Positions 1-64,000 of a DNA stretch of 64,000 bases are shown here, piece after piece. The translations under genes and the position numbers were made by a program. How positions within the stretch are numbered: position 1 is the stretch's first letter; each line of letters starts with the position of its first letter. Below the pieces are notes generated by a model. It ran no database searches, was not told the DNA's origin, and saw only the letters and a list, made by a program, of their open reading frames with translations. The stretch covers positions 310,001 through 374,000 of the forward strand of contig NZ_JAAAMH010000001.1 of NCBI RefSeq assembly GCF_024105655.1. The letters run 5' to 3'. This stretch comes from Aliihoeflea sp. 40Bstr573 (GTDB taxonomy: Bacteria > Pseudomonadota > Alphaproteobacteria > Rhizobiales > Rhizobiaceae).

Positions 1-651
1 GAAGGTGAGCTGCGCCGTCTGGCCGAGGATTTCCTTCAGCCGTTCGGGGTCCTGCAGACCAGGAACCTGCACGAGGATACGGTCCTCGCCCTGGCGCTGG
101 ATGATCGGCTCTGTCGTGCCGAGTTCGTTGACGCGTCGCCCGACGACTTCGATCGATTGGTTCAACGCCGAGTTTAGACGATATGCAAGCCCGTCCTCGC
201 TGAGCGACAGTCGGAAGAGGCCCGGTTCGGTCTCGGCCAGATTGACTTCGGTGACGAGCCCGGTTCCGAACAGGCCGGATGAGACCGGCTCGGCGAGTGC
301 CTGCAAGGCGGTACGCGCCGCCTCGATCTGGCTTTCGTCGCGCACGCGCACCTGAACCGCGCTGCCGCTTTCCGTCAGACCCGTATAACCAATGCCCGCG
401 TCGCGCAGCGTGGTGCGCACGTCGTCCCGCACCGTCGCCAGCCGATCCTCCGCCAGGTCCTGCCTGTCAATCTGCAACAGCATGTGCGAGCCGCCCTGCA
501 GATCGAGCCCAAGCGTCATCTGCCGCTTCGGCAGCCAGTCCGGCAACCCTGCCAGCGTGGACTGGGAAAAGAGGTTCGGCAGGGCGAAGATGACGCCGAA
601 CAGAACCACGAGCCAGATCGAGATCGTCTTCCAGCGGGAAAAGTAAAGCAT
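1..651 (-). CDS. secD: Protein translocase subunit SecD (N-terminal part, cut by window edge)
   Basis: SecD works with SecF and YajC to pull exported proteins through SecYEG using the proton gradient. The 217 visible codons begin MLYFSRWK, followed by a hydrophobic first membrane segment and then the large periplasmic domain, including the typical LGLDLQGGSHMLLQ stretch near residue 45. The frame is open to base 1, so the C-terminal membrane domain lies outside the window. yajC lies 134 bases upstream on the same strand, which is the usual yajC-secD order. Family recognition is clear; only the length is unknown. Confidence 0.95.
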   Translation of the reverse strand, partial: MLYFSRWKTISIWLVVLFGVIFALPNLFSQSTLAGLPDWLPKRQMTLGLDLQGGSHMLLQIDRQDLAEDRLATVRDDVRTTLRDAGIGYTGLTESGSAVQVRVRDESQIEAARTALQALAEPVSSGLFGTGLVTEVNLAETEPGLFRLSLSEDGLAYRLNSALNQSIEVVGRRVNELGTTEPIIQRQGEDRILVQVPGLQDPERLKEILGQTAQLTF

Positions 652-785
652 TGGGCCTCTTACGGGCGGTTTGTGCCGGGGCAGTCTCGCCCCGTGTCAC
701 ACAGTCGGCTTGTCTATTGGGTCAACGCATGCGGTATGAAGGTCGCTGCATGCGGCCTCAACCGGGTCGTGGGCCCCAAATGCGA

Positions 786-1124
786 CTACTTCTTGGCGTT
801 CTGATTGGCGACCGGCTCGCCCTTGACGCGGACATCGGCGATCATCGCGCGAAGCGACGTGACCTTGACGCCGTTGCCCAGGTCGATCTCCAGCTCGTTG
901 TCGTCGATCACCTTGGTAACCTTGCCGATCAGGCCGCCGCCGGTGACGACGGTATCGCCACGCCGAATGGCGGCCAGCATTTCCGTGCGCTTCTTCATCT
1001 GCGTCCGCTGCGGGCGGATGATCAGAAAATACATGATCACGAAGATCAAGAGGAAGGGCAAAATACTGACGAAAATGTCGGGGGCGCCGCCTGCTGCCTG
1101 CGCATATGCGGGGGTCACGAACAT
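786..1124 (-). CDS. yajC: Sec translocon accessory protein YajC
   Basis: Small inner-membrane protein of 112 residues that joins the SecDF complex. It has one membrane segment at about residues 17-37, ending in the family hallmark IIRPQ, then a basic stretch and a small cytoplasmic beta domain containing RRGDTVVTGGGLIGKV. It lies directly ahead of secD and is probably co-transcribed with it. It diverges from the ATPase gene at 1301; the space between them holds a perfect 8-bp hairpin in the yajC leader. Confidence 0.96.
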   Translation of the reverse strand: MFVTPAYAQAAGGAPDIFVSILPFLLIFVIMYFLIIRPQRTQMKKRTEMLAAIRRGDTVVTGGGLIGKVTKVIDDNELEIDLGNGVKVTSLRAMIADVRVKGEPVANQNAKK

Positions 1125-1151
1125 TGCTTGCTCCTGGTGAGAATACGCAAA

Positions 1152-1172
1152 GGGACCGCATGCGGCGGTCCC
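1152..1172. other. Perfect 8-bp inverted repeat in the yajC leader
   Basis: GGGACCGC at 1152-1159 and GCGGTCCC at 1165-1172 can pair exactly around a 5-base loop. It lies about 28 bases upstream of the yajC start, inside the divergent region between yajC and the ATPase gene. No T-run follows on either strand, so a leader structure or operator is more likely than a terminator. Function is inferred only from position. Confidence 0.4.
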
Positions 1173-1300
1173 GTCAAATCGGCGCGAATATAGTCGCTAA
1201 GCCCATCAATGCAACTCTTGTTGCCGCCGGTTACACCGCTTTGCGCCCGAGCGGCTGCGTGATAGAGCCGCAGCGGATAAAAAGCCGGAGGAACTGGAAC

Positions 1301-2161
1301 TTGGAACGCCCCGACGTCGCCGAATTGATGATGCGCCTTGATCGGCTTGCCGACGCGCTCGAACGAATGGGACCGCGCCAACCAGCGGCGCCCGATCTCG
1401 ACAGCGCCGAATGTTTCGTCTGGAATGCAGAGAGGCTCACGCTCGATTCGGTCGTCAAGGTCAGCCGCATCGACATCCAGCTCATCAAGGGTGTCGACCG
1501 CGTGCGCGACATCCTCGTCGAGAACACGCACCGATTCGCTGCGGGCCACGCCGCCAACAATGTGCTCCTGTGGGGCGCGCGGGGCATGGGCAAATCCTCA
1601 CTCGTCAAGGCCGCGCATGCCGAAGCGGTCCTTGAGCACCCCGGTCTCAAGCTGATCGAAATCCACCGCGAGGACATCGATACCCTCCCCCGCCTTCTCG
1701 GTCTCCTGAAGGATACGCCGTTCCGCTTCATTCTCTTTTGCGACGACCTCTCCTTCGATCATGACGACACGTCCTACAAGTCGTTGAAGGCGGCGCTCGA
1801 AGGCGGCGTGGAGGGCCGGCCGGACAATGTCGTCTTCTACGCGACGTCGAACCGCCGCCATCTCCTGCCGCGCGACATGATCGACAACGAGCGCTCCACC
1901 GCGATCAATCCGGCCGAGGCCGTCGAGGAGAAGGTATCGCTATCCGACCGTTTCGGCCTGTGGCTCGGTTTTCACAAATGCTCGCAGGACGAATATCTGG
2001 AAATGATCGATGGCTATGCGGCGCACTTCGCGCTCGACGTGCCTAGCGACGAACTGCACCATTCTGCGCTGGAGTGGTCGACGACCCGCGGCGCGCGCTC
2101 TGGCCGCGTTGCCTGGCAGTTCATTCAGGATCTCGCCGGCCAGCTCGGCCGCAGGCTCTGA
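1301..2161 (+). CDS. DUF815-type AAA ATPase
   Basis: A 286-residue P-loop ATPase of the DUF815 family. It shows a Walker A motif GARGMGKSS, a Walker B region ILFCDDLSF, and the typical LLWGARGMGKSS and YATSNRRHLLPR stretches. The frame is open further upstream to 1106, but that would overlap yajC. I chose the TTG at 1301 because GGAGG sits 10 bases before it and the protein then begins near the usual family start; ATG at 1328 or 1331 is the alternative. The biochemical role of the family is not settled. Confidence 0.85.
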   Translation: MERPDVAELMMRLDRLADALERMGPRQPAAPDLDSAECFVWNAERLTLDSVVKVSRIDIQLIKGVDRVRDILVENTHRFAAGHAANNVLLWGARGMGKSSLVKAAHAEAVLEHPGLKLIEIHREDIDTLPRLLGLLKDTPFRFILFCDDLSFDHDDTSYKSLKAALEGGVEGRPDNVVFYATSNRRHLLPRDMIDNERSTAINPAEAVEEKVSLSDRFGLWLGFHKCSQDEYLEMIDGYAAHFALDVPSDELHHSALEWSTTRGARSGRVAWQFIQDLAGQLGRRL

Positions 2162-2174
2162 CGCAAGCGCAAAT

Positions 2175-2200
2175 TGCCCGCCCCGCAAGCGGGACGGGCA
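2175..2200. terminator. Possible hairpin between convergent genes
   Basis: TGCCCGCCCCG and CGGGACGGGCA can pair with one mismatch around a CAAG loop. It lies just after the ATPase stop and upstream of the convergent nlpD-like stop at 2311. There is no T-run, so termination is only a suggestion from position and stem strength. Confidence 0.35.
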
Positions 2201-2310
2201 GACGCAATCCTGGACTGGAGAACTAAACAGGCAGCGTCGATCGCCGACCACACTGTGCGGCAAGGCGCAAACGCCTCGCACCGCACAAATGTGGCAAAAT
2301 CATTGCCTGC

Positions 2311-3615
2311 CTATTCGAGATAGCTTGCCGGGTTGACCGGCGCGGAGTCCTTGCGAACCTCGAAGCGAAGCTTCGGAGCGTCGGCATTGCCGCTCATGCC
2401 CGACGTTGCGATCTGCTGGCCGCGCGTCACTTTCTCGCCACGCGCCACCTTCAGGTCGCTCGCATGGCCGTAGACGGTGACAAGGCCGTTGTCGTGGCGG
2501 ACCAGCACGGTGTTCCCGAACTCCTTGAGGCCGTCGCCTGCATAGATCACGACGCCGTTCTCGGCGGCCATGACGGGCGTGCCCTGGGGAACGGAGATGT
2601 CGATGCCGTCACCGCTCTGGGCGGAGCCGAAATTCGAGATCACGCGGCCGCGCACGGGCCAGCGCATCTTGCCGACGCCAGTCGAGTCGGGCGCAACGGC
2701 CGCGCCGTCCTTGACCGCCGCCTCGACCGACTGCTGCGCCGAGGAAGATGGCGCATAGGCTGCGGCCTGCGGCTGTGAGGTCTCGGCCGGTTTTTGGGGC
2801 GCAACCGTACCATTGGTGACAACCGGATCGGGCTTGGGCGCGGCGCTGGCGACCTGCGTCGTCGACTGAGCCGAGGCACCCGGAATGGTCAGGGTCTGGC
2901 CGATACGAATCAGGCCGCTGTCGAGATTATTGGCCCGCTTGATGGCGTCTGCCGAAACGCCCGTGCGGCGCGAGATGGCCGAAAGCGTGTCACCGGAGGC
3001 CACGGTGTAGCTGGCCCCGCCTGATGCCCCGGGAGCAGGCGCGGCTTGCGGCTGCTCAGCCTGTCCGGCGTCACCCACCTTCGGCGTCTGCGGCAGGACG
3101 GCGACCTGCGTCTGGTCGGGCTGCTGTGGCGCAGGCTGCGCTGGAGCTGGAAGCGCATTGGAGGCAGGCAGCGTCGGCGCCGGCTGTTTCACCTGCGGAG
3201 CGGCGGCCATCTGGCTGCCCGACGGCGGCGCGAGTGTCGCACGTCCGACGGGAGACGCGGCAACCCCCTGGCTCGCATAGACGGGCTGCGGCTGCTGGTA
3301 AACCGACTGCTGAGCCTGCGCTTGATAGACAGGCTGCCCGCCGCCAACCGTCGCGGCCGGGACCGGCGCGCCGCGCTGGCCGTTACGCGAAACCGACCCG
3401 GTATAGGTCTGGTCGACGCCGGCGACCTGCTGGTCCCCCGGATAGGGCTGCGAGACGGGCGCCACGGCGGCCGTGCTGCTCGACGAGCCGGTGAAGAGTG
3501 AATCCTGGAAGCGCTGAACGTTCGAGCTGCAACCGGCAGCCAGGCCGCCAACCAGCGCGATTGCGGCGCTGCGCAGGAGAATCTGTCGCGTCTGATGAGA
3601 AAGGCCGAAGCACAT
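2311..3615 (-). CDS. nlpD: LysM/M23 lipoprotein, NlpD-like, with degenerate active site
   Basis: A 434-residue envelope protein. It has a lipoprotein signal with lipobox Cys29, a long Pro/Gln/Ala-rich linker, a LysM domain at about 202-246 and an M23 domain at about 336-432. The zinc-binding His of HxxGxD is missing (the site reads GDGID at 335-339), and the final HxH motif is replaced by LRF near 416-418; only His384 remains. Loss of these residues is typical of NlpD/EnvC-type activators of cell-wall amidases rather than active endopeptidases. It lies downstream of pcm and surE, a common arrangement. The role as amidase activator in septal or polar wall cleavage is inferred. Confidence 0.85.
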   Translation of the reverse strand: MCFGLSHQTRQILLRSAAIALVGGLAAGCSSNVQRFQDSLFTGSSSSTAAVAPVSQPYPGDQQVAGVDQTYTGSVSRNGQRGAPVPAATVGGGQPVYQAQAQQSVYQQPQPVYASQGVAASPVGRATLAPPSGSQMAAAPQVKQPAPTLPASNALPAPAQPAPQQPDQTQVAVLPQTPKVGDAGQAEQPQAAPAPGASGGASYTVASGDTLSAISRRTGVSADAIKRANNLDSGLIRIGQTLTIPGASAQSTTQVASAAPKPDPVVTNGTVAPQKPAETSQPQAAAYAPSSSAQQSVEAAVKDGAAVAPDSTGVGKMRWPVRGRVISNFGSAQSGDGIDISVPQGTPVMAAENGVVIYAGDGLKEFGNTVLVRHDNGLVTVYGHASDLKVARGEKVTRGQQIATSGMSGNADAPKLRFEVRKDSAPVNPASYLE

Positions 3616-3653
3616 GGCAGAACCCGCAATTACCCGATACCAACTGATCTGGA

Positions 3654-3684
3654 TTAAAGCGCGTTAATCTTACTGCCCGGTTAA
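3654..3684. promoter_or_regulatory. TTAA-rich region upstream of nlpD-like gene
   Basis: Three TTAA tetramers lie at 3654-3657, 3664-3667 and 3681-3684 in an otherwise GC-rich sequence, 40-70 bases ahead of the nlpD-like start. TTAA half-sites are the core of CtrA sites, but the spacing here (6 and 13 bases) does not match the classic 7-base gap. It may simply be an AT-rich promoter. Confidence 0.25.
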
Positions 3685-3718
3685 ATTCAGCGGCAAATTC
3701 ATGGCATTTCAGCGGAAT

Positions 3719-4369
3719 TTAGATCACCGCCGCCACACCTTTGACGATCGGCTGGAAGCGCACGCGTCCGATGTCCTCGCGCTCGAAGCGGCTGCCGACC
3801 TTGGTCAGGCGCGCGAGTGCCTGCTCGTCCTCCGCCGGGCCGATCGCCGCGATCATGATCCCGTTGCTCGACAACTGGTCGACGAAATGGCGCGGCAGCG
3901 TATCGAAAGCGCACCAGGCGATGATGCGGTCGAAAGGTCCTTCCGCGCCGACGCCGGAAAGCCCGTCCACATGGCGCACCACGACGTTCTGGAGACCGAG
4001 AGATTCGATCCGCGCCTGCGCCTGTTCGCAGAGCGTTCTGTAACGCTCGAGCGACAGCACGCGGCCCGCGACCCGGCCGAGAACGGCGGCCGTATAGCCC
4101 GATCCGGTCCCGATTTCGCAAACCCGATGTCCTGCCTGGACACTGAGCGCCGCGAGGCACTGAGCCTGTAGGTCGATGCCTTCGATGACTTCGCCGCATT
4201 CGATGGGGACCGGCCGGCGCGACCAGGCATCGGCCTGCCACTGGCTGGGCACGAAGCCCTGGCGTGGCGTTGCCTCGATCGCCGCAATCAACTCGCGCCC
4301 TGTCAGGCCGAGCGCGCGGGCGCGCAGGAGAAATGCAGCAAACCCTTCCCGCTCGACCGTGTCCGTCAT
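3719..4369 (-). CDS. pcm: Protein-L-isoaspartate O-methyltransferase
   Basis: A 216-residue SAM-dependent methyltransferase that repairs isoaspartyl damage in aged proteins. The SAM-binding motif I reads CEIGTGSGYTAAVL, and the pre-motif VIEGIDLQAQCLAAL resembles the family's region before it. Its ATG overlaps the stop of surE (TAATG), so the two genes are translationally coupled, as in many proteobacteria. The downstream neighbour is the nlpD-like gene. Confidence 0.9.
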   Translation of the reverse strand: MTDTVEREGFAAFLLRARALGLTGRELIAAIEATPRQGFVPSQWQADAWSRRPVPIECGEVIEGIDLQAQCLAALSVQAGHRVCEIGTGSGYTAAVLGRVAGRVLSLERYRTLCEQAQARIESLGLQNVVVRHVDGLSGVGAEGPFDRIIAWCAFDTLPRHFVDQLSSNGIMIAAIGPAEDEQALARLTKVGSRFEREDIGRVRFQPIVKGVAAVI

Positions 4370-5127
4370 TACTGCAGCGCCTTTGCGAGCTGGTCCTTGA
4401 TCTCGTTTGCCGTCAGGTCGAGATGCAGCGGGGTGATCGAGATGTAGTTATCGCGCAGCGCCGCAAGATCGGTGCCCTCGCGAATTTCGGACGGCTCGCG
4501 GCCGAATCGCAGCCAGTAATAGGGAAAGCCGCGCCCATCCTTGCGCTTGTCGAGCCAGAGGCCGTGGACGCGCTTGCCCTGGCTGGTGACGCGCGAACCC
4601 TTGACCTCGCCGGGCGGGCAATTCGGAAAGTTGATGTTGAGGAAGATACCAGCCGGGATCGAGGCGTCGAGCATCCGGCGCAGGATGGACGGCGCATGCG
4701 TCTCGGCCGTCTCCCAGTGCAGCGTGCGACCTTCCTCCGTCACGTTGTAGCCCTGGCTCAGCGCAACCGACGCGATGCCGAGAAGCGTGCCTTCCATCGC
4801 GCCCGCGACGGTTCCTGAATAGGTCACGTCGTCGGCGACGTTGGAGCCGGAATTGACGCCCGACAGGATGAGATCCGGCGGCTCGGGCAGGATTTCGCGC
4901 ACGCCCATGATGACGCAGTCGGTCGGCGTGCCGCGAACGGCGAAGTGCCGATCCGATATCTTGCGCATCCGCAGCGGTTCGGACAGCGAGAGCGAGTGCG
5001 CGAAGCCCGACTGGTCGGTTTCCGGCGCCACCACCCACACATCGTCGGAGAGTTCCCGCGCGATCCGCTCCAGAACCTGCAATCCTTCGGCGTGGATGCC
5101 ATCGTCATTGGTGAGCAGAATGCGCAA
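4369..5127 (-). CDS. surE: 5'/3'-nucleotidase SurE
   Basis: A 252-residue stationary-phase survival phosphatase that removes phosphate from nucleoside monophosphates. It begins with the invariant RILLTNDDG metal site, and [19 protein letters not shown] carries further active-site residues. The start is a TTG at 5127 preceded by AGGAGAA; the open frame continues upstream, but only as an overlap with serS. The stop overlaps the pcm start and the gene follows serS by 11 bases. Confidence 0.94.
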
Positions 5128-5138
5128 GATGAGTTCTC

Positions 5139-6443
5139 CTATTTGACGCCGATCTTCTCCAGCCCGCCCATATAGGACCGCAAGGCTTGCGGGACGGTGA
5201 CGCTGCCGTCCTCGTTCTGGTAATTTTCCATGACCGCGATCAGTGCGCGGCCGACCGCCGTCCCCGAACCGTTCAGCGTATGAACGAAGCCGGTGCCCTT
5301 GCCGTCCGCCCGGCGGAAGCGCGCATTCATGCGCCGCGCCTGGAAGGCGCCGCAGACCGAGCAGGACGAGATTTCGCGATAGGCATTCTGGCCGGGCAGC
5401 CAGACCTCGATGTCGTAGGTCTTGCGGGCGCCAAAGCCCATGTCGCCGGTGCAAAGGGTGACCGTGCGGAATGGGAGGTCGAGACGCTTCAGCACCTCCT
5501 CGGCACAGGCCGTCATCCGCTCGTGCTCGGCGATCGACTCGTCCGGTGCGGTAATCGACACGAGCTCGACCTTGTAGAACTGGTGCTGGCGCAGCATGCC
5601 CCGCGTGTCGCGCCCGGCGGAGCCGGCTTCCGAACGGAAGCACGGGGTCAGCGCAGTCATGCGCAGCGGCAGGCGGTCGTTCGCGACGATTTCCTCGCGC
5701 ACCATATTGGTCAGGGACACTTCGGCCGTGGGAATGAGGCCGAGCCTGCCTTCGCCGTGCTTGGCGAAAAAGAGGTCTTCCTCAAATTTCGGAAGCTGGT
5801 TCGTTCCAAACAGCGCCTCGTCGCGGACCAGCAGCGGCACCTGCATTTCGGTATAGCCATGCTCGCTCGTATGGAGGTCGAGCATGAACTGGCCGAGCGC
5901 GCGTTCCAGCCGCGCGATCTGGCCGGACAGCACCGTAAAGCGCGAACCCGAAAGCCTGGCGGCGCGCTCGAAATCCATCTCGCCGAGCGCCTCGCCGATC
6001 TCGAAATGCTCGCGTGTCCAGTTGGTTTTCGGCTTCGGCTCGCCGAGCCGGCGCACCTCGACATTGTCGTTCTCGTCCTTGCCAATCGGAACGTCATCCA
6101 GGGGGATATTGGGCAGCACGGCCAGCGCATCGGTCATTTTGCGGTCGAGATCGCGCTCGATTGCCTCGCCGTTCTGGACGAATGCTTTGATGTCGGCGAC
6201 TTCGGCCTTCAGCCGCTCGGCAAGATCCATGTCGCCGGAGCGCATCGCATTGCCGATTTCCTTCGAGGCGGCGTTTCGACGCTCCTGCCTTTCCTGCAGC
6301 GCGACGAGATGGGCGCGGCGCGCTTCGTCGTGGCCGATGATTTCCTCGACCTTGGCGGCAGCCTCGTCCTTCGTCCATCCGCGCTTCACGAGAGCGGCGG
6401 CAAGCGCTTCAGGCTGTTCGCGAATCCATTTGATGTCGAGCAT
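5139..6443 (-). CDS. serS: Serine--tRNA ligase
   Basis: Class II aminoacyl-tRNA synthetase of 434 residues that charges tRNA-Ser in the cytoplasm. The N-terminal long coiled-coil arm (about residues 30-100) that holds the tRNA is followed by the catalytic domain with motif 2 ([21 protein letters not shown] region) and motif 3 near the C-terminus ([16 protein letters not shown]). The start [11 protein letters not shown] is the family norm. The gene lies between tatC and surE with short spacers. Confidence 0.96.
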
Positions 6444-6508
6444 TGGCAGAGCGTCCCGGTGATATTTCAGGGACTGCCGCGACCGAACGATGACGGCCCG
6501 GCGAGCGC

Positions 6509-7336
6509 CTAGACCTTCGACGACGCAGCCTCCGCTTCCTCGCGGGCGATGCGCTCCCGTTCGCGATTGCGTTCGAGCCTGCGGGCAATCCAGATTGAGA
6601 CCTCGTAGAGAAGGATCGTTGGCAGCGCAAGACCGATCTGGCTGACCGGATCGGGCGGCGTGATGACGGCCGCGACCACGAACGCGGCGACAATCATGTA
6701 CTTGCGCTTGTCCGCCAGGCCGGCAGCCGTGACCATGCCGACCCGGGCCATCAGCGTCGTCACGACGGGAAGCTGGAACACCAGGCCGAACGCGAAGATC
6801 AGCGTCATGATGAGGCTGAGATACTCCGAAACGCGCGGCAGGAGCGAGATCTGGATTTCCTGGTCGGGACCCACCTGCTGCATCGACAGGAAGAACCACA
6901 TGACCATCGGCGTGAAGAAGAAATAGACCAGCGCCGCGCCCATCAGAAAGAGGATCGGAGATGCGATCAGGAACGGTAGGAAGGCCGCGCGCTCGTTCTT
7001 GTAGAGGCCCGGCGCGACGAACTTGTAGATCTGGTTGGCGATCAACGGAAAGGCCAGCACCATGCCCCCGAACATGCCGAGCTTGATCTGTGTGAAGAAA
7101 AATTCCTGCGGCGCGGTGTAGATGAGATCGACGCTCTTGGGGTCGAGCCCCGCCCACTCCGTCGCCCATTGGAAAGGAATGACCAGAAGGTTGAAAAGTT
7201 CGCGAGCGAAGAAGAAGCACAGGAGAAACGCGACGAAGAAGCCGATCAGCGCCCGGATCAACCGCGAGCGCAGTTCGATCAGGTGATCGAGCAGCGGCGC
7301 GGAGCTGGACTCGATATCGTCGTCATTCTTGGTCAC
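6509..7336 (-). CDS. tatC: Sec-independent translocase subunit TatC
   Basis: A 275-residue inner-membrane protein with six predicted membrane segments; it is the twin-arginine signal receptor. The N-terminal [12 protein letters not shown] stretch is characteristic. It starts with GTG and overlaps the tatB stop by four bases (GTGA). Together with tatB and tatA it forms a complete Tat operon; a Tat substrate candidate is encoded in this window at 43359-43901. Confidence 0.97.
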
Positions 7337-7941
7337 TTGTCTGCCTTCGCCTTGGCCGTGCTCGTCTTGGCTGCTTTCGTCGCCGGCTTCGTCTTCGCGA
7401 CCGGCTTGGCCGTTGCAGCCTTCGTGGGGGCGGCTGTGCCATTCCCCTTCGCGGCGGCCTTGGCGGCCGACGCCTTCGCAGGACGCGCCGCCTTGACCGG
7501 TGCCTCTGCCGGGGCAGGCGTCGCAACCGAAGGAGCCTTGGTCATCGCCTCGGGCATTGCCGTCGCGCCGGCCTTTTGCGGTGCGGCGGGCTGCGGCGTC
7601 GAGGACGGTTTTTCGGCGGAGATCGGCGTCGCAGGCGTCATCGCCTTGTCGAGCCCGGACCGCACGTCCTTTGCCGCCTGCTCCATCGGGTTCAGCGCCT
7701 TCCTGATTTCGGACGCCGGATTGAGCTTGCGCGCATCGTCGGCAAGCGATTTCAGATCCTTGAGGTCGGCTTCCTTGATCGCCTCGTCGAACTGCTTGCG
7801 GAAATCACCCGCCATCGATCGCACCGTCGACATGGTCTTGCCGAAGGAGCGCAGGAGGCGCGGCAAATCCTTTGGGCCCACGACCACGATCAGGACGATC
7901 GCGACTACGAGAATTTCGGACCAGCTAAGATCGATCATCAT
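7333..7941 (-). CDS. tatB: Sec-independent translocase subunit TatB
   Basis: A 202-residue protein with a short N-terminal membrane segment (SWSEILVVAIVLIVVVGPKDLP), an amphipathic helix, and a very long Ala/Lys/Pro-rich tail from about residue 105. TatB passes substrates from TatC to TatA. Its tail is much longer and more basic than in enteric TatB; such tails are common in alphaproteobacteria. Two adjacent ATG codons could start it; the first is used here. Confidence 0.93.
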   Translation of the reverse strand: MMIDLSWSEILVVAIVLIVVVGPKDLPRLLRSFGKTMSTVRSMAGDFRKQFDEAIKEADLKDLKSLADDARKLNPASEIRKALNPMEQAAKDVRSGLDKAMTPATPISAEKPSSTPQPAAPQKAGATAMPEAMTKAPSVATPAPAEAPVKAARPAKASAAKAAAKGNGTAAPTKAATAKPVAKTKPATKAAKTSTAKAKADK

Positions 7942-7975
7942 TCATGTCCGCGTCAGGCAATGCGGCCTTGCGCGA

Positions 7976-8203
7976 TCAGGACGACGTCTTCCCGACCTTG
8001 TCCTTGCCCGTCGGCGCCATCGGCTCGTCGGCACGGTGATCGAGCGTCTTGGTTCCAACGTCCTCGTCGTCGGCCATGCCCTTCTTGAAGCTCTTGATGC
8101 CCTTGGCCATGTCACCCATCAACTCGGGAATCTTGCCCCGGCCGAACAGGAGAAGGACGACGACAAGCACGATGAGCCAGTGCCAAATCGAGAAGCTACC
8201 CAT
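7976..8203 (-). CDS. tatA: Sec-independent translocase subunit TatA
   Basis: A 75-residue pore-forming Tat component. It has the expected layout: membrane helix ([17 protein letters not shown]), the [17 protein letters not shown] hinge and amphipathic helix, and a short acidic tail. The ATG at 8203 is chosen over an in-frame GTG two codons upstream because family members start MGSFSIWHW. It is the first gene of tatABC. Confidence 0.96.
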
Positions 8204-8239
8204 GATCACTCTCTTTCGAACAATTCGTTCGTTCTTGAC

Positions 8240-9352
8240 TTATGCGTTTTCGGAACGGCTTTCAAACACGAGAACATCAGACTTTCTGACGTTTAGCCAG
8301 ACGTCCCGGCTCGTCCGGGCCAATGCGCCGCAGCGGATGCGCGCCCGCACGTGTCGCTCTGCCCCTTGAACCGCAAGTTCCAGCATTTCCACCACCCCAA
8401 GGAAACGGCGTGATACCACCCGTGCCGGGATTTCGCCAACGCTTTCCGACACATCGAATGCCGAAAGCCGCGTCGCAACCGAGACGGCCTGGCCATCTTG
8501 AATGCCGTTTGCGTCGAAAATGCCGATGGGCGTCTCGACCCGCCCTGATAACGCGCGGCCATCGAAAATATTCAATTCGGAGAAGAACCCCGCCGCGAAA
8601 AGACTGACGGGCGAATTGAAGAGTTCTTCCGCCGTTCCGGTCTGTATGAGTTCACCGTTCCTCAGGAGCGCGATCCGGTCGCCCATCCGCATCGCCTCCT
8701 CGGCGTCATGGGTAACCACGACGGCGGTCGAGCGGCTTTGGCGCAGGATCCCAAGCGTTTCGGCCCGAACCTGGTCCTTGAGGCGCGAATCGAGGCCGGA
8801 GAACGGTTCGTCCATCAGGAGCACGCCGGGGCGTGGCGCAATCGCGCGGGCGAGCGCCACGCGCTGCTGCTCGCCCCCAGAAAGGACGTGCGGGTAGGAA
8901 TTTGCATAGGCGTCGAGCCCGACGCGTCCGAGCGAAATCAACGCCTCGCGCTTGGCTTCCTCCCGCGACAGTGCGGTCAATCCGAACTTCACGTTTTCGA
9001 GGATCGTCAGGTGCGGAAAGAGCGCAAAATCCTGAAAAACGAGGCCGATCGAGCGGCTTTCGGGCGGAACGAAGACGTTTGGGCCGGAAATTTCGCGGTC
9101 GTTCAGAAGGACCCGGCCGCTTCGCTGCGTCTCGATCCCGGCTGCGATGCGCAAGAGCGTCGTCTTGCCGGAACCTGACGGGCCAAGAAGGCACAGGACC
9201 TCGCCGGGCTCAGCCGAAAGCGAGACGTTCCGCAGCGTCTCGGCATGCGAATTGAAGGAATGCGAGATGTTCTCGAAGGAGAGCCGCGACGCAAACGCCA
9301 CGCCTGCGGTCGTGACCCGTCCGTCCTGCCTGCGTTCGCTCGTTTCAGTCAC
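8240..9352 (-). CDS. Orphan ABC transporter ATP-binding protein, Fbp/Pot type
   Basis: A 370-residue ABC ATPase of the iron/spermidine importer class. Walker A is GPSGSGKTT, the signature is LSGGEQQRVALARA and Walker B is VLLMDEPFSGLD; the H-loop is VVTHDAEEA. The C-terminal 120 residues form a TOBE-like regulatory domain. The GTG at 9352 follows GAGGTCAA and is the likely start; the frame is also open to a TTG that overlaps the scpB stop. No permease or binding-protein gene lies nearby, so substrate and partner are unknown. Confidence 0.85.
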   Translation of the reverse strand: MTETSERRQDGRVTTAGVAFASRLSFENISHSFNSHAETLRNVSLSAEPGEVLCLLGPSGSGKTTLLRIAAGIETQRSGRVLLNDREISGPNVFVPPESRSIGLVFQDFALFPHLTILENVKFGLTALSREEAKREALISLGRVGLDAYANSYPHVLSGGEQQRVALARAIAPRPGVLLMDEPFSGLDSRLKDQVRAETLGILRQSRSTAVVVTHDAEEAMRMGDRIALLRNGELIQTGTAEELFNSPVSLFAAGFFSELNIFDGRALSGRVETPIGIFDANGIQDGQAVSVATRLSAFDVSESVGEIPARVVSRRFLGVVEMLELAVQGAERHVRARIRCGALARTSRDVWLNVRKSDVLVFESRSENA

Positions 9353-9387
9353 TTGACCTCCGACGCCGCGACCTGCGGCGCTCCGCG

Positions 9388-10113
9388 TCAATCATCCTCG
9401 ACCTTGGGTGTCAACAGGCCGAGTTCCTCCAGATCTAAGTCGGTGAGCGGCTCCTCGTCCTCACCATAGATGCCGGGGTCGGCAGGCGGCTGCGGAATGT
9501 GGAGATTGGCCGGCAGCCGCGCCGACAAGAGCCCTGCCCCGCGCAACTCGTCCATGCCAGGCAGATCCCGGATCTCGCCAAGGCCGAAATGGTCGAGGAA
9601 CGCTTCCGTCGTTCCGTAGGTGACGGGCCGGCCCGGTGTCTTGCGCCGCCCGCGCATCCGAACCCAGCCTGTCTCGAGCAGCGCGTCGAGCGTACCCTTG
9701 GCCGTCTCCACGCCTCGGATATCCTCCATTTCCGCCCGGGTGACCGGCTGGTGGTAAGCGATGATGGCGAGAACCTCGAGCGCGGCGCGGGAGAGTTTCT
9801 TCTGCTGAATCTGATCGCGGGCGAGCAGGAAGGACAGGTCGGATGCGGTGCGGAAGGCCCAACCTTCACCGACCCGGATCAGGTTCACGCCACGCGAGGA
9901 GTAGAGCTTTTGAAGTTCGGTCAGGACAGTTGCGATATCGACATCAGCGGGAAGTCTATCCATCAAATAACGGGCTGAAACCGGCTCAGACGAGGCAAAA
10001 ATGAGCGCTTCAGCCATCCGGATGGCTCCAAAAAGGTCCGGATCGGGCGATTTCGAACTCGTCTGCCCCAAGAATGCGATGACTTTTCCGGCGTTCTGGT
10101 CCATCTCAGGCAC
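9388..10113 (-). CDS. scpB: Segregation and condensation protein ScpB
   Basis: A 241-residue subunit of the SMC-ScpAB condensin that compacts and segregates the chromosome. It has the tandem winged-helix fold of ScpB, with the conserved LSRAALEVLAIIAYHQPVTRAEME stretch and the RKTPGRPVTYGTT turn. The start overlaps the scpA stop by 8 bases, so the pair is coupled. An acidic C-terminal tail follows the domain. Confidence 0.94.
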   Translation of the reverse strand: MPEMDQNAGKVIAFLGQTSSKSPDPDLFGAIRMAEALIFASSEPVSARYLMDRLPADVDIATVLTELQKLYSSRGVNLIRVGEGWAFRTASDLSFLLARDQIQQKKLSRAALEVLAIIAYHQPVTRAEMEDIRGVETAKGTLDALLETGWVRMRGRRKTPGRPVTYGTTEAFLDHFGLGEIRDLPGMDELRGAGLLSARLPANLHIPQPPADPGIYGEDEEPLTDLDLEELGLLTPKVEDD

Positions 10114-10912
10114 TCTTCGACTTCAGATAGAGCGGTGCGAAAGCGCCCTCCTGACGAACTTGAAACTGTCCTTCGCGGACGAGTTCCAACGTCGCCGCAA
10201 ACGAACTCGCGATCGCGCTGGCACGCTCCTCCGGTGCGACGACATAATCGATCAGGAAGCGGTCGAGCGCTGTCCACTCGGTGAAACTGCCCATCAGCCG
10301 CGTCAGGAGTTCGCGCGCGTCCTTCAAGGACCAGACGCCACGCTTTGCGATTTGCACGCTTGTCACCGCCGCCCGCTGGCGTTGGGAGGCGTAAGCGATG
10401 AGGAGATCGTAGAGCGAGGCTGTGTAGGTGCTTTCGCGGCGGATCGCGATCGGCTCAGGCATGCCGCGGGCAAAGACGTCGCGGCCAAGATGATCGCGGT
10501 TCATCAGCCGGTTCCCGGCCTCGCGCATGGCTTCGAGCCGGCGCAGACGATACTGCAGCACGGCCGCCAGCTCGTCACCGCTCTGGCCATCGTCGGTTTT
10601 CTTGTGCGGAATCAGAAGCTTGGACTTCAGGAAGGCGAGCCAGGCCGCCATCACGAGATAGTCGGCCGCAAGCTCGATGCGCAGATGCCGCGCGCGCTCG
10701 ATGAATGTCAGATACTGTTCGGCAAGGGCCAGGACCGAGATGCGGGCGAGATCGACCTTCTGGCCACGCGCAAGGTGCAGGAGAAGGTCGAGGGGACCTT
10801 CAAATCCATCGACATCAACGACCAGCGCGGGATCGGAGGCGGCACGACCGCTCTCGTCCCAGAATTCGTCCAGGGGAAGCGTCGGGGCCGCTGTCGGCGT
10901 CTCTTTGGCCAA
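10106..10912 (-). CDS. scpA: Segregation and condensation protein ScpA
   Basis: A 268-residue kleisin that bridges the SMC heads and binds ScpB. The family signature FEGPLDLLLHLARGQKVDL lies near residue 36, followed by the LAEQYLTFIERARHLRIELAADYLVMAAWLAFLKSKLL region. The start is a TTG at 10912 preceded by AAGGACGAG, ten bases after the nagZ stop; the frame stays open upstream only by running into nagZ. Confidence 0.92.
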   Translation of the reverse strand: MAKETPTAAPTLPLDEFWDESGRAASDPALVVDVDGFEGPLDLLLHLARGQKVDLARISVLALAEQYLTFIERARHLRIELAADYLVMAAWLAFLKSKLLIPHKKTDDGQSGDELAAVLQYRLRRLEAMREAGNRLMNRDHLGRDVFARGMPEPIAIRRESTYTASLYDLLIAYASQRQRAAVTSVQIAKRGVWSLKDARELLTRLMGSFTEWTALDRFLIDYVVAPEERASAIASSFAATLELVREGQFQVRQEGAFAPLYLKSKSA

Positions 10913-10922
10913 TCTCGTCCTT

Positions 10923-11942
10923 CTAGGCTGCGGGCGCGAGCAAATCCTCAAACTCGCGGCGCAGCGCATTCCCGTCTTCGTGCCCGCCATTTGCGATGGC
11001 CGCCATGGCGCGCGCTGCGCGTTGTTTCGCCTCCCCCGAAAGAACCGGCGCCGCCGAAGCGACCGCTACCATCTCGTCCATCACGCCGTTGCAGTGAAGA
11101 ACGACGTCGCAGCCTGCGGCAAGTGACGACTGCGTCCGCGTGGCGAAATCCCCAGAAAGCGCCTTCATCGAAAGATCGTCGCTCATCAGGAGGCCATCGA
11201 AGCCTATCTCGCCGCGAATGAAGTCGCGAATCGCGCGGGGCGATGTCGTCGCAGGATTCTCGGCATCGATAGCTGTATAGACGACGTGGGCCGTCATCGC
11301 GGCGGGCGCGTCCTGCAGCGCCTGGAACGGCACGAAATCATGATGGCGCAACTCGTCCAACGACGCGTCAACGACCGGCAGCGCATGGTGGCTGTCTGAG
11401 AAGGCCCGGCCATGGCCGGGAATATGCTTGATGACGGGCATCACGCCGCCGGCTAGAAGCCCTTCCGCCGCCGCCCGACCGAGGACCGCGACGGCCCGAG
11501 GGTCACGCGCATAGGCGCGATCGCCGATTACGTCATGCGATCCTTCGATGGGAACGTCGAGGACAGGGAGGCAATCTGCATTGATGCCGTACTGCATCAG
11601 ATCGAGCGCATGGAGGCGCGACATCAGCCATGATGCGCGGATGCCGGCCTGCGGATCGGACGCGTGGATTCGGCCGAGAATCTCGGCTGGCGGATAGTGG
11701 CCGGCAAGCGGCGGACGCAGGCGCTGGACCCGCCCGCCTTCCTGGTCGATGAAAATCGCCGCATCGGAACGACCGACGCAATCGCGCAGATCGGCGACGA
11801 GATCTCGGATCTGCTCCGGCTCCGCCAGATTGCGGGCAAACAGGATGAACGCCCACGGCGCTTCGCCCTTGAAGAAGGCACGCTCCTGCGGCGTCAGAAC
11901 GGGGCCCGAGGCACCCAGGATAAGCGCTTTCGAATCGGTCAT
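10923..11942 (-). CDS. nagZ: Beta-N-acetylhexosaminidase NagZ
   Basis: A 339-residue cytoplasmic glycoside hydrolase family 3 enzyme that removes GlcNAc from muropeptides during cell-wall recycling. The catalytic-site motif reads KHIPGHGRAFSDSHHALP, and the nucleophile region is LLMSDDLSMKAL. It sits between the SPOR gene and scpA, an order kept in many Rhizobiales. Release of anhydro-muropeptides by this enzyme can feed into beta-lactamase induction in other bacteria. Confidence 0.94.
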   Translation of the reverse strand: MTDSKALILGASGPVLTPQERAFFKGEAPWAFILFARNLAEPEQIRDLVADLRDCVGRSDAAIFIDQEGGRVQRLRPPLAGHYPPAEILGRIHASDPQAGIRASWLMSRLHALDLMQYGINADCLPVLDVPIEGSHDVIGDRAYARDPRAVAVLGRAAAEGLLAGGVMPVIKHIPGHGRAFSDSHHALPVVDASLDELRHHDFVPFQALQDAPAAMTAHVVYTAIDAENPATTSPRAIRDFIRGEIGFDGLLMSDDLSMKALSGDFATRTQSSLAAGCDVVLHCNGVMDEMVAVASAAPVLSGEAKQRAARAMAAIANGGHEDGNALRREFEDLLAPAA

Positions 11943-11993
11943 TTCTCAACCATGGCACGGAGTTTTCGGCCGTCAATCGGCCCGTGAAACCAG

Positions 11994-12017
11994 AAGGCCG
12001 GGCAATGGCCCGGCCTT
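11994..12017 (-). terminator. Strong hairpin after the SPOR gene
   Basis: AAGGCCGGGC and GCCCGGCCTT form a perfect 10-bp stem with a 4-base loop, starting 8 bases past the SPOR stop. The T-run on the minus strand is weak, so it may be a factor-assisted terminator or a stabilising 3' structure between the SPOR gene and nagZ. Confidence 0.6.
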
Positions 12018-12024
12018 GGTGGTT

Positions 12025-15000
12025 TTATCGCGATACGAAGCAGTTGCCGCCAGCACCTTTGAAGCTTTCGCAAAGGTTGATGGCCTCGTCGCGCGTCGCG
12101 GCCGGAATGCGCACCCGGTAGAACGTACCCATGCCCTCGATGTCGGCGCGCACGATGTTGACGCCCTTGCCTTCCAGAACCGAGCCGTAGCGGCGGGCGA
12201 GGTCCTGATAGGCGCTTTGCGCGCCTTCGGCGGTTGGCTGCGAGGCGATCTGCATCGACCACTCGCCGACAGCCGGCGCGGCGGAAGCGCTTTGCGCGAC
12301 AGGCGCCTGCGCCGCAGGCGCCTCTGCAGCGGCAACTTGAACCGGCGCTGGCTGGCTGACGGGCGCGGCCGAAGGCTGAGGACGCGAGGGAACAACGCCA
12401 ACCGTGTCGGGCATGACTGGATCGTCGGCGAGGACTTCGCTTTGCGGAACGAGGGTGCCGATCGGCTGGGCATCCTGCACCAGCGGCACAGCCGTTCCCT
12501 GCCCGCTTGCGGCGGCGACAGTCGTCGCTTCCAGTTCGGCGCGGGTTGCGGCGAGCGGAACTTCGTCACGCGGAACGAGCGTTCCATCGGGCCGAACGAC
12601 CATTGTGCGCACGCGGCGCGGCGCGATCTCGATGCTGTCCTCTTCGATGATGTCCTCGACGCTGCCAAGGCGTTCGTCGCTTTTCACCGAAGCCAGCATC
12701 TCGTTCGCCTCGGCTTCGCCGAGCATCGGGATTTCTTCCATGCCGACCAGCGGGAAATCGTCCATCGGCTCGGATGGAGCGACGGCTGCGCGGACATCCA
12801 TCGGCTCCTCGACAGACGTGACGAGCTGCTCCTGGCCGCCGCCGGGCTCGCCCGAGGCTCCGGTCGCCCGGCGGTAGGCCTGGCTGTTCTGGTTCGGCAC
12901 TGTGACACCGCCGCGATTTTCCGGCCGCACGCGAACCGGCTCGGGATCGGCCCGCACGATGGCTGGCGCTCCGTCGCCGGCCGGCCCGCCTGAAACGAAA
13001 TAGCCGAGGCCACCGATGATTGCGATCGCTGCCACACCACCCAAAATGAAGTACTTGCGGCGCATGCCGTCCTTCGGCGCGGATTGGCGCGCGTCGAAGT
13101 CGTCGTCGTCGGCGTCGTCGTCGAATTCGACGTCGCCAAACTCGCTGCCGCCCGCGCCCTCCTGTGGCGTATAGGCATAGTCGCCATCGGCGAAATAGCC
13201 CTGAAGGGGCGGTTGCTCGAGAGCTTGGGCAGACGCGGCCTGCTGCTGCGGAGCGGGCAACTCCTCTTCCGTCGCCAAGCTGCCGAAGGCCACATCGAGT
13301 TCAGCTTCCAGATCGTCCGGCGAAAACAGCGGTGCGACGTCTTCCGGCTCGGTCAGGTCAGGAATATCGAGATCGTCCGCGAGAGCGACCGGCTGGTCTT
13401 CCACATCGACGGTCTCGATTTCCGGCGGAACGGGCCTGTTGGCGCGCGCCAGGCCGAAGAGTGGCGTGGCGGGCTGTGCTGCCTCCGTGGAACGGGCGAC
13501 ACTTGAACGCTCGCCCCCGCCAAAGCGGGCTATAGCGGCGGGCGCCAGCGCGGCCAACATGGCGAGCGGACCCGACTTCTTCGGTGCCACGGGTTCTTCG
13601 ACAAGATTGTCAGAGGACGGCCGCGATGCAGAGAATGCAGCAGCGTCGAAATCGTCTTGGTCAGAGGTTTCGACCTCGAATGCAGTGGCTTCCTGCCCGC
13701 CATCCCAGCCATATTCGTCGGCCTCTTGCCACGCAGTGGGCTGAGGTGCGTACTCCTGCTCCAAGTCGGGTTCGTCGAAATCGAAGTCCAGCGCGATTTC
13801 GATTTCTTCGCTTTCCACTGGCGATGCGTTCGTGACGACGGGCTGCGCGTCCCCGGCCTCATAGGGCGTTGGTTCATGCCAATCGATGACCTCTTCGCGT
13901 GCCGGCACCTGCAGGGCTACGTCGTCGCCGAGCAATGCGCTGAGTTCATCTTCCAGGCTGAGGGTTTCGGATTCTACAGCGGCAGGCGCCGATGTTTCCG
14001 GCGCGACCGCGACGGGTGCCGGGTCGACGGCGGTGAAAACCGGTCTGGTCGTCACGGATGCGGCGGCGGCCGCCGGCGCTGACGGCTCGTAGTCGGCGCC
14101 CAGCCAGCTCTCAATGTCGTTCAGGACGTCGTCATCATCTGCGATCTCGCGGCGCAATTGCGGCTCGAACGGTGAAGAGAGCTGCGGCTCGACATGCGCC
14201 GCCACGGATTCGACCGGGCCTTCAGCCTGCAGTTCGAGCGGCGTCCATGCGAGACTTGCTTCCGGCTCCTGCGCATATTCGGTCTGCTGCTCATGGTCGG
14301 CGGCGGGACCGGCCTGCAGCACGTCATCATGAGCGAATGTCGGCGCTGTTTCAGCGGCGTCGGTCTCTGCAAAATGCGTGAGTTCGTCGACAAAGCGCTC
14401 GTCCTGCACCTCGTGCTCGGCGGCAACGTCCTCATGTGCCGTCGGTTCATCGAAGCGCCATTCGTCGCCTGTGGCAGCAACCGGCTCGGCCGCCATGTCC
14501 TCGGCAACTTCCAGTTCGGCGTCGAACGCGAGATCGAGGTCATCGTCCGAGACGGCTTCGACTCCCGAACTCCAGATTTCGGAACGGTGCGGCGCCGGTT
14601 CGGAGAACTGCCCGAGCTCGGTGTTCAATTCGTCGAAGGAGATGGGATCGGCGACAAGCTGAGGCTCGGCGGCGATCTCAGATTGCAGATCAGCAGCCAG
14701 GTCGAAGTCCGCAAAGGCCTCGTCCAACTCGTCCGATACCGGATTGGTCACAACCGGATCACCGGCACTTTCGGGCTGGTCCGCGATCTCCGGCACGGAT
14801 TGGAAGAGCGCGTGCGAGCGGACGTCGAAATCTTCGGGAACATCGTCCTCCGCGTCGAACACAACGCTTTGTTCCACCTGCGTGTCAGCAGTCGACAAAG
14901 GCAGATGTGGCCCCTCGTCGGACATGTCGAGCTCGAAAGCCATGTCGAACTCGTCCAGCGCCGCCTCATCTCCGGACCCAGCGTACTCGGGCTCGACATA

Positions 15001-15288
15001 TGAAGGTTCATGGATCGACGGTTCGGACTCAGCTTCCGCGGCCGCCGGCTCATATTCCGGCTCGCGCGACCAATGATCGGCGATCGAGCTGGCGACCGGT
15101 CCTGCGTCCGGCTCGTCGAAATCGCCCAGAAGCTCGCGCTCCAGATCGATATCGAAGCTCTCGTTGGCCGAGCGTGACGGTTCCTGCGTGGCCGGGCGCG
15201 GCGCGTCTGCCATGCGCATCAACTCGGCAAAGGGATCATTGTCCAGAAAACCGGACTCGTCGGGGCGCTTGAAAGGATTGTCTGCCAT
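12025..15288 (-). CDS. Large SPOR-domain membrane protein
   Basis: A 1087-residue bitopic protein. The first 745 residues are cytoplasmic, very acidic and low-complexity; one membrane segment lies at about 746-765; a periplasmic linker follows; and a SPOR domain fills about 1009-1087. SPOR domains bind glycan strands stripped of peptides at sites of septal wall synthesis, so a division or pole-maturation role is likely. The cytoplasmic part carries at least eight short acidic-hydrophobic motifs of the type DELDEAFADFDL (residues 45-61, 112-122, 186-201, 249-259, 388-400, 444-457, 495-510, 659-671). It is unusually long for a SPOR protein and lies between argS and nagZ. Confidence 0.9.
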   Translation of the reverse strand: MADNPFKRPDESGFLDNDPFAELMRMADAPRPATQEPSRSANESFDIDLERELLGDFDEPDAGPVASSIADHWSREPEYEPAAAEAESEPSIHEPSYVEPEYAGSGDEAALDEFDMAFELDMSDEGPHLPLSTADTQVEQSVVFDAEDDVPEDFDVRSHALFQSVPEIADQPESAGDPVVTNPVSDELDEAFADFDLAADLQSEIAAEPQLVADPISFDELNTELGQFSEPAPHRSEIWSSGVEAVSDDDLDLAFDAELEVAEDMAAEPVAATGDEWRFDEPTAHEDVAAEHEVQDERFVDELTHFAETDAAETAPTFAHDDVLQAGPAADHEQQTEYAQEPEASLAWTPLELQAEGPVESVAAHVEPQLSSPFEPQLRREIADDDDVLNDIESWLGADYEPSAPAAAAASVTTRPVFTAVDPAPVAVAPETSAPAAVESETLSLEDELSALLGDDVALQVPAREEVIDWHEPTPYEAGDAQPVVTNASPVESEEIEIALDFDFDEPDLEQEYAPQPTAWQEADEYGWDGGQEATAFEVETSDQDDFDAAAFSASRPSSDNLVEEPVAPKKSGPLAMLAALAPAAIARFGGGERSSVARSTEAAQPATPLFGLARANRPVPPEIETVDVEDQPVALADDLDIPDLTEPEDVAPLFSPDDLEAELDVAFGSLATEEELPAPQQQAASAQALEQPPLQGYFADGDYAYTPQEGAGGSEFGDVEFDDDADDDDFDARQSAPKDGMRRKYFILGGVAAIAIIGGLGYFVSGGPAGDGAPAIVRADPEPVRVRPENRGGVTVPNQNSQAYRRATGASGEPGGGQEQLVTSVEEPMDVRAAVAPSEPMDDFPLVGMEEIPMLGEAEANEMLASVKSDERLGSVEDIIEEDSIEIAPRRVRTMVVRPDGTLVPRDEVPLAATRAELEATTVAAASGQGTAVPLVQDAQPIGTLVPQSEVLADDPVMPDTVGVVPSRPQPSAAPVSQPAPVQVAAAEAPAAQAPVAQSASAAPAVGEWSMQIASQPTAEGAQSAYQDLARRYGSVLEGKGVNIVRADIEGMGTFYRVRIPAATRDEAINLCESFKGAGGNCFVSR

Positions 15289-15393
15289 GCTTTTTCCCGC
15301 ACTCGCACTCGGTCGGACGCCGGCGACGTCTCAATGGATCTTGGCCGCTACCAAGGCAATGTGGGCAAAAGGTGACACTTTCCCTTGAGGCAA

Positions 15394-17148
15394 TCAGCGC
15401 ATTTCGGAGGGAGCATCCGCTCCAACCAGCGCGAGCCCCGAAGAAAGAACGTTGGACACCGCCTGCACCATTCCGAGCCTGGCACGCGTCAATTCTGGGT
15501 CGTTAACCTTAATAAAGCGTAAGTCGTTGTTGTCCGTTCCACGGTTCCAGTGACCGTGGAAGGCACTGGCAAGGTCGTAGAGGTAGAATGCCAGTCGATG
15601 CGGCTCCTGGGCTAGAGCGGCAGATTCGATCACCCGGGGATACTCGACCAGCTTGCGGATGAGCGCCAGCTCGCCCTCGTCGGTCAAACGGTGAGCGGCC
15701 GCCTTCATCGCAGCCTCGTCGATCCAGTTTGTGCCGAGCTGCTCCTTGGCCTGGCGGAACACAGAGTGACAGCGTGCGGACGCATACTGCACATAGAAGA
15801 CCGGATTGTCCTTCGATTGCTCGGTGACCTTCGCAAAATCGAAATCGAGCGGCTCGGAGCTCTTGCGGTAGAGCATCATGAACCGGATCGCATCACGGCC
15901 GACCTCGTCGACCACGTCGCGCAGGGTGACGAACTCCCCTGCCCGCTTTGACATGCGCACCGGCTCGCCGCCCCGGAAGAGCTTGACCAGCTGGCACAGC
16001 AGGACTGTGACCTTCAGTCTGTCGCCTGCAAGCGCCTTCGCGAGCGCCTCCAGCCGCTTCACGTAGCCGCCATGGTCGGCGCCGAGGATGAAGACGAGCT
16101 CCTCGAAGCCGCGCTGGTATTTGTCCTTCATGTACGCGACGTCGGCGGCGAAATAGGTGAACTGGCCGTCCGACTTCATCAGCGGCCGGTCGATATCGTC
16201 GCCGACGGCGGTCGATTTGAAAAGCGTCTGCTCGCGATCTTCCCAATCGTCCGGCAACTGGCCCTTCGGCGGCGGCAGCTTGCCTTTGTAGACATGGCCC
16301 TTGAGCGTCAGGTCGTTGATCGCCGACAAGATGGCGCCCCCATTGCTGCCATGAAGGCTGCGCTCGGAGAAAAACACGTCATGATGGACGTTGAGCGCGG
16401 CCAGATCCTCGCGGATCATTGCCATCATGGCGTCGATCGTGCGGTCCTTGATGATGGCGAGTGCTTCTTCGGACGGCATCTCCAGAAGGCGATGCCCGAA
16501 CTCCGCCGCCAGCGCCTCACCGACCGGCACGAGGTAGTCGCCCGGATAGAGCCCGGCGGGGATTTCGCCAATCCGCTCGCCCAGCGCCTCGCGGTAGCGC
16601 ACCATCACCGACTGGGCGAGCACGTCGATCTGCGCCCCGGCATCGTTGATATAATACTCCTTGGTCACGGCGTGCCCGGCGAAAGCTAGGAGATTGGCGA
16701 GCGCGTCGCCGACGACCGCGCCACGGCAATGACCGACATGCATGGGGCCGGTCGGATTGGCCGAGACGTATTCGACATTGACCTTGCGACCGGCGCCGAT
16801 GGTCGACCGGCCGTAATCGGTGCCGCCGTCGAGGATTTCGCCGAGGCGGGCCTGCCAGAAGGTGTCGTTCAGGCGCAGATTGACGAAGCCGGGTCCGGCG
16901 ATGTCGACGGCAGCGACGTCGGGATCGGCCTTCAGCGCTTCGGCAAGACGTTCGGCGAGCGCACGGGGATTGGTCTTCGCGGGCTTGGCCAGCACCATCG
17001 CGGCGTTGGTCGCCAGGTCGCCATGGCTCGGATCGCGCGGCGGCTCGACGGTCACGCGCGAAAGATCGACCGTGCCCGTCTCCGTCTGCAGGTCGAAGCT
17101 CTGCACGATCTTTTCAATACGTGCGTTGAATTCGGCGAAGATGTTCAT
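15394..17148 (-). CDS. argS: Arginine--tRNA ligase
   Basis: A 584-residue class I synthetase that charges tRNA-Arg. The HIGH-type motif is HVGH in [13 protein letters not shown], and the KMSKS loop reads MSKR in [13 protein letters not shown]. The C-terminal DALR-type anticodon domain is present. It is followed by the SPOR gene after about 105 bases and preceded by dgt after 64 bases, all on one strand. Confidence 0.97.
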
Positions 17149-17212
17149 CGAAAACCAATCTCGTCAGATTCTGGAAGGCGGGCGCAAAGCCAAGCGCGGC
17201 ATGGGCGCGGCC

Positions 17213-18397
17213 CTAGCCCAAATCGGGGGTGCGGTCAAACAGGCGCCGGTGCTCGCGAACCGCATAGGTGTCGGTCATGCCGGCCAGGAAATCAGCCACG
17301 TGGCGGGCTCGGGCAGCTTCGTCGCGGACGGCTTGGCGCTCGCGCCAGTCCTCGGGCAGCGCGGCATCGTCGGTCATGTAGCGGTCGAAGAGATCGCGGA
17401 CGATGACGTCAGCGGATGCGCGCACGCGCATCACCTGAGGATGACGGTACAAATGGCTGTAGAGAAAGGATTTCAGTTCGGATTCGGCTTCGCGCATCGA
17501 CGCAGAGAAATTGACCAGCGTGACCCCGGCCGTATGCACTTCAGCGGGAGAGCGCGGCGCGAGCCGTTCGAGATTGGCGCTCGCCGTCGCGATGACGTCT
17601 TCCACCATCAAAGTGATCTGGCGGCGCATCAGTTCGTGCGCGGTGCGTACGGCGTCGAGATCGGGGTATTGCCTGCGCACGTCGGCCAGGATTTCGGCGC
17701 AAAGCGGCACCTCCTCAAGCATGTCGAGCGTGACCAGCCCGGCGCGCAAGCCGTCGTCGATGTCGTGCGTGTCATAGGCGATGTCGTCGGCGATTGCGGC
17801 GGCCTGCGCCTCGAGCCCGGCGTGGCGGCCCAGTTCGAGATCGTGGTGGTCGTTATAGGCGAGGATCGCCGGCGGGATGTCGCCGGTGAGCGGGCCGTTG
17901 TGTTTGACGAGGCCTTCGAGCGTCTCCCAGGAGAGGTTGAGTCCGTCGAAATTCGCGTAGCGGCGCTCGAGTTCGCTGACGATCTTCAGCGACTGCGCAT
18001 TGTGGTCGAAGCCGCCCCAGGGACGCATCTTCTCATTGAGCGCGTCTTCGCCGGTATGGCCGAAGGGCGTGTGGCCGAAATCGTGGACGAGCGCGACGGC
18101 TTCGGCGAGGTCCTCATCGAGCCGCAGTGCACGCGCCAGAGCGCGGGCGATCTGGGACACTTCGATTGTATGTGTCAGCCGCGTGCGGAAATGGTCGCCC
18201 TCATGGGCAATGAAGACCTGCGTCTTGTGCTTCAGTCGCCGGAAGGCGGTGGAATGGATGATGCGGTCGCGGTCGCGCTGGAAGGGCGTGCGCGTCGCAC
18301 TTTCCGGCTCCAGAACGAGGCGCCCGCGCGTTTGCGCGGGGTCGCTTGCATAGGCTGCCCGCGGCCGGTAGCCGAAACCGATCTCGGTCGTATTCAC
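17213..18397 (-). CDS. dgt: dGTP triphosphohydrolase-like protein
   Basis: A 394-residue HD-domain phosphohydrolase that splits dNTPs into nucleoside and triphosphate. The metal ligands are visible as His76 in [11 protein letters not shown] and the His105-Asp106 pair in [11 protein letters not shown]; the N-terminal [24 protein letters not shown] is the family signature. It starts with GTG and diverges from erpA. Substrate choice among dNTPs cannot be read from sequence. Confidence 0.93.
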
Positions 18398-18421
18398 CTG
18401 CCGTCACCCGTTGCCACTTCG

Positions 18422-18450
18422 TTGACTTGTCCCCGCCGGCTTCATACCTA
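18422..18450 (+). promoter_or_regulatory. Possible promoter of erpA
   Basis: TTGACT at 18422-18427 is a good -35 element; a weak -10 (TACCTA) begins 17 bases later at 18445. A transcript from here would start after the first in-frame ATG at 18450, supporting the start of erpA at 18480. Confidence 0.35.
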
Positions 18451-18479
18451 TGGTGGGAATGCGAACGCAAGGTGACGTC

Positions 18480-18830
18480 ATGGGCATGGATGCCAAGACC
18501 GATATGAAATCCGTTGAAGTGAGCGACGCCGCGATCCGCCGCGTGGCGAGCATCCTGCGCGACGAACCGGGCAAGACGGCCCTGCGCGTTGCTGTCGAGG
18601 GCGGCGGTTGCTCGGGGTTTTCCTATACGTTCGACCTCGTCGACAACCAGAACGACGACGATGTCGTCATCGCACGCGACGGCGCCAAGGTGCTGATCGA
18701 CGAGATTTCGCTCGTCTACATGGGCGGATCGGTGATCGACTTCGTCGACGATCTGATGGGTCAGTCCTTCCAGATTCGCAATCCGAACGCTGTCGCCTCG
18801 TGCGGCTGCGGCACGTCGTTTTCGATCTGA
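18480..18830 (+). CDS. erpA: Iron-sulfur cluster insertion protein ErpA
   Basis: A 116-residue A-type carrier that delivers Fe-S clusters to apoproteins. The three cluster-binding cysteines are Cys44 in GGGCSGFSY and Cys108 and Cys110 in the C-terminal CGCG. The start at 18480 follows AAGGTGA; an upstream in-frame ATG at 18450 is possible but less well placed. xthA follows after 9 bases, so the two are probably co-transcribed. Confidence 0.94.
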   Translation: MGMDAKTDMKSVEVSDAAIRRVASILRDEPGKTALRVAVEGGGCSGFSYTFDLVDNQNDDDVVIARDGAKVLIDEISLVYMGGSVIDFVDDLMGQSFQIRNPNAVASCGCGTSFSI

Positions 18831-18839
18831 CCGACCGAC

Positions 18840-19643
18840 ATGAAGATCGCGACCTGGAACATCAACGGCGTCAAGGCGCGCATCGACAATCTCCTCCATT
18901 GGCTCAACGAGAGCCAGCCCGACATCGCCTGCCTGCAGGAGATCAAGTCGGTCGACGAGAACTTCCCGCGCATGGAGATCGAAGCGCTCGGCTATCATGT
19001 GGAGACGCACGGCCAAAAGGGCTTCAACGGGGTCGCGATCCTGTCCAAGCTGCGTTTCGACGAGGTCAATCGCGGGCTGGCCGGTGATGATGACGACGTG
19101 CAGGCGCGGTTCATCGAGGGTGTGTTCTCGACCGACCGCGGCGCATTGCGGGTCGTCTCGCTCTATCTGCCGAACGGCAATCCGATCGGCACCGAGAAAT
19201 TTCCTTACAAGCTCGGCTGGATGGAACGGCTGGAGCGCTGGGCACAGGCGCGATTGGTGCTCGAAGAACCCCTCGTGCTCGCCGGCGACTACAACGTCAT
19301 TCCCCAGCCGCATGATGCGCGCCATCCCGAGAATTGGCTCGGCGACGCGTTGTTCCAGCCCGAATCGCGAGAGGCGCTTCGCCGGCTGGCGAATCTCGGC
19401 TTCGTCGATGCGTTCCGCACCGTTTCCGATGCGCGCGACGCTTACTCCTTCTGGGATTATCAGGCGGGCGCCTGGCAGAAGAACAACGGCATACGCATAG
19501 ATTTCCAGATGCTTTCCCCAGAGGCGGCGGCGTGGTTGCGCTCGTCCGACATCGAAAAGCACGTCCGAGGTTGGGAAAAGCCCTCGGATCACGTGCCGGT
19601 GGTGATCGAGTTGGACATGTGCCCCCTCGCGCAAGCGGCTTGA
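18840..19643 (+). CDS. xthA: Exodeoxyribonuclease III
   Basis: A 267-residue AP endonuclease and 3'-5' exonuclease of base-excision repair. Conserved features are MKIATWNINGV at the N-terminus, Glu34 in CLQEIKS, the GDYN motif near 150 and the catalytic SDHVPV near the C-terminus. It directly follows erpA. Confidence 0.96.
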   Translation: MKIATWNINGVKARIDNLLHWLNESQPDIACLQEIKSVDENFPRMEIEALGYHVETHGQKGFNGVAILSKLRFDEVNRGLAGDDDDVQARFIEGVFSTDRGALRVVSLYLPNGNPIGTEKFPYKLGWMERLERWAQARLVLEEPLVLAGDYNVIPQPHDARHPENWLGDALFQPESREALRRLANLGFVDAFRTVSDARDAYSFWDYQAGAWQKNNGIRIDFQMLSPEAAAWLRSSDIEKHVRGWEKPSDHVPVVIELDMCPLAQAA

Positions 19644-19679
19644 TATGACGGAGCGTCATTCGCTGTGGTATAGTAGGGC

Positions 19680-19970
19680 ATGCTCGAGAGCCTGCTCATC
19701 GCGGCAATGACGGTCGGTGCTGCCGCAGAACCCCAAATTGCTGCGGGTCCGACCTGCCATGCGAATGAGATGGTCTTTGACCAGGGGCAGATCGTGTGCC
19801 TCGATATCCCCTGCGCGCCGCAACTGGCGCGCTGCGGCATGGTTCTCAATAATTCCGCCTGGATCAAGATCCAGGACGGATGCGCGGTCAGCCGTTCGCA
19901 GCAACGTCCGCGTCCGAGGCTTGGCGCGCAGGCGAAGAACAAGCTCATGGCCGTACAACACCGAAAGTGA
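19680..19970 (+). CDS. Small secreted protein of unknown function
   Basis: A 96-residue protein with a short hydrophobic N-terminus (MLESLLIAAMTVGAAA) that looks like a signal peptide, and five cysteines (in GPTCHAN, VCLDIPCAP, ARCGM and DGCAV) that could form disulfides in the periplasm. The tail is basic. I do not recognise a named family. It follows xthA by 36 bases. Coding is supported by length, position and the signal-like N-terminus only. Confidence 0.6.
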   Translation: MLESLLIAAMTVGAAAEPQIAAGPTCHANEMVFDQGQIVCLDIPCAPQLARCGMVLNNSAWIKIQDGCAVSRSQQRPRPRLGAQAKNKLMAVQHRK

Positions 19971-20062
19971 TCGCTATTGGGGAAAATGCCCCGCTTCACT
20001 CTTGCTCTGGCGCAAATAGCATTTGATAGTCGGCGCGAATTTAGGCGCTACGGACCGATGCG

Positions 20063-20494
20063 ATGTCTCAGCCGACCAAAGACGTGACTGACTGGGTCGC
20101 GAATTTGAAGACGCTCCTCGGCAGTTCCCTCGCCGAGCTTGGCTCACACAGCAGCGCTGGCTCCACGGAGAGCTATCGCGTGTACCGGGCGGCACACCAA
20201 AGCGCCGTGTTCTCCGAACTGAACTTTTCGGCGCTTTGCCATCCTGACGGCGTGGTCTACCCCTGTCCGAACGGCATGGATGATGACGTGCTCGATGCAC
20301 AGTTTCGCGAACACCGCTTCTCTGGCGTTCCGATCGATACGCTGGTCTCCCGCGCGCTTGATCTGGTCATCAACGAAAACCAGGCCGAGGCCGCCACCCA
20401 GTTTCGTACGCTGCGCTTCAGGCTGCTGCGTGCGCTCGAAGCCGTCGATCTTCAACTGGCCGAACTCGATGCCAAGAAGCAAACGACGCAGTAG
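20063..20494 (+). CDS. Hypothetical protein, 143 residues
   Basis: Soluble protein with no signal peptide or membrane segment. The C-terminal third (about residues 85-135) is predicted helical and charged and may form a coiled coil (TLRFRLLRALEAVDLQLAELDAKK). I do not recognise it. It lies in a run of three unannotatable plus-strand genes between xthA and the tRNA pair. Confidence 0.55.
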   Translation: MSQPTKDVTDWVANLKTLLGSSLAELGSHSSAGSTESYRVYRAAHQSAVFSELNFSALCHPDGVVYPCPNGMDDDVLDAQFREHRFSGVPIDTLVSRALDLVINENQAEAATQFRTLRFRLLRALEAVDLQLAELDAKKQTTQ

Positions 20495-20608
20495 ATCATC
20501 GCGATGGCAACGCGCCCTTGAAAAGCTGAACAATGTGTCGACTAATCGCCTCCCGGTCTGGTAGTCGCTTTGTCGTGCGCGACTGCGCGAAGCGACGGGA
20601 ATTGGCCA

Positions 20609-21310
20609 TTGGCAAGCACGAACTGGATCGAGACCGCGGAAGTCCCCAGCCCCAATCGGTACTTTGCCTATATGGGGCTGACGATAGTCTGCATTGTCTT
20701 TCTCGCAATTTTGCCGATCTGGATCGGCGAACATTTCTATGCCGAATATCTCAGCGAGGGCGGCGCGCTCCAGGTCTTCTCGGCCGCGTTCTACCTGATC
20801 GTCGCGACCACCATTGTTCGTGAATCGCGACCCGACCTCCTGGCCTCGCGATGGCACCTTGTACTGATTCCGATCCTTATGTGCCTGCGCGAACTCGATT
20901 TCCACGCCAAGCTGACAACGATGTCGATTACCAAGACATCCTTTTACGTATCGCCGGACGTGCAGCTCGGCGAAAAGCTGGTCGGGGCTGGCGTGTTGTT
21001 GCTTGTCGGCCTTGCGGCCTACCGGCTCATCCAGGTGAACGGACGCGGCTTCTTCGCCGGCCTTCGCCGATTTGACGTCGTCGCAGTGGCTGTTGCTGCC
21101 GCTGGCGCCAGCGGTGTGATGTCCAAGACATTGGACGGCGGCATCCGCAAGCTTGCCGGTTTAGGCATAACCGCGGCGCCCGAACTGCATGCCCCCTCGG
21201 TCATCTTCGAGGAAGTGCTCGAACTGAGCATCCCCGCCTTCATGGCGATCGCAGCGTTCGCCTATTTTTCCATCCATGAGCCACAGGGCCGACCCCTGGC
21301 CCGCGCGTAA
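20609..21310 (+). CDS. Polytopic membrane protein of unknown function
   Basis: A protein of 233 residues with about five to six predicted membrane segments, beginning at YMGLTIVCIVFLAILPIWIG and ending at FMAIAAFAYFSIH. No family motif is recognised. The frame opens at a TTG at 20570, but no ribosome-binding site is seen there; TTG at 20609, with a weak purine-rich sequence upstream, gives a more compact N-terminus. Start choice is uncertain. Confidence 0.6.
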   Translation: MASTNWIETAEVPSPNRYFAYMGLTIVCIVFLAILPIWIGEHFYAEYLSEGGALQVFSAAFYLIVATTIVRESRPDLLASRWHLVLIPILMCLRELDFHAKLTTMSITKTSFYVSPDVQLGEKLVGAGVLLLVGLAAYRLIQVNGRGFFAGLRRFDVVAVAVAAAGASGVMSKTLDGGIRKLAGLGITAAPELHAPSVIFEEVLELSIPAFMAIAAFAYFSIHEPQGRPLARA

Positions 21311-21381
21311 ACATCGCCGGCAAGGATGCGGACAAGCGCTGACGTGGATGGTCAGAGCGGTCAGGCACTATCGGGGCTTGC

Positions 21382-21455
21382 TGGAGCGGGTAGCGGGAAT
21401 CGAACCCGCGTATTCAGCTTGGAAGGCTGCTGCTCTACCATTGAGCTATACCCGC
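21382..21455 (-). tRNA. tRNA-Gly (anticodon TCC)
   Basis: A 74-base cloverleaf with encoded CCA. The acceptor stem GCGGGTA pairs with TACCCGC, the anticodon loop is CTTCCAA giving TCC, and the T-loop is GGTTCGATTCC. It lies 33 bases downstream of tRNA-Tyr on the same strand and is probably processed from one transcript. Confidence 0.97.
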
Positions 21456-21488
21456 CTCTTGCGAGGTACAACTTTCGATGTGGGCCGG

Positions 21489-21573
21489 TGGTGGAGGGGG
21501 CTGGATTCGAACCAGCGTACGCATAGCGAACGGATTTACAGTCCGTCTCCTTTAACCACTCGGACACCCCTCC
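21489..21573 (-). tRNA. tRNA-Tyr (anticodon GTA)
   Basis: An 85-base type II tRNA with the long variable arm typical of bacterial tRNA-Tyr and an encoded CCA end. The acceptor stem is GGAGGGG, the anticodon loop is CTGTAAA giving GTA, and the T-arm reads GGTTCGAATCC. It is upstream of tRNA-Gly. Confidence 0.97.
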
Positions 21574-21770
21574 GTCAGACCACATCGGAGCCGTGCAACG
21601 AGGCTTGGCTTGCGGGCTGGGCCAGAACCGAAATCCAAGCCAAATCCGCGATGGGCCTTATGGCGGCACCGCGAAATGCTGTCAACCGCGGCCGAGCCAA
21701 TTGTCCAGAAATTCGCTATGACCTTGCGTCGCCCCATGTCCAACGGCAATCGCCGCCGCTATAGAGAACC

Positions 21771-22631
21771 ATGAGCGAGAAGAAGACGCCTCCCGCCGGC
21801 ACCGCGCGGGACACCCACTACGCAAAGCTGCGCCGCAAGTTTCGAGACGAGAAGGCCGGAGGTCCGGTCTTCCGGCCGCGCGCGCCAATCGAGCCCGGCT
21901 CCCCACCGCAGGACGGTTCCGTGCGGCTTTACGGCATCCACACCGTGCGCGCCGCGCTCGACAATCCGCGCCGCACGATCCGGCGGCTCCTCGTCACGCG
22001 CAACGCGCTGGCGCGGCTCGAACTTGCAGAGCCACTGGACCTTAACTATCCGGCCGAGATCGTCGAGCCGCGCGAGATCGACAAGCTCGTCGGCTCCGAT
22101 GCCGTCCACCAGGGCGCGCTCGTCGAGGCCCTGCCGCTGAAGCCCAAGCGGCTCGGAGAGTTGCAGGACACACGGCTCCTTTTGGTGCTTGACCAGGTGA
22201 CCGACCCGCACAATGTCGGCGCGATCATGCGATCGGCCGTTGCGTTCTCGGCAGGTGCGCTGATCACGACCGGCCGCCACAGCCCGCAGGAATCGGGCGT
22301 CCTGGCGAAGTCGGCTTCCGGCGCGCTGGAGCACATCGACCATATCGAGGTGCGCAATCTGGCCGACGCGCTCGGTGAACTCACCCAACTCGGCTTCCAG
22401 ACCGTGGGCCTCGATTCGGACGGGCCGGAGGTCCTGGAAGATACGCTTTCCGGAACACGCATAGCGCTTGTGCTCGGCGCGGAGGGCAAGGGGCTGCGCC
22501 AGAAGACACGCGAGACCGTTTCCGCCCTCGCCCGCCTCGACATGCCGGGCGCAATCCGCTCGCTCAACGTGTCGAATGCGGCCGCGATCTCCCTCTACGC
22601 TGCGCACCTTCATCTGGGCCAACGTCCTTAG
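21771..22631 (+). CDS. rlmB: 23S rRNA (guanosine-2'-O)-methyltransferase RlmB
   Basis: A 286-residue SPOUT-class (TrmH family) methyltransferase. It has the N-terminal L30e-like substrate-binding domain ([14 protein letters not shown]) and the SPOUT motifs [22 protein letters not shown] and [12 protein letters not shown]. The 40 residues before the domain are basic and disordered. RlmB is the best match, though other TrmH-family targets cannot be excluded. It diverges from the tRNA pair. Confidence 0.9.
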
Positions 22632-22702
22632 CTTGTTTTCGGCCCGCATTCGTGCTGGCCTTCCAAGGGGCGCGAAAGGCGCCGAGGGAAAAGACACGCA
22701 TC

Positions 22703-24007
22703 ATGATCAAGACCGATATCGCGCGCCGGGTCTACAACCACACCTGGAAGCTCGATCCCATCATCCGCAGCCTGCTCGACACGGACTTCTACAAGCTCCT
22801 GATGCTGCAGATGATCCGGGGCGTCTATCCTGACGTGGACGCGACCTTTACGCTGATCAACCGGACGAAGTCCGTGCGCCTTGCCGACGAGATCGACGAA
22901 AGCGAATTGCGCGCGCAACTCGACCATGCGCGCTCGCTTCGCTTTTCGAAGAAGGAGATGATCTGGCTCGGCGGCAACACCTTCTATGGCAAGAGCCAGA
23001 TCTTCCGGCACGACTTTTTGCGCTGGCTGGCCGATTTCCGGCTGCCTGAATATGAGCTGACGCGCAAGGACGGCCAGTTCGAGTTGACCTTCCATGGGCG
23101 CTGGCACGATACGACCATGTGGGAAATTCCCGCGCTTGCGATCATCAACGAGTTGCGTTCGCGCGCGGCGCTGAAATCGATGGGCCGCTTCGCGCTGGAC
23201 GTGACTTATGCACGCGCCAAGGCGCGGGTTTGGGAAAAGGTCGAGCGGCTGCGCGCTTATCCCGACCTGCGCATCTCCGACTTCGGCACAAGGCGGCGCC
23301 ACTCGCATCTTTGGCAGCGCTGGTGCGTCGAAGCGTTGAAGGAGGGTATCGGCCCCTCCTTCACCGGCACGTCGAACGTGCTTCTGGCCATGGACACCGA
23401 TCTGGAGGCCCTGGGCACCAACGCGCATGAACTGCCGATGGTGCTGGCGGCGATGGCGAATTCGGATGCCGAACTGAAGACCGCGCCCTATCGCGTGCTG
23501 CAGGACTGGCAAAGCTATTATGGCGGCAACCTGCTCATCGTTCTCCCCGACGCCTTCGGGACCGAGTCTTTCCTGCGCGGCGCGCCGGACTGGGTTGGCC
23601 AGTGGACGGGGTTCCGCCCCGACAGCGCGCCGGCGATCGAGGGCGGCGAGCGCATCATCCGCTGGTGGAAAGAGCGCGGCATCGATCCACGGGAACGGCT
23701 GATCATCTTTTCGGACGGGCTGGACGTCGACACGATCGAGCGCGCCTACCTGCATTTTGACGGCCGCGTGCGCATGGCGTTCGGCTGGGGAACGAACCTG
23801 ACGAATGACTTCCACGATAGCGCGCCCGAACGCAATGAAGCGCTGAAGGCGATTTCGCTCGTCTGCAAGGTGACGTCGGTCAACGGCCGCCCGGCCGTCA
23901 AGCTTTCCGACAATCCGGAAAAAGCAACGGGCGATACGGCCGAAATCGAGCGCTACCTGCGCGTATTCGGTGGGAAGGAACGTGTAAGACAGCCGGTAAC
24001 TGTCTGA
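22703..24007 (+). CDS. pncB: Nicotinate phosphoribosyltransferase
   Basis: A 434-residue enzyme that makes nicotinate mononucleotide from nicotinate and PRPP in the NAD salvage route. Recognisable parts are [15 protein letters not shown] near the N-terminus, [13 protein letters not shown] carrying the histidine that is phosphorylated in the family, and the phosphate-binding [10 protein letters not shown] region near the C-terminus. The ATG at 22703 matches the family start; the frame is open about 50 bases further upstream. Confidence 0.94.
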
Positions 24008-24092
24008 AACTTCTGCACAGATGATCAAATATCGCGCAACCGGAAAAATTGCTCAAATACCGGCTTGAAATGCGCGAGCCGCGATGCTCACA

Positions 24093-24123
24093 TGCGGGCA
24101 AGACGACTTTTCGATTGCCCGCA
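24093..24123. other. 9-bp inverted repeat upstream of the peptide importer
   Basis: TGCGGGCAA at 24093-24101 and TTGCCCGCA at 24115-24123 are perfect complements separated by 13 bases. The element lies about 85 bases after the pncB stop and ahead of the ABC operon. It could be a terminator stem for pncB or an operator; no T-run follows it directly. Confidence 0.4.
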
Positions 24124-24189
24124 ACCGCCGCTTTCCAGCAGCCCGTTTCGTGAGTAGATGCGATAAGCCAGGTCCTCGAAGTTCGCGAT

Positions 24190-25155
24190 TTGCGCACGCA
24201 CTTCCACACGCAGGACGGTGTGGTCCACGCCGTCAACGGCATCAGCTTCCATCTGGACGAAGGCGAACTTCTCGCCGTTGTTGGCGAGAGCGGCTCGGGC
24301 AAGAGCGTGGCGATGATGTCGCTGATGCAGCTTTTGCCAATGCCTCCGGCCGAAATCGCTTCGGGCCGCGTGAACTTTCAGGGCCAGGACCTCGTCAAGC
24401 TGAAGGCTTCGCAGATCCGCCAGGTGCGCGGCTCGCGCATCGGGTTCGTCTTCCAGGACCCGATGACCTCGCTCAACCCGGTGTTCACCGTCGGCTTCCA
24501 GATCATGGAGCCGCTGCGCGAACATATGGGATTGTCGAAGAGGCAGGCACGCGAGCGGGCGATCGAGCTTCTGGAACTCGTCGGCATTCCCGCCGCCGAC
24601 CAGCGTATCGACGACTATCCGCACCAGTTTTCAGGCGGCATGCGCCAGCGCGTCGTCATCGCCATCGCGCTTGCCTGCGATCCGAAGGTGCTGATCGCAG
24701 ATGAGCCGACGACCGCGCTCGACGTGACCGTGCAGGCGCAGATCCTCGAACTGATAAAGGAATTGCGCCAGAATCTCGGCATGGCGATCATCTGGATCAC
24801 CCACGACCTCGGCGTAGCGGCGGGCATCGCCGATCGCATCGTGGTCATGTATGGCGGGCAGATCGTCGAGCACGCGGCGGTGGAAGATCTCTTCGACGAT
24901 CCGCAGCATCCCTATACGCGCGCACTGCTGGAGTCCCTGCCCGGACGGCACGCGGCGCATGAAAAGCTGCGCTCGATCGCGGGGCAGCCGCCGCTCTTGC
25001 TCAAGCAGCCGGATTTTTGTCCGTTTTCCGCGCGTTGCAAACACGTGTTCGACAAGTGCCTGAGACAGAACCCGCCACTGATAGCCGTGGAGGGCGATCA
25101 TCGTGCGGCGTGCTGGTGGAACCCTGAAACCGGAGGCGTGCGCGATGTCGCTTGA
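24190..25155 (+). CDS. Oligopeptide-type ABC transporter ATP-binding protein (OppD-like)
   Basis: An ABC ATPase of the OppD/DppD class with Walker A GESGSGKS, signature [12 protein letters not shown], Walker [13 protein letters not shown] and the C-terminal Fe-S-like cysteine-rich region ([14 protein letters not shown]) of the oligopeptide family. The conserved first strand ([11 protein letters not shown]) begins upstream of the TTG at 24190, yet the frame holds no ATG, GTG or TTG between the TGA at 24151 and 24190; the only candidate is ATA at 24163. The true start is therefore unclear. The stop overlaps the next ABC gene by 11 bases. Confidence 0.88.
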
Positions 25156-26188
25156 AGGCGCGATGGCACGGCCGACGCACCACGTTCCAAGCGACGAGAC
25201 GCTGGTCTCGATCGACAATCTCAAGGTCCATTTCCCGATCCACAAAGGCATTTTGCGCCGCAAGGCGGGCGCGGTGCGGGCGGTCGACGGGCTGACCTTC
25301 GTGATCAGGAGGGGCGAGACGCTGGGGCTTGTCGGCGAATCCGGCTGCGGCAAATCGACGACGGGGCGCGCGCTCTTGCGGCTCTACCGCGCGAGCGACG
25401 GCAAGATCGTGTTCGACGGGACCGACATCGCCTCGCTCGAAGGCGATGCGCTGCGCCGGCAACGGCCGCGGATGCAGATGATCTTCCAGGACCCTCAGGC
25501 ATCGCTCAATCCGCGGATGACGGTGGGCGCGATCATAGCCGAACCGCTGGTCGAGCATGGCGTCATGAACGCCAGGGACCGCAAGGCGCGAGTACGCGAG
25601 CTGCTCGATGCGGTCGGGCTCAATCCGGACTACGTCAACCGCTACCCGCATGAATTCTCCGGTGGCCAACGCCAGCGCATCGGCATCGCGCGGGCACTTG
25701 CGCTCGATCCCGAATTCATCGTCTGCGACGAGCCGATCGCCGCGCTCGACGTTTCCATTCAAGCGCAGGTGGTGAATCTTCTCGAGGATCTGCAGGCCAA
25801 GCTCGGCCTGACCTATCTGTTCATCAGCCACGACCTTTCCATGGTCAAGCACATCGCGGACCGCGTCGCCGTCATGTATCTCGGCAAGATCGTCGAGCTG
25901 GCGGATGTGGAATCCCTGTTCGCGGACCCGAAGCATCCCTACACGAAGGCTCTTTTGTCGGCCGTGCCTGTGCCCGACCCGAAGATCGAGGCGAGCCGGC
26001 GCCGCATCATCCTGACCGGCGACATTCCAGACCCGGCGAACCCGCCGGTCGGATGCCGCTTTTGCACACGCTGCCCGGAGGTCTTCGACCGCTGCCAGGT
26101 CGAGGAACCGGACTGGCGCGAAGTACAGCCTGGCCGTTTTGCTGCATGTCACCGAGTCGAGGGAGGAGAGGCGTCGAGCGCGACATAG
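25145..26188 (+). CDS. Oligopeptide-type ABC transporter ATP-binding protein (OppF-like)
   Basis: The second ATPase of the importer, 347 residues. Walker A is GESGCGKS, signature [14 protein letters not shown], Walker [13 protein letters not shown], and the C-terminal oligopeptide-family domain ends with [17 protein letters not shown] at 25145 is chosen because it gives the usual short overlap with the upstream ATPase. OppD/OppF pairs form the heterodimeric motor of dipeptide and oligopeptide importers. Confidence 0.92.
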
Positions 26189-26276
26189 GAATCCAGCATG
26201 GCGCACCGTGGCGGATGGGAGCCAACGCGGATGCGAATAACCTAGCAAAACCAATAATATCGCAAGGGGAAATGCA

Positions 26277-27983
26277 ATGAAGAAACTGACGACGTTCCTG
26301 ACGGGAACGGCAGCGGCCATTGCCATGACGGCAGGCGCTGCCCAAGCCGAGCGCGGCAGCGACGGTCACCTCAATATCCTTTACTGGCAGGCTGTTTCGA
26401 TCCTCAACCCGTTCCTTTCGGGTGGCACGAAAGACGTCGAGGGCTCGTCGCTGATCATCGAGCCGCTCGCGAAGTTTAACGAGAAGGGTGAGATGGTCCC
26501 TGCCCTCGTCGACGAGATTCCGACGGTCGAAAATGGCGGCGTCTCGGAGGATTTGAAGTCGGTCACCTGGGTCCTTTCGGAAGGGCTGATGTGGTCGGAC
26601 GGCACGCCGGTGACGGCGGAAGACGTCAAGTTCACCGCCGAATATTGCATGGCCGAAGATGGCGGTTGCCAGCAGGTCGCCAACTTTACCGACGTCGAAA
26701 GCGTCGAGGCGGTCGACGAGCGTACGGTCAAGGTCAATTTCTCGATAGCCAAGCCCTACCCATACGGCCCGTTCGTCGGTGCGCAGTCGCCGATCATCCA
26801 GAAGGCACAATTTGAAAACTGCGTCGGTGCCCGCGCGCCCGAATGCACGGACGCCAATTTCGGCCCGATCGGCACCGGCCCGTTCGTCGTGACGCGCTTT
26901 GCCGCCAACGACGTGATCGAACTCGAAGCCAACCCGAACTATCGCGATCCGGCCAAGCCCGCATTCGCGACGGTGACGCTGAAGGGTGGCGGCGACGCGG
27001 CGTCGGCAGCGCGCGCGGTCATGGAGACGGGCGAATTCGACTATGCCTGGAACCTGCAGGTCGAACCGGAAATCCTGGCGCAGATGGAAGCGGCCGGCCG
27101 CGGCGAACTGATCTCCTCGTTCGGCACCTCGGTCGAACGTATCAACCTCAACATGACCGATCCGAGCCCTGAAAAGGGTGCCGACCGCTCGACCGTCGAG
27201 GCAGGACCGCATCCTTTCCTTTCAGACCCGGCCGTTCGCCGTGCGCTGTCCATCGCGCTCGACCGCGAACTGATCGTGGAGGCCGGTTATGGCGAGACGG
27301 GTCGTCCGACCTGCAACATCCTGCCGGCGCCGGAAGCCTACGCATCGAAGAATGTCGACTGGTGCCTGACGCAGGACATCGAGGAAGCCAACCGCCTCCT
27401 GGACGAAGCCGGCTGGATGCCGGGTGGCGACGGCATTCGCGAGAAGGACGGCGTGCGCCTCTCGATCCTCTACTCGACCTCGACCAACTCGGTACGTCAG
27501 GCGACGCAAGCGCTGGTCAAGGACATGTGGCAGCAGATCGGTGTCGAAACCGAACTTCGTAACGTCGACGCGGCCGTGTTCTTCGGCGGCGATCCGGCAA
27601 GCCCGGACACGTTCCAGAAATTTTATGCGGACGTTCTGATGTACACCAACAATTTCGACGGGACCGACCCGGAGAAATACATGGCCGAATGGCTCTGCGA
27701 CGACGCTCCAAAGCCGCAGAACGGCTGGCTCGGTGCCAATATCCCCCGCTTCTGCTCGGAGGAATATGACGCGCTGGTCGCGAAGATGGGCGAGACCGCT
27801 CCGCTCGAGGAGCGCCAGGCCCTCGCCATCCAGATGAACGACATCCTCACCAATGAGGGTGCGCATCTGCCGCTCGTCCACCGGGGCGACGTTTCCGCGA
27901 AGTCGATGACGCTGAACGGCGTCCTGATGAATTCGTGGGACTCCGAACTGTGGAACGCGGCCGACTGGACCCGCGCTGAGTAA
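26277..27983 (+). CDS. Oligopeptide-type ABC transporter substrate-binding protein
   Basis: A 568-residue periplasmic binding protein of the SBP_bac_5 family. A signal peptide of about 24 residues ends at AQA. The typical LSEGLMWSDGTPVTAEDVKFT stretch lies near residue 100 and the PFLSDPAVRRALSIALDRELI region near 315. A clear AAGGGGAA ribosome-binding site precedes the ATG. It lies between the ATPases and the permeases and has a strong hairpin after its stop. Family members bind peptides, opines, nickel or sugars, so the ligand is open. Confidence 0.92.
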   Translation: MKKLTTFLTGTAAAIAMTAGAAQAERGSDGHLNILYWQAVSILNPFLSGGTKDVEGSSLIIEPLAKFNEKGEMVPALVDEIPTVENGGVSEDLKSVTWVLSEGLMWSDGTPVTAEDVKFTAEYCMAEDGGCQQVANFTDVESVEAVDERTVKVNFSIAKPYPYGPFVGAQSPIIQKAQFENCVGARAPECTDANFGPIGTGPFVVTRFAANDVIELEANPNYRDPAKPAFATVTLKGGGDAASAARAVMETGEFDYAWNLQVEPEILAQMEAAGRGELISSFGTSVERINLNMTDPSPEKGADRSTVEAGPHPFLSDPAVRRALSIALDRELIVEAGYGETGRPTCNILPAPEAYASKNVDWCLTQDIEEANRLLDEAGWMPGGDGIREKDGVRLSILYSTSTNSVRQATQALVKDMWQQIGVETELRNVDAAVFFGGDPASPDTFQKFYADVLMYTNNFDGTDPEKYMAEWLCDDAPKPQNGWLGANIPRFCSEEYDALVAKMGETAPLEERQALAIQMNDILTNEGAHLPLVHRGDVSAKSMTLNGVLMNSWDSELWNAADWTRAE

Positions 27984-27993
27984 ACCCGAATCC

Positions 27994-28022
27994 GGCATCC
28001 GCATGCGACCCATGCGGATGCC
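27994..28022 (+). terminator. Intra-operon hairpin after the binding-protein gene
   Basis: GGCATCCGCATG and CATGCGGATGCC form a perfect 12-bp stem with a CGACC loop, 10 bases after the stop, followed by a short CTTT. Such structures commonly stabilise the abundant binding-protein mRNA and limit read-through into the permease genes. Confidence 0.75.
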
Positions 28023-28080
28023 CTTTCGCGGGTATGGGGCAAAGCCGCGCGGCTGACCGCGACGGCCGGAGTTCAGCCAT

Positions 28081-29094
28081 ATGTTTCACTACACGCTGAG
28101 GCGCCTGATGTTCGCGGTGCCGACATTGTTCGTCATCAGCTTCATCATCTTCGCGCTGCTCGACCTTGCGCCCAATGATCCGACCGGCAATCTGCCGCTG
28201 ACGATTCCGCCGGAGGTGCGCGAGCAGATCCGCATGTCGCTCGGCCTCGGCGAGCCGTTCCACATCCGCTATCTGAAGTGGCTGCAGCAGTTCTTCATTG
28301 CCGAGCCGCTCAACTTCATTGAACAGGCATTCGGAATCGAGATCGGCAATTCGGCCGAGCGCGTGCGTATTCGCTCCTGGGCAACCCGCAGCCCGGTCGT
28401 CGACCTGATCGTCGAACGCATGCCCCAGACCCTGTGGGTGGTCGGCATGTCCTATGTCGTCGGCATCCTGATTGCGCTTCCCGTCGGCATCATCTCGGCC
28501 TACCGGCAGTATTCCTGGTTCGACCAGATCGGCACCTTCGTCTCGATGGTCGGCTTTTCGGTCCCCACCTTCTTCACCGGCGTTGTGCTGATCGTCGTCT
28601 TCTCGGTCTATCTGGGCTGGTTCCCCTCGATCTACGACACAACGCACCGCGTGACTGGCTGGGACAGCTTCTGGGTACAGGTGCGCCAGATGATCCTGCC
28701 GGTCATGGTGCTGGCGCTCTACAATGCGGCACAACTCAGCCGGTTCGTCCGCGCGTCGATGCTCGACAACCTCAATCAGGACTATGTCCGCACGGCGCGC
28801 GCCAAGGGCATGAAGGAAAGAGTCGTTCTTCTGGTCCACGTGCTGCGCAACAGCCTAATCCCGGTCGTGACCGTCATCGCGCTCGGCATTCCGACGATCT
28901 TCTCCGGAGCGATCATCACCGAGCAGATTTTCCGGGTGAACGGGCTTGGCCAACTCTTGATCATCGCGATTCAAGGCGCGGACATTCCGCTCGTCCAGAC
29001 GCTGACCTTCATCTTCGCGGTGCTCATCATCCTGTGCAACCTGATCGCCGACATCCTTTACGGCATTCTGGACCCGAGAATTCGCTATGATTGA
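28081..29094 (+). CDS. ABC transporter permease (OppB-like)
   Basis: A 337-residue inner-membrane permease with six predicted membrane segments and a large periplasmic loop after the first. The coupling-helix motif reads ARAKGMKERVVLLVHVLRNSLIP. It overlaps the next permease gene by 8 bases. It pairs with the following gene to form the translocation channel. Confidence 0.94.
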   Translation: MFHYTLRRLMFAVPTLFVISFIIFALLDLAPNDPTGNLPLTIPPEVREQIRMSLGLGEPFHIRYLKWLQQFFIAEPLNFIEQAFGIEIGNSAERVRIRSWATRSPVVDLIVERMPQTLWVVGMSYVVGILIALPVGIISAYRQYSWFDQIGTFVSMVGFSVPTFFTGVVLIVVFSVYLGWFPSIYDTTHRVTGWDSFWVQVRQMILPVMVLALYNAAQLSRFVRASMLDNLNQDYVRTARAKGMKERVVLLVHVLRNSLIPVVTVIALGIPTIFSGAIITEQIFRVNGLGQLLIIAIQGADIPLVQTLTFIFAVLIILCNLIADILYGILDPRIRYD

Positions 29095-30043
29095 TCAGGT
29101 CTCAGTGGCACCCGAAAAGGTCATCCCGCCCGCGCCGGGCTCGCCCGTCGCCGCCGAGCCGCGCAAGCAAAGCACGTTGACCGCTGACGTCTGGCGCCAG
29201 TTCCGCCAGCACAAAGGCGGCGTCATGGGCGCGATCGTGTTCCTGACGATCATCTTCCTCGTGGTCTTCGGGCCCTATATTCACGGCGTCGACCCATCGG
29301 CACTGAACGTGCGCGAGCGCAATGCCGGCATTTCGCTTGCCCATCCGATGGGGACGGACAATCTGGGCCGCGACACCTTCGCGCAAATCCTGGCCGGAGG
29401 ACGGACCTCACTTTCGGTCGGGGTCACCGCGATGCTCCTGTCGCTTTTCGTGGGCACCACGATCGGGGTGCTGGCCGGCTACTTCAAGAAGCTGGAAGGG
29501 CCGCTGATGCGGCTGACGGACCTCTTTCTGGCGCTGCCGCTTCTGCCGCTGCTGCTGGTCATCATCATGCTTTTCCGCGACACGCTGCGGCGCTCGTTCG
29601 GGCCGGAGACGGGCATCTTCATGCTGATCGTGTTCGTCATCGGCATCACGAGCTGGATGCAGACGGCGCGCATCGTGCGCGGAGCAGTCCTCTCGGTGAA
29701 GGAGCAGGAGTTCGTGCTGGCGGCCAAGAGCATCGGCACGCGCGAGCGTCGCATCATCACGCGGCACATCCTGCCGAACGTACTGTCGCCGATCATGGTA
29801 TCGGCAACACTCGGTATCGCGACGGCAATCATCACCGAGTCCGCTCTGAGCTTTCTCGGTCTCGGTTTCCCGTCCGACTTCCCGACATGGGGGCGTCTGC
29901 TGTTCGACGGCGTGAACTTCATGCAGATCAACCCCTCGCGCGTCATCTGGCCTGGACTGGCGATCTCGCTGACGGTGCTTTCGGTGAACTATATCGGCGA
30001 CGGCATACGCGACGCGCTCGATCCGCGTATTCGCGGGCGGTAG
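29087..30043 (+). CDS. ABC transporter permease (OppC-like)
   Basis: A 318-residue permease with an N-terminal OppC_N segment and the coupling motif AAKSIGTRERRIITRHILPN. Six membrane segments are predicted. It ends the importer operon; one base separates its stop from that of the convergent MFS gene. Confidence 0.94.
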   Translation: MIDQVSVAPEKVIPPAPGSPVAAEPRKQSTLTADVWRQFRQHKGGVMGAIVFLTIIFLVVFGPYIHGVDPSALNVRERNAGISLAHPMGTDNLGRDTFAQILAGGRTSLSVGVTAMLLSLFVGTTIGVLAGYFKKLEGPLMRLTDLFLALPLLPLLLVIIMLFRDTLRRSFGPETGIFMLIVFVIGITSWMQTARIVRGAVLSVKEQEFVLAAKSIGTRERRIITRHILPNVLSPIMVSATLGIATAIITESALSFLGLGFPSDFPTWGRLLFDGVNFMQINPSRVIWPGLAISLTVLSVNYIGDGIRDALDPRIRGR

Positions 30044-30044
30044 G

Positions 30045-31244
30045 TCATATGCGACGTGGCAGGTAATGCCACGTCACCACCGCGCAGACGGCCATCAAGA
30101 TCGCGAGCGAGGCGAAGACGCCGCCGAGGCCAAAGAAGATCAGGACTATGGAATAGACCAGCGGCGGCATCAGTTCCGACAGGTCGAGATAGGTGCGATA
30201 GACGGCCGTCATCTGAGCGCGTTCATGGCTGCGGACAGCGCGCATGAAGACGACGGAGCCCAGAGCGTCGAGCGCCACGCCGAAAAACGCCGTGACGAGC
30301 AGGAACGCGCCGGCGACCCAGGGCGAGGCTTCGCCTGCAGCGGCCGTGACGGTCAGCCCGACGGCCATTCCGGCAAACGCCACCGCCATGGTACGGCGCG
30401 CGCCGAATCTGGCGCCAAGTCGCCCCCACAACAGCGCGGTGAACAGGAGCGCATTTCCGGCCGAGACGATCAGCCCGCCGGCGAGGCTGCCCTGCCCCGT
30501 TACGACCATCAGGAGCGGCGCGTAGACAAAGAAGCTCGTCCAGAAACAGGAGCGGCCAAACGCGATGAACCACGCGAGCCTCAGCCGCGGCTGGGCGAGA
30601 AAACGGCCGATATTGGCAAGCGGATTGGCCGGCTTGGTCTTGCCGGGCCGGATCGCAATATTGTCGGACAGACGAAAATACCAGAAGAAGCAGAGCAGGA
30701 TCGCGGCGAAAATCGCGACGGCTCCATGCGCCGCCCAGAGGCCGAACTGCGAATAGAGGGTGACGCCGAGCGTGGGACCGCACATCCATGCGATGGTGGA
30801 CCAGGCCATGCGCAGCGATTCCGACTGAATGAACTGTGTCTTGCGAATGTGATCCATGATGTAGAGGTTGAGCGTGATCGACAGCGCCGACGCGCCGATG
30901 ACCCGCGCCAGCATGCCGCCGAGCTGGCCCGCAAGCGTTCCCGTGACGAGGCAGAGCGAGCCAAGTCCGAGAAGCAGGACGCCGGCAGTATAGACGCGGC
31001 GGCGCGCAAAACGCTGGATCGCCAGCGGCATCAGGATGGTTGCCGACAGGCCGAGAAGCGCGACGACCGTGTAGGTCAGCGAAACGGACTGCTCGCTGCG
31101 CAGAAGTTCGTAAGCCTGGATCGGGATGACGCTGGCGACCGAGGCGCGGGCGAACGATTCCAGAGTGAACAGGATTGCAAAGGTACGCGCGCCGGGCGCG
31201 CGCGCTGCAGGAAGCCAGATCGGATGCCGGACCTGCGCGACCAT
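30045..31244 (-). CDS. Major facilitator superfamily transporter
   Basis: A 399-residue protein with about 11-12 hydrophobic segments in two halves separated by a basic cytoplasmic loop near residues 190-220. It resembles drug- or metabolite-exporting MFS proteins, but no substrate-specific motif is seen. It converges on the peptide importer and is followed upstream by an aldo/keto reductase gene on the same strand 115 bases away. Confidence 0.88.
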   Translation of the reverse strand: MVAQVRHPIWLPAARAPGARTFAILFTLESFARASVASVIPIQAYELLRSEQSVSLTYTVVALLGLSATILMPLAIQRFARRRVYTAGVLLLGLGSLCLVTGTLAGQLGGMLARVIGASALSITLNLYIMDHIRKTQFIQSESLRMAWSTIAWMCGPTLGVTLYSQFGLWAAHGAVAIFAAILLCFFWYFRLSDNIAIRPGKTKPANPLANIGRFLAQPRLRLAWFIAFGRSCFWTSFFVYAPLLMVVTGQGSLAGGLIVSAGNALLFTALLWGRLGARFGARRTMAVAFAGMAVGLTVTAAAGEASPWVAGAFLLVTAFFGVALDALGSVVFMRAVRSHERAQMTAVYRTYLDLSELMPPLVYSIVLIFFGLGGVFASLAILMAVCAVVTWHYLPRRI

Positions 31245-31359
31245 GCGCCCCCTCCTTCATGGAAGACGAGCTATGCGGCGGCGCAGATCGAACGGTTATG
31301 AGGAAACCGGCATGACGTGACGCAATTTCGTCTGGACCAAGGAGCGGGTTGAGCCCGGC

Positions 31360-32202
31360 TCAGGCGGCGTCCCATTCCGGCGAGAAATCGTAGCCGCAGA
31401 TGCGCGCGTTCTTCACGCCGAGTGCGCTGATCGCTGCCATTTCACCATCGGTGAGCGCGAAATCGAACATGTCGAAATTCTCGGCGAGCCGTTCCTTCCG
31501 CGTCGTGCGCGGGATCGCGACGACACCGTCCTGCTGGACGTGCCAACGCAGGACAATCTGGCCCGGCGTCTTGCCATGTGCCTTCGCCGCATCGACGACC
31601 GCTCGTTCCGCAAAAAGGTCGCCACCACGGGCCAGTGGACAATACGAGGTCATCGCCATGCCGGCCTTGCGACACGCGGCGTACACCTTCGCCTGGTCGA
31701 GATAAGGATGATGCTCGACCTGATTGGCGACGAGCGGCGCATCGGAAAGCGCGAGTGCTTCGGCAAGGAGCCCGGTCGGAAAATTCGAGACGCCGACATG
31801 GCGGGTCAGGCCATCTGCGCGAGCCTTGTTCAGCGCCTCGATCGTCTCGGCGAGCGGAATCTTCGGATTGGGCCAGTGGATGAGAAGAAGGTCGACCTGA
31901 TCGAGCTTCAAGCGCTCGAGGCTCTTTTCGGCTGAGCGGCGGAAATCGTTTGCCGCCAGATCGGTCCACCAAACCTTGGTGGTGACGAAAACCTCGTCCC
32001 GCGCAAGACCCGAGCGGCGCAGGCCCTCGCCAACATCCATCTCGTTGCCATAGCTGGCGGCGGTATCGAGATGGCGGTAGCCGATGCCGAGCGCATGGGC
32101 GACGAGATCGGCACAGACTTCGCCTTTCAAAGTCCACGTGCCAAGGCCGAGGGCCGGGATGCTTGCGCCATTCGCTTCGATTCTGTGCATCGCTCCGTCC
32201 AT
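31360..32202 (-). CDS. Aldo/keto reductase, DkgB-like
   Basis: A 280-residue NADPH-dependent reductase. The catalytic tetrad is visible as Asp46 and Tyr51 (LDTAASYGNE), Lys76 (TTKVWW) and His109 (LLIHWPNP). The IPRTTRKERLAENFDMFDF stretch binds the cofactor. It is closest to the 2,5-diketo-D-gluconate reductase group, but the substrate is inferred only loosely. It diverges from the acyltransferase gene. Confidence 0.9.
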   Translation of the reverse strand: MDGAMHRIEANGASIPALGLGTWTLKGEVCADLVAHALGIGYRHLDTAASYGNEMDVGEGLRRSGLARDEVFVTTKVWWTDLAANDFRRSAEKSLERLKLDQVDLLLIHWPNPKIPLAETIEALNKARADGLTRHVGVSNFPTGLLAEALALSDAPLVANQVEHHPYLDQAKVYAACRKAGMAMTSYCPLARGGDLFAERAVVDAAKAHGKTPGQIVLRWHVQQDGVVAIPRTTRKERLAENFDMFDFALTDGEMAAISALGVKNARICGYDFSPEWDAA

Positions 32203-32263
32203 CCTTCTGCTTGGCCGTGCCGGTCGGTTTCATGCTACCGACTTGTAACAACGAGATTCTTCA

Positions 32264-33253
32264 ATGACCGACCTAGTGCACAGCCCGCCCAAAAACAAAT
32301 CCCGGATCGAACTGATCGACGCGGCGCGCGGCTTTGCGCTGGTCGCGATGGCGATCTACCATTTCGCATGGGACCTTGAATTCTTCGGCTATGCGACGCC
32401 CGGCATGACCGCTGTCGGCGGGTGGCGGATTTTTGCGCGCTCGATCGCCTCGTCCTTCCTGTTTCTCGTCGGCTTCAGCCTGTTTCTCGCCCATGTGCGC
32501 GGGGTGCGCTGGCGTCCCTTCTGGTGGCGGATGCTGCAGGTAGGCGGGGCCGCAGTGGCGATCACGATCGTCACCTATTTCGCGACGCCCGACTCATTCA
32601 TCTTCTTCGGAATCTTGCATCACATTGCGCTGGCGAGCATCGTCGGCCTTTTGTTCCTACGCCTGCCGGCCGTGGCAATTGTCGTCATCGCGGCAGGCGT
32701 GATCGCTCTGCCGGTGCTGTGGCGCAGCGACGTTTTCAACGCAATGGCGCTCGCCTGGACGGGCCTCGCCCCGGTCAATCCGCGATCCAACGATTTCGTG
32801 CCGCTGTTTCCATGGTTCGGTGCCGTCCTCCTCGGGATGGCGACGGCGCAGGTCGCGCGCGCTTCAGGCTGGACGGAACGGGCGGCCAGCAAATCCCTGC
32901 CCGGCTGGACCAAGCCGCTGCAATTTGCCGGACAGCACAGCCTGGTCGTCTACCTACTGCATCAGCCGATCCTGATCGGCCTGATCTTTCTCGCTTCGCT
33001 CATCGTGCCACCTCTAGCCGAGGAGCCACGCGTCGGCTTCCAGCGAGCCTGCGAGGCACAGTGCGTCGAGACCCGCGATGGCGCTTTTTGCGAAGCCTAT
33101 TGCGGCTGCGTGGTCGCTCAAATCGATGGCGACGCGCGCGCGGCAGAGATTTACACTGGCGCACCGAGCCAGGGCACGACGGCGTGGCTCAGCGACGTCG
33201 CCGCGCAATGCTCGATCGCAACCGATATGGAAATGCCAGGAGAAGCCGAATGA
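32264..33253 (+). CDS. DUF1624 membrane acyltransferase with cysteine-rich tail
   Basis: A 329-residue polytopic membrane protein of the heparan-alpha-glucosaminide N-acetyltransferase-like (DUF1624) family. The N-terminal RIELIDAARGFALVAMAIYHFAWD motif is characteristic, and about seven to eight membrane segments follow. The last 70 residues form a soluble tail with six cysteines (CEAQC, CEAYCGC and QC). Its stop overlaps the start of the next gene (ATGA), so the two are coupled. Substrate unknown. Confidence 0.88.
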   Translation: MTDLVHSPPKNKSRIELIDAARGFALVAMAIYHFAWDLEFFGYATPGMTAVGGWRIFARSIASSFLFLVGFSLFLAHVRGVRWRPFWWRMLQVGGAAVAITIVTYFATPDSFIFFGILHHIALASIVGLLFLRLPAVAIVVIAAGVIALPVLWRSDVFNAMALAWTGLAPVNPRSNDFVPLFPWFGAVLLGMATAQVARASGWTERAASKSLPGWTKPLQFAGQHSLVVYLLHQPILIGLIFLASLIVPPLAEEPRVGFQRACEAQCVETRDGAFCEAYCGCVVAQIDGDARAAEIYTGAPSQGTTAWLSDVAAQCSIATDMEMPGEAE

Positions 33254-33726
33254 CGACGATCGATCAACCGCCGATGCGTTTTCCCTGGCCGCCGGTCATC
33301 CTCGTGTCGGCCGTGGCGCTGGCCATCATTCTGGGAAGCGTCATACCGTTGCCCTGGCTGCGCGGGCCGTTCGCCGAGTTCCTCGCCGGCGTTGGCGCGC
33401 TGATAATCGTCGGCGGGGCGACGCTCGTCGTGCTCGCGATCACGCGGTTCCGCAAGACCGGGACGCCGGTCGCACCGACCTCTTCGGCACAGCGCCTCGT
33501 GACAGACGGTCCGTTCGCGATCAGCCGCAATCCGATCTATCTCGGCGGCGTGACCATCCTCATCGGGCTCGCGCTCGTCACGCACAATGCCTGGTTCATC
33601 CTCGCCGGCTTCGCGGCGGGCATCGCAATCAGCTTCATCGCGATCCGCCCGGAAGAACGGCATCTCGACCGGCGCTTCGGAAAAGCCTATCGCGACTATG
33701 CAAAGCGGGTTCGCAGGTGGTTCTGA
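33250..33726 (+). CDS. Isoprenylcysteine carboxyl methyltransferase-like membrane protein
   Basis: A 158-residue membrane protein with four to five predicted segments. The C-terminal signature GPFAISRNPIYLGGV followed by RPEERHLDRRFGKAYRDYAKRVRRW places it in the ICMT/PEMT-like SAM-dependent methyltransferase group. It is translationally coupled to the DUF1624 gene. Bacterial members often have unknown small-molecule or lipid substrates. Confidence 0.9.
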   Translation: MTTIDQPPMRFPWPPVILVSAVALAIILGSVIPLPWLRGPFAEFLAGVGALIIVGGATLVVLAITRFRKTGTPVAPTSSAQRLVTDGPFAISRNPIYLGGVTILIGLALVTHNAWFILAGFAAGIAISFIAIRPEERHLDRRFGKAYRDYAKRVRRWF

Positions 33727-34113
33727 TCAGGTATTGACGCCCAGCTCGGCGAGACGCTCGACGCAAGCTTCCTCGGCACCGTCGAGTTCCGACAGCGTTT
33801 CCTCGAGGTCACGGCGCTTCTGGCGCAGATCCTCGCGCTTTTCCTCGATGCGCTTGATCATCAGCTTGAGCTGACCCACCTCGCCGGGCGGCTCGCGGTA
33901 CATCTGGATGATCTCGCGGATCTCGTTGATCGAGAAGCCGAGGCGCTTGCCGCGCATGATCTGCTTGATGAGGTGGCGATCGGCAGGGCGGAACAGGCGC
34001 GTGCGTCCCCGTCGCACGGGCATGACCAGCCCCTCGTCCTCGTAGAACCGCAAGGTGCGGGTCGATACGCCGAACTCGCGCGTGAGCTCGGTGATCGTGT
34101 AAAATTCCCGCAT
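33727..34113 (-). CDS. MerR-family transcriptional regulator
   Basis: A 128-residue regulator. The winged helix-turn-helix is in the first 70 residues (YTITELTREFGVSTRTLRFYEDEGLV), followed by a dimerising coiled coil. No C-terminal metal-binding cysteines are present beyond one, so a metal sensor is unlikely; the DNA-binding part resembles the LiuR-type regulators of branched-chain amino-acid breakdown. The stop abuts the ICMT stop (TGATCA). The target genes are not evident locally. Confidence 0.9.
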   Translation of the reverse strand: MREFYTITELTREFGVSTRTLRFYEDEGLVMPVRRGRTRLFRPADRHLIKQIMRGKRLGFSINEIREIIQMYREPPGEVGQLKLMIKRIEEKREDLRQKRRDLEETLSELDGAEEACVERLAELGVNT

Positions 34114-34220
34114 CCGCTTATCCGATCAAGCCTTTGGAACCGAGCCGAGACTGCCACGGCATTTACGTAAAAGTCAATTACGCCGGCTCACTGCGGTGTG
34201 CGACCGTCTAGGATCGACAC

Positions 34221-35627
34221 CTAGAGAAGGCCGAACCACCAGGTTGCAAGGCCGAGAAAGGCGAAGAAGCCGACGACGTCGGTGATTGTGGTGACGAACA
34301 CCGCGGAGGCGACGGCGGGATCTGCGCCAACCTTGTCCAGCAGCAGCGGCACGAGAATGCCCGCCAGGGCCGCTGTAAAGAGGTTGATCAGCATCGCGAC
34401 CGCTATGACCATGCCGATGTCGTTGGAAAACCAGAAGGCGGCGATGCTTCCGACCAGCACCGCGAACAGGACGCCGTTGATCAAGCCGACGCCCATTTCG
34501 CGGCGTATGATGCGGCCGGCGTTGTAGATATCGAGGTCACGGGTAGCGAGCGCGCGGACGGTGACCGTCATGGTCTGCGAAGCGGCATTGCCGCCCATGC
34601 CGGCGACGATGGGCATCAGGATCGCGAGCGCGACGACCTCCTGGATCGTGGCGTCGAAAAGGCCGATCACCGAGGCCGCGAGAAAGGCCATGACGAGGTT
34701 GATCAGAAGCCAGGGCACGCGCGAGCGCGATGTGGTGCGCACGGAATCCGACAATTCCTCGTCGCCGACGCCGCCCATGCGCAGGAGATCTTCCTCGGCT
34801 TCTTCCTGAATGACGTCAACGACGTCGTCGATGGTCAGGACGCCGACAAGCCGCTCGTTCTCGTCGACGACGGCAGCGGAGAGAAGATCGTACTGCTCGA
34901 ATTCCTGCGCCGCCTCTTCCTGGTCCATCGTCGCGGGGATCGCGTGACGCGTCTCGTGCATCACGTCCTCGATCCTCACACCGCGTTGCGAGCGCAGGAT
35001 GCGGTCAAGGTCGACGGCGCCCATCAGCCGGAAGGTAGGGTCGACGACGAAAATCTGGGGAAACGAGTCCGGCAGGTTCTTGTCTTCGCGCAGGTAGTCG
35101 ATCGTCTGGCCGACCGTCCAGAAAGGTGGCACGGCAACGAACTCCGTCTGCATGCGCCGGCCGGCGGTCTCTTCGGGATAGTCGAGAGAGCGGCGCAGCC
35201 GTATCCGTTCGGTAAACGGAAGCTGCTTGAGGATCTCGTCCTGATCCTCCCTGTCCAGGTCTTCCAGAATGTAGACCGCGTCGTCCGAATCCAGTTCCTG
35301 GACAGCCTGCGCGATCTGTGCGTTAGGCAGATGCTCGACGATGTCGAGACGGATCGCCTCATCGACCTCGGTCAGTGCCGTGAAGTCGAACTCGTCACCC
35401 ATGAGAACGACAAGGCTGCGGCGCGCCTCGGCCGGCAGGGCTTCGAGAAGGTCGCCGATTTCGGATTGGTGGAAGCCAGAGACTTCGCTTTTCAGCGTGT
35501 CGGCGTCCTGATCTTCGATGGCAGCGGTGATGCGCGCGATGAAGTCCTGCCGGATCGCGCCGTGTTCATTGTAGATTTCAGGCCGAGCCTCTTCGCCGCC
35601 GCCGGTTTGGTTGTCGTGGGCAATCAT
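34221..35627 (-). CDS. mgtE: Magnesium transporter MgtE
   Basis: A 468-residue Mg2+ channel. It has the cytoplasmic N-domain with MgtE repeats (residues about 30-135), two CBS domains (about 140-265) that sense Mg2+, the connecting helix and a five-segment membrane domain with MPIVAGMGGNAASQT. ATG at 35627 follows GGAGGCG and is preferred over an in-frame ATG four codons upstream. Confidence 0.95.
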   Translation of the reverse strand: MIAHDNQTGGGEEARPEIYNEHGAIRQDFIARITAAIEDQDADTLKSEVSGFHQSEIGDLLEALPAEARRSLVVLMGDEFDFTALTEVDEAIRLDIVEHLPNAQIAQAVQELDSDDAVYILEDLDREDQDEILKQLPFTERIRLRRSLDYPEETAGRRMQTEFVAVPPFWTVGQTIDYLREDKNLPDSFPQIFVVDPTFRLMGAVDLDRILRSQRGVRIEDVMHETRHAIPATMDQEEAAQEFEQYDLLSAAVVDENERLVGVLTIDDVVDVIQEEAEEDLLRMGGVGDEELSDSVRTTSRSRVPWLLINLVMAFLAASVIGLFDATIQEVVALAILMPIVAGMGGNAASQTMTVTVRALATRDLDIYNAGRIIRREMGVGLINGVLFAVLVGSIAAFWFSNDIGMVIAVAMLINLFTAALAGILVPLLLDKVGADPAVASAVFVTTITDVVGFFAFLGLATWWFGLL

Positions 35628-35804
35628 CGGCGCCTCCATGGGTGTTCGGATGGAGTTTGAGGATGTCGGGCGAAACGGATGGCTGGCCGGTTCGTCTGAC
35701 AGGCCGACTGGTTGGGTAAGACGAAGGCGGCAAAGCCGCAAGCCCTTGCCGCGCAAAAACGCCGGCGATCGGGTGAAGGCTGCGGCGCTGTGGCTTCGGT
35801 CGCT

Positions 35805-36500
35805 TCAGACGGTAAGGAAGCGGCGCACGTGCGGATCGTCGAGATCGTGCGCTTCGCCCGAATGGACGATCTGGCCGCGGTCCATGATGTGGATGTCGTC
35901 GGCAAGCTCACGGCAGAAGTCGAGATACTGCTCGACGAGGAGGACGGCGATGCCGGCGGAATCGCGCAGGTAGCGGATCGCGCGGCCGATATCCTTGATG
36001 ATCGACGGCTGGATGCCTTCGGTAGGTTCATCAAGGACGAGGAGTTTGGGACGCAGGACAAGCGCGCGGCCGATAGCCAATTGCTGCTGCTGGCCGCCCG
36101 AAAGATCGCCACCTCGTCGGCCGAGCAAGTCCTTCAGCACTGGAAACAGCGCGAAAACATGATCGGGGATGTTGCGGTCGGAGCGCTTCAGCGGCGCGTA
36201 ACCGGTCTCGAGATTTTCGCACACGGTCAGGAGTGGAAAGATCTCGCGGCCCTGGGGAACGAATGCGATGCCCGACCGGGCGCGCTCTGACGGCGCGCTC
36301 CGGTCGAGCACCTTCCCCTCAAAATCGATCGAACCCGTCGTCAGGCGGTGATGGCCGACGATGGCGCGCATCAGGCTGGTCTTGCCAACACCGTTGCGCC
36401 CGAGGACGCAGGTGATGCGACCGGGATGCGCGGTAAGGGAAACGCCTCGCAATGCCCGAGCAGCGCCGTAATGGAGGGTGGCGTCGGTGACGGTCAGCAT
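35805..36500 (-). CDS. urtE: Urea ABC transporter ATP-binding protein UrtE
   Basis: A 231-residue ABC ATPase of the branched-chain amino acid/urea class (LivF-like). Walker A is GRNGVGKT, signature LSGGQQQQLAIGRA, Walker B LLVLDEPTEGIQPSII; the EGIQPSI stretch is typical of UrtE. It is the last gene of urtABCDE. Confidence 0.94.
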   Translation of the reverse strand: MLTVTDATLHYGAARALRGVSLTAHPGRITCVLGRNGVGKTSLMRAIVGHHRLTTGSIDFEGKVLDRSAPSERARSGIAFVPQGREIFPLLTVCENLETGYAPLKRSDRNIPDHVFALFPVLKDLLGRRGGDLSGGQQQQLAIGRALVLRPKLLVLDEPTEGIQPSIIKDIGRAIRYLRDSAGIAVLLVEQYLDFCRELADDIHIMDRGQIVHSGEAHDLDDPHVRRFLTV

Positions 36501-36504
36501 GGCT

Positions 36505-37251
36505 TCACCTTCCCAGATAGACTTCGACGACGCGGGGGTCCGCGCTGACGTGATCGAGCGAACCTTCGGAGAGCACCGATCCTTCGTGCAGGCAGGTGAC
36601 CTTGACGCCAAGCTCTCGGACGAAGTGCATGTCGTGCTCCACGACGATGACCGAGTGCGTGCGGGCGATGTCGCGCAAAAGGCGCGCTGTTTCCTCGGTT
36701 TCGGCGTCAGTCATGCCGGCCACCGGCTCGTCGACAAGCAGGAGCTTGGGATCTTGCGCGAGCAACATGCCGATCTCCAGCCACTGTTTCTGGCCATGCG
36801 AGAGATTGGCTGCGAGATCGTCGCGGCGTGCAGCCAGACGCACCGTTTCGAGGATGCCATCGAGCTTGCGCCGCGCCGCGGCGGTTTCGCGCCAGAAGAG
36901 CGTCGGGAATATGGTACGCGGCCCCTTGAGCGCGAGCAGCAGATTGTCCTCCACCGAGTGGCTTTCGAACACGGTCGGCTTCTGGAATTTGCGGCCGATA
37001 CCCATGATGGCGATGTCCGCTTCATCGTGACGGGTCAGATCGACTTCGCCGTCGAAAAAGACCTCGCCGCTATCCGGCCGCGTCTTGCCGGTGATGATGT
37101 CCATCATCGTGGTCTTGCCCGCGCCGTTGGGGCCGATGATGGCCCGCATCTCCCCCTTGTCGAGCACGAGCGAGAGATTGTTGATCGCGCGGAACCCGTC
37201 GAAGGAAACCGAGACGCCGTCGAGATAGAGGATCGTGTTGGATTTCGACAT
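36505..37251 (-). CDS. urtD: Urea ABC transporter ATP-binding protein UrtD
   Basis: A 248-residue LivG-like ABC ATPase. Walker A is GPNGAGKT, signature LSHGQKQWLEIGM and Walker B LLLVDEPVAGMT; the HGQKQW signature is typical of UrtD. ATG at 37251 follows GAGTGAG; an in-frame GTG at 37260 overlapping the urtC stop is the alternative. Confidence 0.94.
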   Translation of the reverse strand: MSKSNTILYLDGVSVSFDGFRAINNLSLVLDKGEMRAIIGPNGAGKTTMMDIITGKTRPDSGEVFFDGEVDLTRHDEADIAIMGIGRKFQKPTVFESHSVEDNLLLALKGPRTIFPTLFWRETAAARRKLDGILETVRLAARRDDLAANLSHGQKQWLEIGMLLAQDPKLLLVDEPVAGMTDAETEETARLLRDIARTHSVIVVEHDMHFVRELGVKVTCLHEGSVLSEGSLDHVSADPRVVEVYLGR

Positions 37252-37256
37252 GGCGC

Positions 37257-38462
37257 TCACTCGGCCGGTTGCGGGCTGGCATCGGCCCCCGGAAGACGGC
37301 GGACCGGCGGCTTTTCAGGACGCACGACGGGCAGGTCTGGCGTTTCCGACGCGCGAGCAGCCTTGGTATCGCGGCGATCTTCGAAATAGCGCCCGATCGT
37401 GCCGACGATACCCTTGGGCAGGAACAGCGTCACGGCGACGAAGAGGCCGCCGAGCGCGAAGAGCCAGAGGTCTGGATAAGCAGCGGTGAACCAGGTCTTG
37501 GCATAGTTGACGAGAATCGCGCCGATGATCGGCCCGACCAGCGTGCCGCGACCGCCGACGGCCGCCCAGACGACGATCTCGATCGAATTTGCCGGCGCGA
37601 ATTCGCCCGGATTGATGATGCCGACTTGCGGCACGTAGAGGGCGCCGGCGATGCCGGCCATGACAGCGGAGACGACGAAGGCGAAGAGCTTCACATATTC
37701 AGGCCGGTAGCCGATGAAGCGCGTGCGGGTTTCCGCGTCGCGCACCGCGATCATGATCTTGCCGAGCTTGGATTTCGTGATTGCGCTGCAGATGACAAAG
37801 GAGAGCGCGAGTGCGACGGCAGTTGCGGCAAAGAGCGCCGCGCGGGTGCCGGGCGCCTGGATCGAGTAGCCGACGATCTCGCGAAAATCGGTCAGGCCAT
37901 TGTTGCCGCCGAAGCCCATGTCGTTGCGGAAGAAGGCCAGCATCAGCGCATAGGTCATCGCCTGCGTGATGATCGACAGGTAGACGCCGGTGACGCGGCT
38001 GCGAAAGGCGAACCAGCCAAAGACGAAGGCGAGCAGACCGGGCACCACCATGACCATCAGCATGGCGAACCAGAAATGGTCGAAGCCCCACCAGTACCAG
38101 GGCAGTTCCGACCAGTTCAGGAACACCATGAAATCGGGCAGTTCGGCGTTTCCGTAGACGCCGCGCGAACCGATCTGGCGCATGAGATACATGCCCATCG
38201 CGTAGCCGCCGAGCGCGAAGAATGCGCCGTGGCCGAGCGAGAGGATGCCGACATAGCCCCAGACGAGATCGAGCGCGAGGGCGAGCATGGCGTAGGTCAG
38301 ATACTTGCCCATCAGGGCGACCATGTAATTGGGCACGCGCAGGGGATGGCCGATGGGCAGAAGCAGGTTGGATACGGGAACGAGGATCGCCGCCAGGAGG
38401 AGCAGGCCGACCACCCAGTAGAGCCGCGCCCCCAGCGCCCGGATGAATAATTGCGTGATCAT
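37257..38462 (-). CDS. urtC: Urea ABC transporter permease UrtC
   Basis: A 401-residue LivM-like permease with about nine to ten membrane segments, the VWGYVGILSLGHGAFFALGGYAMG stretch, and a hydrophilic Pro-rich tail. The start overlaps the urtB stop (ATGA). Confidence 0.95.
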   Translation of the reverse strand: MITQLFIRALGARLYWVVGLLLLAAILVPVSNLLLPIGHPLRVPNYMVALMGKYLTYAMLALALDLVWGYVGILSLGHGAFFALGGYAMGMYLMRQIGSRGVYGNAELPDFMVFLNWSELPWYWWGFDHFWFAMLMVMVVPGLLAFVFGWFAFRSRVTGVYLSIITQAMTYALMLAFFRNDMGFGGNNGLTDFREIVGYSIQAPGTRAALFAATAVALALSFVICSAITKSKLGKIMIAVRDAETRTRFIGYRPEYVKLFAFVVSAVMAGIAGALYVPQVGIINPGEFAPANSIEIVVWAAVGGRGTLVGPIIGAILVNYAKTWFTAAYPDLWLFALGGLFVAVTLFLPKGIVGTIGRYFEDRRDTKAARASETPDLPVVRPEKPPVRRLPGADASPQPAE

Positions 38463-40078
38463 GCTTCGACCGCCCTTCCCTTTTGCGCGAAAAGGCCGCG
38501 CGGGCGCTTCTGGATGAAGAGGATGATGAAGACGAGGAGCAGGATCTTGGCGAGCACCGCGCCGGCATAAGGCTCGAGAAACTTGTTCAGGACGCCAAGC
38601 GTCATCGCGCCAACCAGCGTGCCCCACAGGTTTCCGACGCCACCGAAGACCACGACCATGAACGAATCGATGATGTAGCCCTGCCCCAGATTGGGCGAGA
38701 CGTTGTCGATCTGGCTGAGCGCGACGCCCGCAAGCCCGGCAATGCCGGAGCCAAGTCCGAAGGTCATCGCGTCGACCCAAGGCGTGCGGATGCCCATGGA
38801 CGATGCCATTCGCCTGTTCTGTGTCACTGCGCGCATCTGGAGGCCGAGTGCGGTGCGCTTGAGGACCAGCAGCAGTGCGGCGAAGACGATGAGTGCGAAG
38901 ATGACTATGAAGAAGCGGTTCCAGGTGATGGCGATGCCGTAGAAGTCGAAGGAGCCGGACATCCAGGACGGATTGCCGACCTCGCGATTCGATGCGCCGA
39001 AGGTGGTGCGCACGGCTTGCTGGATGATCAGCGACAGGCCCCAGGTGGCGAGCAGCGTTTCGAGCGGGCGGCCATAGAGGAAGCGTATGACGCCCCGCTC
39101 GATTGCGATTCCGATCAGGCCTGTAACGAGGAACGCCGCCGGCAGGGCGAAGGCGAGCGACCAGTCGAAAAGTTCCGGGAAGGACGCGCGGATGAAATTC
39201 TGGACGAGGAAGGTCGTGTAGGCGCCGAGCATGACCATCTCGCCATGCGCCATGTTGATGACGCCCATGACCCCGAAGGTGATGGCAAGGCCGATGGCAG
39301 CGAGGAGCAGAACCGCGCCGAGCGAGACGCCGTACCAGACGTTCTGCCCCACATCGAGCAGCGCCAGCCGGCCCTGGATGTCGGCTATGCCTTTCTCGAT
39401 GGTCGGTGTGACGTCTGCATCGGCGCTGGAAAGCGCAGCCTGGAGGATTCCGAGTGCCTGGCGGTCGCCGCGCGCGGCGATGGTGTCGACGGCCGCGGCG
39501 AAGGCGGCGGGCTCGGCATCGGAGCGCAGGATCGCGACCGCGCGGGCCTCTTCCATGACCTGCAGGACGGCGGCGTTCTGTTCCTCGGCAATGGCCTCGT
39601 CGAGCAGTTCGACATTGTCGGGATCGCCGGCCTGGAACATGGCGCGGGCAGCCGTCATGCGGGTATTCGCGTCCCCGCTCATCAAGGTGAGTTGGCCAAC
39701 GGCGGTGCGCACGGCGCGGCGGAGTGAATTGTTGACGCGAATGCGCTCGACCGAAGCTTTCGCGACCTCGCCTATGGATTCGCCGGTCAGTGCGTCGACA
39801 GCGTCCAGCGGATCGCCGCGACCGGATAGCGTGACTATTTGGCCCGTGGCTTCGACGACATTCAGTTCACCGGCGGCAAGGGCGTCGAGGAGGTTTGCGG
39901 CGCGCGGGTCTCCGGTGGCGGCGATCTGGGAGACGATTTCCGCGCGATCCGAGTAACTGCCTTTGGGAAGCTGGCGAACGAGGTCTTCGACGGATTGGGC
40001 AGACGCGCCGCCGCAGGTTGCCAGCAGCGCGACGGCAATCATCATCACGTGACGGCGCAGGAAATCGGTGAAGATCAT
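38459..40078 (-). CDS. urtB: Urea ABC transporter permease UrtB
   Basis: A 539-residue LivH-like permease. A signal-like N-terminus and a 220-residue soluble helical domain, typical of UrtB and absent from LivH, precede the membrane domain with GVMGVINMAHGEMVMLGAY. The long N-terminus is a useful mark separating urea from amino-acid importers. Confidence 0.95.
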   Translation of the reverse strand: MIFTDFLRRHVMMIAVALLATCGGASAQSVEDLVRQLPKGSYSDRAEIVSQIAATGDPRAANLLDALAAGELNVVEATGQIVTLSGRGDPLDAVDALTGESIGEVAKASVERIRVNNSLRRAVRTAVGQLTLMSGDANTRMTAARAMFQAGDPDNVELLDEAIAEEQNAAVLQVMEEARAVAILRSDAEPAAFAAAVDTIAARGDRQALGILQAALSSADADVTPTIEKGIADIQGRLALLDVGQNVWYGVSLGAVLLLAAIGLAITFGVMGVINMAHGEMVMLGAYTTFLVQNFIRASFPELFDWSLAFALPAAFLVTGLIGIAIERGVIRFLYGRPLETLLATWGLSLIIQQAVRTTFGASNREVGNPSWMSGSFDFYGIAITWNRFFIVIFALIVFAALLLVLKRTALGLQMRAVTQNRRMASSMGIRTPWVDAMTFGLGSGIAGLAGVALSQIDNVSPNLGQGYIIDSFMVVVFGGVGNLWGTLVGAMTLGVLNKFLEPYAGAVLAKILLLVFIILFIQKRPRGLFAQKGRAVEA

Positions 40079-40106
40079 CGTCCAGTCCGGTTTGGGTCAG
40101 GATGAC

Positions 40107-40131
40107 GCGAAGGCGGAGGGGCCGCCTTCGC
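40107..40131 (-). terminator. Intra-operon hairpin between urtA and urtB
   Basis: GCGAAGGCGG and CCGCCTTCGC form a perfect 10-bp stem with a 5-base loop, 19 bases after the urtA stop. No T-run follows. It is placed to stabilise urtA mRNA and reduce permease expression relative to the binding protein. Confidence 0.65.
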
Positions 40132-40150
40132 TCATTTTCAGATCGTCAGA

Positions 40151-41443
40151 TCAGTTCGCCGCTGCCTGCGCACCGCCGCAGGTTTCGGTTTCGGTGTTGA
40201 AGTTTCCGCAGTTGACCGGGTCGGTCCAGTCGGCCTCGAGGACGGCCGATTCCGGCAGGAAGTCGGACCAGGCGTCGCCAGGGACGAGGTCCTCGGTTTC
40301 CCAGACGACGTCGAACTGACCATCGTCCTGGATTTCGCCGATCAGCACCGGCTTGGTGATGTGGTGGTTCGGCAGCATCACAGCCGTGCCACCTGTCAGG
40401 TTCGGAACCTCCACTCCGACGATCGCGTCGATGACGGCGTCGGCTTCGGTGGAGCCGGCCTTCTCGACCGCGGCGACCCACATGTTGAAACCGATATAGT
40501 GGGCTTCCATGGGGTCGTTGGTGACGCGTTCCTCATCGCCGATGAAGGCGTGCCAGGTCTCGATGAACTCGGCGTTCTCCGGCGTGTCGACCGACATGAA
40601 GTAGTTCCATGCAGCGAGGTGACCGACGAGCGGCGCGGTGTCGAGGCCGGCCAGTTCCTCTTCGCCGACCGAGAATGCCACGACCGGAATGTCTTCGGCG
40701 GCGACGCCCTGGTTGCCCAGTTCGCGATAGAACGGAACGTTGGCGTCGCCGTTGATGGTCGAGACGACCGCGGTCTTCTTGCCCGAGGAGCCGAACGCCT
40801 TGATGTCGGACACGATCGTCTGCCAGTCCGAATGGCCGAACGGCGTGTAGTTGATCATGATGTCTTCGGCGGCCACGCCCTTGTCCTTGAGATAGGCCTC
40901 GAGGATCTTGTTGGTGGTCTGCGGATAGACATAGTCGGTGCCGGCCAGCACCCAGCGCTCGACGCCTTCCTCTTCCATCAGATAGTCGACGGCGGGGATG
41001 GCCTGCTGGTTGGGCGAGGCGCCGGTGTAGAAGACGTTGCGCTGGCTCTCCTCGCCCTCATACTGAACGGGGTAGAACAGAAGGCCGTTGAGCTCCTCGA
41101 ACACCGGCAGGACCGACTTGCGGCAGACCGAGGTCCAGCAACCGAACACGGCGTCGACGCCGTTGACCTCGTACATCTCGCGCGCCTTTTCGGCGGCAAG
41201 CGGCCAGTCGGACGCGATGTCGATGACGACAGGCTCGAGCTGGCGACCCAGAAGGCCGCCCTTCTTGTTCTGCTCCTCGATGAGCATCAGCATGACGTCC
41301 TTCAAGGTCGTCTCCGAAATCGCCATCGTGCCCGACAGCGAGTGGAGAACACCAACCTTGATCGGCTCGTCCTGAGCGGCGGCCGCCGACATTAAAAGAC
41401 CGCTGGTGACGGCCGCGGCTAGCGTTTGACGAATTCCCCTCAT
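40151..41443 (-). CDS. urtA: Urea ABC transporter substrate-binding protein UrtA
   Basis: A 430-residue periplasmic binding protein. The signal peptide ends near AAA-QDEP, and the mature protein starts with the typical IKVGVLHSLSGTMAISE. CWTSVCRKSVLPVFEE and LFYPVQYEGEESQRNVFYTG are UrtA-specific stretches. ATG at 41443 follows GGAGGC. It is the first gene of the operon behind a probable sigma-54 promoter. No urease genes lie in the window. Confidence 0.96.
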   Translation of the reverse strand: MRGIRQTLAAAVTSGLLMSAAAAQDEPIKVGVLHSLSGTMAISETTLKDVMLMLIEEQNKKGGLLGRQLEPVVIDIASDWPLAAEKAREMYEVNGVDAVFGCWTSVCRKSVLPVFEELNGLLFYPVQYEGEESQRNVFYTGASPNQQAIPAVDYLMEEEGVERWVLAGTDYVYPQTTNKILEAYLKDKGVAAEDIMINYTPFGHSDWQTIVSDIKAFGSSGKKTAVVSTINGDANVPFYRELGNQGVAAEDIPVVAFSVGEEELAGLDTAPLVGHLAAWNYFMSVDTPENAEFIETWHAFIGDEERVTNDPMEAHYIGFNMWVAAVEKAGSTEADAVIDAIVGVEVPNLTGGTAVMLPNHHITKPVLIGEIQDDGQFDVVWETEDLVPGDAWSDFLPESAVLEADWTDPVNCGNFNTETETCGGAQAAAN

Positions 41444-41483
41444 GATTGCCTCCAGGCATTCTTGTTTGCACCGCAATATGTGG

Positions 41484-41500
41484 AGCAAACGCCATGCCAA
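41484..41500 (-). promoter_or_regulatory. Sigma-54 (-24/-12) promoter of the urt operon
   Basis: The minus strand reads TTGGCATGGCGTTTGCT, which differs from the RpoN consensus YTGGCACGRNNNTTGCW at one position and keeps the GG and GC dinucleotides exactly 12 bases apart. The predicted transcript start is about 30 bases upstream of the urtA ATG. Nitrogen-controlled urea uptake makes this biologically sensible. Confidence 0.75.
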
Positions 41501-41606
41501 GCGGGCGCCTTCGTGAGGGCAAGTGAAGTCCTCATGGGATTTCAATTGCTTGGGCGGGCGCCAACGGACGTGGAGAGGTTGGGAGCGCGCTACAATGCAA
41601 TTCGCT

Positions 41607-41623
41607 TGCAGACGATGTGCGCA
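41607..41623 (-). promoter_or_regulatory. Possible NtrC-binding site upstream of urtA
   Basis: The minus strand reads TGCGCACATCGTCTGCA, a 17-bp partial match to the NtrC consensus TGCACC-N5-GGTGCA with both outer half-sites (TGC, GCA) kept. It lies about 110-120 bp upstream of the -24/-12 element, a usual distance for an enhancer site. The match is partial. Confidence 0.35.
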
Positions 41624-41681
41624 GTGAACTCGCGAATACGCACAATAAATAGGCAACATGGCCAGCAGAAACGTGATGCAT

Positions 41682-41715
41682 AAAAAATGGGCGACACCGC
41701 AAGCAGTATCGCCCA
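41682..41715 (-). terminator. Rho-independent terminator of the GMC gene
   Basis: On the minus strand GGGCGATAC and GTGTCGCCC form a 9-bp stem (one G-U pair) with an 8-base loop, followed by ATTTTTT at 41688-41682. It begins about 23 bases after the GMC stop and separates that gene from the urt promoter region. Confidence 0.85.
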
Positions 41716-41737
41716 AGTCCTCGGGGGATGATTGAGT

Positions 41738-43309
41738 TCAGATCGTGCCGGACGACATCTCGTTTGCGATATGTTCTGCCTGGCGGATGGCGAGCGCCAC
41801 GATGGTCAGCGTCGGGTTTTCAGCCGCGCCGGTCGTGAACTGGCTGCCGTCGGAGACGAAAAGGTTCGCGATGTCGTGCGTCTGGCCCCACTGGTTGACG
41901 ACACCGTCCTCCGGACTCTCACTCATGCGGTTCGTGCCCAGATTGTGGGTCGAGGGATAGGGCGGCGTCGGGAAGGTGCGGGTCGCGCCGACCGCGTCGT
42001 AGAGCGCCATGCCCTGGCTGTACGCATGGTTGCGCATTGCCGTGTCGTTCGGGTGGTCGGTGAAAGCCACGTCCGGGATCGGCATGCCGTATTTGTCCTT
42101 CAGTTCGGCATGAAGGGTGATCCGGTTCTTCTCCTGCGGCATGTCTTCGCCGACGATCCACATCCCCGCCATGTGGTCATACTTGTCGAGCGCGGACGTG
42201 AAGGATCGTCCCCAGCCACCCGGATTGAGGAAGGCGGCCATAAAGGGCAGGCCGAGCGCTAGTGTCTCCAGCTCGTATCCGCCAACGAAACCGCGCGAGG
42301 GATCGTGCCTGGCCTCGTCGCGGACGATGCCGGCCATGGTCGTGCCGCGGTAGAAGTGGACCGGCTGCTCGAAGACGGCATAGACCGAGCCCGTCGTGTG
42401 GCGCATGTAGTTCTTGCCGACCTGGCCCGACGAATTGGCAAGTCCGTCGGGATATTTCGACGAGGCCGAATTCAGGAGCAGGCGGGGGCTTTCGATCGAG
42501 TTGCCGGCGACGGCGACGATGCGGGCCTTCTGCTGCTGAAGGTTGCCGTCCTTGTCGGCATAGACGACGCCTGTCACCTTGCCGGTATCGTCGTGCTCGA
42601 TCTTGATGACGTGGCTGTCGGGCCGCACTTCCAGCTTTCCGGTCGCCTCGCCCTTGGGAATCTCGGTGTAGAGCGTCGACCATTTCGCCCCCCATTTGCA
42701 GCCCTGGAAGCAGAAGCCGGTCTGCTGGCAGCCCATGCGGTCGTCGCGGAAGTCCGAATTTATGGCCATGTTGCCGGTATGGCAATCCTTGTAGCCGAGC
42801 TTGTCGGCCCCCGCCTTCAGGATCTTGAAATTGTTGTTGCCGGGCAGGCCCTCGATGCCGTTGGTGCGGGTCACGCCCATCTTGTCCTCGGCCTTGGCGT
42901 AATAGGGCTCGAGATCGGCAAGGGTGATCGGCCAGTCGAGAAGATTGGCGCCTTCGACCGGGCCGTAGTTGGTCAGGGTCTTGAATTCATGTTCCTGGAA
43001 ACGCAGCGACGCGCCGGCCCAGTGCGTCGTCGTGCCGCCAACCGCCTTGACGATCCAGGCCGGCAGATTGGGAAAGTCCTTCGACACCCGCCAGTCGCCG
43101 GACGTGGTGCGGTTGTCGAGCCAGGCCAACTGGCCGAATGAATCCCATTCGTCGTTGATGAAGTCCTCATATTCGATGCGCGGCCCGGCTTCGAGAACGA
43201 CGACGTCGACGCCCTTCTGGGCAAGTTCGTTGGCCAGCGTGCCGCCGCCGGCACCAGAGCCGATGATGACGACGACCGAGTCGTCGGTAAGTGCATAAGG
43301 AGCAGGCAT
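41738..43309 (-). CDS. GMC-family FAD oxidoreductase with Fe-S-type cysteines
   Basis: A 523-residue flavoprotein. The FAD-binding GSGAGG lies at 17-22, followed by the GMC_N domain, and the GMC_C domain carries the HNLGTNRMSESPEDGVV stretch and the C-terminal FAD signature. Cys194, Cys200 and Cys204 (C-x5-C-x3-C) match the cluster-binding cysteines of membrane-bound gluconate, sorbitol and glucose dehydrogenase large subunits. It has no signal peptide, which fits hitch-hiking through Tat with the small subunit encoded next upstream. The usual multi-heme cytochrome subunit is not adjacent. Substrate unknown, probably a sugar or polyol. Confidence 0.9.
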   Translation of the reverse strand: MPAPYALTDDSVVVIIGSGAGGGTLANELAQKGVDVVVLEAGPRIEYEDFINDEWDSFGQLAWLDNRTTSGDWRVSKDFPNLPAWIVKAVGGTTTHWAGASLRFQEHEFKTLTNYGPVEGANLLDWPITLADLEPYYAKAEDKMGVTRTNGIEGLPGNNNFKILKAGADKLGYKDCHTGNMAINSDFRDDRMGCQQTGFCFQGCKWGAKWSTLYTEIPKGEATGKLEVRPDSHVIKIEHDDTGKVTGVVYADKDGNLQQQKARIVAVAGNSIESPRLLLNSASSKYPDGLANSSGQVGKNYMRHTTGSVYAVFEQPVHFYRGTTMAGIVRDEARHDPSRGFVGGYELETLALGLPFMAAFLNPGGWGRSFTSALDKYDHMAGMWIVGEDMPQEKNRITLHAELKDKYGMPIPDVAFTDHPNDTAMRNHAYSQGMALYDAVGATRTFPTPPYPSTHNLGTNRMSESPEDGVVNQWGQTHDIANLFVSDGSQFTTGAAENPTLTIVALAIRQAEHIANEMSSGTI

Positions 43310-43358
43310 GATATCCTCCCGGAAACCTGTCTATGGCTGGATGGTCAGGTCGAGCGGG

Positions 43359-43901
43359 TCAAAGCCACTCGATATCGTCGAAGCCGCGGGTCAAGTAGCC
43401 ACCCTGCGAAAACGACTCGCCCTCGTAGCCAAACAGCGGCCACAGATCCTTCTGGTTGTAGAGCCCGACGACCATTCCACCGCGAACCGCCTGGAAGAAG
43501 GGCGTCGCCTCGATGTCCTGGAGCAGCTTCACGCGGTCTTCCTCCCAGCCGACACCGCGATATCCACCCTCGCCCGCGCGCTGGTCGAGATCGGCAATGC
43601 CGGCTTCGATGAGTGCCTTGTGGGCCGCTTCGCTGCCGGCCTTGGTATCGTGATCCTTCATCGCAATAGCGTAGAAGCGATCGGCCACATGATCGTGCGG
43701 ATATACATCGCGCGCCATCTGGATGAGCGTTGCCATCGTCTCGGGATTCAAGGCCGCAGGTTCGACACCCCAGGCCTGCTGCGGACTGATGACGGCACTG
43801 CCCGTCACGACGAGGACGAGAGCGGCGCCGCTGCCTTTCAGGAGGGCGCGCCGCGATAGACCGGGGCCCCTGCCGGGCTCTCGTTGATAGACTGTGACCA
43901 T
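43359..43901 (-). CDS. Tat-exported small subunit, gluconate 2-dehydrogenase subunit 3-like
   Basis: A 180-residue protein with a twin-arginine signal (SRRALLK at 16-22, then a hydrophobic stretch ending near residue 45). The mature part resembles the small subunit that escorts GMC flavoproteins to the periplasm; the DVYPHDHVADRFY stretch is typical of the family. GGAGGAAA precedes the ATG. The GMC gene follows after 49 bases, so the two probably form one exported complex. Confidence 0.85.
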   Translation of the reverse strand: MVTVYQREPGRGPGLSRRALLKGSGAALVLVVTGSAVISPQQAWGVEPAALNPETMATLIQMARDVYPHDHVADRFYAIAMKDHDTKAGSEAAHKALIEAGIADLDQRAGEGGYRGVGWEEDRVKLLQDIEATPFFQAVRGGMVVGLYNQKDLWPLFGYEGESFSQGGYLTRGFDDIEWL

Positions 43902-43951
43902 GGTTTCCTCCCTGGCTTGCTGGTCGCGCCCGTTGGCGCGATTGACTGGCT

Positions 43952-43977
43952 ACGGCCGCGCCTCCCCGCGCGGCCGT
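43952..43977 (-). terminator. Hairpin downstream of the VOC gene
   Basis: ACGGCCGCGC and GCGCGGCCGT form a perfect 10-bp stem with a 6-base loop, 4 bases after the VOC stop on the minus strand. No T-run follows, so it may only partly separate this gene from the Tat-exported subunit gene. Confidence 0.55.
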
Positions 43978-43981
43978 GAAC

Positions 43982-44377
43982 TCATGTGTATCGTCCGTGT
44001 CGTTGCAGCACCTCGATCTTGTATCCGTCGGGATCGGCGACGAAGAAGAAGCGGGCGATGAGTTGGCCCTCGTTCTTGAATTCGACGATGTCGCGCGGGG
44101 CGAGATCGCTTGCCTTGAACCGCGCGTGCTCGGTGTCGAGATCGTCGACGCAAAAGGCTATGTGGCCATACCCGTCGCCAAGATCGTAAGGGTCGGTCCG
44201 GCCCTTGTTGATCGTCAGTTCGACCTCGAAATCGGCCTCTACATTGCGCAGGTAGACCAGCGTGAACGTTTCGAAATCGAGCCTGTCCGCGATCTCGAGC
44301 CCGAAGGCCGTTCTGTAGAAATCGATCGAACGCTTCTCTTCCAGCACTCGGATCATCGAATGGATTGCTTTCGCCAA
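43982..44377 (-). CDS. gloA: Glyoxalase I-like VOC protein
   Basis: A 131-residue vicinal-oxygen-chelate protein very like lactoylglutathione lyase, which turns the methylglyoxal-glutathione adduct into lactoylglutathione. The four metal ligands are visible: His6, Glu53 (VELTIN), His72 (GYGHIAF) and Glu122 (KIEVLQR). It starts with TTG, five bases after GGAGG. A palindromic element lies 54 bases upstream of the start. A role in detoxifying products of the neighbouring sugar oxidation is inferred. Confidence 0.88.
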   Translation of the reverse strand: MAKAIHSMIRVLEEKRSIDFYRTAFGLEIADRLDFETFTLVYLRNVEADFEVELTINKGRTDPYDLGDGYGHIAFCVDDLDTEHARFKASDLAPRDIVEFKNEGQLIARFFFVADPDGYKIEVLQRHGRYT

Positions 44378-44431
44378 ATCGGCCTCCGCATTGTTGTTCG
44401 GATAGGATTATGGTGCGTCCGGGCGAGCTTT

Positions 44432-44450
44432 GGTGGCAGCGGGCTACTAC
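44432..44450 (-). promoter_or_regulatory. Palindromic operator upstream of the VOC gene (copy 1)
   Basis: The minus strand reads GTAGTAGCCCGCTGCCACC, an 8-2-8 imperfect palindrome (6 of 8 pairs). It matches copy 2 at 44909 in 18 of 19 bases and sits 54 bases from the VOC start codon, in the same orientation relative to its gene as copy 2. It is also in the divergent space ahead of the ribbon-helix-helix gene. Confidence 0.65.
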
Positions 44451-44595
44451 GGATGAAGCGGGCGACGAAACGCCGTGCTAAAGTACGACTTGCTCTCGTC
44501 CCGCCCATCCCGGACACTTGAAATATTGCGGGGCGGCGTGCTCGCTACGGGGTCATTGGACGTACAAGAAAAACGGTATCGCGGAGGAAAATGTC

Positions 44596-44901
44596 ATGTG
44601 CAGGGTGTTCGCTGGACAAGATCCGGAAGGTTACCGGCCGGTCAACCGGTCGGTGCGAATAGGCGGTCATTCGACCAGCATCCAGCTGGAGGCGACGTTC
44701 TGGCTGCTGCTCGATGAGATTGCCCAGTCGCAGGGGCTGTCGACGCCGAAATTCCTGTCGAAGCTCTATGACGAGGCGATCGAGATCAATGGCGAGATTC
44801 CAAACTTCGCCTCGATGCTGCGCACGACCTGCGCGCTGTACCTGCGCGGTCACCGGCCGCTGGACACCGAGTTGGAAGCGCTGCGGCACGAGGCGGCATA
44901 A
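44596..44901 (+). CDS. Ribbon-helix-helix domain protein (RHH_4 type)
   Basis: A 101-residue protein beginning MCRVFAGQDPEGY, with the RHH_4 pattern NRSVRIGGHSTSIQLEATFWLLLDEIAQSQGLSTPKFLSKLYDEA. ATG at 44596 follows GGAGGAAA; the upstream open frame lacks such a site. Ribbon-helix-helix proteins usually bind DNA as dimers, but this subgroup has no firmly known role. It lies between two copies of a palindromic element, so local regulation is possible. Confidence 0.85.
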   Translation: MCRVFAGQDPEGYRPVNRSVRIGGHSTSIQLEATFWLLLDEIAQSQGLSTPKFLSKLYDEAIEINGEIPNFASMLRTTCALYLRGHRPLDTELEALRHEAA

Positions 44902-44908
44902 TTTTCGT

Positions 44909-44927
44909 GTAGTAGCCCGCTACCACC
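44909..44927 (+). promoter_or_regulatory. Palindromic operator upstream of the PQQ dehydrogenase gene (copy 2)
   Basis: The plus strand reads GTAGTAGCCCGCTACCACC, an 8-2-8 palindrome with 7 of 8 pairs, 55 bases upstream of the dehydrogenase ATG and just after the ribbon-helix-helix stop. Its near-identity to copy 1 in sequence, orientation and distance from a start codon argues for one regulator binding both. Confidence 0.65.
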
Positions 44928-44982
44928 ACTGTTCAACCGCCGGGTCTGATCTTCCTTCCGTAAGGTAATTTGGGAGGAAGCC

Positions 44983-46233
44983 ATGAACAAGACAAGTCTG
45001 CTTGCAGCAGCACTGATGATGACGAGCGCGTCGACGCTCGCCTATGCGCAGACACAGGATTCAAATCTTGAGCGGTTGAGCAATTTCCAGACGACTGGAA
45101 CCACCCAGTTCGAGGTTATCGAACAGGGCGGTGAGAAGGCCGAGGCGATCCGCCGAATCGTCGAAAAAGTGCGCGTGCCGAGTGGCTTCAAGATCGATCT
45201 TTATGCGATCGTTCCCGATGCGCGGCACATGGCGGTCGGCCCGCAAGGTATCGTGACCTTCATCGGTACGCGCAAGAACAAAGTCTGGGCCGTGACCGAC
45301 CGCGACAAGGACCGGGTAGCGGACGAGGTCAAGGATTTCGCGCCCTCGCTTGCCATGTCGATCCCGAATGGTCCGTGCTTCTCGCCGGAGGGCGTTCTCT
45401 ACATCGCCGAGCAGAACCGGGTTCTCTCCTATCCCGCCGCCGAGTTCTTCTATGAGAGCCCGGACGTCGCGGCATTCAAGGTGATGGAGACGCTGGTGCC
45501 GGAATCAGAGGTTTCCTTCAACCACACGGCGCGCGTGTGCCGCGTCGGGCCGGACGGAAAGCTTTACATCTCGCTCGGTCAGCCCTTCAACGTTCCGCCG
45601 CCCGAGAAGAAGGAACTCTACGAGCGCGAGGGCCTCGGCGGCATCATCCGCGTCGGTCAGGACGGCAAGGGCCGCGAGGTCTATACGCATGGCGTTCGCA
45701 ACTCGGTCGGGCATGACTTCAACCCGGCGAACGGCGAACTTTGGTTCACCGACAACCAGGTCGACGGCATGGGCGACGACATTCCACCCGGCGAGCTCAA
45801 CCGCCAGACCGAGGCGGGCCAGCATTTCGGCTTCCCCTGGTATGGGGGCGGATCGGTCCGCACCAACGAATACAAGGGCGAGGAACCGCCGGCTGGCGCC
45901 ATCATGCCCGCCGTCGAGATGGACGCTCATGCGGCCGACCTCGGCATGACCTTTTATTCGGGCAATCAGTTTCCGGAGAAATATCGCGGCGGCATCTTCT
46001 CGGCCCAGCATGGCTCGTGGAACCGGACCGAACCTGTCGGAGCGCGGGTGATGTTCACCGCCATCAACGAAGACGGCAGCGCCGGCGAAACGGAAGTCTT
46101 CGCTGACGGCTGGCTCGACGAGAACGGCGAATATCTGGGCCGGCCCGTCGACGTGGCGCAACTGCGCGACGGCTCGATCCTCGTTTCTGACGATCTCGTC
46201 GGCGCGATCTACCGCATTTCCTACGGAAACTGA
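44983..46233 (+). CDS. PQQ-dependent soluble aldose/sugar dehydrogenase
   Basis: A 416-residue periplasmic enzyme of the six-bladed GSDH/YliI family that oxidises sugars with pyrroloquinoline quinone. A signal peptide of about 23 residues ends at AYA. Active-site stretches are visible as FNHTARVCRVGPDGKLYISLG, the YTHGVRNSVGHDFNPANGELWFTDNQ region carrying the conserved Arg and His, and AEFFY-type loops; the C-terminus ends with the expected ILVSDDLVGAIYRISY. The cytochrome c gene follows after 66 bases and is a likely electron acceptor. No PQQ synthesis genes lie in the window. Confidence 0.9.
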   Translation: MNKTSLLAAALMMTSASTLAYAQTQDSNLERLSNFQTTGTTQFEVIEQGGEKAEAIRRIVEKVRVPSGFKIDLYAIVPDARHMAVGPQGIVTFIGTRKNKVWAVTDRDKDRVADEVKDFAPSLAMSIPNGPCFSPEGVLYIAEQNRVLSYPAAEFFYESPDVAAFKVMETLVPESEVSFNHTARVCRVGPDGKLYISLGQPFNVPPPEKKELYEREGLGGIIRVGQDGKGREVYTHGVRNSVGHDFNPANGELWFTDNQVDGMGDDIPPGELNRQTEAGQHFGFPWYGGGSVRTNEYKGEEPPAGAIMPAVEMDAHAADLGMTFYSGNQFPEKYRGGIFSAQHGSWNRTEPVGARVMFTAINEDGSAGETEVFADGWLDENGEYLGRPVDVAQLRDGSILVSDDLVGAIYRISYGN

Positions 46234-46250
46234 GCACTAATCGCCGGCGA

Positions 46251-46274
46251 CCTTCCGGGCACACGCCCGGGAGG
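46251..46274 (+). other. Hairpin between the PQQ dehydrogenase and cytochrome c genes
   Basis: CCTTCCGGGC and GCCCGGGAGG pair over 10 bp (one G-T pair) around an ACAC loop, 17 bases after the dehydrogenase stop. No T-run follows; it is probably an mRNA-stabilising structure between co-transcribed genes. Confidence 0.5.
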
Positions 46275-46299
46275 CACGGCCACACATCCAGGAGCACTC

Positions 46300-46620
46300 A
46301 TGAAGACTGCAATCTCGATCGCGGGCGCGCTCGCCCTTCTGACGACGGGCGCGCTGGCGGCCGACCCGGCGGAAGGCCGCAAGGTCGCCGCGCGGTGCCA
46401 GGCCTGCCACGGCATCGACGGCATCGCAAAGCTGCCGATCGCGCCAAATCTCGCCGGCGAAAGCGCCGGCTATCTGTCGACACAGCTCAAGGCATTCAAG
46501 GATGGCAAGCGCGAGAACCCGATGATGACCGTCGTGGTGAAGGAACTGACCGACCAGCAGATCGCCGACGTGGCGGCCTGGTACGAATCGATCGAGGTCA
46601 CGGTCAAGCTGCCCGAATAG
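46300..46620 (+). CDS. Periplasmic class I cytochrome c
   Basis: A 106-residue mono-heme cytochrome. A signal peptide of about 20 residues ends at ALA-A; the heme site is Cys33-Gln-Ala-Cys36-His37; Met75 or Met76 in ENPMMT is the likely sixth ligand. It resembles small cytochrome c subunits that accept electrons from periplasmic dehydrogenases. Its stop is two bases from that of the convergent cckA. Confidence 0.93.
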   Translation: MKTAISIAGALALLTTGALAADPAEGRKVAARCQACHGIDGIAKLPIAPNLAGESAGYLSTQLKAFKDGKRENPMMTVVVKELTDQQIADVAAWYESIEVTVKLPE

Positions 46621-46622
46621 CC

Positions 46623-49205
<2,583 letters not shown>

Positions 49206-49390
49206 CAAGGCGGTCCCCCAACCGATCGGATCATTCGAGATGACTCCGGCATACATCATCGCAACGCGAAGCTGCAAGGACGCCGGCTCGAGGGGGAAAG
49301 CTTCGTTCCAGTCTCGACGCAACCGCTTGACGCCTGATGCGTTGCGGGGTTTAGCGACTGCTTATGCAGCTTTCAGAGCGGAGAACGAAG

Positions 49391-50116
49391 ATGCCGACTT
49401 GGTTTGAGGATATTGCGGGACCGGGCTATGCCAATGCGATCATGTGGACGCTGGTCGCGCTCGTCGCTCTCGGCGTCGTCATGCTGCTCATCAAGATCGT
49501 CCGCAAGGTCTCAAGCGGCCAGTTTTCCTCTTCCGGCAGCTACCGCTCCCGGCTCGCCGTGATGGATGCTGCCGAAGTCGATACGCAGCGCCGCCTGGTA
49601 CTGGTGCGCCGCGACGAGGTGGAGCATCTCATCATGATTGGGGGCCCGACCGACATCGTAATCGAGCAGAACATCACCGGTCCGGGCCGCAGCGCGCCGC
49701 TGTCGGCACAGGTGCCGCCCGTGGCGGAGCGCAAAGTGGAACTGGCGCGCACGGAGCCTGCAGTGAGCGCCTCGCCCGCCATCGACCACCGCGAGCCGAG
49801 CCCTGCGCCGGTTCGCCATCCTGTCGAGCCTGCCGCCGGCGAACGTCGCCGGCCGGCGACCCCGCCTCCCGCGCCCACGCCGACACCCGGGCCCGCACAT
49901 GCACCCACTCCACCGGTCACCGCTGCGCGCGTCGAGCCGCGCACGGAACCGGCGATCGCAGAGCGCGTCGCGGCCAGCGAGCCGACAGTCGATGAAGCAA
50001 TGGTTTCGGAGTTCGAACGGGATTTCCAGAATACGGAGGCCCCGCAGCGCCGGGAGCCCTCAATCGAGGATGAAATGGATCGCCTGCTGAATGAAGCGCC
50101 GCGTGAGCGGCGCTGA
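49391..50116 (+). CDS. fliO: FliO-type flagellar biosynthesis protein
   Basis: A 241-residue protein with one membrane segment near residues 17-37, a small FliO-like domain (SYRSRLAVMDAAEVDTQRRLVLVRRDEVEHLIMIGGPTDIVIEQNI) and a long Pro/Ala/Glu-rich tail. FliO assists assembly of the flagellar export channel. The ATG at 49391 follows GAGAACGAAG; an in-frame start nine codons earlier is possible. No other flagellar gene is in the window. It diverges from cckA and converges on dksA. Confidence 0.8.
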   Translation: MPTWFEDIAGPGYANAIMWTLVALVALGVVMLLIKIVRKVSSGQFSSSGSYRSRLAVMDAAEVDTQRRLVLVRRDEVEHLIMIGGPTDIVIEQNITGPGRSAPLSAQVPPVAERKVELARTEPAVSASPAIDHREPSPAPVRHPVEPAAGERRRPATPPPAPTPTPGPAHAPTPPVTAARVEPRTEPAIAERVAASEPTVDEAMVSEFERDFQNTEAPQRREPSIEDEMDRLLNEAPRERR

Positions 50117-50119
50117 ACG

Positions 50120-50536
50120 CTACTCGTCGCGATAGACCTTCTCGCGACGCTCATGGCGCTCCTGCGCCTCGATCGAAAGCGTCGCGATGGGGCGGGCGTC
50201 TAGGCGCTTCAGCGAGATCGGCTCGCCCGTCTCCTCGCAGTAGCCGTACGTGCCTTCGTCGATGCGGTTCAAGGCGGCATCAATCTTGGAGATCAGCTTG
50301 CGCTGACGATCGCGGGCGCGAAGCTCGATCGCGCGATCCGTTTCGGAAGATGCGCGGTCTGCGAGATCTGGATGATTGGCGTTTTCGCGCTGCAGGATGT
50401 CCAGCGTCTCGCGCGCTTCGCGAAGAATGTCGTTCTTCCAAGAAACAAGCTTGGTACGGAAGTATGATTTCTGCCGTTCGTTCATGAACGGCTCATCTTC
50501 GGATGGCATATAGTCAGACTCGATAGCCTTGCTCAT
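50120..50536 (-). CDS. dksA: RNA polymerase-binding protein DksA (single-cysteine type)
   Basis: A 138-residue transcription factor that works with ppGpp in the RNA polymerase secondary channel. It has the long coiled coil with the DRASSETDRAIELR tip region and a C-terminal domain reading YGYCEETGEPISLKRLDARPIATLSIEAQ. Only the first of the four zinc-finger cysteines remains, as in other alphaproteobacterial members and some zinc-free paralogues. ATG at 50536 is preceded by GGGGTGAG; GTG at 50545 is an alternative. Confidence 0.94.
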   Translation of the reverse strand: MSKAIESDYMPSEDEPFMNERQKSYFRTKLVSWKNDILREARETLDILQRENANHPDLADRASSETDRAIELRARDRQRKLISKIDAALNRIDEGTYGYCEETGEPISLKRLDARPIATLSIEAQERHERREKVYRDE

Positions 50537-50567
50537 CAGACTCACCCCACAGAAGCAATCCGGCGCC

Positions 50568-50596
50568 TATATATTCGGGTGACTTGGCCCATACAA
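50568..50596 (-). promoter_or_regulatory. Sigma-70-type promoter of dksA
   Basis: On the minus strand TTGTAT (-35, 50596-50591) is followed after exactly 17 bases by TATATA (-10, 50573-50568). The predicted transcript would start close to 50561 and give a leader of about 25 bases. Confidence 0.55.
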
Positions 50597-50717
50597 GCAC
50601 TAAGAATTCCTGTTTCACGCATTTGTCAGCCTGCGGGAGACAGCAACGAACGGTGCAAACGCTTGTACCGGACGCGCCGGAAGGCTAGGCCTGGGCGGAC
50701 AGGCGACAGGGGGACCT

Positions 50718-51212
50718 ATGCCGCGACTTTATCTCCTGCGTCATGCCAAGGCGCGCTGGGCGGAGCCTGGACAGCGCGACTTCGACCGATCGCTCGATGC
50801 GTCGGGCGTCGCCGACGCCAAAAAGCTGGGCGCCTATCTGCGGGAAAACGAGCGTCGGCCGGAGCGGATCGCGGCCTCCTCGTCATCGCGAACGCGCGAG
50901 ACGGTGGCCGCCCTCGGCGACCTCACACCGGAGGGAAAAATCACCTATCTCGACAGCCTTTACGAGGCGACTGCCGTTCAGGCGCTCGACATCCTGCATG
51001 AACAGGCCGGCGCCGGAGATCTTATGGTCGTCGGGCACAATCCGGTCATGGAGGATCTTGCGAGCGCGCTCGTCGGCAAGGACGCGAAGGCGCTGCGTGC
51101 GGGTTTTCCGACCTGCGGCCTGGCGGTCATCGCCTTCGACGGCGCGCTTTCGGCGGCACAACCTGGGACCGGACGCCTCGAACTCTTCTGGACACCTTCA
51201 GGGGTGAAATAG
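50718..51212 (+). CDS. sixA: SixA-type phosphohistidine phosphatase
   Basis: A 164-residue histidine phosphatase. The catalytic motif is LLRHAKARW with His9, and the second His lies in VVGHNP. AGGGGGA precedes the ATG. SixA removes phosphate from the Hpt domains of phosphorelays or from PTS proteins; which target applies here is unknown, although a lone Hpt protein is encoded at 59280-59618. Confidence 0.9.
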   Translation: MPRLYLLRHAKARWAEPGQRDFDRSLDASGVADAKKLGAYLRENERRPERIAASSSSRTRETVAALGDLTPEGKITYLDSLYEATAVQALDILHEQAGAGDLMVVGHNPVMEDLASALVGKDAKALRAGFPTCGLAVIAFDGALSAAQPGTGRLELFWTPSGVK

Positions 51213-51282
51213 CGTCCGGCCCTGTTTCGCAGGCTCCGCGACACCTATCTCGTCACCTAACAGGCAGCTTGGGACTTCGCAT

Positions 51283-52737
51283 TTGGCATCTCAGACCACC
51301 CTGGGCGACGAAGCCCGCCTCGCATTCGAAACCTTCGCCGGGCGGACAGCCGGCATCCTTTCGCCATCCCTGCGTCTTGGCGTAACGGGGCTTTCGCGCG
51401 CTGGAAAGACGGTCTTCATCACATCGCTTGTCCATAACATGCTGCATGGCGGACGCCTGCCGATGTTCGAGGCCATGAAGTCCGGCCGCATTGCCAGAAG
51501 CTATCTGGAACACCAGCCGGATGACGCGGTGCCGCGCTTCCAGTATGAGGATCACGTAGCGGCTCTCGTCGGCGAGCGGGTCTGGCCGGATTCGACGCGT
51601 GCAATTTCCGAATTGCGGCTGACGATCGACTACGAATCCGCGACCGGCTGGGGCCGGATGTTCTCGCCCGGTCGGCTGTCGCTCGACATCGTCGACTATC
51701 CGGGCGAATGGCTGCTGGACCTGCCCCTCCTGTCGAAAAGCTACGAGGAGTTCTCGCAGGACGCTACGGCGCTTGCCGAACTGCCGGTACGCGCGGGCTT
51801 GTCCCGCGAGTGGCGCGAGCTTGCCGCGACGATCGATCCCCTGGCCGCAGCGGACGAGATGACCGCCCGGCGCCTGGCCGAGGCTTTCACGGGCTATCTC
51901 AAGGCCGGCAAGGACGACCGAAGCGCGCTTTCCACGCTGCCGCCCGGGCGGTTCCTGATGCCGGGCGATCTCGAAGGCTCTCCGGCGTTGACATTTTCCC
52001 CCCTGCCCTCGCTCGGCGAGGCGAAGCCCGCGCCGGGTTCGCTCCATGCAATGATGGCACGCCGCTACGAAGCATATAAATCGCATGTCGTGCGGCCATT
52101 CTTCCGCGACCATGTCGCCAAGCTCGACCGGCAGATTGTCCTGATCGACGCGCTGCAGGCGCTGAATGCCGGTCCGGCAGCAGTCGCCGATCACGAACGT
52201 GCGCTGACAGAGATCCTCACATGCTTTCGTCCCGGCGCACGCAACATCCTGACCGATCTCTTCCTACGCCGGATCGACCGCATCCTGATCGCCGCGACGA
52301 AGGCCGACCATCTTCACCACGAGAGCCATGACCGGCTCGAGGCGATCGTGCGCCGGCTTGCCGACCGGGCGATTTCGCGCGCCAGCGCCAGCGGAGCCGA
52401 GATTGAAGTGCTGGCAATGGCGGCCGTGCGGGCGACGCGCGAGGGCACGGTACGCGAAGATGGCGACACGCTGCCCGTCATCATCGGAACGCCGCTTGAA
52501 GGCGAGACGATCGGCCGCGATACCTTTGACGGCTCCAACGAAACGGCCATCTTTCCCGGCGACCTGCCGCGCGACCCGCAAGTTGCGCTAGAGGAAAGCG
52601 GCAGCCGCGCGCCAATCCGGTTCGTGCGGTTCCGTCCACCGAAGCTGGAGCGTACGGCCGAGGGCGCCACGCTCTCGCTGCCGCATATCAGGCTCGACAG
52701 GGCCTTCCAGTTCCTGCTTGGAGACCGGCTGGCATGA
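51283..52737 (+). CDS. YcjX-family GTPase-like protein
   Basis: A 484-residue P-loop protein of the DUF463/YcjX family. The P-loop is GLSRAGKT at 36-43, with RLSLDIVDYPGEW as the switch/Walker B region and ATKADHL resembling the guanine-specificity motif. It starts with TTG. The stop overlaps the start of the next gene (ATGA), forming the conserved YcjX-YcjF pair linked to envelope stress in other bacteria. Biochemical role not established. Confidence 0.9.
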   Translation: MASQTTLGDEARLAFETFAGRTAGILSPSLRLGVTGLSRAGKTVFITSLVHNMLHGGRLPMFEAMKSGRIARSYLEHQPDDAVPRFQYEDHVAALVGERVWPDSTRAISELRLTIDYESATGWGRMFSPGRLSLDIVDYPGEWLLDLPLLSKSYEEFSQDATALAELPVRAGLSREWRELAATIDPLAAADEMTARRLAEAFTGYLKAGKDDRSALSTLPPGRFLMPGDLEGSPALTFSPLPSLGEAKPAPGSLHAMMARRYEAYKSHVVRPFFRDHVAKLDRQIVLIDALQALNAGPAAVADHERALTEILTCFRPGARNILTDLFLRRIDRILIAATKADHLHHESHDRLEAIVRRLADRAISRASASGAEIEVLAMAAVRATREGTVREDGDTLPVIIGTPLEGETIGRDTFDGSNETAIFPGDLPRDPQVALEESGSRAPIRFVRFRPPKLERTAEGATLSLPHIRLDRAFQFLLGDRLA

Positions 52738-53801
52738 CACGCGAACGCGAGCCCCAGTCATTTGCCGTTCCAGGCGCCAAGCAAGCGCCGGCCGCCGTCG
52801 CGCTGCCGCGCGAACCGAGAGCCCTTTCCGGCCAGGATCTCGAACGGATCGAGGAAGCGCAGATCGACGTCTTCGACCAGGTCGACGCCGAGGCGCCACC
52901 ACCCGCCCTGCCGAAACGCCGGCGCGGATTGAGGCTCGGCCGCATTTTCGCCGCCGCGTTCGGGCTGCTCGTCAGCTTCGCCGTCGGGCTTTGGGCAGAG
53001 CGGGTCATTGCCGATCTCTTCGCGCGGTCCGAGGCTCTGGGCTTCATCGGCATCGGCCTTGCCGCCATCGCTGCTTTGGCACTCGTCGCGATCCTGATCC
53101 GCGAAGCGATGGCGCTGGCGCGGCTGCAGTCGGTGACCCGGCTTCGGACCGAATGCGAGCGCGTGCTGCGCGACGGTCGCCTCGCCGAGGCACGGTCCTT
53201 CGTCGACAGGCTGAAGGCGCATCTGGCGGCACGACCCGAGACGGCGGCGGGCCGCGCGCATCTTGACGCGCTGCGCGACGACGTGATGGACGGTCCGGAC
53301 CTTGTCCGGCTTGCTGAGACCGAACTCGTGGCGCCACTCGACGCCGAGGCCAGGCGAATGATTCTCGATGCCGCCAAACGCGTCAGTGTGGTGACGGCGG
53401 TCAGTCCGCGTGCGCTGGTGGACGTTGCCTACATCCTGTTCGAATCCGGCAGGCTGATCCGCAGGCTGGCTGAACTTTACGGCGCCCGCCCCGGCACGCT
53501 CGGCTATTTCAGACTGGTGCGCAACGTGCTTGCGCATCTGGCGGTGACCGGTGTCATGGCTGTCGGCGACGAGTTCGTTCATCAGGTCGTCGGCCAGGGC
53601 CTTGCCGCGCGGCTTTCGGCCAAGCTGGGCGAAGGCGTCGTCAACGGGGTTATGACCGTGCGCGTCGGCCTTGCGGCCATGGAAGTTGTTCGCCCCCTGC
53701 CCTTCAATGCCGTCAAGCGCCCGAGCGTCGCGGACTTCATTGCCAGCCTTGCGTCTTTTGCGACACGCCGCGAACGCGAAACGCCAACCCCGCAACAATA
53801 G
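52734..53801 (+). CDS. YcjF/TIGR01620-type membrane protein
   Basis: A 355-residue inner-membrane protein. A soluble N-terminal region is followed by two membrane segments at about 67-85 and 100-122, then a helical cytoplasmic domain (DUF697-like) that includes LVDVAYILFESGRLIRRLAELYGARPG. It is coupled to the YcjX-family gene. Partner in the same poorly characterised system. Confidence 0.9.
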   Translation: MTREREPQSFAVPGAKQAPAAVALPREPRALSGQDLERIEEAQIDVFDQVDAEAPPPALPKRRRGLRLGRIFAAAFGLLVSFAVGLWAERVIADLFARSEALGFIGIGLAAIAALALVAILIREAMALARLQSVTRLRTECERVLRDGRLAEARSFVDRLKAHLAARPETAAGRAHLDALRDDVMDGPDLVRLAETELVAPLDAEARRMILDAAKRVSVVTAVSPRALVDVAYILFESGRLIRRLAELYGARPGTLGYFRLVRNVLAHLAVTGVMAVGDEFVHQVVGQGLAARLSAKLGEGVVNGVMTVRVGLAAMEVVRPLPFNAVKRPSVADFIASLASFATRRERETPTPQQ

Positions 53802-53917
53802 TCTTGCGCCTGCCGTGAACCTGACTCATTGTCGAGCGCACTGCTTCGTCGTGCAAATCATTAACCATTCGCGGCCAAGCTTCGCCGAGCCACGCCACGT
53901 CAACGGGTACCTGTTCG

Positions 53918-54466
53918 ATGACCGCCCTACGCCTTGCCTCTTCCGTCCTGGCGGCCACGGCCGCAACCGTGATCGGTCTAGCCGCGCCTGCCATGGCGTC
54001 GGAGAAGGACAGGAAGTTCTTTTCCTCCGTGGAAGGATCATGGTCCGGGCCGGGCGAAATCGTCGCCGGCAAGTACAAGGGCACGAAGTTCGTCTGCAAC
54101 TTCACCGGGGCGACGCCTGGCGAAAAGGTGGGCATGTCGCTTGACGGCGGCTGCCGCGTGGGCCTGTTTACCCAGAAGATGCAGGCGAGCGTCGAACATC
54201 AGGGACGCGCGGGCTATCGCGGCTCGTTCATGGACGGGTCCGACGGCACTGGCCTCGACGTGGTTGGCGGCAAGGTGGACGGCAGCAAGGTCACGCTGAC
54301 GCTCAACCGCAACCAACTCAACGGCGCGATGCTTGCCCGCCTGCCCGACGAAAACACCATGACGGTGACGGTATCGGTGCTCGTCGACGAGCAGATGGTT
54401 CCGGTGATCGGCATGAACCTCAAGCGCGTCGACAGGGGCGCGGTCGGCTCCGTCGCCAATCGCTGA
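53918..54466 (+). CDS. Secreted protein of unknown function
   Basis: A 182-residue protein with a clear signal peptide of about 28 residues ending AMA-S. The mature part looks like a beta-rich fold (FFSSVEGSWSGPGEIVAGKYKGTKFVCNFTG) with two cysteines that could pair. I do not recognise a characterised family. It stands alone between the YcjF-type gene and the antiporter gene. Confidence 0.75.
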   Translation: MTALRLASSVLAATAATVIGLAAPAMASEKDRKFFSSVEGSWSGPGEIVAGKYKGTKFVCNFTGATPGEKVGMSLDGGCRVGLFTQKMQASVEHQGRAGYRGSFMDGSDGTGLDVVGGKVDGSKVTLTLNRNQLNGAMLARLPDENTMTVTVSVLVDEQMVPVIGMNLKRVDRGAVGSVANR

Positions 54467-54554
54467 CATGCCGGATCGACGCTTCTGAACGCTTGACAAG
54501 ATCCCGAAGGACCGCGCCTCATCGTCCGGTCTTTTCGCCTTTCAGGAGCGCGTC

Positions 54555-56396
54555 ATGGCCGGCGAAGCAGCCCATGGGGTCGATCTCATCCCGGTCGTCG
54601 CGCTTCTTGGCGCGGGCGTCATCGCGGTGCCTCTGTTCAAGCGGTTCGGCCTCGATTCGGTACTCGGCTACCTTGCCGCCGGCGTTGCGATCGGCCCGTT
54701 CGGCATCGGCCTCTTCTCCGATCCCCAGGCGATTCTCCATGTCGCCGAACTCGGCGTGGTCATGTTCCTGTTCGTCATCGGACTTGAAATGCAGCCGTCG
54801 CGATTGTGGGGGCTACGGCGCGAGATCCTCGGGCTCGGCGTGCTTCAGGTTGCGGTCTGCGGCGCCCTCTTGACCGGTGCCGGCATCGTCTTCGGCTTCT
54901 CGCCGCTCGTCGCCTTCGTCGCCGGCATGGGATTCGTGCTGACATCGACGGCGATCGTCTTCCAGCTTCTCAATGAGGAAGGCGAACTTTCGACGCCGAA
55001 GGGCCAGCGCATCGTCTCTATCCTGCTTCTGGAAGACATCGCGATCGTGCCGCTTCTGGCGCTGGTCGCCTTTTTGGCGCCGGGCGGCGAAGACGCCGGC
55101 GCGGGATCGCGCGCGGTTGCGATCGCCATCGCCCTGGCAGCCATCGCCGCGCTGGTGCTCGTCGGGCGCTATCTCCTCAATCCCCTTTTCCGTATTCTGG
55201 CGCAGGCCGAGGCGCGCGAGGTGATGACGGCCGCGGCGCTGCTCGTCGTCCTCGGTTCAGCACTCTTGATGCAGATGAGCGGATTGTCGATGGCGATGGG
55301 CGCGTTCCTTGCCGGCGTGCTCCTGTCCGAAAGCACGTTTCGCCATCAGCTCGAAGCCGACATTGAGCCCTTTCGCGGCATTTTGCTCGGCCTCTTCTTC
55401 CTCGGCGTCGGCATGGCGCTGGACCTGACCGTCATCGGGCAGAACGCTGCGCTCGTCGCAGGGCTGGTCGTCGTCTATATGGGATTGAAGGGGATCGGCA
55501 TCTATGCGATCGCGCGGCTCTTGCGCACGTCGCACGGCGAAGCTCTGGAACGGGCCGGCCTGATGGCGCAAGGCGGTGAGTTCGCTTTCGTGCTCTTCGC
55601 GACGGCGGCATCGGTCGGGGTCATCGACCAGTCGTTGAACGCGATCTTCACCGCGAACGTCATTCTGTCGATGATCCTCACTCCAGTTGTCATCATGGCG
55701 CTGCGCCGGCTGATGCCCGATCGCGCGATCTCGACCGAGGGCGTCGAGATGGCAGACGGTCTGGAGGGCAGCGTCCTGGTGATCGGGTTCGGCCGCTTCG
55801 GCCAAATAGCCAGCCAACCCCTCCTCCTGCGCGGTATCGACGTCTCGATCATCGACAACGACGTGGAAATGATCCAGGCGGCGAGCGATTTCGGATTCAA
55901 GGTCTATTTCGGCGACGGGACGCGGCTCGATATTCTTCATGCGGCCGGTATCGGGCGGGTGGAGGCAGTGTTGATCTGCGTCGACAAACCGGAGGCAGCT
56001 CTGAAGATGGCGGAACTGATCAAGGCAGAATATCCGCTGCTGCCGGTGCTCGCCCGTGCGTTCGATCGTGGCTCGGCGATTTCGTTGATCAACACAGGCG
56101 TCGACTACCAGATCCGCGAAACAGTTGAATCTGCGTTTCAGTTTGGCGCGCAGTCGCTTCGGACCATGGGCCTCACCGATGAGGAGGTCGACGAGGTCAT
56201 GCAGGAAGTTCGCATGCGCGATGCGGCACGGCTCGAACTGCAGGTGGCGGGCGGAATCTACGCCGGAAATGATCTCCTCCGCAGCAACGTGCCAACCCCG
56301 ACGCCGCTCGCACCGCCGCGCAGAACAGGTCAGGCGTTGAGCGAAGAAACTGCCGCAATTATCACGCAGGAAAAGGCAAAAACTCCTTTGCCCTAA
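54555..56396 (+). CDS. Kef-type cation:proton antiporter with RCK domain
   Basis: A 613-residue CPA2 antiporter. About 12 membrane segments fill residues 10-385, with FVIGLEMQPS and LTSTAIVFQLL as family marks; an RCK/TrkA-N nucleotide-binding domain follows (VLVIGFGRFGQ with GxGxxG near 410) and then a disordered tail. It is likely a K+ or Na+/H+ antiporter gated by nucleotides or thiols. The stop overlaps that of folK by four bases. Confidence 0.92.
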   Translation: MAGEAAHGVDLIPVVALLGAGVIAVPLFKRFGLDSVLGYLAAGVAIGPFGIGLFSDPQAILHVAELGVVMFLFVIGLEMQPSRLWGLRREILGLGVLQVAVCGALLTGAGIVFGFSPLVAFVAGMGFVLTSTAIVFQLLNEEGELSTPKGQRIVSILLLEDIAIVPLLALVAFLAPGGEDAGAGSRAVAIAIALAAIAALVLVGRYLLNPLFRILAQAEAREVMTAAALLVVLGSALLMQMSGLSMAMGAFLAGVLLSESTFRHQLEADIEPFRGILLGLFFLGVGMALDLTVIGQNAALVAGLVVVYMGLKGIGIYAIARLLRTSHGEALERAGLMAQGGEFAFVLFATAASVGVIDQSLNAIFTANVILSMILTPVVIMALRRLMPDRAISTEGVEMADGLEGSVLVIGFGRFGQIASQPLLLRGIDVSIIDNDVEMIQAASDFGFKVYFGDGTRLDILHAAGIGRVEAVLICVDKPEAALKMAELIKAEYPLLPVLARAFDRGSAISLINTGVDYQIRETVESAFQFGAQSLRTMGLTDEEVDEVMQEVRMRDAARLELQVAGGIYAGNDLLRSNVPTPTPLAPPRRTGQALSEETAAIITQEKAKTPLP

Positions 56397-56914
56397 GGTG
56401 TGTTGCGCCACCACTCGGCCGGCAGATCGAGCCTTTCGATGCCGCCTACGTCCAGATTCCCGAGAGCTTGCGCAAGCGGGTGCCCTTCGATCGCGATATC
56501 CGGGGCTATCTCAAGCAACGGCACGAGCACGAAGGCGCGTTCGGCGATTCGTGGGTGCGGGAGCGTCAGGCCATCCTCGTGCACCGCGTTATCGGCGTAG
56601 GTCAGCACGTCGAGATCGATCGCGCGGGGACCCCAGCGCTCGTTGCGTACGCGCTTCAACGTGTGCTCGGCTGCAAGACAGGCATCGAGCAGTTGGCGCG
56701 GGTCGAGGCTGGTCTCGATTTCGGCGACCGCGTTCAGGAAATCCGGCTGATCCACGAGACCCCACGGGGGCGTGCGATAAAGCGAGGAGACGCGTGTGAC
56801 GGCGATGCCGTCGTTGGCATCGAGGATGCCAAGCGCCGCAATCATCGCCGCCTGAGGATCGCCGAGATTGCCGCCGAGGCCGAGATAGGACCGCACCCTA
56901 TTGCGGCCAGACAA
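56393..56914 (-). CDS. folK: 2-amino-4-hydroxy-6-hydroxymethyldihydropteridine pyrophosphokinase
   Basis: A 173-residue enzyme that activates the pterin precursor with ATP in folate synthesis. YLGLGGNLGDP at the N-terminus and RNERWGPRAIDLDVL are family signatures, and LPHPRIAERAFVLVPL completes the active site. Overlaps folB by 17 bases and follows folB-folP in one operon. Confidence 0.95.
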   Translation of the reverse strand: MSGRNRVRSYLGLGGNLGDPQAAMIAALGILDANDGIAVTRVSSLYRTPPWGLVDQPDFLNAVAEIETSLDPRQLLDACLAAEHTLKRVRNERWGPRAIDLDVLTYADNAVHEDGLTLPHPRIAERAFVLVPLLEIAPDIAIEGHPLAQALGNLDVGGIERLDLPAEWWRNTP

Positions 56915-57257
56915 TATTGACCTCGACGAAATCCAGGACGCCGGGCACAGGCGCGCTCGGCTTGCGTACGGTGATCGAGGCTTTGATTACCTGGGGAAAT
57001 CGCGCGCAAAGAGCCTTGGCGACATCGACGGCGAGCTTCTCGATCAGGAAGCGTCGCGCGCCGGTGACGACGCGCTCGATCTCGACAAAGGCGGCGCCGT
57101 AGTCGACCGTACCCTCGATGGAGTCGCTGTCGAGAGAGCCCGCCGGCACGATCGTCAGTTCCGCATCGATATAGAAGCGCTGCCCCAGCGTTTCTTCTTC
57201 GACGAAGACGCCATGTCGGGCGAAGAACGCGCAGTTCTTCAGTCGGATCGTATACAT
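56898..57257 (-). CDS. folB: Dihydroneopterin aldolase
   Basis: A 119-residue octameric-type aldolase that makes hydroxymethyl-dihydropterin. YTIRLKNCAFFARHGVFVEEETLGQRF carries the active-site Glu, and LIEKLAVDVAKAL the conserved Lys. It lies between folP and folK in pathway-related order. Confidence 0.94.
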   Translation of the reverse strand: MYTIRLKNCAFFARHGVFVEEETLGQRFYIDAELTIVPAGSLDSDSIEGTVDYGAAFVEIERVVTGARRFLIEKLAVDVAKALCARFPQVIKASITVRKPSAPVPGVLDFVEVNIVWPQ

Positions 57258-57275
57258 TGTCGAAGGTAACTCCCG

Positions 57276-58124
57276 TCAGGCGTGCTGCGCCAGAATGGCG
57301 TCGGCGACCTTTAACGCGTCGGCATTGGTCGCAACATCATGAACACGAAAAATGGCGGCACCGGCAAGTCGCAATGCGACGCTCGTTGCCGCCGTACCGA
57401 CGTCGCGTTGCCCCGCCTCGCGGCCGATGATCTCACCGAGAAAGCGCTTGCGCGAGGTGCCGACGAGCCAAGGATGCCCGAGCTCGTGCAATTCCGCAAA
57501 ACGCGCGATCAAGCTTAGGTTTTCATTTGCATTCTTTGCGAATCCAAAGCCTGGATCAAGGACGATCCGATCATTCGCGACGCCGGATTCGGCTGCGATT
57601 TTGAGAGAGCGTCCGAGGAAATGGAACTGGTCTTCCATCGGGTCGCCCAGTTTTTCGCGTTCGCGCCCCGTATGCATGATGACGAGGCCGGCACCGGTCG
57701 CCGCGGCTACCTTGGCCACACCCCTCTCCTTCTGGAGGCCCCAGACGTCGTTGACGATGTGGGCGCCCGCCGCGACGGCAAGACGCGCGGTTTCGGCGCG
57801 GTATGTGTCGATGGAGAGGATCATGTCGCCACGTCGCGACAGCGCCTCGACGACCGGAAGAACGCGGCTTTGCTCTTCGGCTGCCGACACCGGCTCGGCG
57901 CCGGGGCGGGTGGATTCTCCGCCAATGTCGATGATGATCGCTCCGTCAGTCGCCATTTCCTCGGCCTGGCGCAATGCGCAGTCAAGCGAGTGGAAGCGCC
58001 CCCCGTCGGAAAACGAGTCCGGCGTCACGTTCAAGATGCCCATGAGGACCGCGCGCGGGCCGAGCGTCAACGAGCGGCCATTGGCCAGCGGCCACGTGCG
58101 TTCTGAGAAGGGATCGATCAACAT
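57276..58124 (-). CDS. folP: Dihydropteroate synthase
   Basis: A 282-residue TIM-barrel enzyme that joins p-aminobenzoate to the pterin; it is the target of sulfonamides. LMGILNVTPDSFSDGG, IIDIGGESTRPGAEPV and GTSRKRFLG are the substrate-binding motifs. ATG at 58124 gives the normal length; the frame is open to 58226 into the divergent space. Confidence 0.95.
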   Translation of the reverse strand: MLIDPFSERTWPLANGRSLTLGPRAVLMGILNVTPDSFSDGGRFHSLDCALRQAEEMATDGAIIIDIGGESTRPGAEPVSAAEEQSRVLPVVEALSRRGDMILSIDTYRAETARLAVAAGAHIVNDVWGLQKERGVAKVAAATGAGLVIMHTGREREKLGDPMEDQFHFLGRSLKIAAESGVANDRIVLDPGFGFAKNANENLSLIARFAELHELGHPWLVGTSRKRFLGEIIGREAGQRDVGTAATSVALRLAGAAIFRVHDVATNADALKVADAILAQHA

Positions 58125-58279
58125 CGCACCGCTATGGAACGGCGGACGGCGGCAAATCAACGAATTTCGTGCCTTGGGCAGCAATTCTTCAGCTTTGCGT
58201 GCAATCGTGAAGGTGAATTTGCGCACCGATCATTGCACCATGCCCGCGCGAACCGCTTGAATAGCCCAAGGAGACAACC

Positions 58280-58891
58280 ATGAAGCACATGCTGGCGGGC
58301 GGTATCGCCATTCTTGCGACCACGCTCGCGGCCGACGCAGCGCAGGTGTCGCGCTCATACAGCTACTTTTCCATTGGCGGGAAGACACTGAGCGAGATCG
58401 AGACCGAATTGCAGCGTCGCGGCCCACAGCTCGGCTCGACCGGCAACAGGCATCCGGGCGCTACGCGTATGGAATTCAAGACGCGCATTGGCTATCAGGA
58501 AGGCGCAACCCGATGCAGTGTGACTGAAGCGGACGTGCGCGTTTCGGCCGAGGTTCACCTGCCGCGCTGGCGCCATCGCCGCGCGGCAGAAGTGGATACG
58601 GCGTTGATGTGGGATACGCTGTCGGCCGACATCAAGCGGCACGAGGAAGGGCACATCGTGATCGCCCGCACCTACGCGCAACGCATGGAAACGACGCTAC
58701 TCGGCGTGCGCAACGCGGCCTCCTGCCAGGACGCCGCGGCACAGGCGGAGGGCATCAGCAAGCGTCTGCTGGCCGAACATGACGCCGAGCAGGCACGATA
58801 CGACAATGTCGAAAGCATCAATTTCGAAAGCCGGATGCTGCGTCTTTTGGAATACCGCCTGCAGCAGATCGAGGCCGGACGTCAGCCCTGA
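58280..58891 (+). CDS. DUF922 secreted zinc protease-like protein
   Basis: A 203-residue periplasmic protein with a signal peptide of about 21 residues and the DUF922 metallopeptidase motif HEEGH at 121-125. AAGGAGA precedes the ATG. The final codons overlap the convergent ferredoxin gene by 10 bases. Family members are predicted zinc proteases with unknown targets. Confidence 0.9.
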
Positions 58892-59202
58892 CGTTCGGGA
58901 ATGTGGACGGTGAGGCCGTCGAGCGCATCGGAAACGCGGATCTGGCACGACAGGCGCGAGGTCGGGCGCACGTCATACGCGAAGTCCAGCATGTCCTCTT
59001 CCATCGCCTGGGGTTCGCCGACGGCCGGTGACCATTCCTCGTCGACATAGACATGGCATGTCGCGCAGGCGCAGGCGCCTCCGCATTCGGCCTCGATGCC
59101 CGGAACGCCGGCCTTGATGGCATTTTCCATCACGGTCGAGCCATTCTCCGCTTCGACATCGAAGCGGGTGCCGTCGAAGGCGACAAAGGTGAGCTTGGTC
59201 AT
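58882..59202 (-). CDS. Adrenodoxin-type 2Fe-2S ferredoxin
   Basis: A 106-residue ferredoxin. The cluster ligands are Cys40, Cys46, Cys49 and Cys86 (C-x5-C-x2-C...C), with an extra Cys44. Such ferredoxins support Fe-S assembly, cytochrome P450 or heme synthesis. The ATG at 59202 is the family start; the frame continues upstream in disorder. It shares no obvious operon partner here. Confidence 0.92.
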
Positions 59203-59279
59203 TGAAAAACCTGTCGGAAGGTAGCGCATCCTTGGCGGGCGCTGGTTGCGGCGATGACATAATGGCTGGAGACCGGGTG

Positions 59280-59618
59280 TCAACCCGGCTGCGGCCGTCG
59301 GCCGTCGACCTCGTTCCTGAGGCACGTGGTCAGGCGCGACAGGCGTTCGACCGCCGTCGGATCGGGCAGCGATGTCTCGAGATCCAGTGCGCAGTCGGCA
59401 ACTGCCTTGATGCCGAGCGAGCGCGCCGTTCCCTTGAGCGAATGGGCAAGCGCAATTCGCCTTTCAGGCGATGCGCCGCCGATTTCGCGCGACGCCGCTT
59501 CAAGTTGCAGCACGAACATGCTGAGGAGTTCGTCCGCAAGGCGCACGTCGCCCATGGTCTGCCGGTCGAGGTGCGCCTCGTCGATCAATGCGGTTTGCGT
59601 ATCGTTCAAGTGTGTCAT
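59280..59618 (-). CDS. Hpt domain protein
   Basis: A 112-residue single-domain histidine phosphotransferase. The phosphorylated residue is probably His59 in [14 protein letters not shown]. No kinase or response regulator gene is adjacent, so its phosphorelay is unknown. It is next to the large growth-pole protein gene, divergent from it. Confidence 0.85.
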
Positions 59619-59715
59619 TTCGGGATGCTGTGTGCCGTCAATGGAGGGTCGGTTAACGCGGCCGGTCGCATTCGCGGCGCCGCGCCAAGGATTCTTTCAT
59701 CTGCATTGAGTAGCG

Positions 59716-59731
59716 TTAACCTTATGTTTAA
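59716..59731. promoter_or_regulatory. TTAA-containing promoter region between the Hpt and coiled-coil genes
   Basis: TTAA at 59716-59719 and 59728-59731 are separated by 8 bases, one more than the classic CtrA spacing; another TTAA lies at 59653. The surrounding 40 bases are AT-rich. A cell-cycle-controlled promoter for the growth-pole gene is a suggestion only. Confidence 0.3.
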
Positions 59732-59872
59732 AGTTTTACACATGGCCGGAATTGCGAGTTCCCATCCCGGCCTTGTGCCGATACGATACGAAATGGGCGA
59801 ATTGGGCCTCAACTGGCGGGTGGTTTCAAGCCGAATACGGTGACCCGCTGCGATAGTATAGGGTAGAGCGGC

Positions 59873-62800
59873 ATGGCGATGAAACCGGCGACCAACAAGG
59901 AACTCGACACCGATATCGAAAAGGAGCTGGAAGAGGCTCTGGATATCGAACTCGTCATGGACGATGACGAGGCTGCCGCGCCGGAAGAGCAGAATCTCGA
60001 CATCGCCGCTTCGATGGAGGATTTCGAGGCGCAGATATCGCAGGCCGCTGAAGAACTTGCGATGGAGAATCGCGAGATCGAATCGAGCGCAGACGATGCG
60101 TCGCCCGGCGAAACCGTTGCGCCGGCTGCCGCTGCCGCCGCGCCGGCAGCGGTGGCAAAGGCCGCAAATGACGGCCCGACCCGCATTGCAGACCTCCAGC
60201 CCGTCGAACCGCAGGGCTCCAGCCGCCCCTCCGCTTTCGCGGCCGCCAACGACGACCGTCAGAAGGACTACAAGTCCTTCGTACAAAGCATCTCCAAGCC
60301 GGTCCCGAGCACGGTCTACTGGGTGGTCGCACTCCTGTCCGTCGTCTGGGCCGCATCGGGCCTGCTCGTCGGTCACCTCCTCTTCTCGCCGCAGATCTGG
60401 CAGATCGGATCGCTCGCAGGACTCATCGCCGCGCCCTATGCGCTCGGTCTCGCGCTCGGCATCGTCGTTCCCATCATCCTTTTCTGGGGTTTCGCGGTGA
60501 TGATCCGCCGCGCGCAGGAAATGCGCTATGCGGCGCAATCCATGACGGAAGTTGCCTTCCGCCTCGCCGAGCCCGAACATATCGCGACGGACCGCGTCAT
60601 GATGGTCGGCCAGGCGGTGCGCCGCGAAGTCCAGGCCATGGGTGAAGGCATCGAGCGCACGCTTGCGCGCGCCGTCGAATTGGAAACCCTCGTCCACACA
60701 GAGGTCAATGAACTCGAACGCGCCTATTCTGAAAACGAGACGCGCATCCGCGCGCTCGTCGACGGGCTCGGCAGCGAGCGGGAAGCCGTCGTCAGCCATG
60801 CCGAGCGCGTTCGCGCCTCCATTGCCGGTGCGCATGAGACGCTGAAGGACGAACTGTCCGCCGCCAGCGACGTCATCCGCCAGAACATCGTCGATGTATC
60901 CGGCAGGCTCTCCGGCACCATCGCCGACAGCGGCGCTTCGCTGATCGAACGCATGAACCAGAGCGGCTCCTCGCTGAGCGACGCGCTCGACCTGCGCATC
61001 GACACGATTTCGGACCGCATCTCGACCTCCGGCGACGCGGTGGCGAACCTCCTCGACACGCGTATCGCCTCGCTGACGGATGCGACCGACCACGCCACGC
61101 GCGCGCTGTCACAGATGCTCGACGATCGCACGACCGGAATGATCTCGCTTCTCGGCAGCTCGGCCCGCTCGCTCTCCGACGAGTTCGACACGCGCCTTCG
61201 CGACATCGAGCGCACGCTCGAGGAACGTGGCCAGTCGCTTCTTTCCCAGTTCGAGACGCGCGCCCAGGCGCTCGACACCGGCACGGAGAAGCTCAACGCC
61301 GCGCTCGAGGCCCGCGCAAAGCAGATCAACGACACGCTGATCGACCGCACCAAGGAGATCGCGCAGACCTTCACGGACGGCAAGCAGCAGGTCAACGTGC
61401 TGCTCGACGAGACGAAGGCTCGTATCGGCGCCGATTTCACCGACCTCGTCGCCTCGACTTCCTCGATGCTGGAAGAGCGCACCGCGGACTTCACCGTCAA
61501 GCTTGGCGAGAGCCGCAACGTGATCAGCGCGGCGCTCGACGACGATCTCCAGCGCCTTGCCGAAACACGCCAGGCGATGGACCATGCCATCACCAGCCAT
61601 GTCGAACGCATGGCGGAGGGGCGTTCGCTCCTCACCAACGCGCTCAACGACGACATCGTGCGCCTCGCCGACACGCAGCGCGATATGGATGTCGCGATCG
61701 AGCAACAGATCTCCGGCCTGACGGAAGGCCGCGAACGGCTCGCCATCGCGCTGAAGGAGGACATGGACCTGCTCGAAGCGACGCGTCGCGGTCTCGACGA
61801 TACCGTCTCACAGCATGTCCGCACGATCGCCGAGCGCGAATCCGACCTGACGACGGCGCTGTCTTCCGGCACTGCGCGCGTCGAGGACGCCTTCGCCAAC
61901 CAGATCGACCGAATGGCCGAGCGCCAGGCGGAACTGTCCGCAGCCATCGCGGCCGACGCGGATCGCATGGACGATCTCATCCTTCGCGGCATCGACGCGC
62001 TCAGTGCACGACAGGGAGAGTTGCAGCAGGCGATCGGTGCGGAAGTCTCGAACATCGACACGGCTTTCGACCGGCAGATCACGCGTCTGGCCGAGCGTCA
62101 GACCGAGCTTTCCGCGACCGTCGATCAGGATATGGAGCGGATTTCGGGCCTCTTCGAGCGCCAGCACGAGGCACTCGCCGCCCGTCAGAGCGAACTCGGC
62201 GACCGGATCGGGGGCGAAGTCTCGCGTATCGACACGGCCTTCGATCGCCAGATCGAACGCCTCGCTGAACGCCAGACCGGTCTTTCTGCGGCGATTGACG
62301 CCGACATGGAGCGCTTTTCGTCGGCCTTCGACCGCCAGTTCGACGCCCTCACGGCGCGTCAGAGCGAATTCGGTTCGCGAATCGAGAGCGACGTCGCTCG
62401 CGTCGACGAGGCGTTTGCACGACAGGTCGAGGCCATCGCGCTTCGCCAGTCCGAAATGGAGAACGCGGTTCATCGCGGCGCTGAGCGCTTCGGCGAACTG
62501 TTCGGCCAGCTTGCGCGCCAGCTCGGCGACCGCCAGTCGGAACTGTCCGGCGCGATCGCCGGTGATGCGCAGAAGGTCGAGGAAGTCTTCGCCCGTCACA
62601 TCGCGACCCTCGCCGCGCGCCAGGAAGAACTGACCGGGGCGATTGCCGCCGACATGGGCCGGATCGACGAGACGTTCTTGCGCCAGATCGACCTCTTCGC
62701 AGAAAAGCAGAACGAACTCGCGGCTGCGATCAACATCGACATGGACAAGGTCGAGCAGGCCTTCACGCATCATATCGAGGCACTTGGCGAACGCCGCTCG

Positions 62801-64000
62801 CTGATCACCGACGCCGTTGCCAGCGACATCGCGCGCATCGAAGATGCGTTCGGCCGTCAGACGGGCGTTATCGAGGAGCGCACCCAGACAATGGAACGCG
62901 CGCTGAGGATTGGCGTCGACAATGTTCGCGGAGCGCTCGAAAGCAGCGCCGTGGTCGTTGCCGGCTCGCTGCGCGACAAGGTGCTGGAGGCAACCGCGGC
63001 GATGGGCGAACAGGCCGGACAGGCCTTCGTCGACGTCGACCAGAAGATCGCCGACCGGGTCGAGCGCACGGCAGCGACGCTGGGCGCAAAGGCCGTCGAG
63101 ATCTCGACCCGCCTCGATGAGAGCGACCGTCAGATCGCCGGCCGGATCGAGGAGCGCGCGACCTTCATGGCGGCCCGGGCCGACGAGATTGCTTCGCGCT
63201 TCGAGGACACGGACCGCACGCTGGCAGACAGGTTCGACGAGCGCACGCAGACGCTGTTTTCCCGTGCGGCCGAGATGGTCGACCGTTTCGCCGAGGCCGA
63301 CGAATCGCTTGCAAGCCGCGCCGAAGACCGCGCGGCTGCACTCGGCGCCAAGGCCGGCGAAATTGTCGCCGCCTTCGAGACCGCCGAGCGCAGCCTGTCG
63401 TCGCGCGTCGACGACGCCGCGCAGTCGCTTGCGGCGCGCGCGGGCGATTTCGCGCAGATCGTCGAAGAGGCCGACCGAAATCTGGCCGGCAAGGCTGACG
63501 AGATTCGCGTCAGCCTTCTCTCGCGCGCCGACGAAGTCGTGTCGCGCTTCGACGACGCGGGCCAGTCGCTGGCCAACCGGACGGAAGATGCCGCTCGCAT
63601 CCTCGAAGGTCGTGCGGATGAAGTCGTCGGCCGGTTCGATGAGGCCGGCAACGCCCTTCTCTCGCGCACCGATGCAGCCGCGAACACGCTCACGGCACGC
63701 GCTGGCGACCTGTCGAACGTCTTCGCCGATGCCGACCGCCAGATCGTCATACGCCTCGACGAGACGCAGGCCGCATTATCGGCGCGCGCCGGCGAGATTG
63801 CAGGCGTCCTCGATGGTTCGGACGAGCGCCTGCAGGAGCGCGCCAACGAACTCGCGCGCACCTTCGACATGGCCGAGCAGCGGATCATGGCGCGCACGCA
63901 CCAGACTTCCGCCGAGCTCGACGCTCGCGCGGCGGCGATCGCCGAAGCGCTGGCCGCAGCCGACCAGGCGCTGGCCGACCGCACCAGCCTCTTGGCGTCG
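59873..64000 (+). CDS. Growth pole ring-type giant coiled-coil membrane protein (N-terminal 1376 residues)
   Basis: The open frame runs off the window end. An acidic cytoplasmic N-terminus (about 1-140) is followed by two to three membrane segments at about 148-171 and 183-211, then continuous coiled coil. This layout matches the very long apolipoprotein/kinesin-like proteins of Rhizobiales, of which the growth pole ring protein GPR (Agrobacterium) and RgsE (Sinorhizobium) organise unipolar growth. From 61478 the coil is strictly periodic: three 36-residue units, then thirteen 29-residue units (61802-62932) with the pattern AF-x-RQ-x5-AERQ-x-EL, a 31-residue linker, then at least ten 29-residue units of another pattern from 63026. 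The ATG at 59873 follows GGTAGAGCGGC. Functional assignment rests on layout and family recognition. Confidence 0.85.
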   Translation, partial: MAMKPATNKELDTDIEKELEEALDIELVMDDDEAAAPEEQNLDIAASMEDFEAQISQAAEELAMENREIESSADDASPGETVAPAAAAAAPAAVAKAANDGPTRIADLQPVEPQGSSRPSAFAAANDDRQKDYKSFVQSISKPVPSTVYWVVALLSVVWAASGLLVGHLLFSPQIWQIGSLAGLIAAPYALGLALGIVVPIILFWGFAVMIRRAQEMRYAAQSMTEVAFRLAEPEHIATDRVMMVGQAVRREVQAMGEGIERTLARAVELETLVHTEVNELERAYSENETRIRALVDGLGSEREAVVSHAERVRASIAGAHETLKDELSAASDVIRQNIVDVSGRLSGTIADSGASLIERMNQSGSSLSDALDLRIDTISDRISTSGDAVANLLDTRIASLTDATDHATRALSQMLDDRTTGMISLLGSSARSLSDEFDTRLRDIERTLEERGQSLLSQFETRAQALDTGTEKLNAALEARAKQINDTLIDRTKEIAQTFTDGKQQVNVLLDETKARIGADFTDLVASTSSMLEERTADFTVKLGESRNVISAALDDDLQRLAETRQAMDHAITSHVERMAEGRSLLTNALNDDIVRLADTQRDMDVAIEQQISGLTEGRERLAIALKEDMDLLEATRRGLDDTVSQHVRTIAERESDLTTALSSGTARVEDAFANQIDRMAERQAELSAAIAADADRMDDLILRGIDALSARQGELQQAIGAEVSNIDTAFDRQITRLAERQTELSATVDQDMERISGLFERQHEALAARQSELGDRIGGEVSRIDTAFDRQIERLAERQTGLSAAIDADMERFSSAFDRQFDALTARQSEFGSRIESDVARVDEAFARQVEAIALRQSEMENAVHRGAERFGELFGQLARQLGDRQSELSGAIAGDAQKVEEVFARHIATLAARQEELTGAIAADMGRIDETFLRQIDLFAEKQNELAAAINIDMDKVEQAFTHHIEALGERRSLITDAVASDIARIEDAFGRQTGVIEERTQTMERALRIGVDNVRGALESSAVVVAGSLRDKVLEATAAMGEQAGQAFVDVDQKIADRVERTAATLGAKAVEISTRLDESDRQIAGRIEERATFMAARADEIASRFEDTDRTLADRFDERTQTLFSRAAEMVDRFAEADESLASRAEDRAAALGAKAGEIVAAFETAERSLSSRVDDAAQSLAARAGDFAQIVEEADRNLAGKADEIRVSLLSRADEVVSRFDDAGQSLANRTEDAARILEGRADEVVGRFDEAGNALLSRTDAAANTLTARAGDLSNVFADADRQIVIRLDETQAALSARAGEIAGVLDGSDERLQERANELARTFDMAEQRIMARTHQTSAELDARAAAIAEALAAADQALADRTSLLAS
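61802..62932 (+). repeat. Thirteen tandem 87-bp units, type A (29 residues each)
   Basis: Each unit encodes 29 residues around AFDRQIERLAERQTELSAAI (first two-thirds) and an acidic-basic end such as DADMERFSS. Units begin at 61802, 61889, 61976 and so on every 87 bases to 62846. Third positions differ between units, so the period is kept by protein selection rather than recent duplication. Three 108-bp units (36 residues, a 29-mer plus a heptad) precede it at 61478, 61586 and 61694. Confidence 0.9.
63026..63982 (+). repeat. Eleven tandem 87-bp units, type B (29 residues each)
   Basis: Units start at 63026, 63113, 63200 and every 87 bases after. The pattern is F-D-x-A-D-x-x-L-x-x-R near the start and L-x-x-R-A-x-E-I near the end, e.g. 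FDEAGNALLSRTDAAANTLT. The last unit is weakly conserved. Same 29-residue period as the type A tract but a different sequence. Confidence 0.88.

Follow-up and report, generated by a model that had tools for sequence, protein, structure and literature searches.

The gpr/rgsE-like locus

The window analyzed is a stretch of 64,000 nucleotides of the Aliihoeflea sp. 40Bstr573 genome (contig NZ_JAAAMH010000001.1, positions 310,001–374,000), and nt positions are counted from its first letter. A gpr/rgsE-like gene starts at nt position 59873 and is still open at the end of the window; the complete frame of 1,956 codons was taken from the genome. The features of the locus are as follows.

59873..64000, + strand: gpr/rgsE-like gene, open reading frame with a PF01442 match; aa 1–1376 of 1,956, running past the end of the window
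60308..60514, + strand: two hydrophobic, probably membrane-spanning segments, aa 146–172 and 178–214 (Kyte-Doolittle)
60470..60802, + strand: membrane-proximal conserved node M, aa about 200–310
60560..61477, + strand: N-terminal rod, aa 230–535, with lags of 11, 22 and 33 residues (lag spectrum) and a hydrophobic period of 3.644
61478..61801, + strand: three 36-residue units, aa 536–643 (lag analysis)
61802..62932, + strand: array 1, thirteen 29-residue units, aa 644–1020; units 2–9 alternate as 58-residue pairs
62813..63022, + strand: conserved node J, aa about 981–1050, which takes in the linker at 1021–1051
63026..63808, + strand: array 2, nine strict 29-residue units, aa 1052–1312; unit-consensus scores of 69–82 at exact 29-residue steps
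63809..63862, + strand: short unit of 18 residues, aa 1313–1330, which breaks the 29-residue register; lags 47 and 18 exceed lag 29
63863..64000, + strand: weaker continuation of array 2, aa 1331–1376; unit-consensus score of 48 at aa 1331 and 27 at aa 1360

The two hydrophobic segments of the predicted protein reach Kyte-Doolittle 19-residue means of 2.14 and 2.62, respectively. They are followed by an arm of ~1,530 residues, whose computed length is ~227 nm if it forms one helix. There is no proline at aa positions 536–1312 and there are only three at positions 230–1755. A proline-rich stretch (positions 1756–1840, 13 prolines) precedes a conserved C-terminal domain, which is present in 99 of 101 genomes of the family and 142 of 150 genomes of the order. 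PF01442 matches the protein at 94.3 bits (cut-off 90), in five stretches along the arm. ZorA profiles (32 bits for a cut-off of 250, 18 bits for one of 190) and the PspA profile (24 bits, cut-off 850) also give matches, which are taken as compositional.

A long helical protein of the GPR/RgsE type is thought to organize growth at one cell end in rhizobia. In the passages of two papers that describe them, GPR of A. tumefaciens (Atu1348) and RgsE of S. meliloti (SMc00190) are very large proteins; each has two membrane segments at the N-terminus, a long helical cytoplasmic part that displays PF01442 matches, a proline-rich stretch and an essential C-terminal part (PMC8262873, PMC7327166). Assignment of the Aliihoeflea protein to this growth-pole family, which a first-pass annotation had proposed, is supported by its predicted architecture and by how the C-terminal domain is distributed, with GPR and RgsE compared by those published descriptions (PMC8262873, PMC7327166).

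Repeat arrays

The repeats are real and far above chance. At lag 29 the mean BLOSUM62 score is 18.8 s.d. (array 1) and 16.8 s.d. (array 2) above 500 shuffles, and at lag 36 the three 36-residue units score 9.1 s.d. above 500 shuffles. The order given by the first-pass annotation, i.e. three 36-residue units, then thirteen 29-residue units head to tail without insertion, then a linker of 31 residues at aa positions 1021–1051, is confirmed. The eleven further 29-residue units that it placed after the linker are reduced to nine in register. The next good unit match after the ninth is at aa position 1331, which is 47 residues on (29 + 18), with the short unit intervening, and the last two unit boundaries drawn earlier are out of register.

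Array 1 displays a higher score at lag 58 (1.95) than at lag 29 (1.46). This is due to units 2–9, which alternate between two types; identity is 0.460 between units of the same parity and 0.336 between units of other parity. The alternation loses significance when all 13 units are taken together, being matched in 167 of 2000 permutations of their order. The two short arrays that Tandem Repeats Finder listed for the window both lie outside this gene.

DNA identity between units is only about 50–55% and silent sites are saturated. Codon agreement at identical residues is 0.555 at lag 29 and 0.556 at lag 58, close to the 0.564 and 0.553 expected from the codon usage of the gene, which bears out the silent divergence noted earlier. 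Since silent sites are saturated between units, the pattern in this gene must be held by selection at the protein level, as had also been claimed.

Coil geometry

The hydrophobic period is 3.622 residues per turn in array 1 and 3.620 in array 2; 29/8 is 3.625. A unit of 29 residues therefore corresponds to 7 + 11 + 11 residues in eight turns of a nearly straight coil, the geometry that had been suggested for it. In array 1 the core spacing is 4,3,4,3,4,4,3,4 (= 7 + 11 + 11), the hydrophobic stripe is narrow and Gln occupies one core position in 10 of the 13 units. Both arrays have a period within the range of a mixed heptad/hendecad coil (3.5–3.67), and array 1 has its 3/4 core spacing. Their net charge is negative and the charge pattern is regular, with harmonics of 29 in both.

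The AlphaFold model of aa 530–1376 is helical with four short breaks, at low confidence (mean pLDDT 57, pTM 0.21); the model of the C-terminal region has a mean pLDDT of 55 and a pTM of 0.36. A search for solved-structure relatives gave none at E 0.01 for the array region and one weak match for the C-terminal profile, to apolipoprotein A-I (E = 0.75).

Variation across the family

The orthologue set comprises 212 sequences, the reading frame of each having been picked by the C-terminal domain. A lag-29 self-match is found in 162 of the 212 and is common, yet neither general nor dominant. Other genera are dominated by other lags (22, 36, 40, 44, 62, 65 and others) and among 20 homologues from outside the order the top lag is 25 or its multiples in 15. 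These rule out 29 as a constant of the family, and the check that the first-pass annotation had set for itself (no 29-residue phase in homologues, or another dominant period) comes out half against it.

Unit counts, which were to be compared among homologues, are not conserved even within the genus Aliihoeflea, where blocks of 58, 29 or 36 residues are missing from sister species. Arm length ranges from 457 to 2,548 residues in the 212 orthologues. Between genera the nodes are conserved in sequence and the arrays are not; the linker is conserved in part of the family. Thus the two arrays, earlier taken for two functional rods, are better read as putative variable spacers around a conserved node. 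On the sequences compared, repeat number and size vary freely between species, almost only in steps that would keep the rotation of the helix.

Indels and helical phase

Indels were scored in 52 disjoint orthologue pairs, phase being judged at 3.625 residues per turn. Whole-turn indels account for 64 of 70 within the arm vs 11 of 55 outside it. All 30 arm indels of 10–30 residues are sums of 7 and 11, vs 3 of 19 outside the arm. The six arm indels that are out of phase measure 55, 64, 132, 154, 180 and 379 residues.

Tandem copies still visible in the DNA mostly fall on such steps. A lattice of 7a + 11b (with a ≤ 2b, and 7 itself included), which was set after the data had been seen and covers 46% of lengths 5–100, holds 139 of 147 lineage-lag events of 5–100 residues (null 0.46). 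On the less flexible 3.625 phase test 107 of 147 are in phase, and 138 of 147 when multiples of 11 are allowed because purely hendecad stretches run at 3.667. The phase test on high-identity protein self-matches, a set in which small low-complexity lags are frequent, gave no clean result, its best period (R 0.51) lying at the limit of the scanned range.

Conserved nodes

For node M, the share of 111 representatives that match at 50% identity or better is 85, 89 and 63% in the windows at aa 211, 251 and 301, respectively. For node J it is 31, 41 and 30% in those at aa 981, 1001 and 1021, so that no more than 41% of representatives have a node J recognizable at 50% identity; the comparable value for array 1 is 0–2%. 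Among 33 representatives the spacing between node J and node K takes 27 distinct values, from 107 to 793 residues. These display a phase coherence R of 0.87 at 3.6275 residues per turn, which is equaled by none of 1000 jittered sets. Absolute phase from M to J is not kept; 655 of 1000 jittered sets reach its R in the stricter set and 11 of 1000 in the larger one.

Simulated chains of the observed indel lengths give a mean J-K R of 0.81, and 43 of 400 runs come up to the observed one. Since indel lengths alone give high coherence, no extra selection is required to explain the J-K phase lock. The phase rule may be in part mutational in origin. Taken further, the whole pattern would be a by-product of unequal recombination between repeats, with the coiled coil keeping its stripe and the arrays serving no special spacer or phase function. 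Many recent indels do near-copy a neighbor; in pairs of at least 90% identity, a fair share of the indels display a best DNA identity of 0.80–0.96 at lag L. The simulated chains recreate much of the J-K coherence. We nevertheless consider this account unlikely. The units of the window gene are saturated at silent sites and sister species still differ by exactly 58, 29 and 36 residues, while many module lengths occur across lineages and nearly all are on the 7 + 11 lattice, for which recombination alone is insufficient.

Proposed role of the arrays

The arrays of the arm are probably length-free, phase-locked spacers between conserved nodes of a membrane-anchored cytoplasmic arm. Two N-terminal membrane helices would be followed by ~1,530 residues of almost proline-free helix and, beyond this arm, by a proline-rich linker and the conserved C-terminal domain. 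The arm would be a nearly straight coiled coil of heptads and hendecads, presumably parallel in the cell, and its nodes are the probable sites of contact with partners or between oligomer subunits. The arrays between nodes would be spacers that are free in sequence and length. Their blocks appear to be gained or lost almost only as whole helical turns, so that the hydrophobic stripe would stay continuous. As 29 residues are exactly eight turns at about the undistorted pitch of the helix, a unit would add length to the arm without rotating the nodes. Architecture, period, silent saturation, the phase rule, conservation of the nodes and variation in length are read directly from the sequences; length without twist would be the benefit.

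The arm has so far been read as apolipoprotein-like, i.e. as amphipathic helices that lie on or around membrane lipid at the growing pole. The PF01442 score is above its cut-off, and published deletions of the apolipoprotein-like regions disturb cell shape according to the portion of PMC8262873 that reports them. Against this, the arm is almost free of proline, its hydrophobic stripe is narrow and its net charge negative. On a lipid-binding score, 57 of 1512 windows pass the lower cut-off of 0.68 and none passes the upper one of 1.34. A profile of 11/22-mers may in addition match hendecad coils without common descent, and lipid binding as the role of the arrays is improbable.

Regular side contacts at a 29-residue period, by which arms would assemble into a ring, have the regular charge pattern in their favor, and SF-assemblin filaments are described as built from 29-residue coils in the part of PMC6070942 consulted. 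The period, however, differs between genera while the family, and presumably its ring, persists. A crude charge-stagger scan for lateral register between arms found no clear register; in array 2, shifting parallel arms by multiples of 29 ranks with the least favorable staggers, which on this crude score is the automatic outcome of having a repeat. Paired foci are reported to form in A. tumefaciens without several internal or C-terminal pieces. Lateral contacts of this kind are thus very doubtful. An arm acting as a fixed-length ruler for the size of the ring or its distance from the pole, for which ~227 nm comes near the 200 nm given for the A. tumefaciens ring in the published passages, has practically no chance of being correct and is ruled out by the variation of arm length in the family and within the genus Aliihoeflea.

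The spacer reading has consequences for GPR/RgsE, which is central to unipolar growth in rhizobia. The phase rule is a concrete structural model and would account for the approximately five-fold range of arm length in one family. It predicts which internal deletions should be tolerated, and published out-of-phase deletions merit re-reading.

More tentatively, such arms might form a third class of coiled-coil spacer, free in both sequence and length, in which absolute phase between nodes is kept over hundreds of residues. This is a possibility that we do not favor strongly. Since such a coil follows the alpha helix at its natural pitch, length and twist would be uncoupled. If this is true, evolution could retune the length of the arm without re-orienting binding sites. 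On this reading the GPR loss-of-function deletions in the literature, two of 263 and 346 residues (by arithmetic each ~0.45 turn out of phase) and others of about 20, may have acted partly through breakage of phase and not through loss of lipid-binding domains.

Comparison with known systems

Apolipoproteins A1, A4 and E have 22-residue units punctuated by proline. The Aliihoeflea protein resembles them in its PF01442 match above the cut-off; it differs in that its units are of 29 or 36 residues and free of proline at aa positions 536–1312, in place of the punctuated 22-residue pattern. The unit of Scy in Streptomyces is 51 residues long. Scy and FilP are likewise long hendecad-rich rods with Ala-rich cores from polar-growing bacteria, but they carry an N-terminal DivIVA-like GYD motif, and a membrane anchor is not mentioned in the text available from PMC9858780. 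The GYD motif of the DivIVA-like domain is absent from all 1,956 residues of the Aliihoeflea protein.

For SF-assemblin, too, a 29-residue repeat has led to the prediction of a segmented coiled coil; that protein differs in having a helical domain of ~240 residues, in belonging to algal and protist striated fibers and in lacking a membrane anchor, as far as the relevant part of PMC6070942 goes. The likeness is one of period; no sequence link between the two proteins is shown. With GPR and RgsE the protein shares size, the two N-terminal membrane segments, the PF01442 helical part and the proline-rich stretch. The published accounts, in their descriptive passages, speak of apolipoprotein-like domains and of two coiled coils of 21 residues and name no repeats (PMC8262873, PMC7327166), and the words "repeat", "periodic" and "heptad" do not occur in PMC8262873.

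In SMC arms, as in this arm, length is limited by phase and not by sequence; the excerpt of PMC5344682 describes length steps of ~100 residues tied to the heptad super-helical phase. The Aliihoeflea arm changes by whole turns of a coil that is nearly straight, and it may be a natural case where length and twist of a coiled coil are uncoupled, unlike SMC arms with their super-helical length steps. Giantin-type spacers, in the portion of PMC5082667 that treats them, are also sequence-divergent and lie between functional parts. There length is kept, whereas the arm described here keeps phase and varies in length.

Gene and family assignment

The gpr/rgsE-like gene encodes a predicted 1,956-residue protein, to which the amino acid (aa) positions below refer.

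Window position 59873 onward: gpr/rgsE-like frame, meeting the window edge at aa 1376; 1,956 codons when extended in the genome
aa 146–172 and 178–214 of the protein: hydrophobic segments

Three prolines are found in aa 230–1755 and 13 in aa 1756–1840, and the protein ends in a conserved C-terminal domain. The same architecture is published for GPR (Agrobacterium) and RgsE (Sinorhizobium), as far as the available text of these reports goes (PMC8262873, PMC7327166). The C-terminal 117 residues occur once each in 99 of 101 family genomes and are present in 142 of 150 order genomes, one with a second weak match; at class level, the C-terminal region profile matches 66 of 190. Architecture and distribution, on which the name rests, support placing the protein in the GPR/RgsE family.

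Two genomes (G105, G348) each show two matches to the C-terminal domain, possibly a paralogue. The eight order genomes in which the domain was not found (G128, G138, G170, G179, G214, G215, G229 and G236) include three of family f36 and two of f23; loss is possible, and several of the assemblies are incomplete. One congener among the compared sequences, Aliihoeflea aestuarii (L143), has a frame identical to that of another congener, G101. Upstream of the gene, window positions 58280–58891 (+) hold a 203-residue frame with HEEGH, by eye a metalloprotease-like motif. Elsewhere in the window, at 21382–21573 (−), tRNA-Gly (tcc) adjoins tRNA-Tyr (gta).

Repeat arrays and coil geometry

The first-pass annotation had described three 36-residue units and 13 units of 29 residues, a 31-residue linker and 11 further strict units of 29. 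The 36-mers (aa 536–643) and the 13 units of array 1 (aa 644–1020) are borne out, far above shuffled sequences. Array 2 has fewer strict units than proposed: nine (aa 1052–1312) precede a short unit of 18 residues, and the next unit match begins at aa 1331. Units 2–9 of array 1 are of two alternating types and the strongest lag is therefore 58; the alternation is not upheld across all 13 units. Silent-site divergence of the units, also proposed earlier, is confirmed. Codon agreement at lag 29 is 0.555, no higher than the 0.564 predicted by codon usage, which indicates old copies that are not homogenised. DNA-level tandem repeats were not detected within the gene.

The hydrophobic period is 3.622 in array 1 and 3.620 in array 2. 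Elsewhere in the protein it takes values of 3.644 (N-terminal rod), 3.578 (36-mers) and 3.585 (close to the C-terminus). Core positions of array 1 are 2, 6, 9, 13, 16, 20, 24 and 27, and their spacing (4,3,4,3,4,4,3,4) combines a single heptad with two hendecads. Ten of the 13 units have Gln at position 13, which places a polar layer inside the core, and one array 2 core position is Ala in all nine units; the accessible part of one source reports cores rich in Ala for hendecad coils of two strands (PMC9858780). An AlphaFold model of aa 530–1376, of low confidence (mean pLDDT 57), is all helix in lengths of 134, 218, 130, 171 and 172 residues with four short breaks, one at aa 1025–1029 in the linker.

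The Pfam profile PF01442 (Apolipoprotein) matches the protein at 94.3 bits against a cut-off of 90; the narrow hydrophobic stripe and negative charge differ from those of a typical lipid-binding helix. A weak match to the ZorA defence protein profile at aa 976–1246 (32 bits, cut-off 250) is probably due to both proteins having long helical tails.

Modules across the family

The family set started from 221 sequences: the window protein itself, 80 from the family, 60 from the genus and order and 80 from the named collection. Removal of 4 short fragments and 5 duplicates left 212. Self-matches are seen at lag 29 in 162 of these, at lag 22 in 207, lag 11 in 206, lag 40 in 144 and lag 36 in 103. 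The expected 29-residue phase of homologues holds for the 162, but the dominant lag varies between genera. Outside the order, the top lag is 25 or a multiple in 15 of 20 long-frame homologues, and the hydrophobic period is 3.558–3.576 in 16 of 20 (25/7 = 3.571), the remaining four showing 3.618–3.634. In L225, L228, L229 and L231–L242 the 25-residue unit (7+7+11) dominates, with a period of about 3.57. The arm is thus of the same kind there but is made of another module. The lag spectra show 29 to be one among several modules, each of which is a sum of 7s and 11s. With the arm end defined as the first proline-rich window, arms range from 457 to 2,548 residues. Compared with the window protein, sister species in the genus show block differences of exactly 58, 29 and 36 residues.

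Phase of insertions and deletions

Indels were taken from 52 of 55 disjoint best pairs, those of at least 75% identity. Arm indels were counted at 5 residues or more (n = 70; one 3-residue indel excluded), and non-arm sequence was the first 225 residues plus everything from the proline-rich linker onward. Whole-turn lengths at 3.625 residues per turn, within half a residue, account for 64/70 arm indels and 11/55 non-arm indels; by chance, 31% of lengths 5–159 fit. Among lengths of 10–30 residues, sums of 7 and 11 make up 30/30 indels in the arm and 3/19 outside it. The off-phase arm indels are 55, 132 and 154 (multiples of 11), 64, 180 and 379. The 379-residue difference, also off the lattice of lengths 7a+11b (a at most 2b, 7 itself allowed), separates L173 from L166, proteins otherwise 97% identical from a repeat-rich gene, and may be an assembly fault.

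DNA tandem copies (at least 80% identity over at least 60 bases) fall on the lattice in 139 of 147 lineage-lag events of 5–100 residues, compared with 46% of lengths. Seven of the eight misses sit in the low-complexity protein L035; the other one belongs to L124 (lag 24). At about aa 978 of L035 there is a low-complexity spot where the DNA matches itself at many small lags. By strict phase at 3.625 the count is 107/147, or 138/147 when multiples of 11 are included.

Conserved nodes and proposed spacers

Scanning in 30-residue windows against 111–112 representatives shows conservation, to varying degree, at aa 200–310 (membrane-proximal node M), about 440–500, 981–1050 (node J), 1441–1470 (node K), 1631–1755 and 1831–1956. 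The arrays between nodes are at background level (best-match identity about 0.3). The linker (aa 1021–1051) is, on sequence conservation, part of node J, although its match at 50% identity or more is confined to a minority of representatives (30–41%).

Of the 112 representatives, 33 passed an identity filter, and these give 27 distinct J–K distances, from 107 to 793 residues. Their phase coherence (R) is 0.87 at 3.6275 residues per turn, reached by 0/1000 jittered sets. Between M and J no clear coherence is seen: jittered sets reach the value 655/1000 times in the strict set and 11/1000 in the larger one. For distances that span the proline-rich linker, R falls at 0.12–0.14, a value reached by 1000/1000 jittered sets. 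Simulated chains built of observed indel lengths only have a mean R of 0.81 and reach the J–K value in 43/400 runs, so that the phase rule for single indels may be enough to give J–K coherence. With extra turnover added, such chains reach it in 1/400, and a further constraint on J–K phase is possible.

Proposed working of the arm

The N-terminal helices would act as an inner-membrane anchor. For RgsE, the available text reports experimental verification of a membrane anchor and of cytoplasmic location, and it names RgsA, RgsS and TolQ as two-hybrid partners (PMC7327166). The arm would bear the nodes and the arrays would keep them apart. Since the coil is almost straight, added units would lengthen the arm with little twist.

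A helix rises about 0.15 nm per residue, so 1,700 helical residues span about 255 nm. The window protein arm, if fully helical, measures about 227 nm. The GPR report, in the text accessible, holds that the arm must fold because it would reach 600 nm when extended (PMC8262873). An N-terminal tag on GPR would report the position of that end only.

The same text describes internal GPR deletions of aa 232–494 (263 residues) and aa 1036–1381 (346 residues), and smaller ones of 20–22 residues, one of which complemented well and formed foci (PMC8262873). By arithmetic, with the 3.625 pitch assumed for GPR, each of the two large deletions misses a whole number of turns by about 0.45 turn. The well-complementing small deletion counts against a strict phase rule, unless by chance it was of a length that keeps phase.

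Comparison with known systems

A search covering mostly papers open without subscription found no prior report on indel lengths in hendecad/heptad coiled coils. In the available portions of the sources, coiled coils conserved in length and divergent in sequence are already known as spacers (PMC5082667), and SMC arms change length in steps of about 100 residues (PMC5344682). SF-assemblin is a precedent for a 29-residue coil (PMC6070942), and Scy/FilP for hendecad rods in polar growth (PMC9858780).
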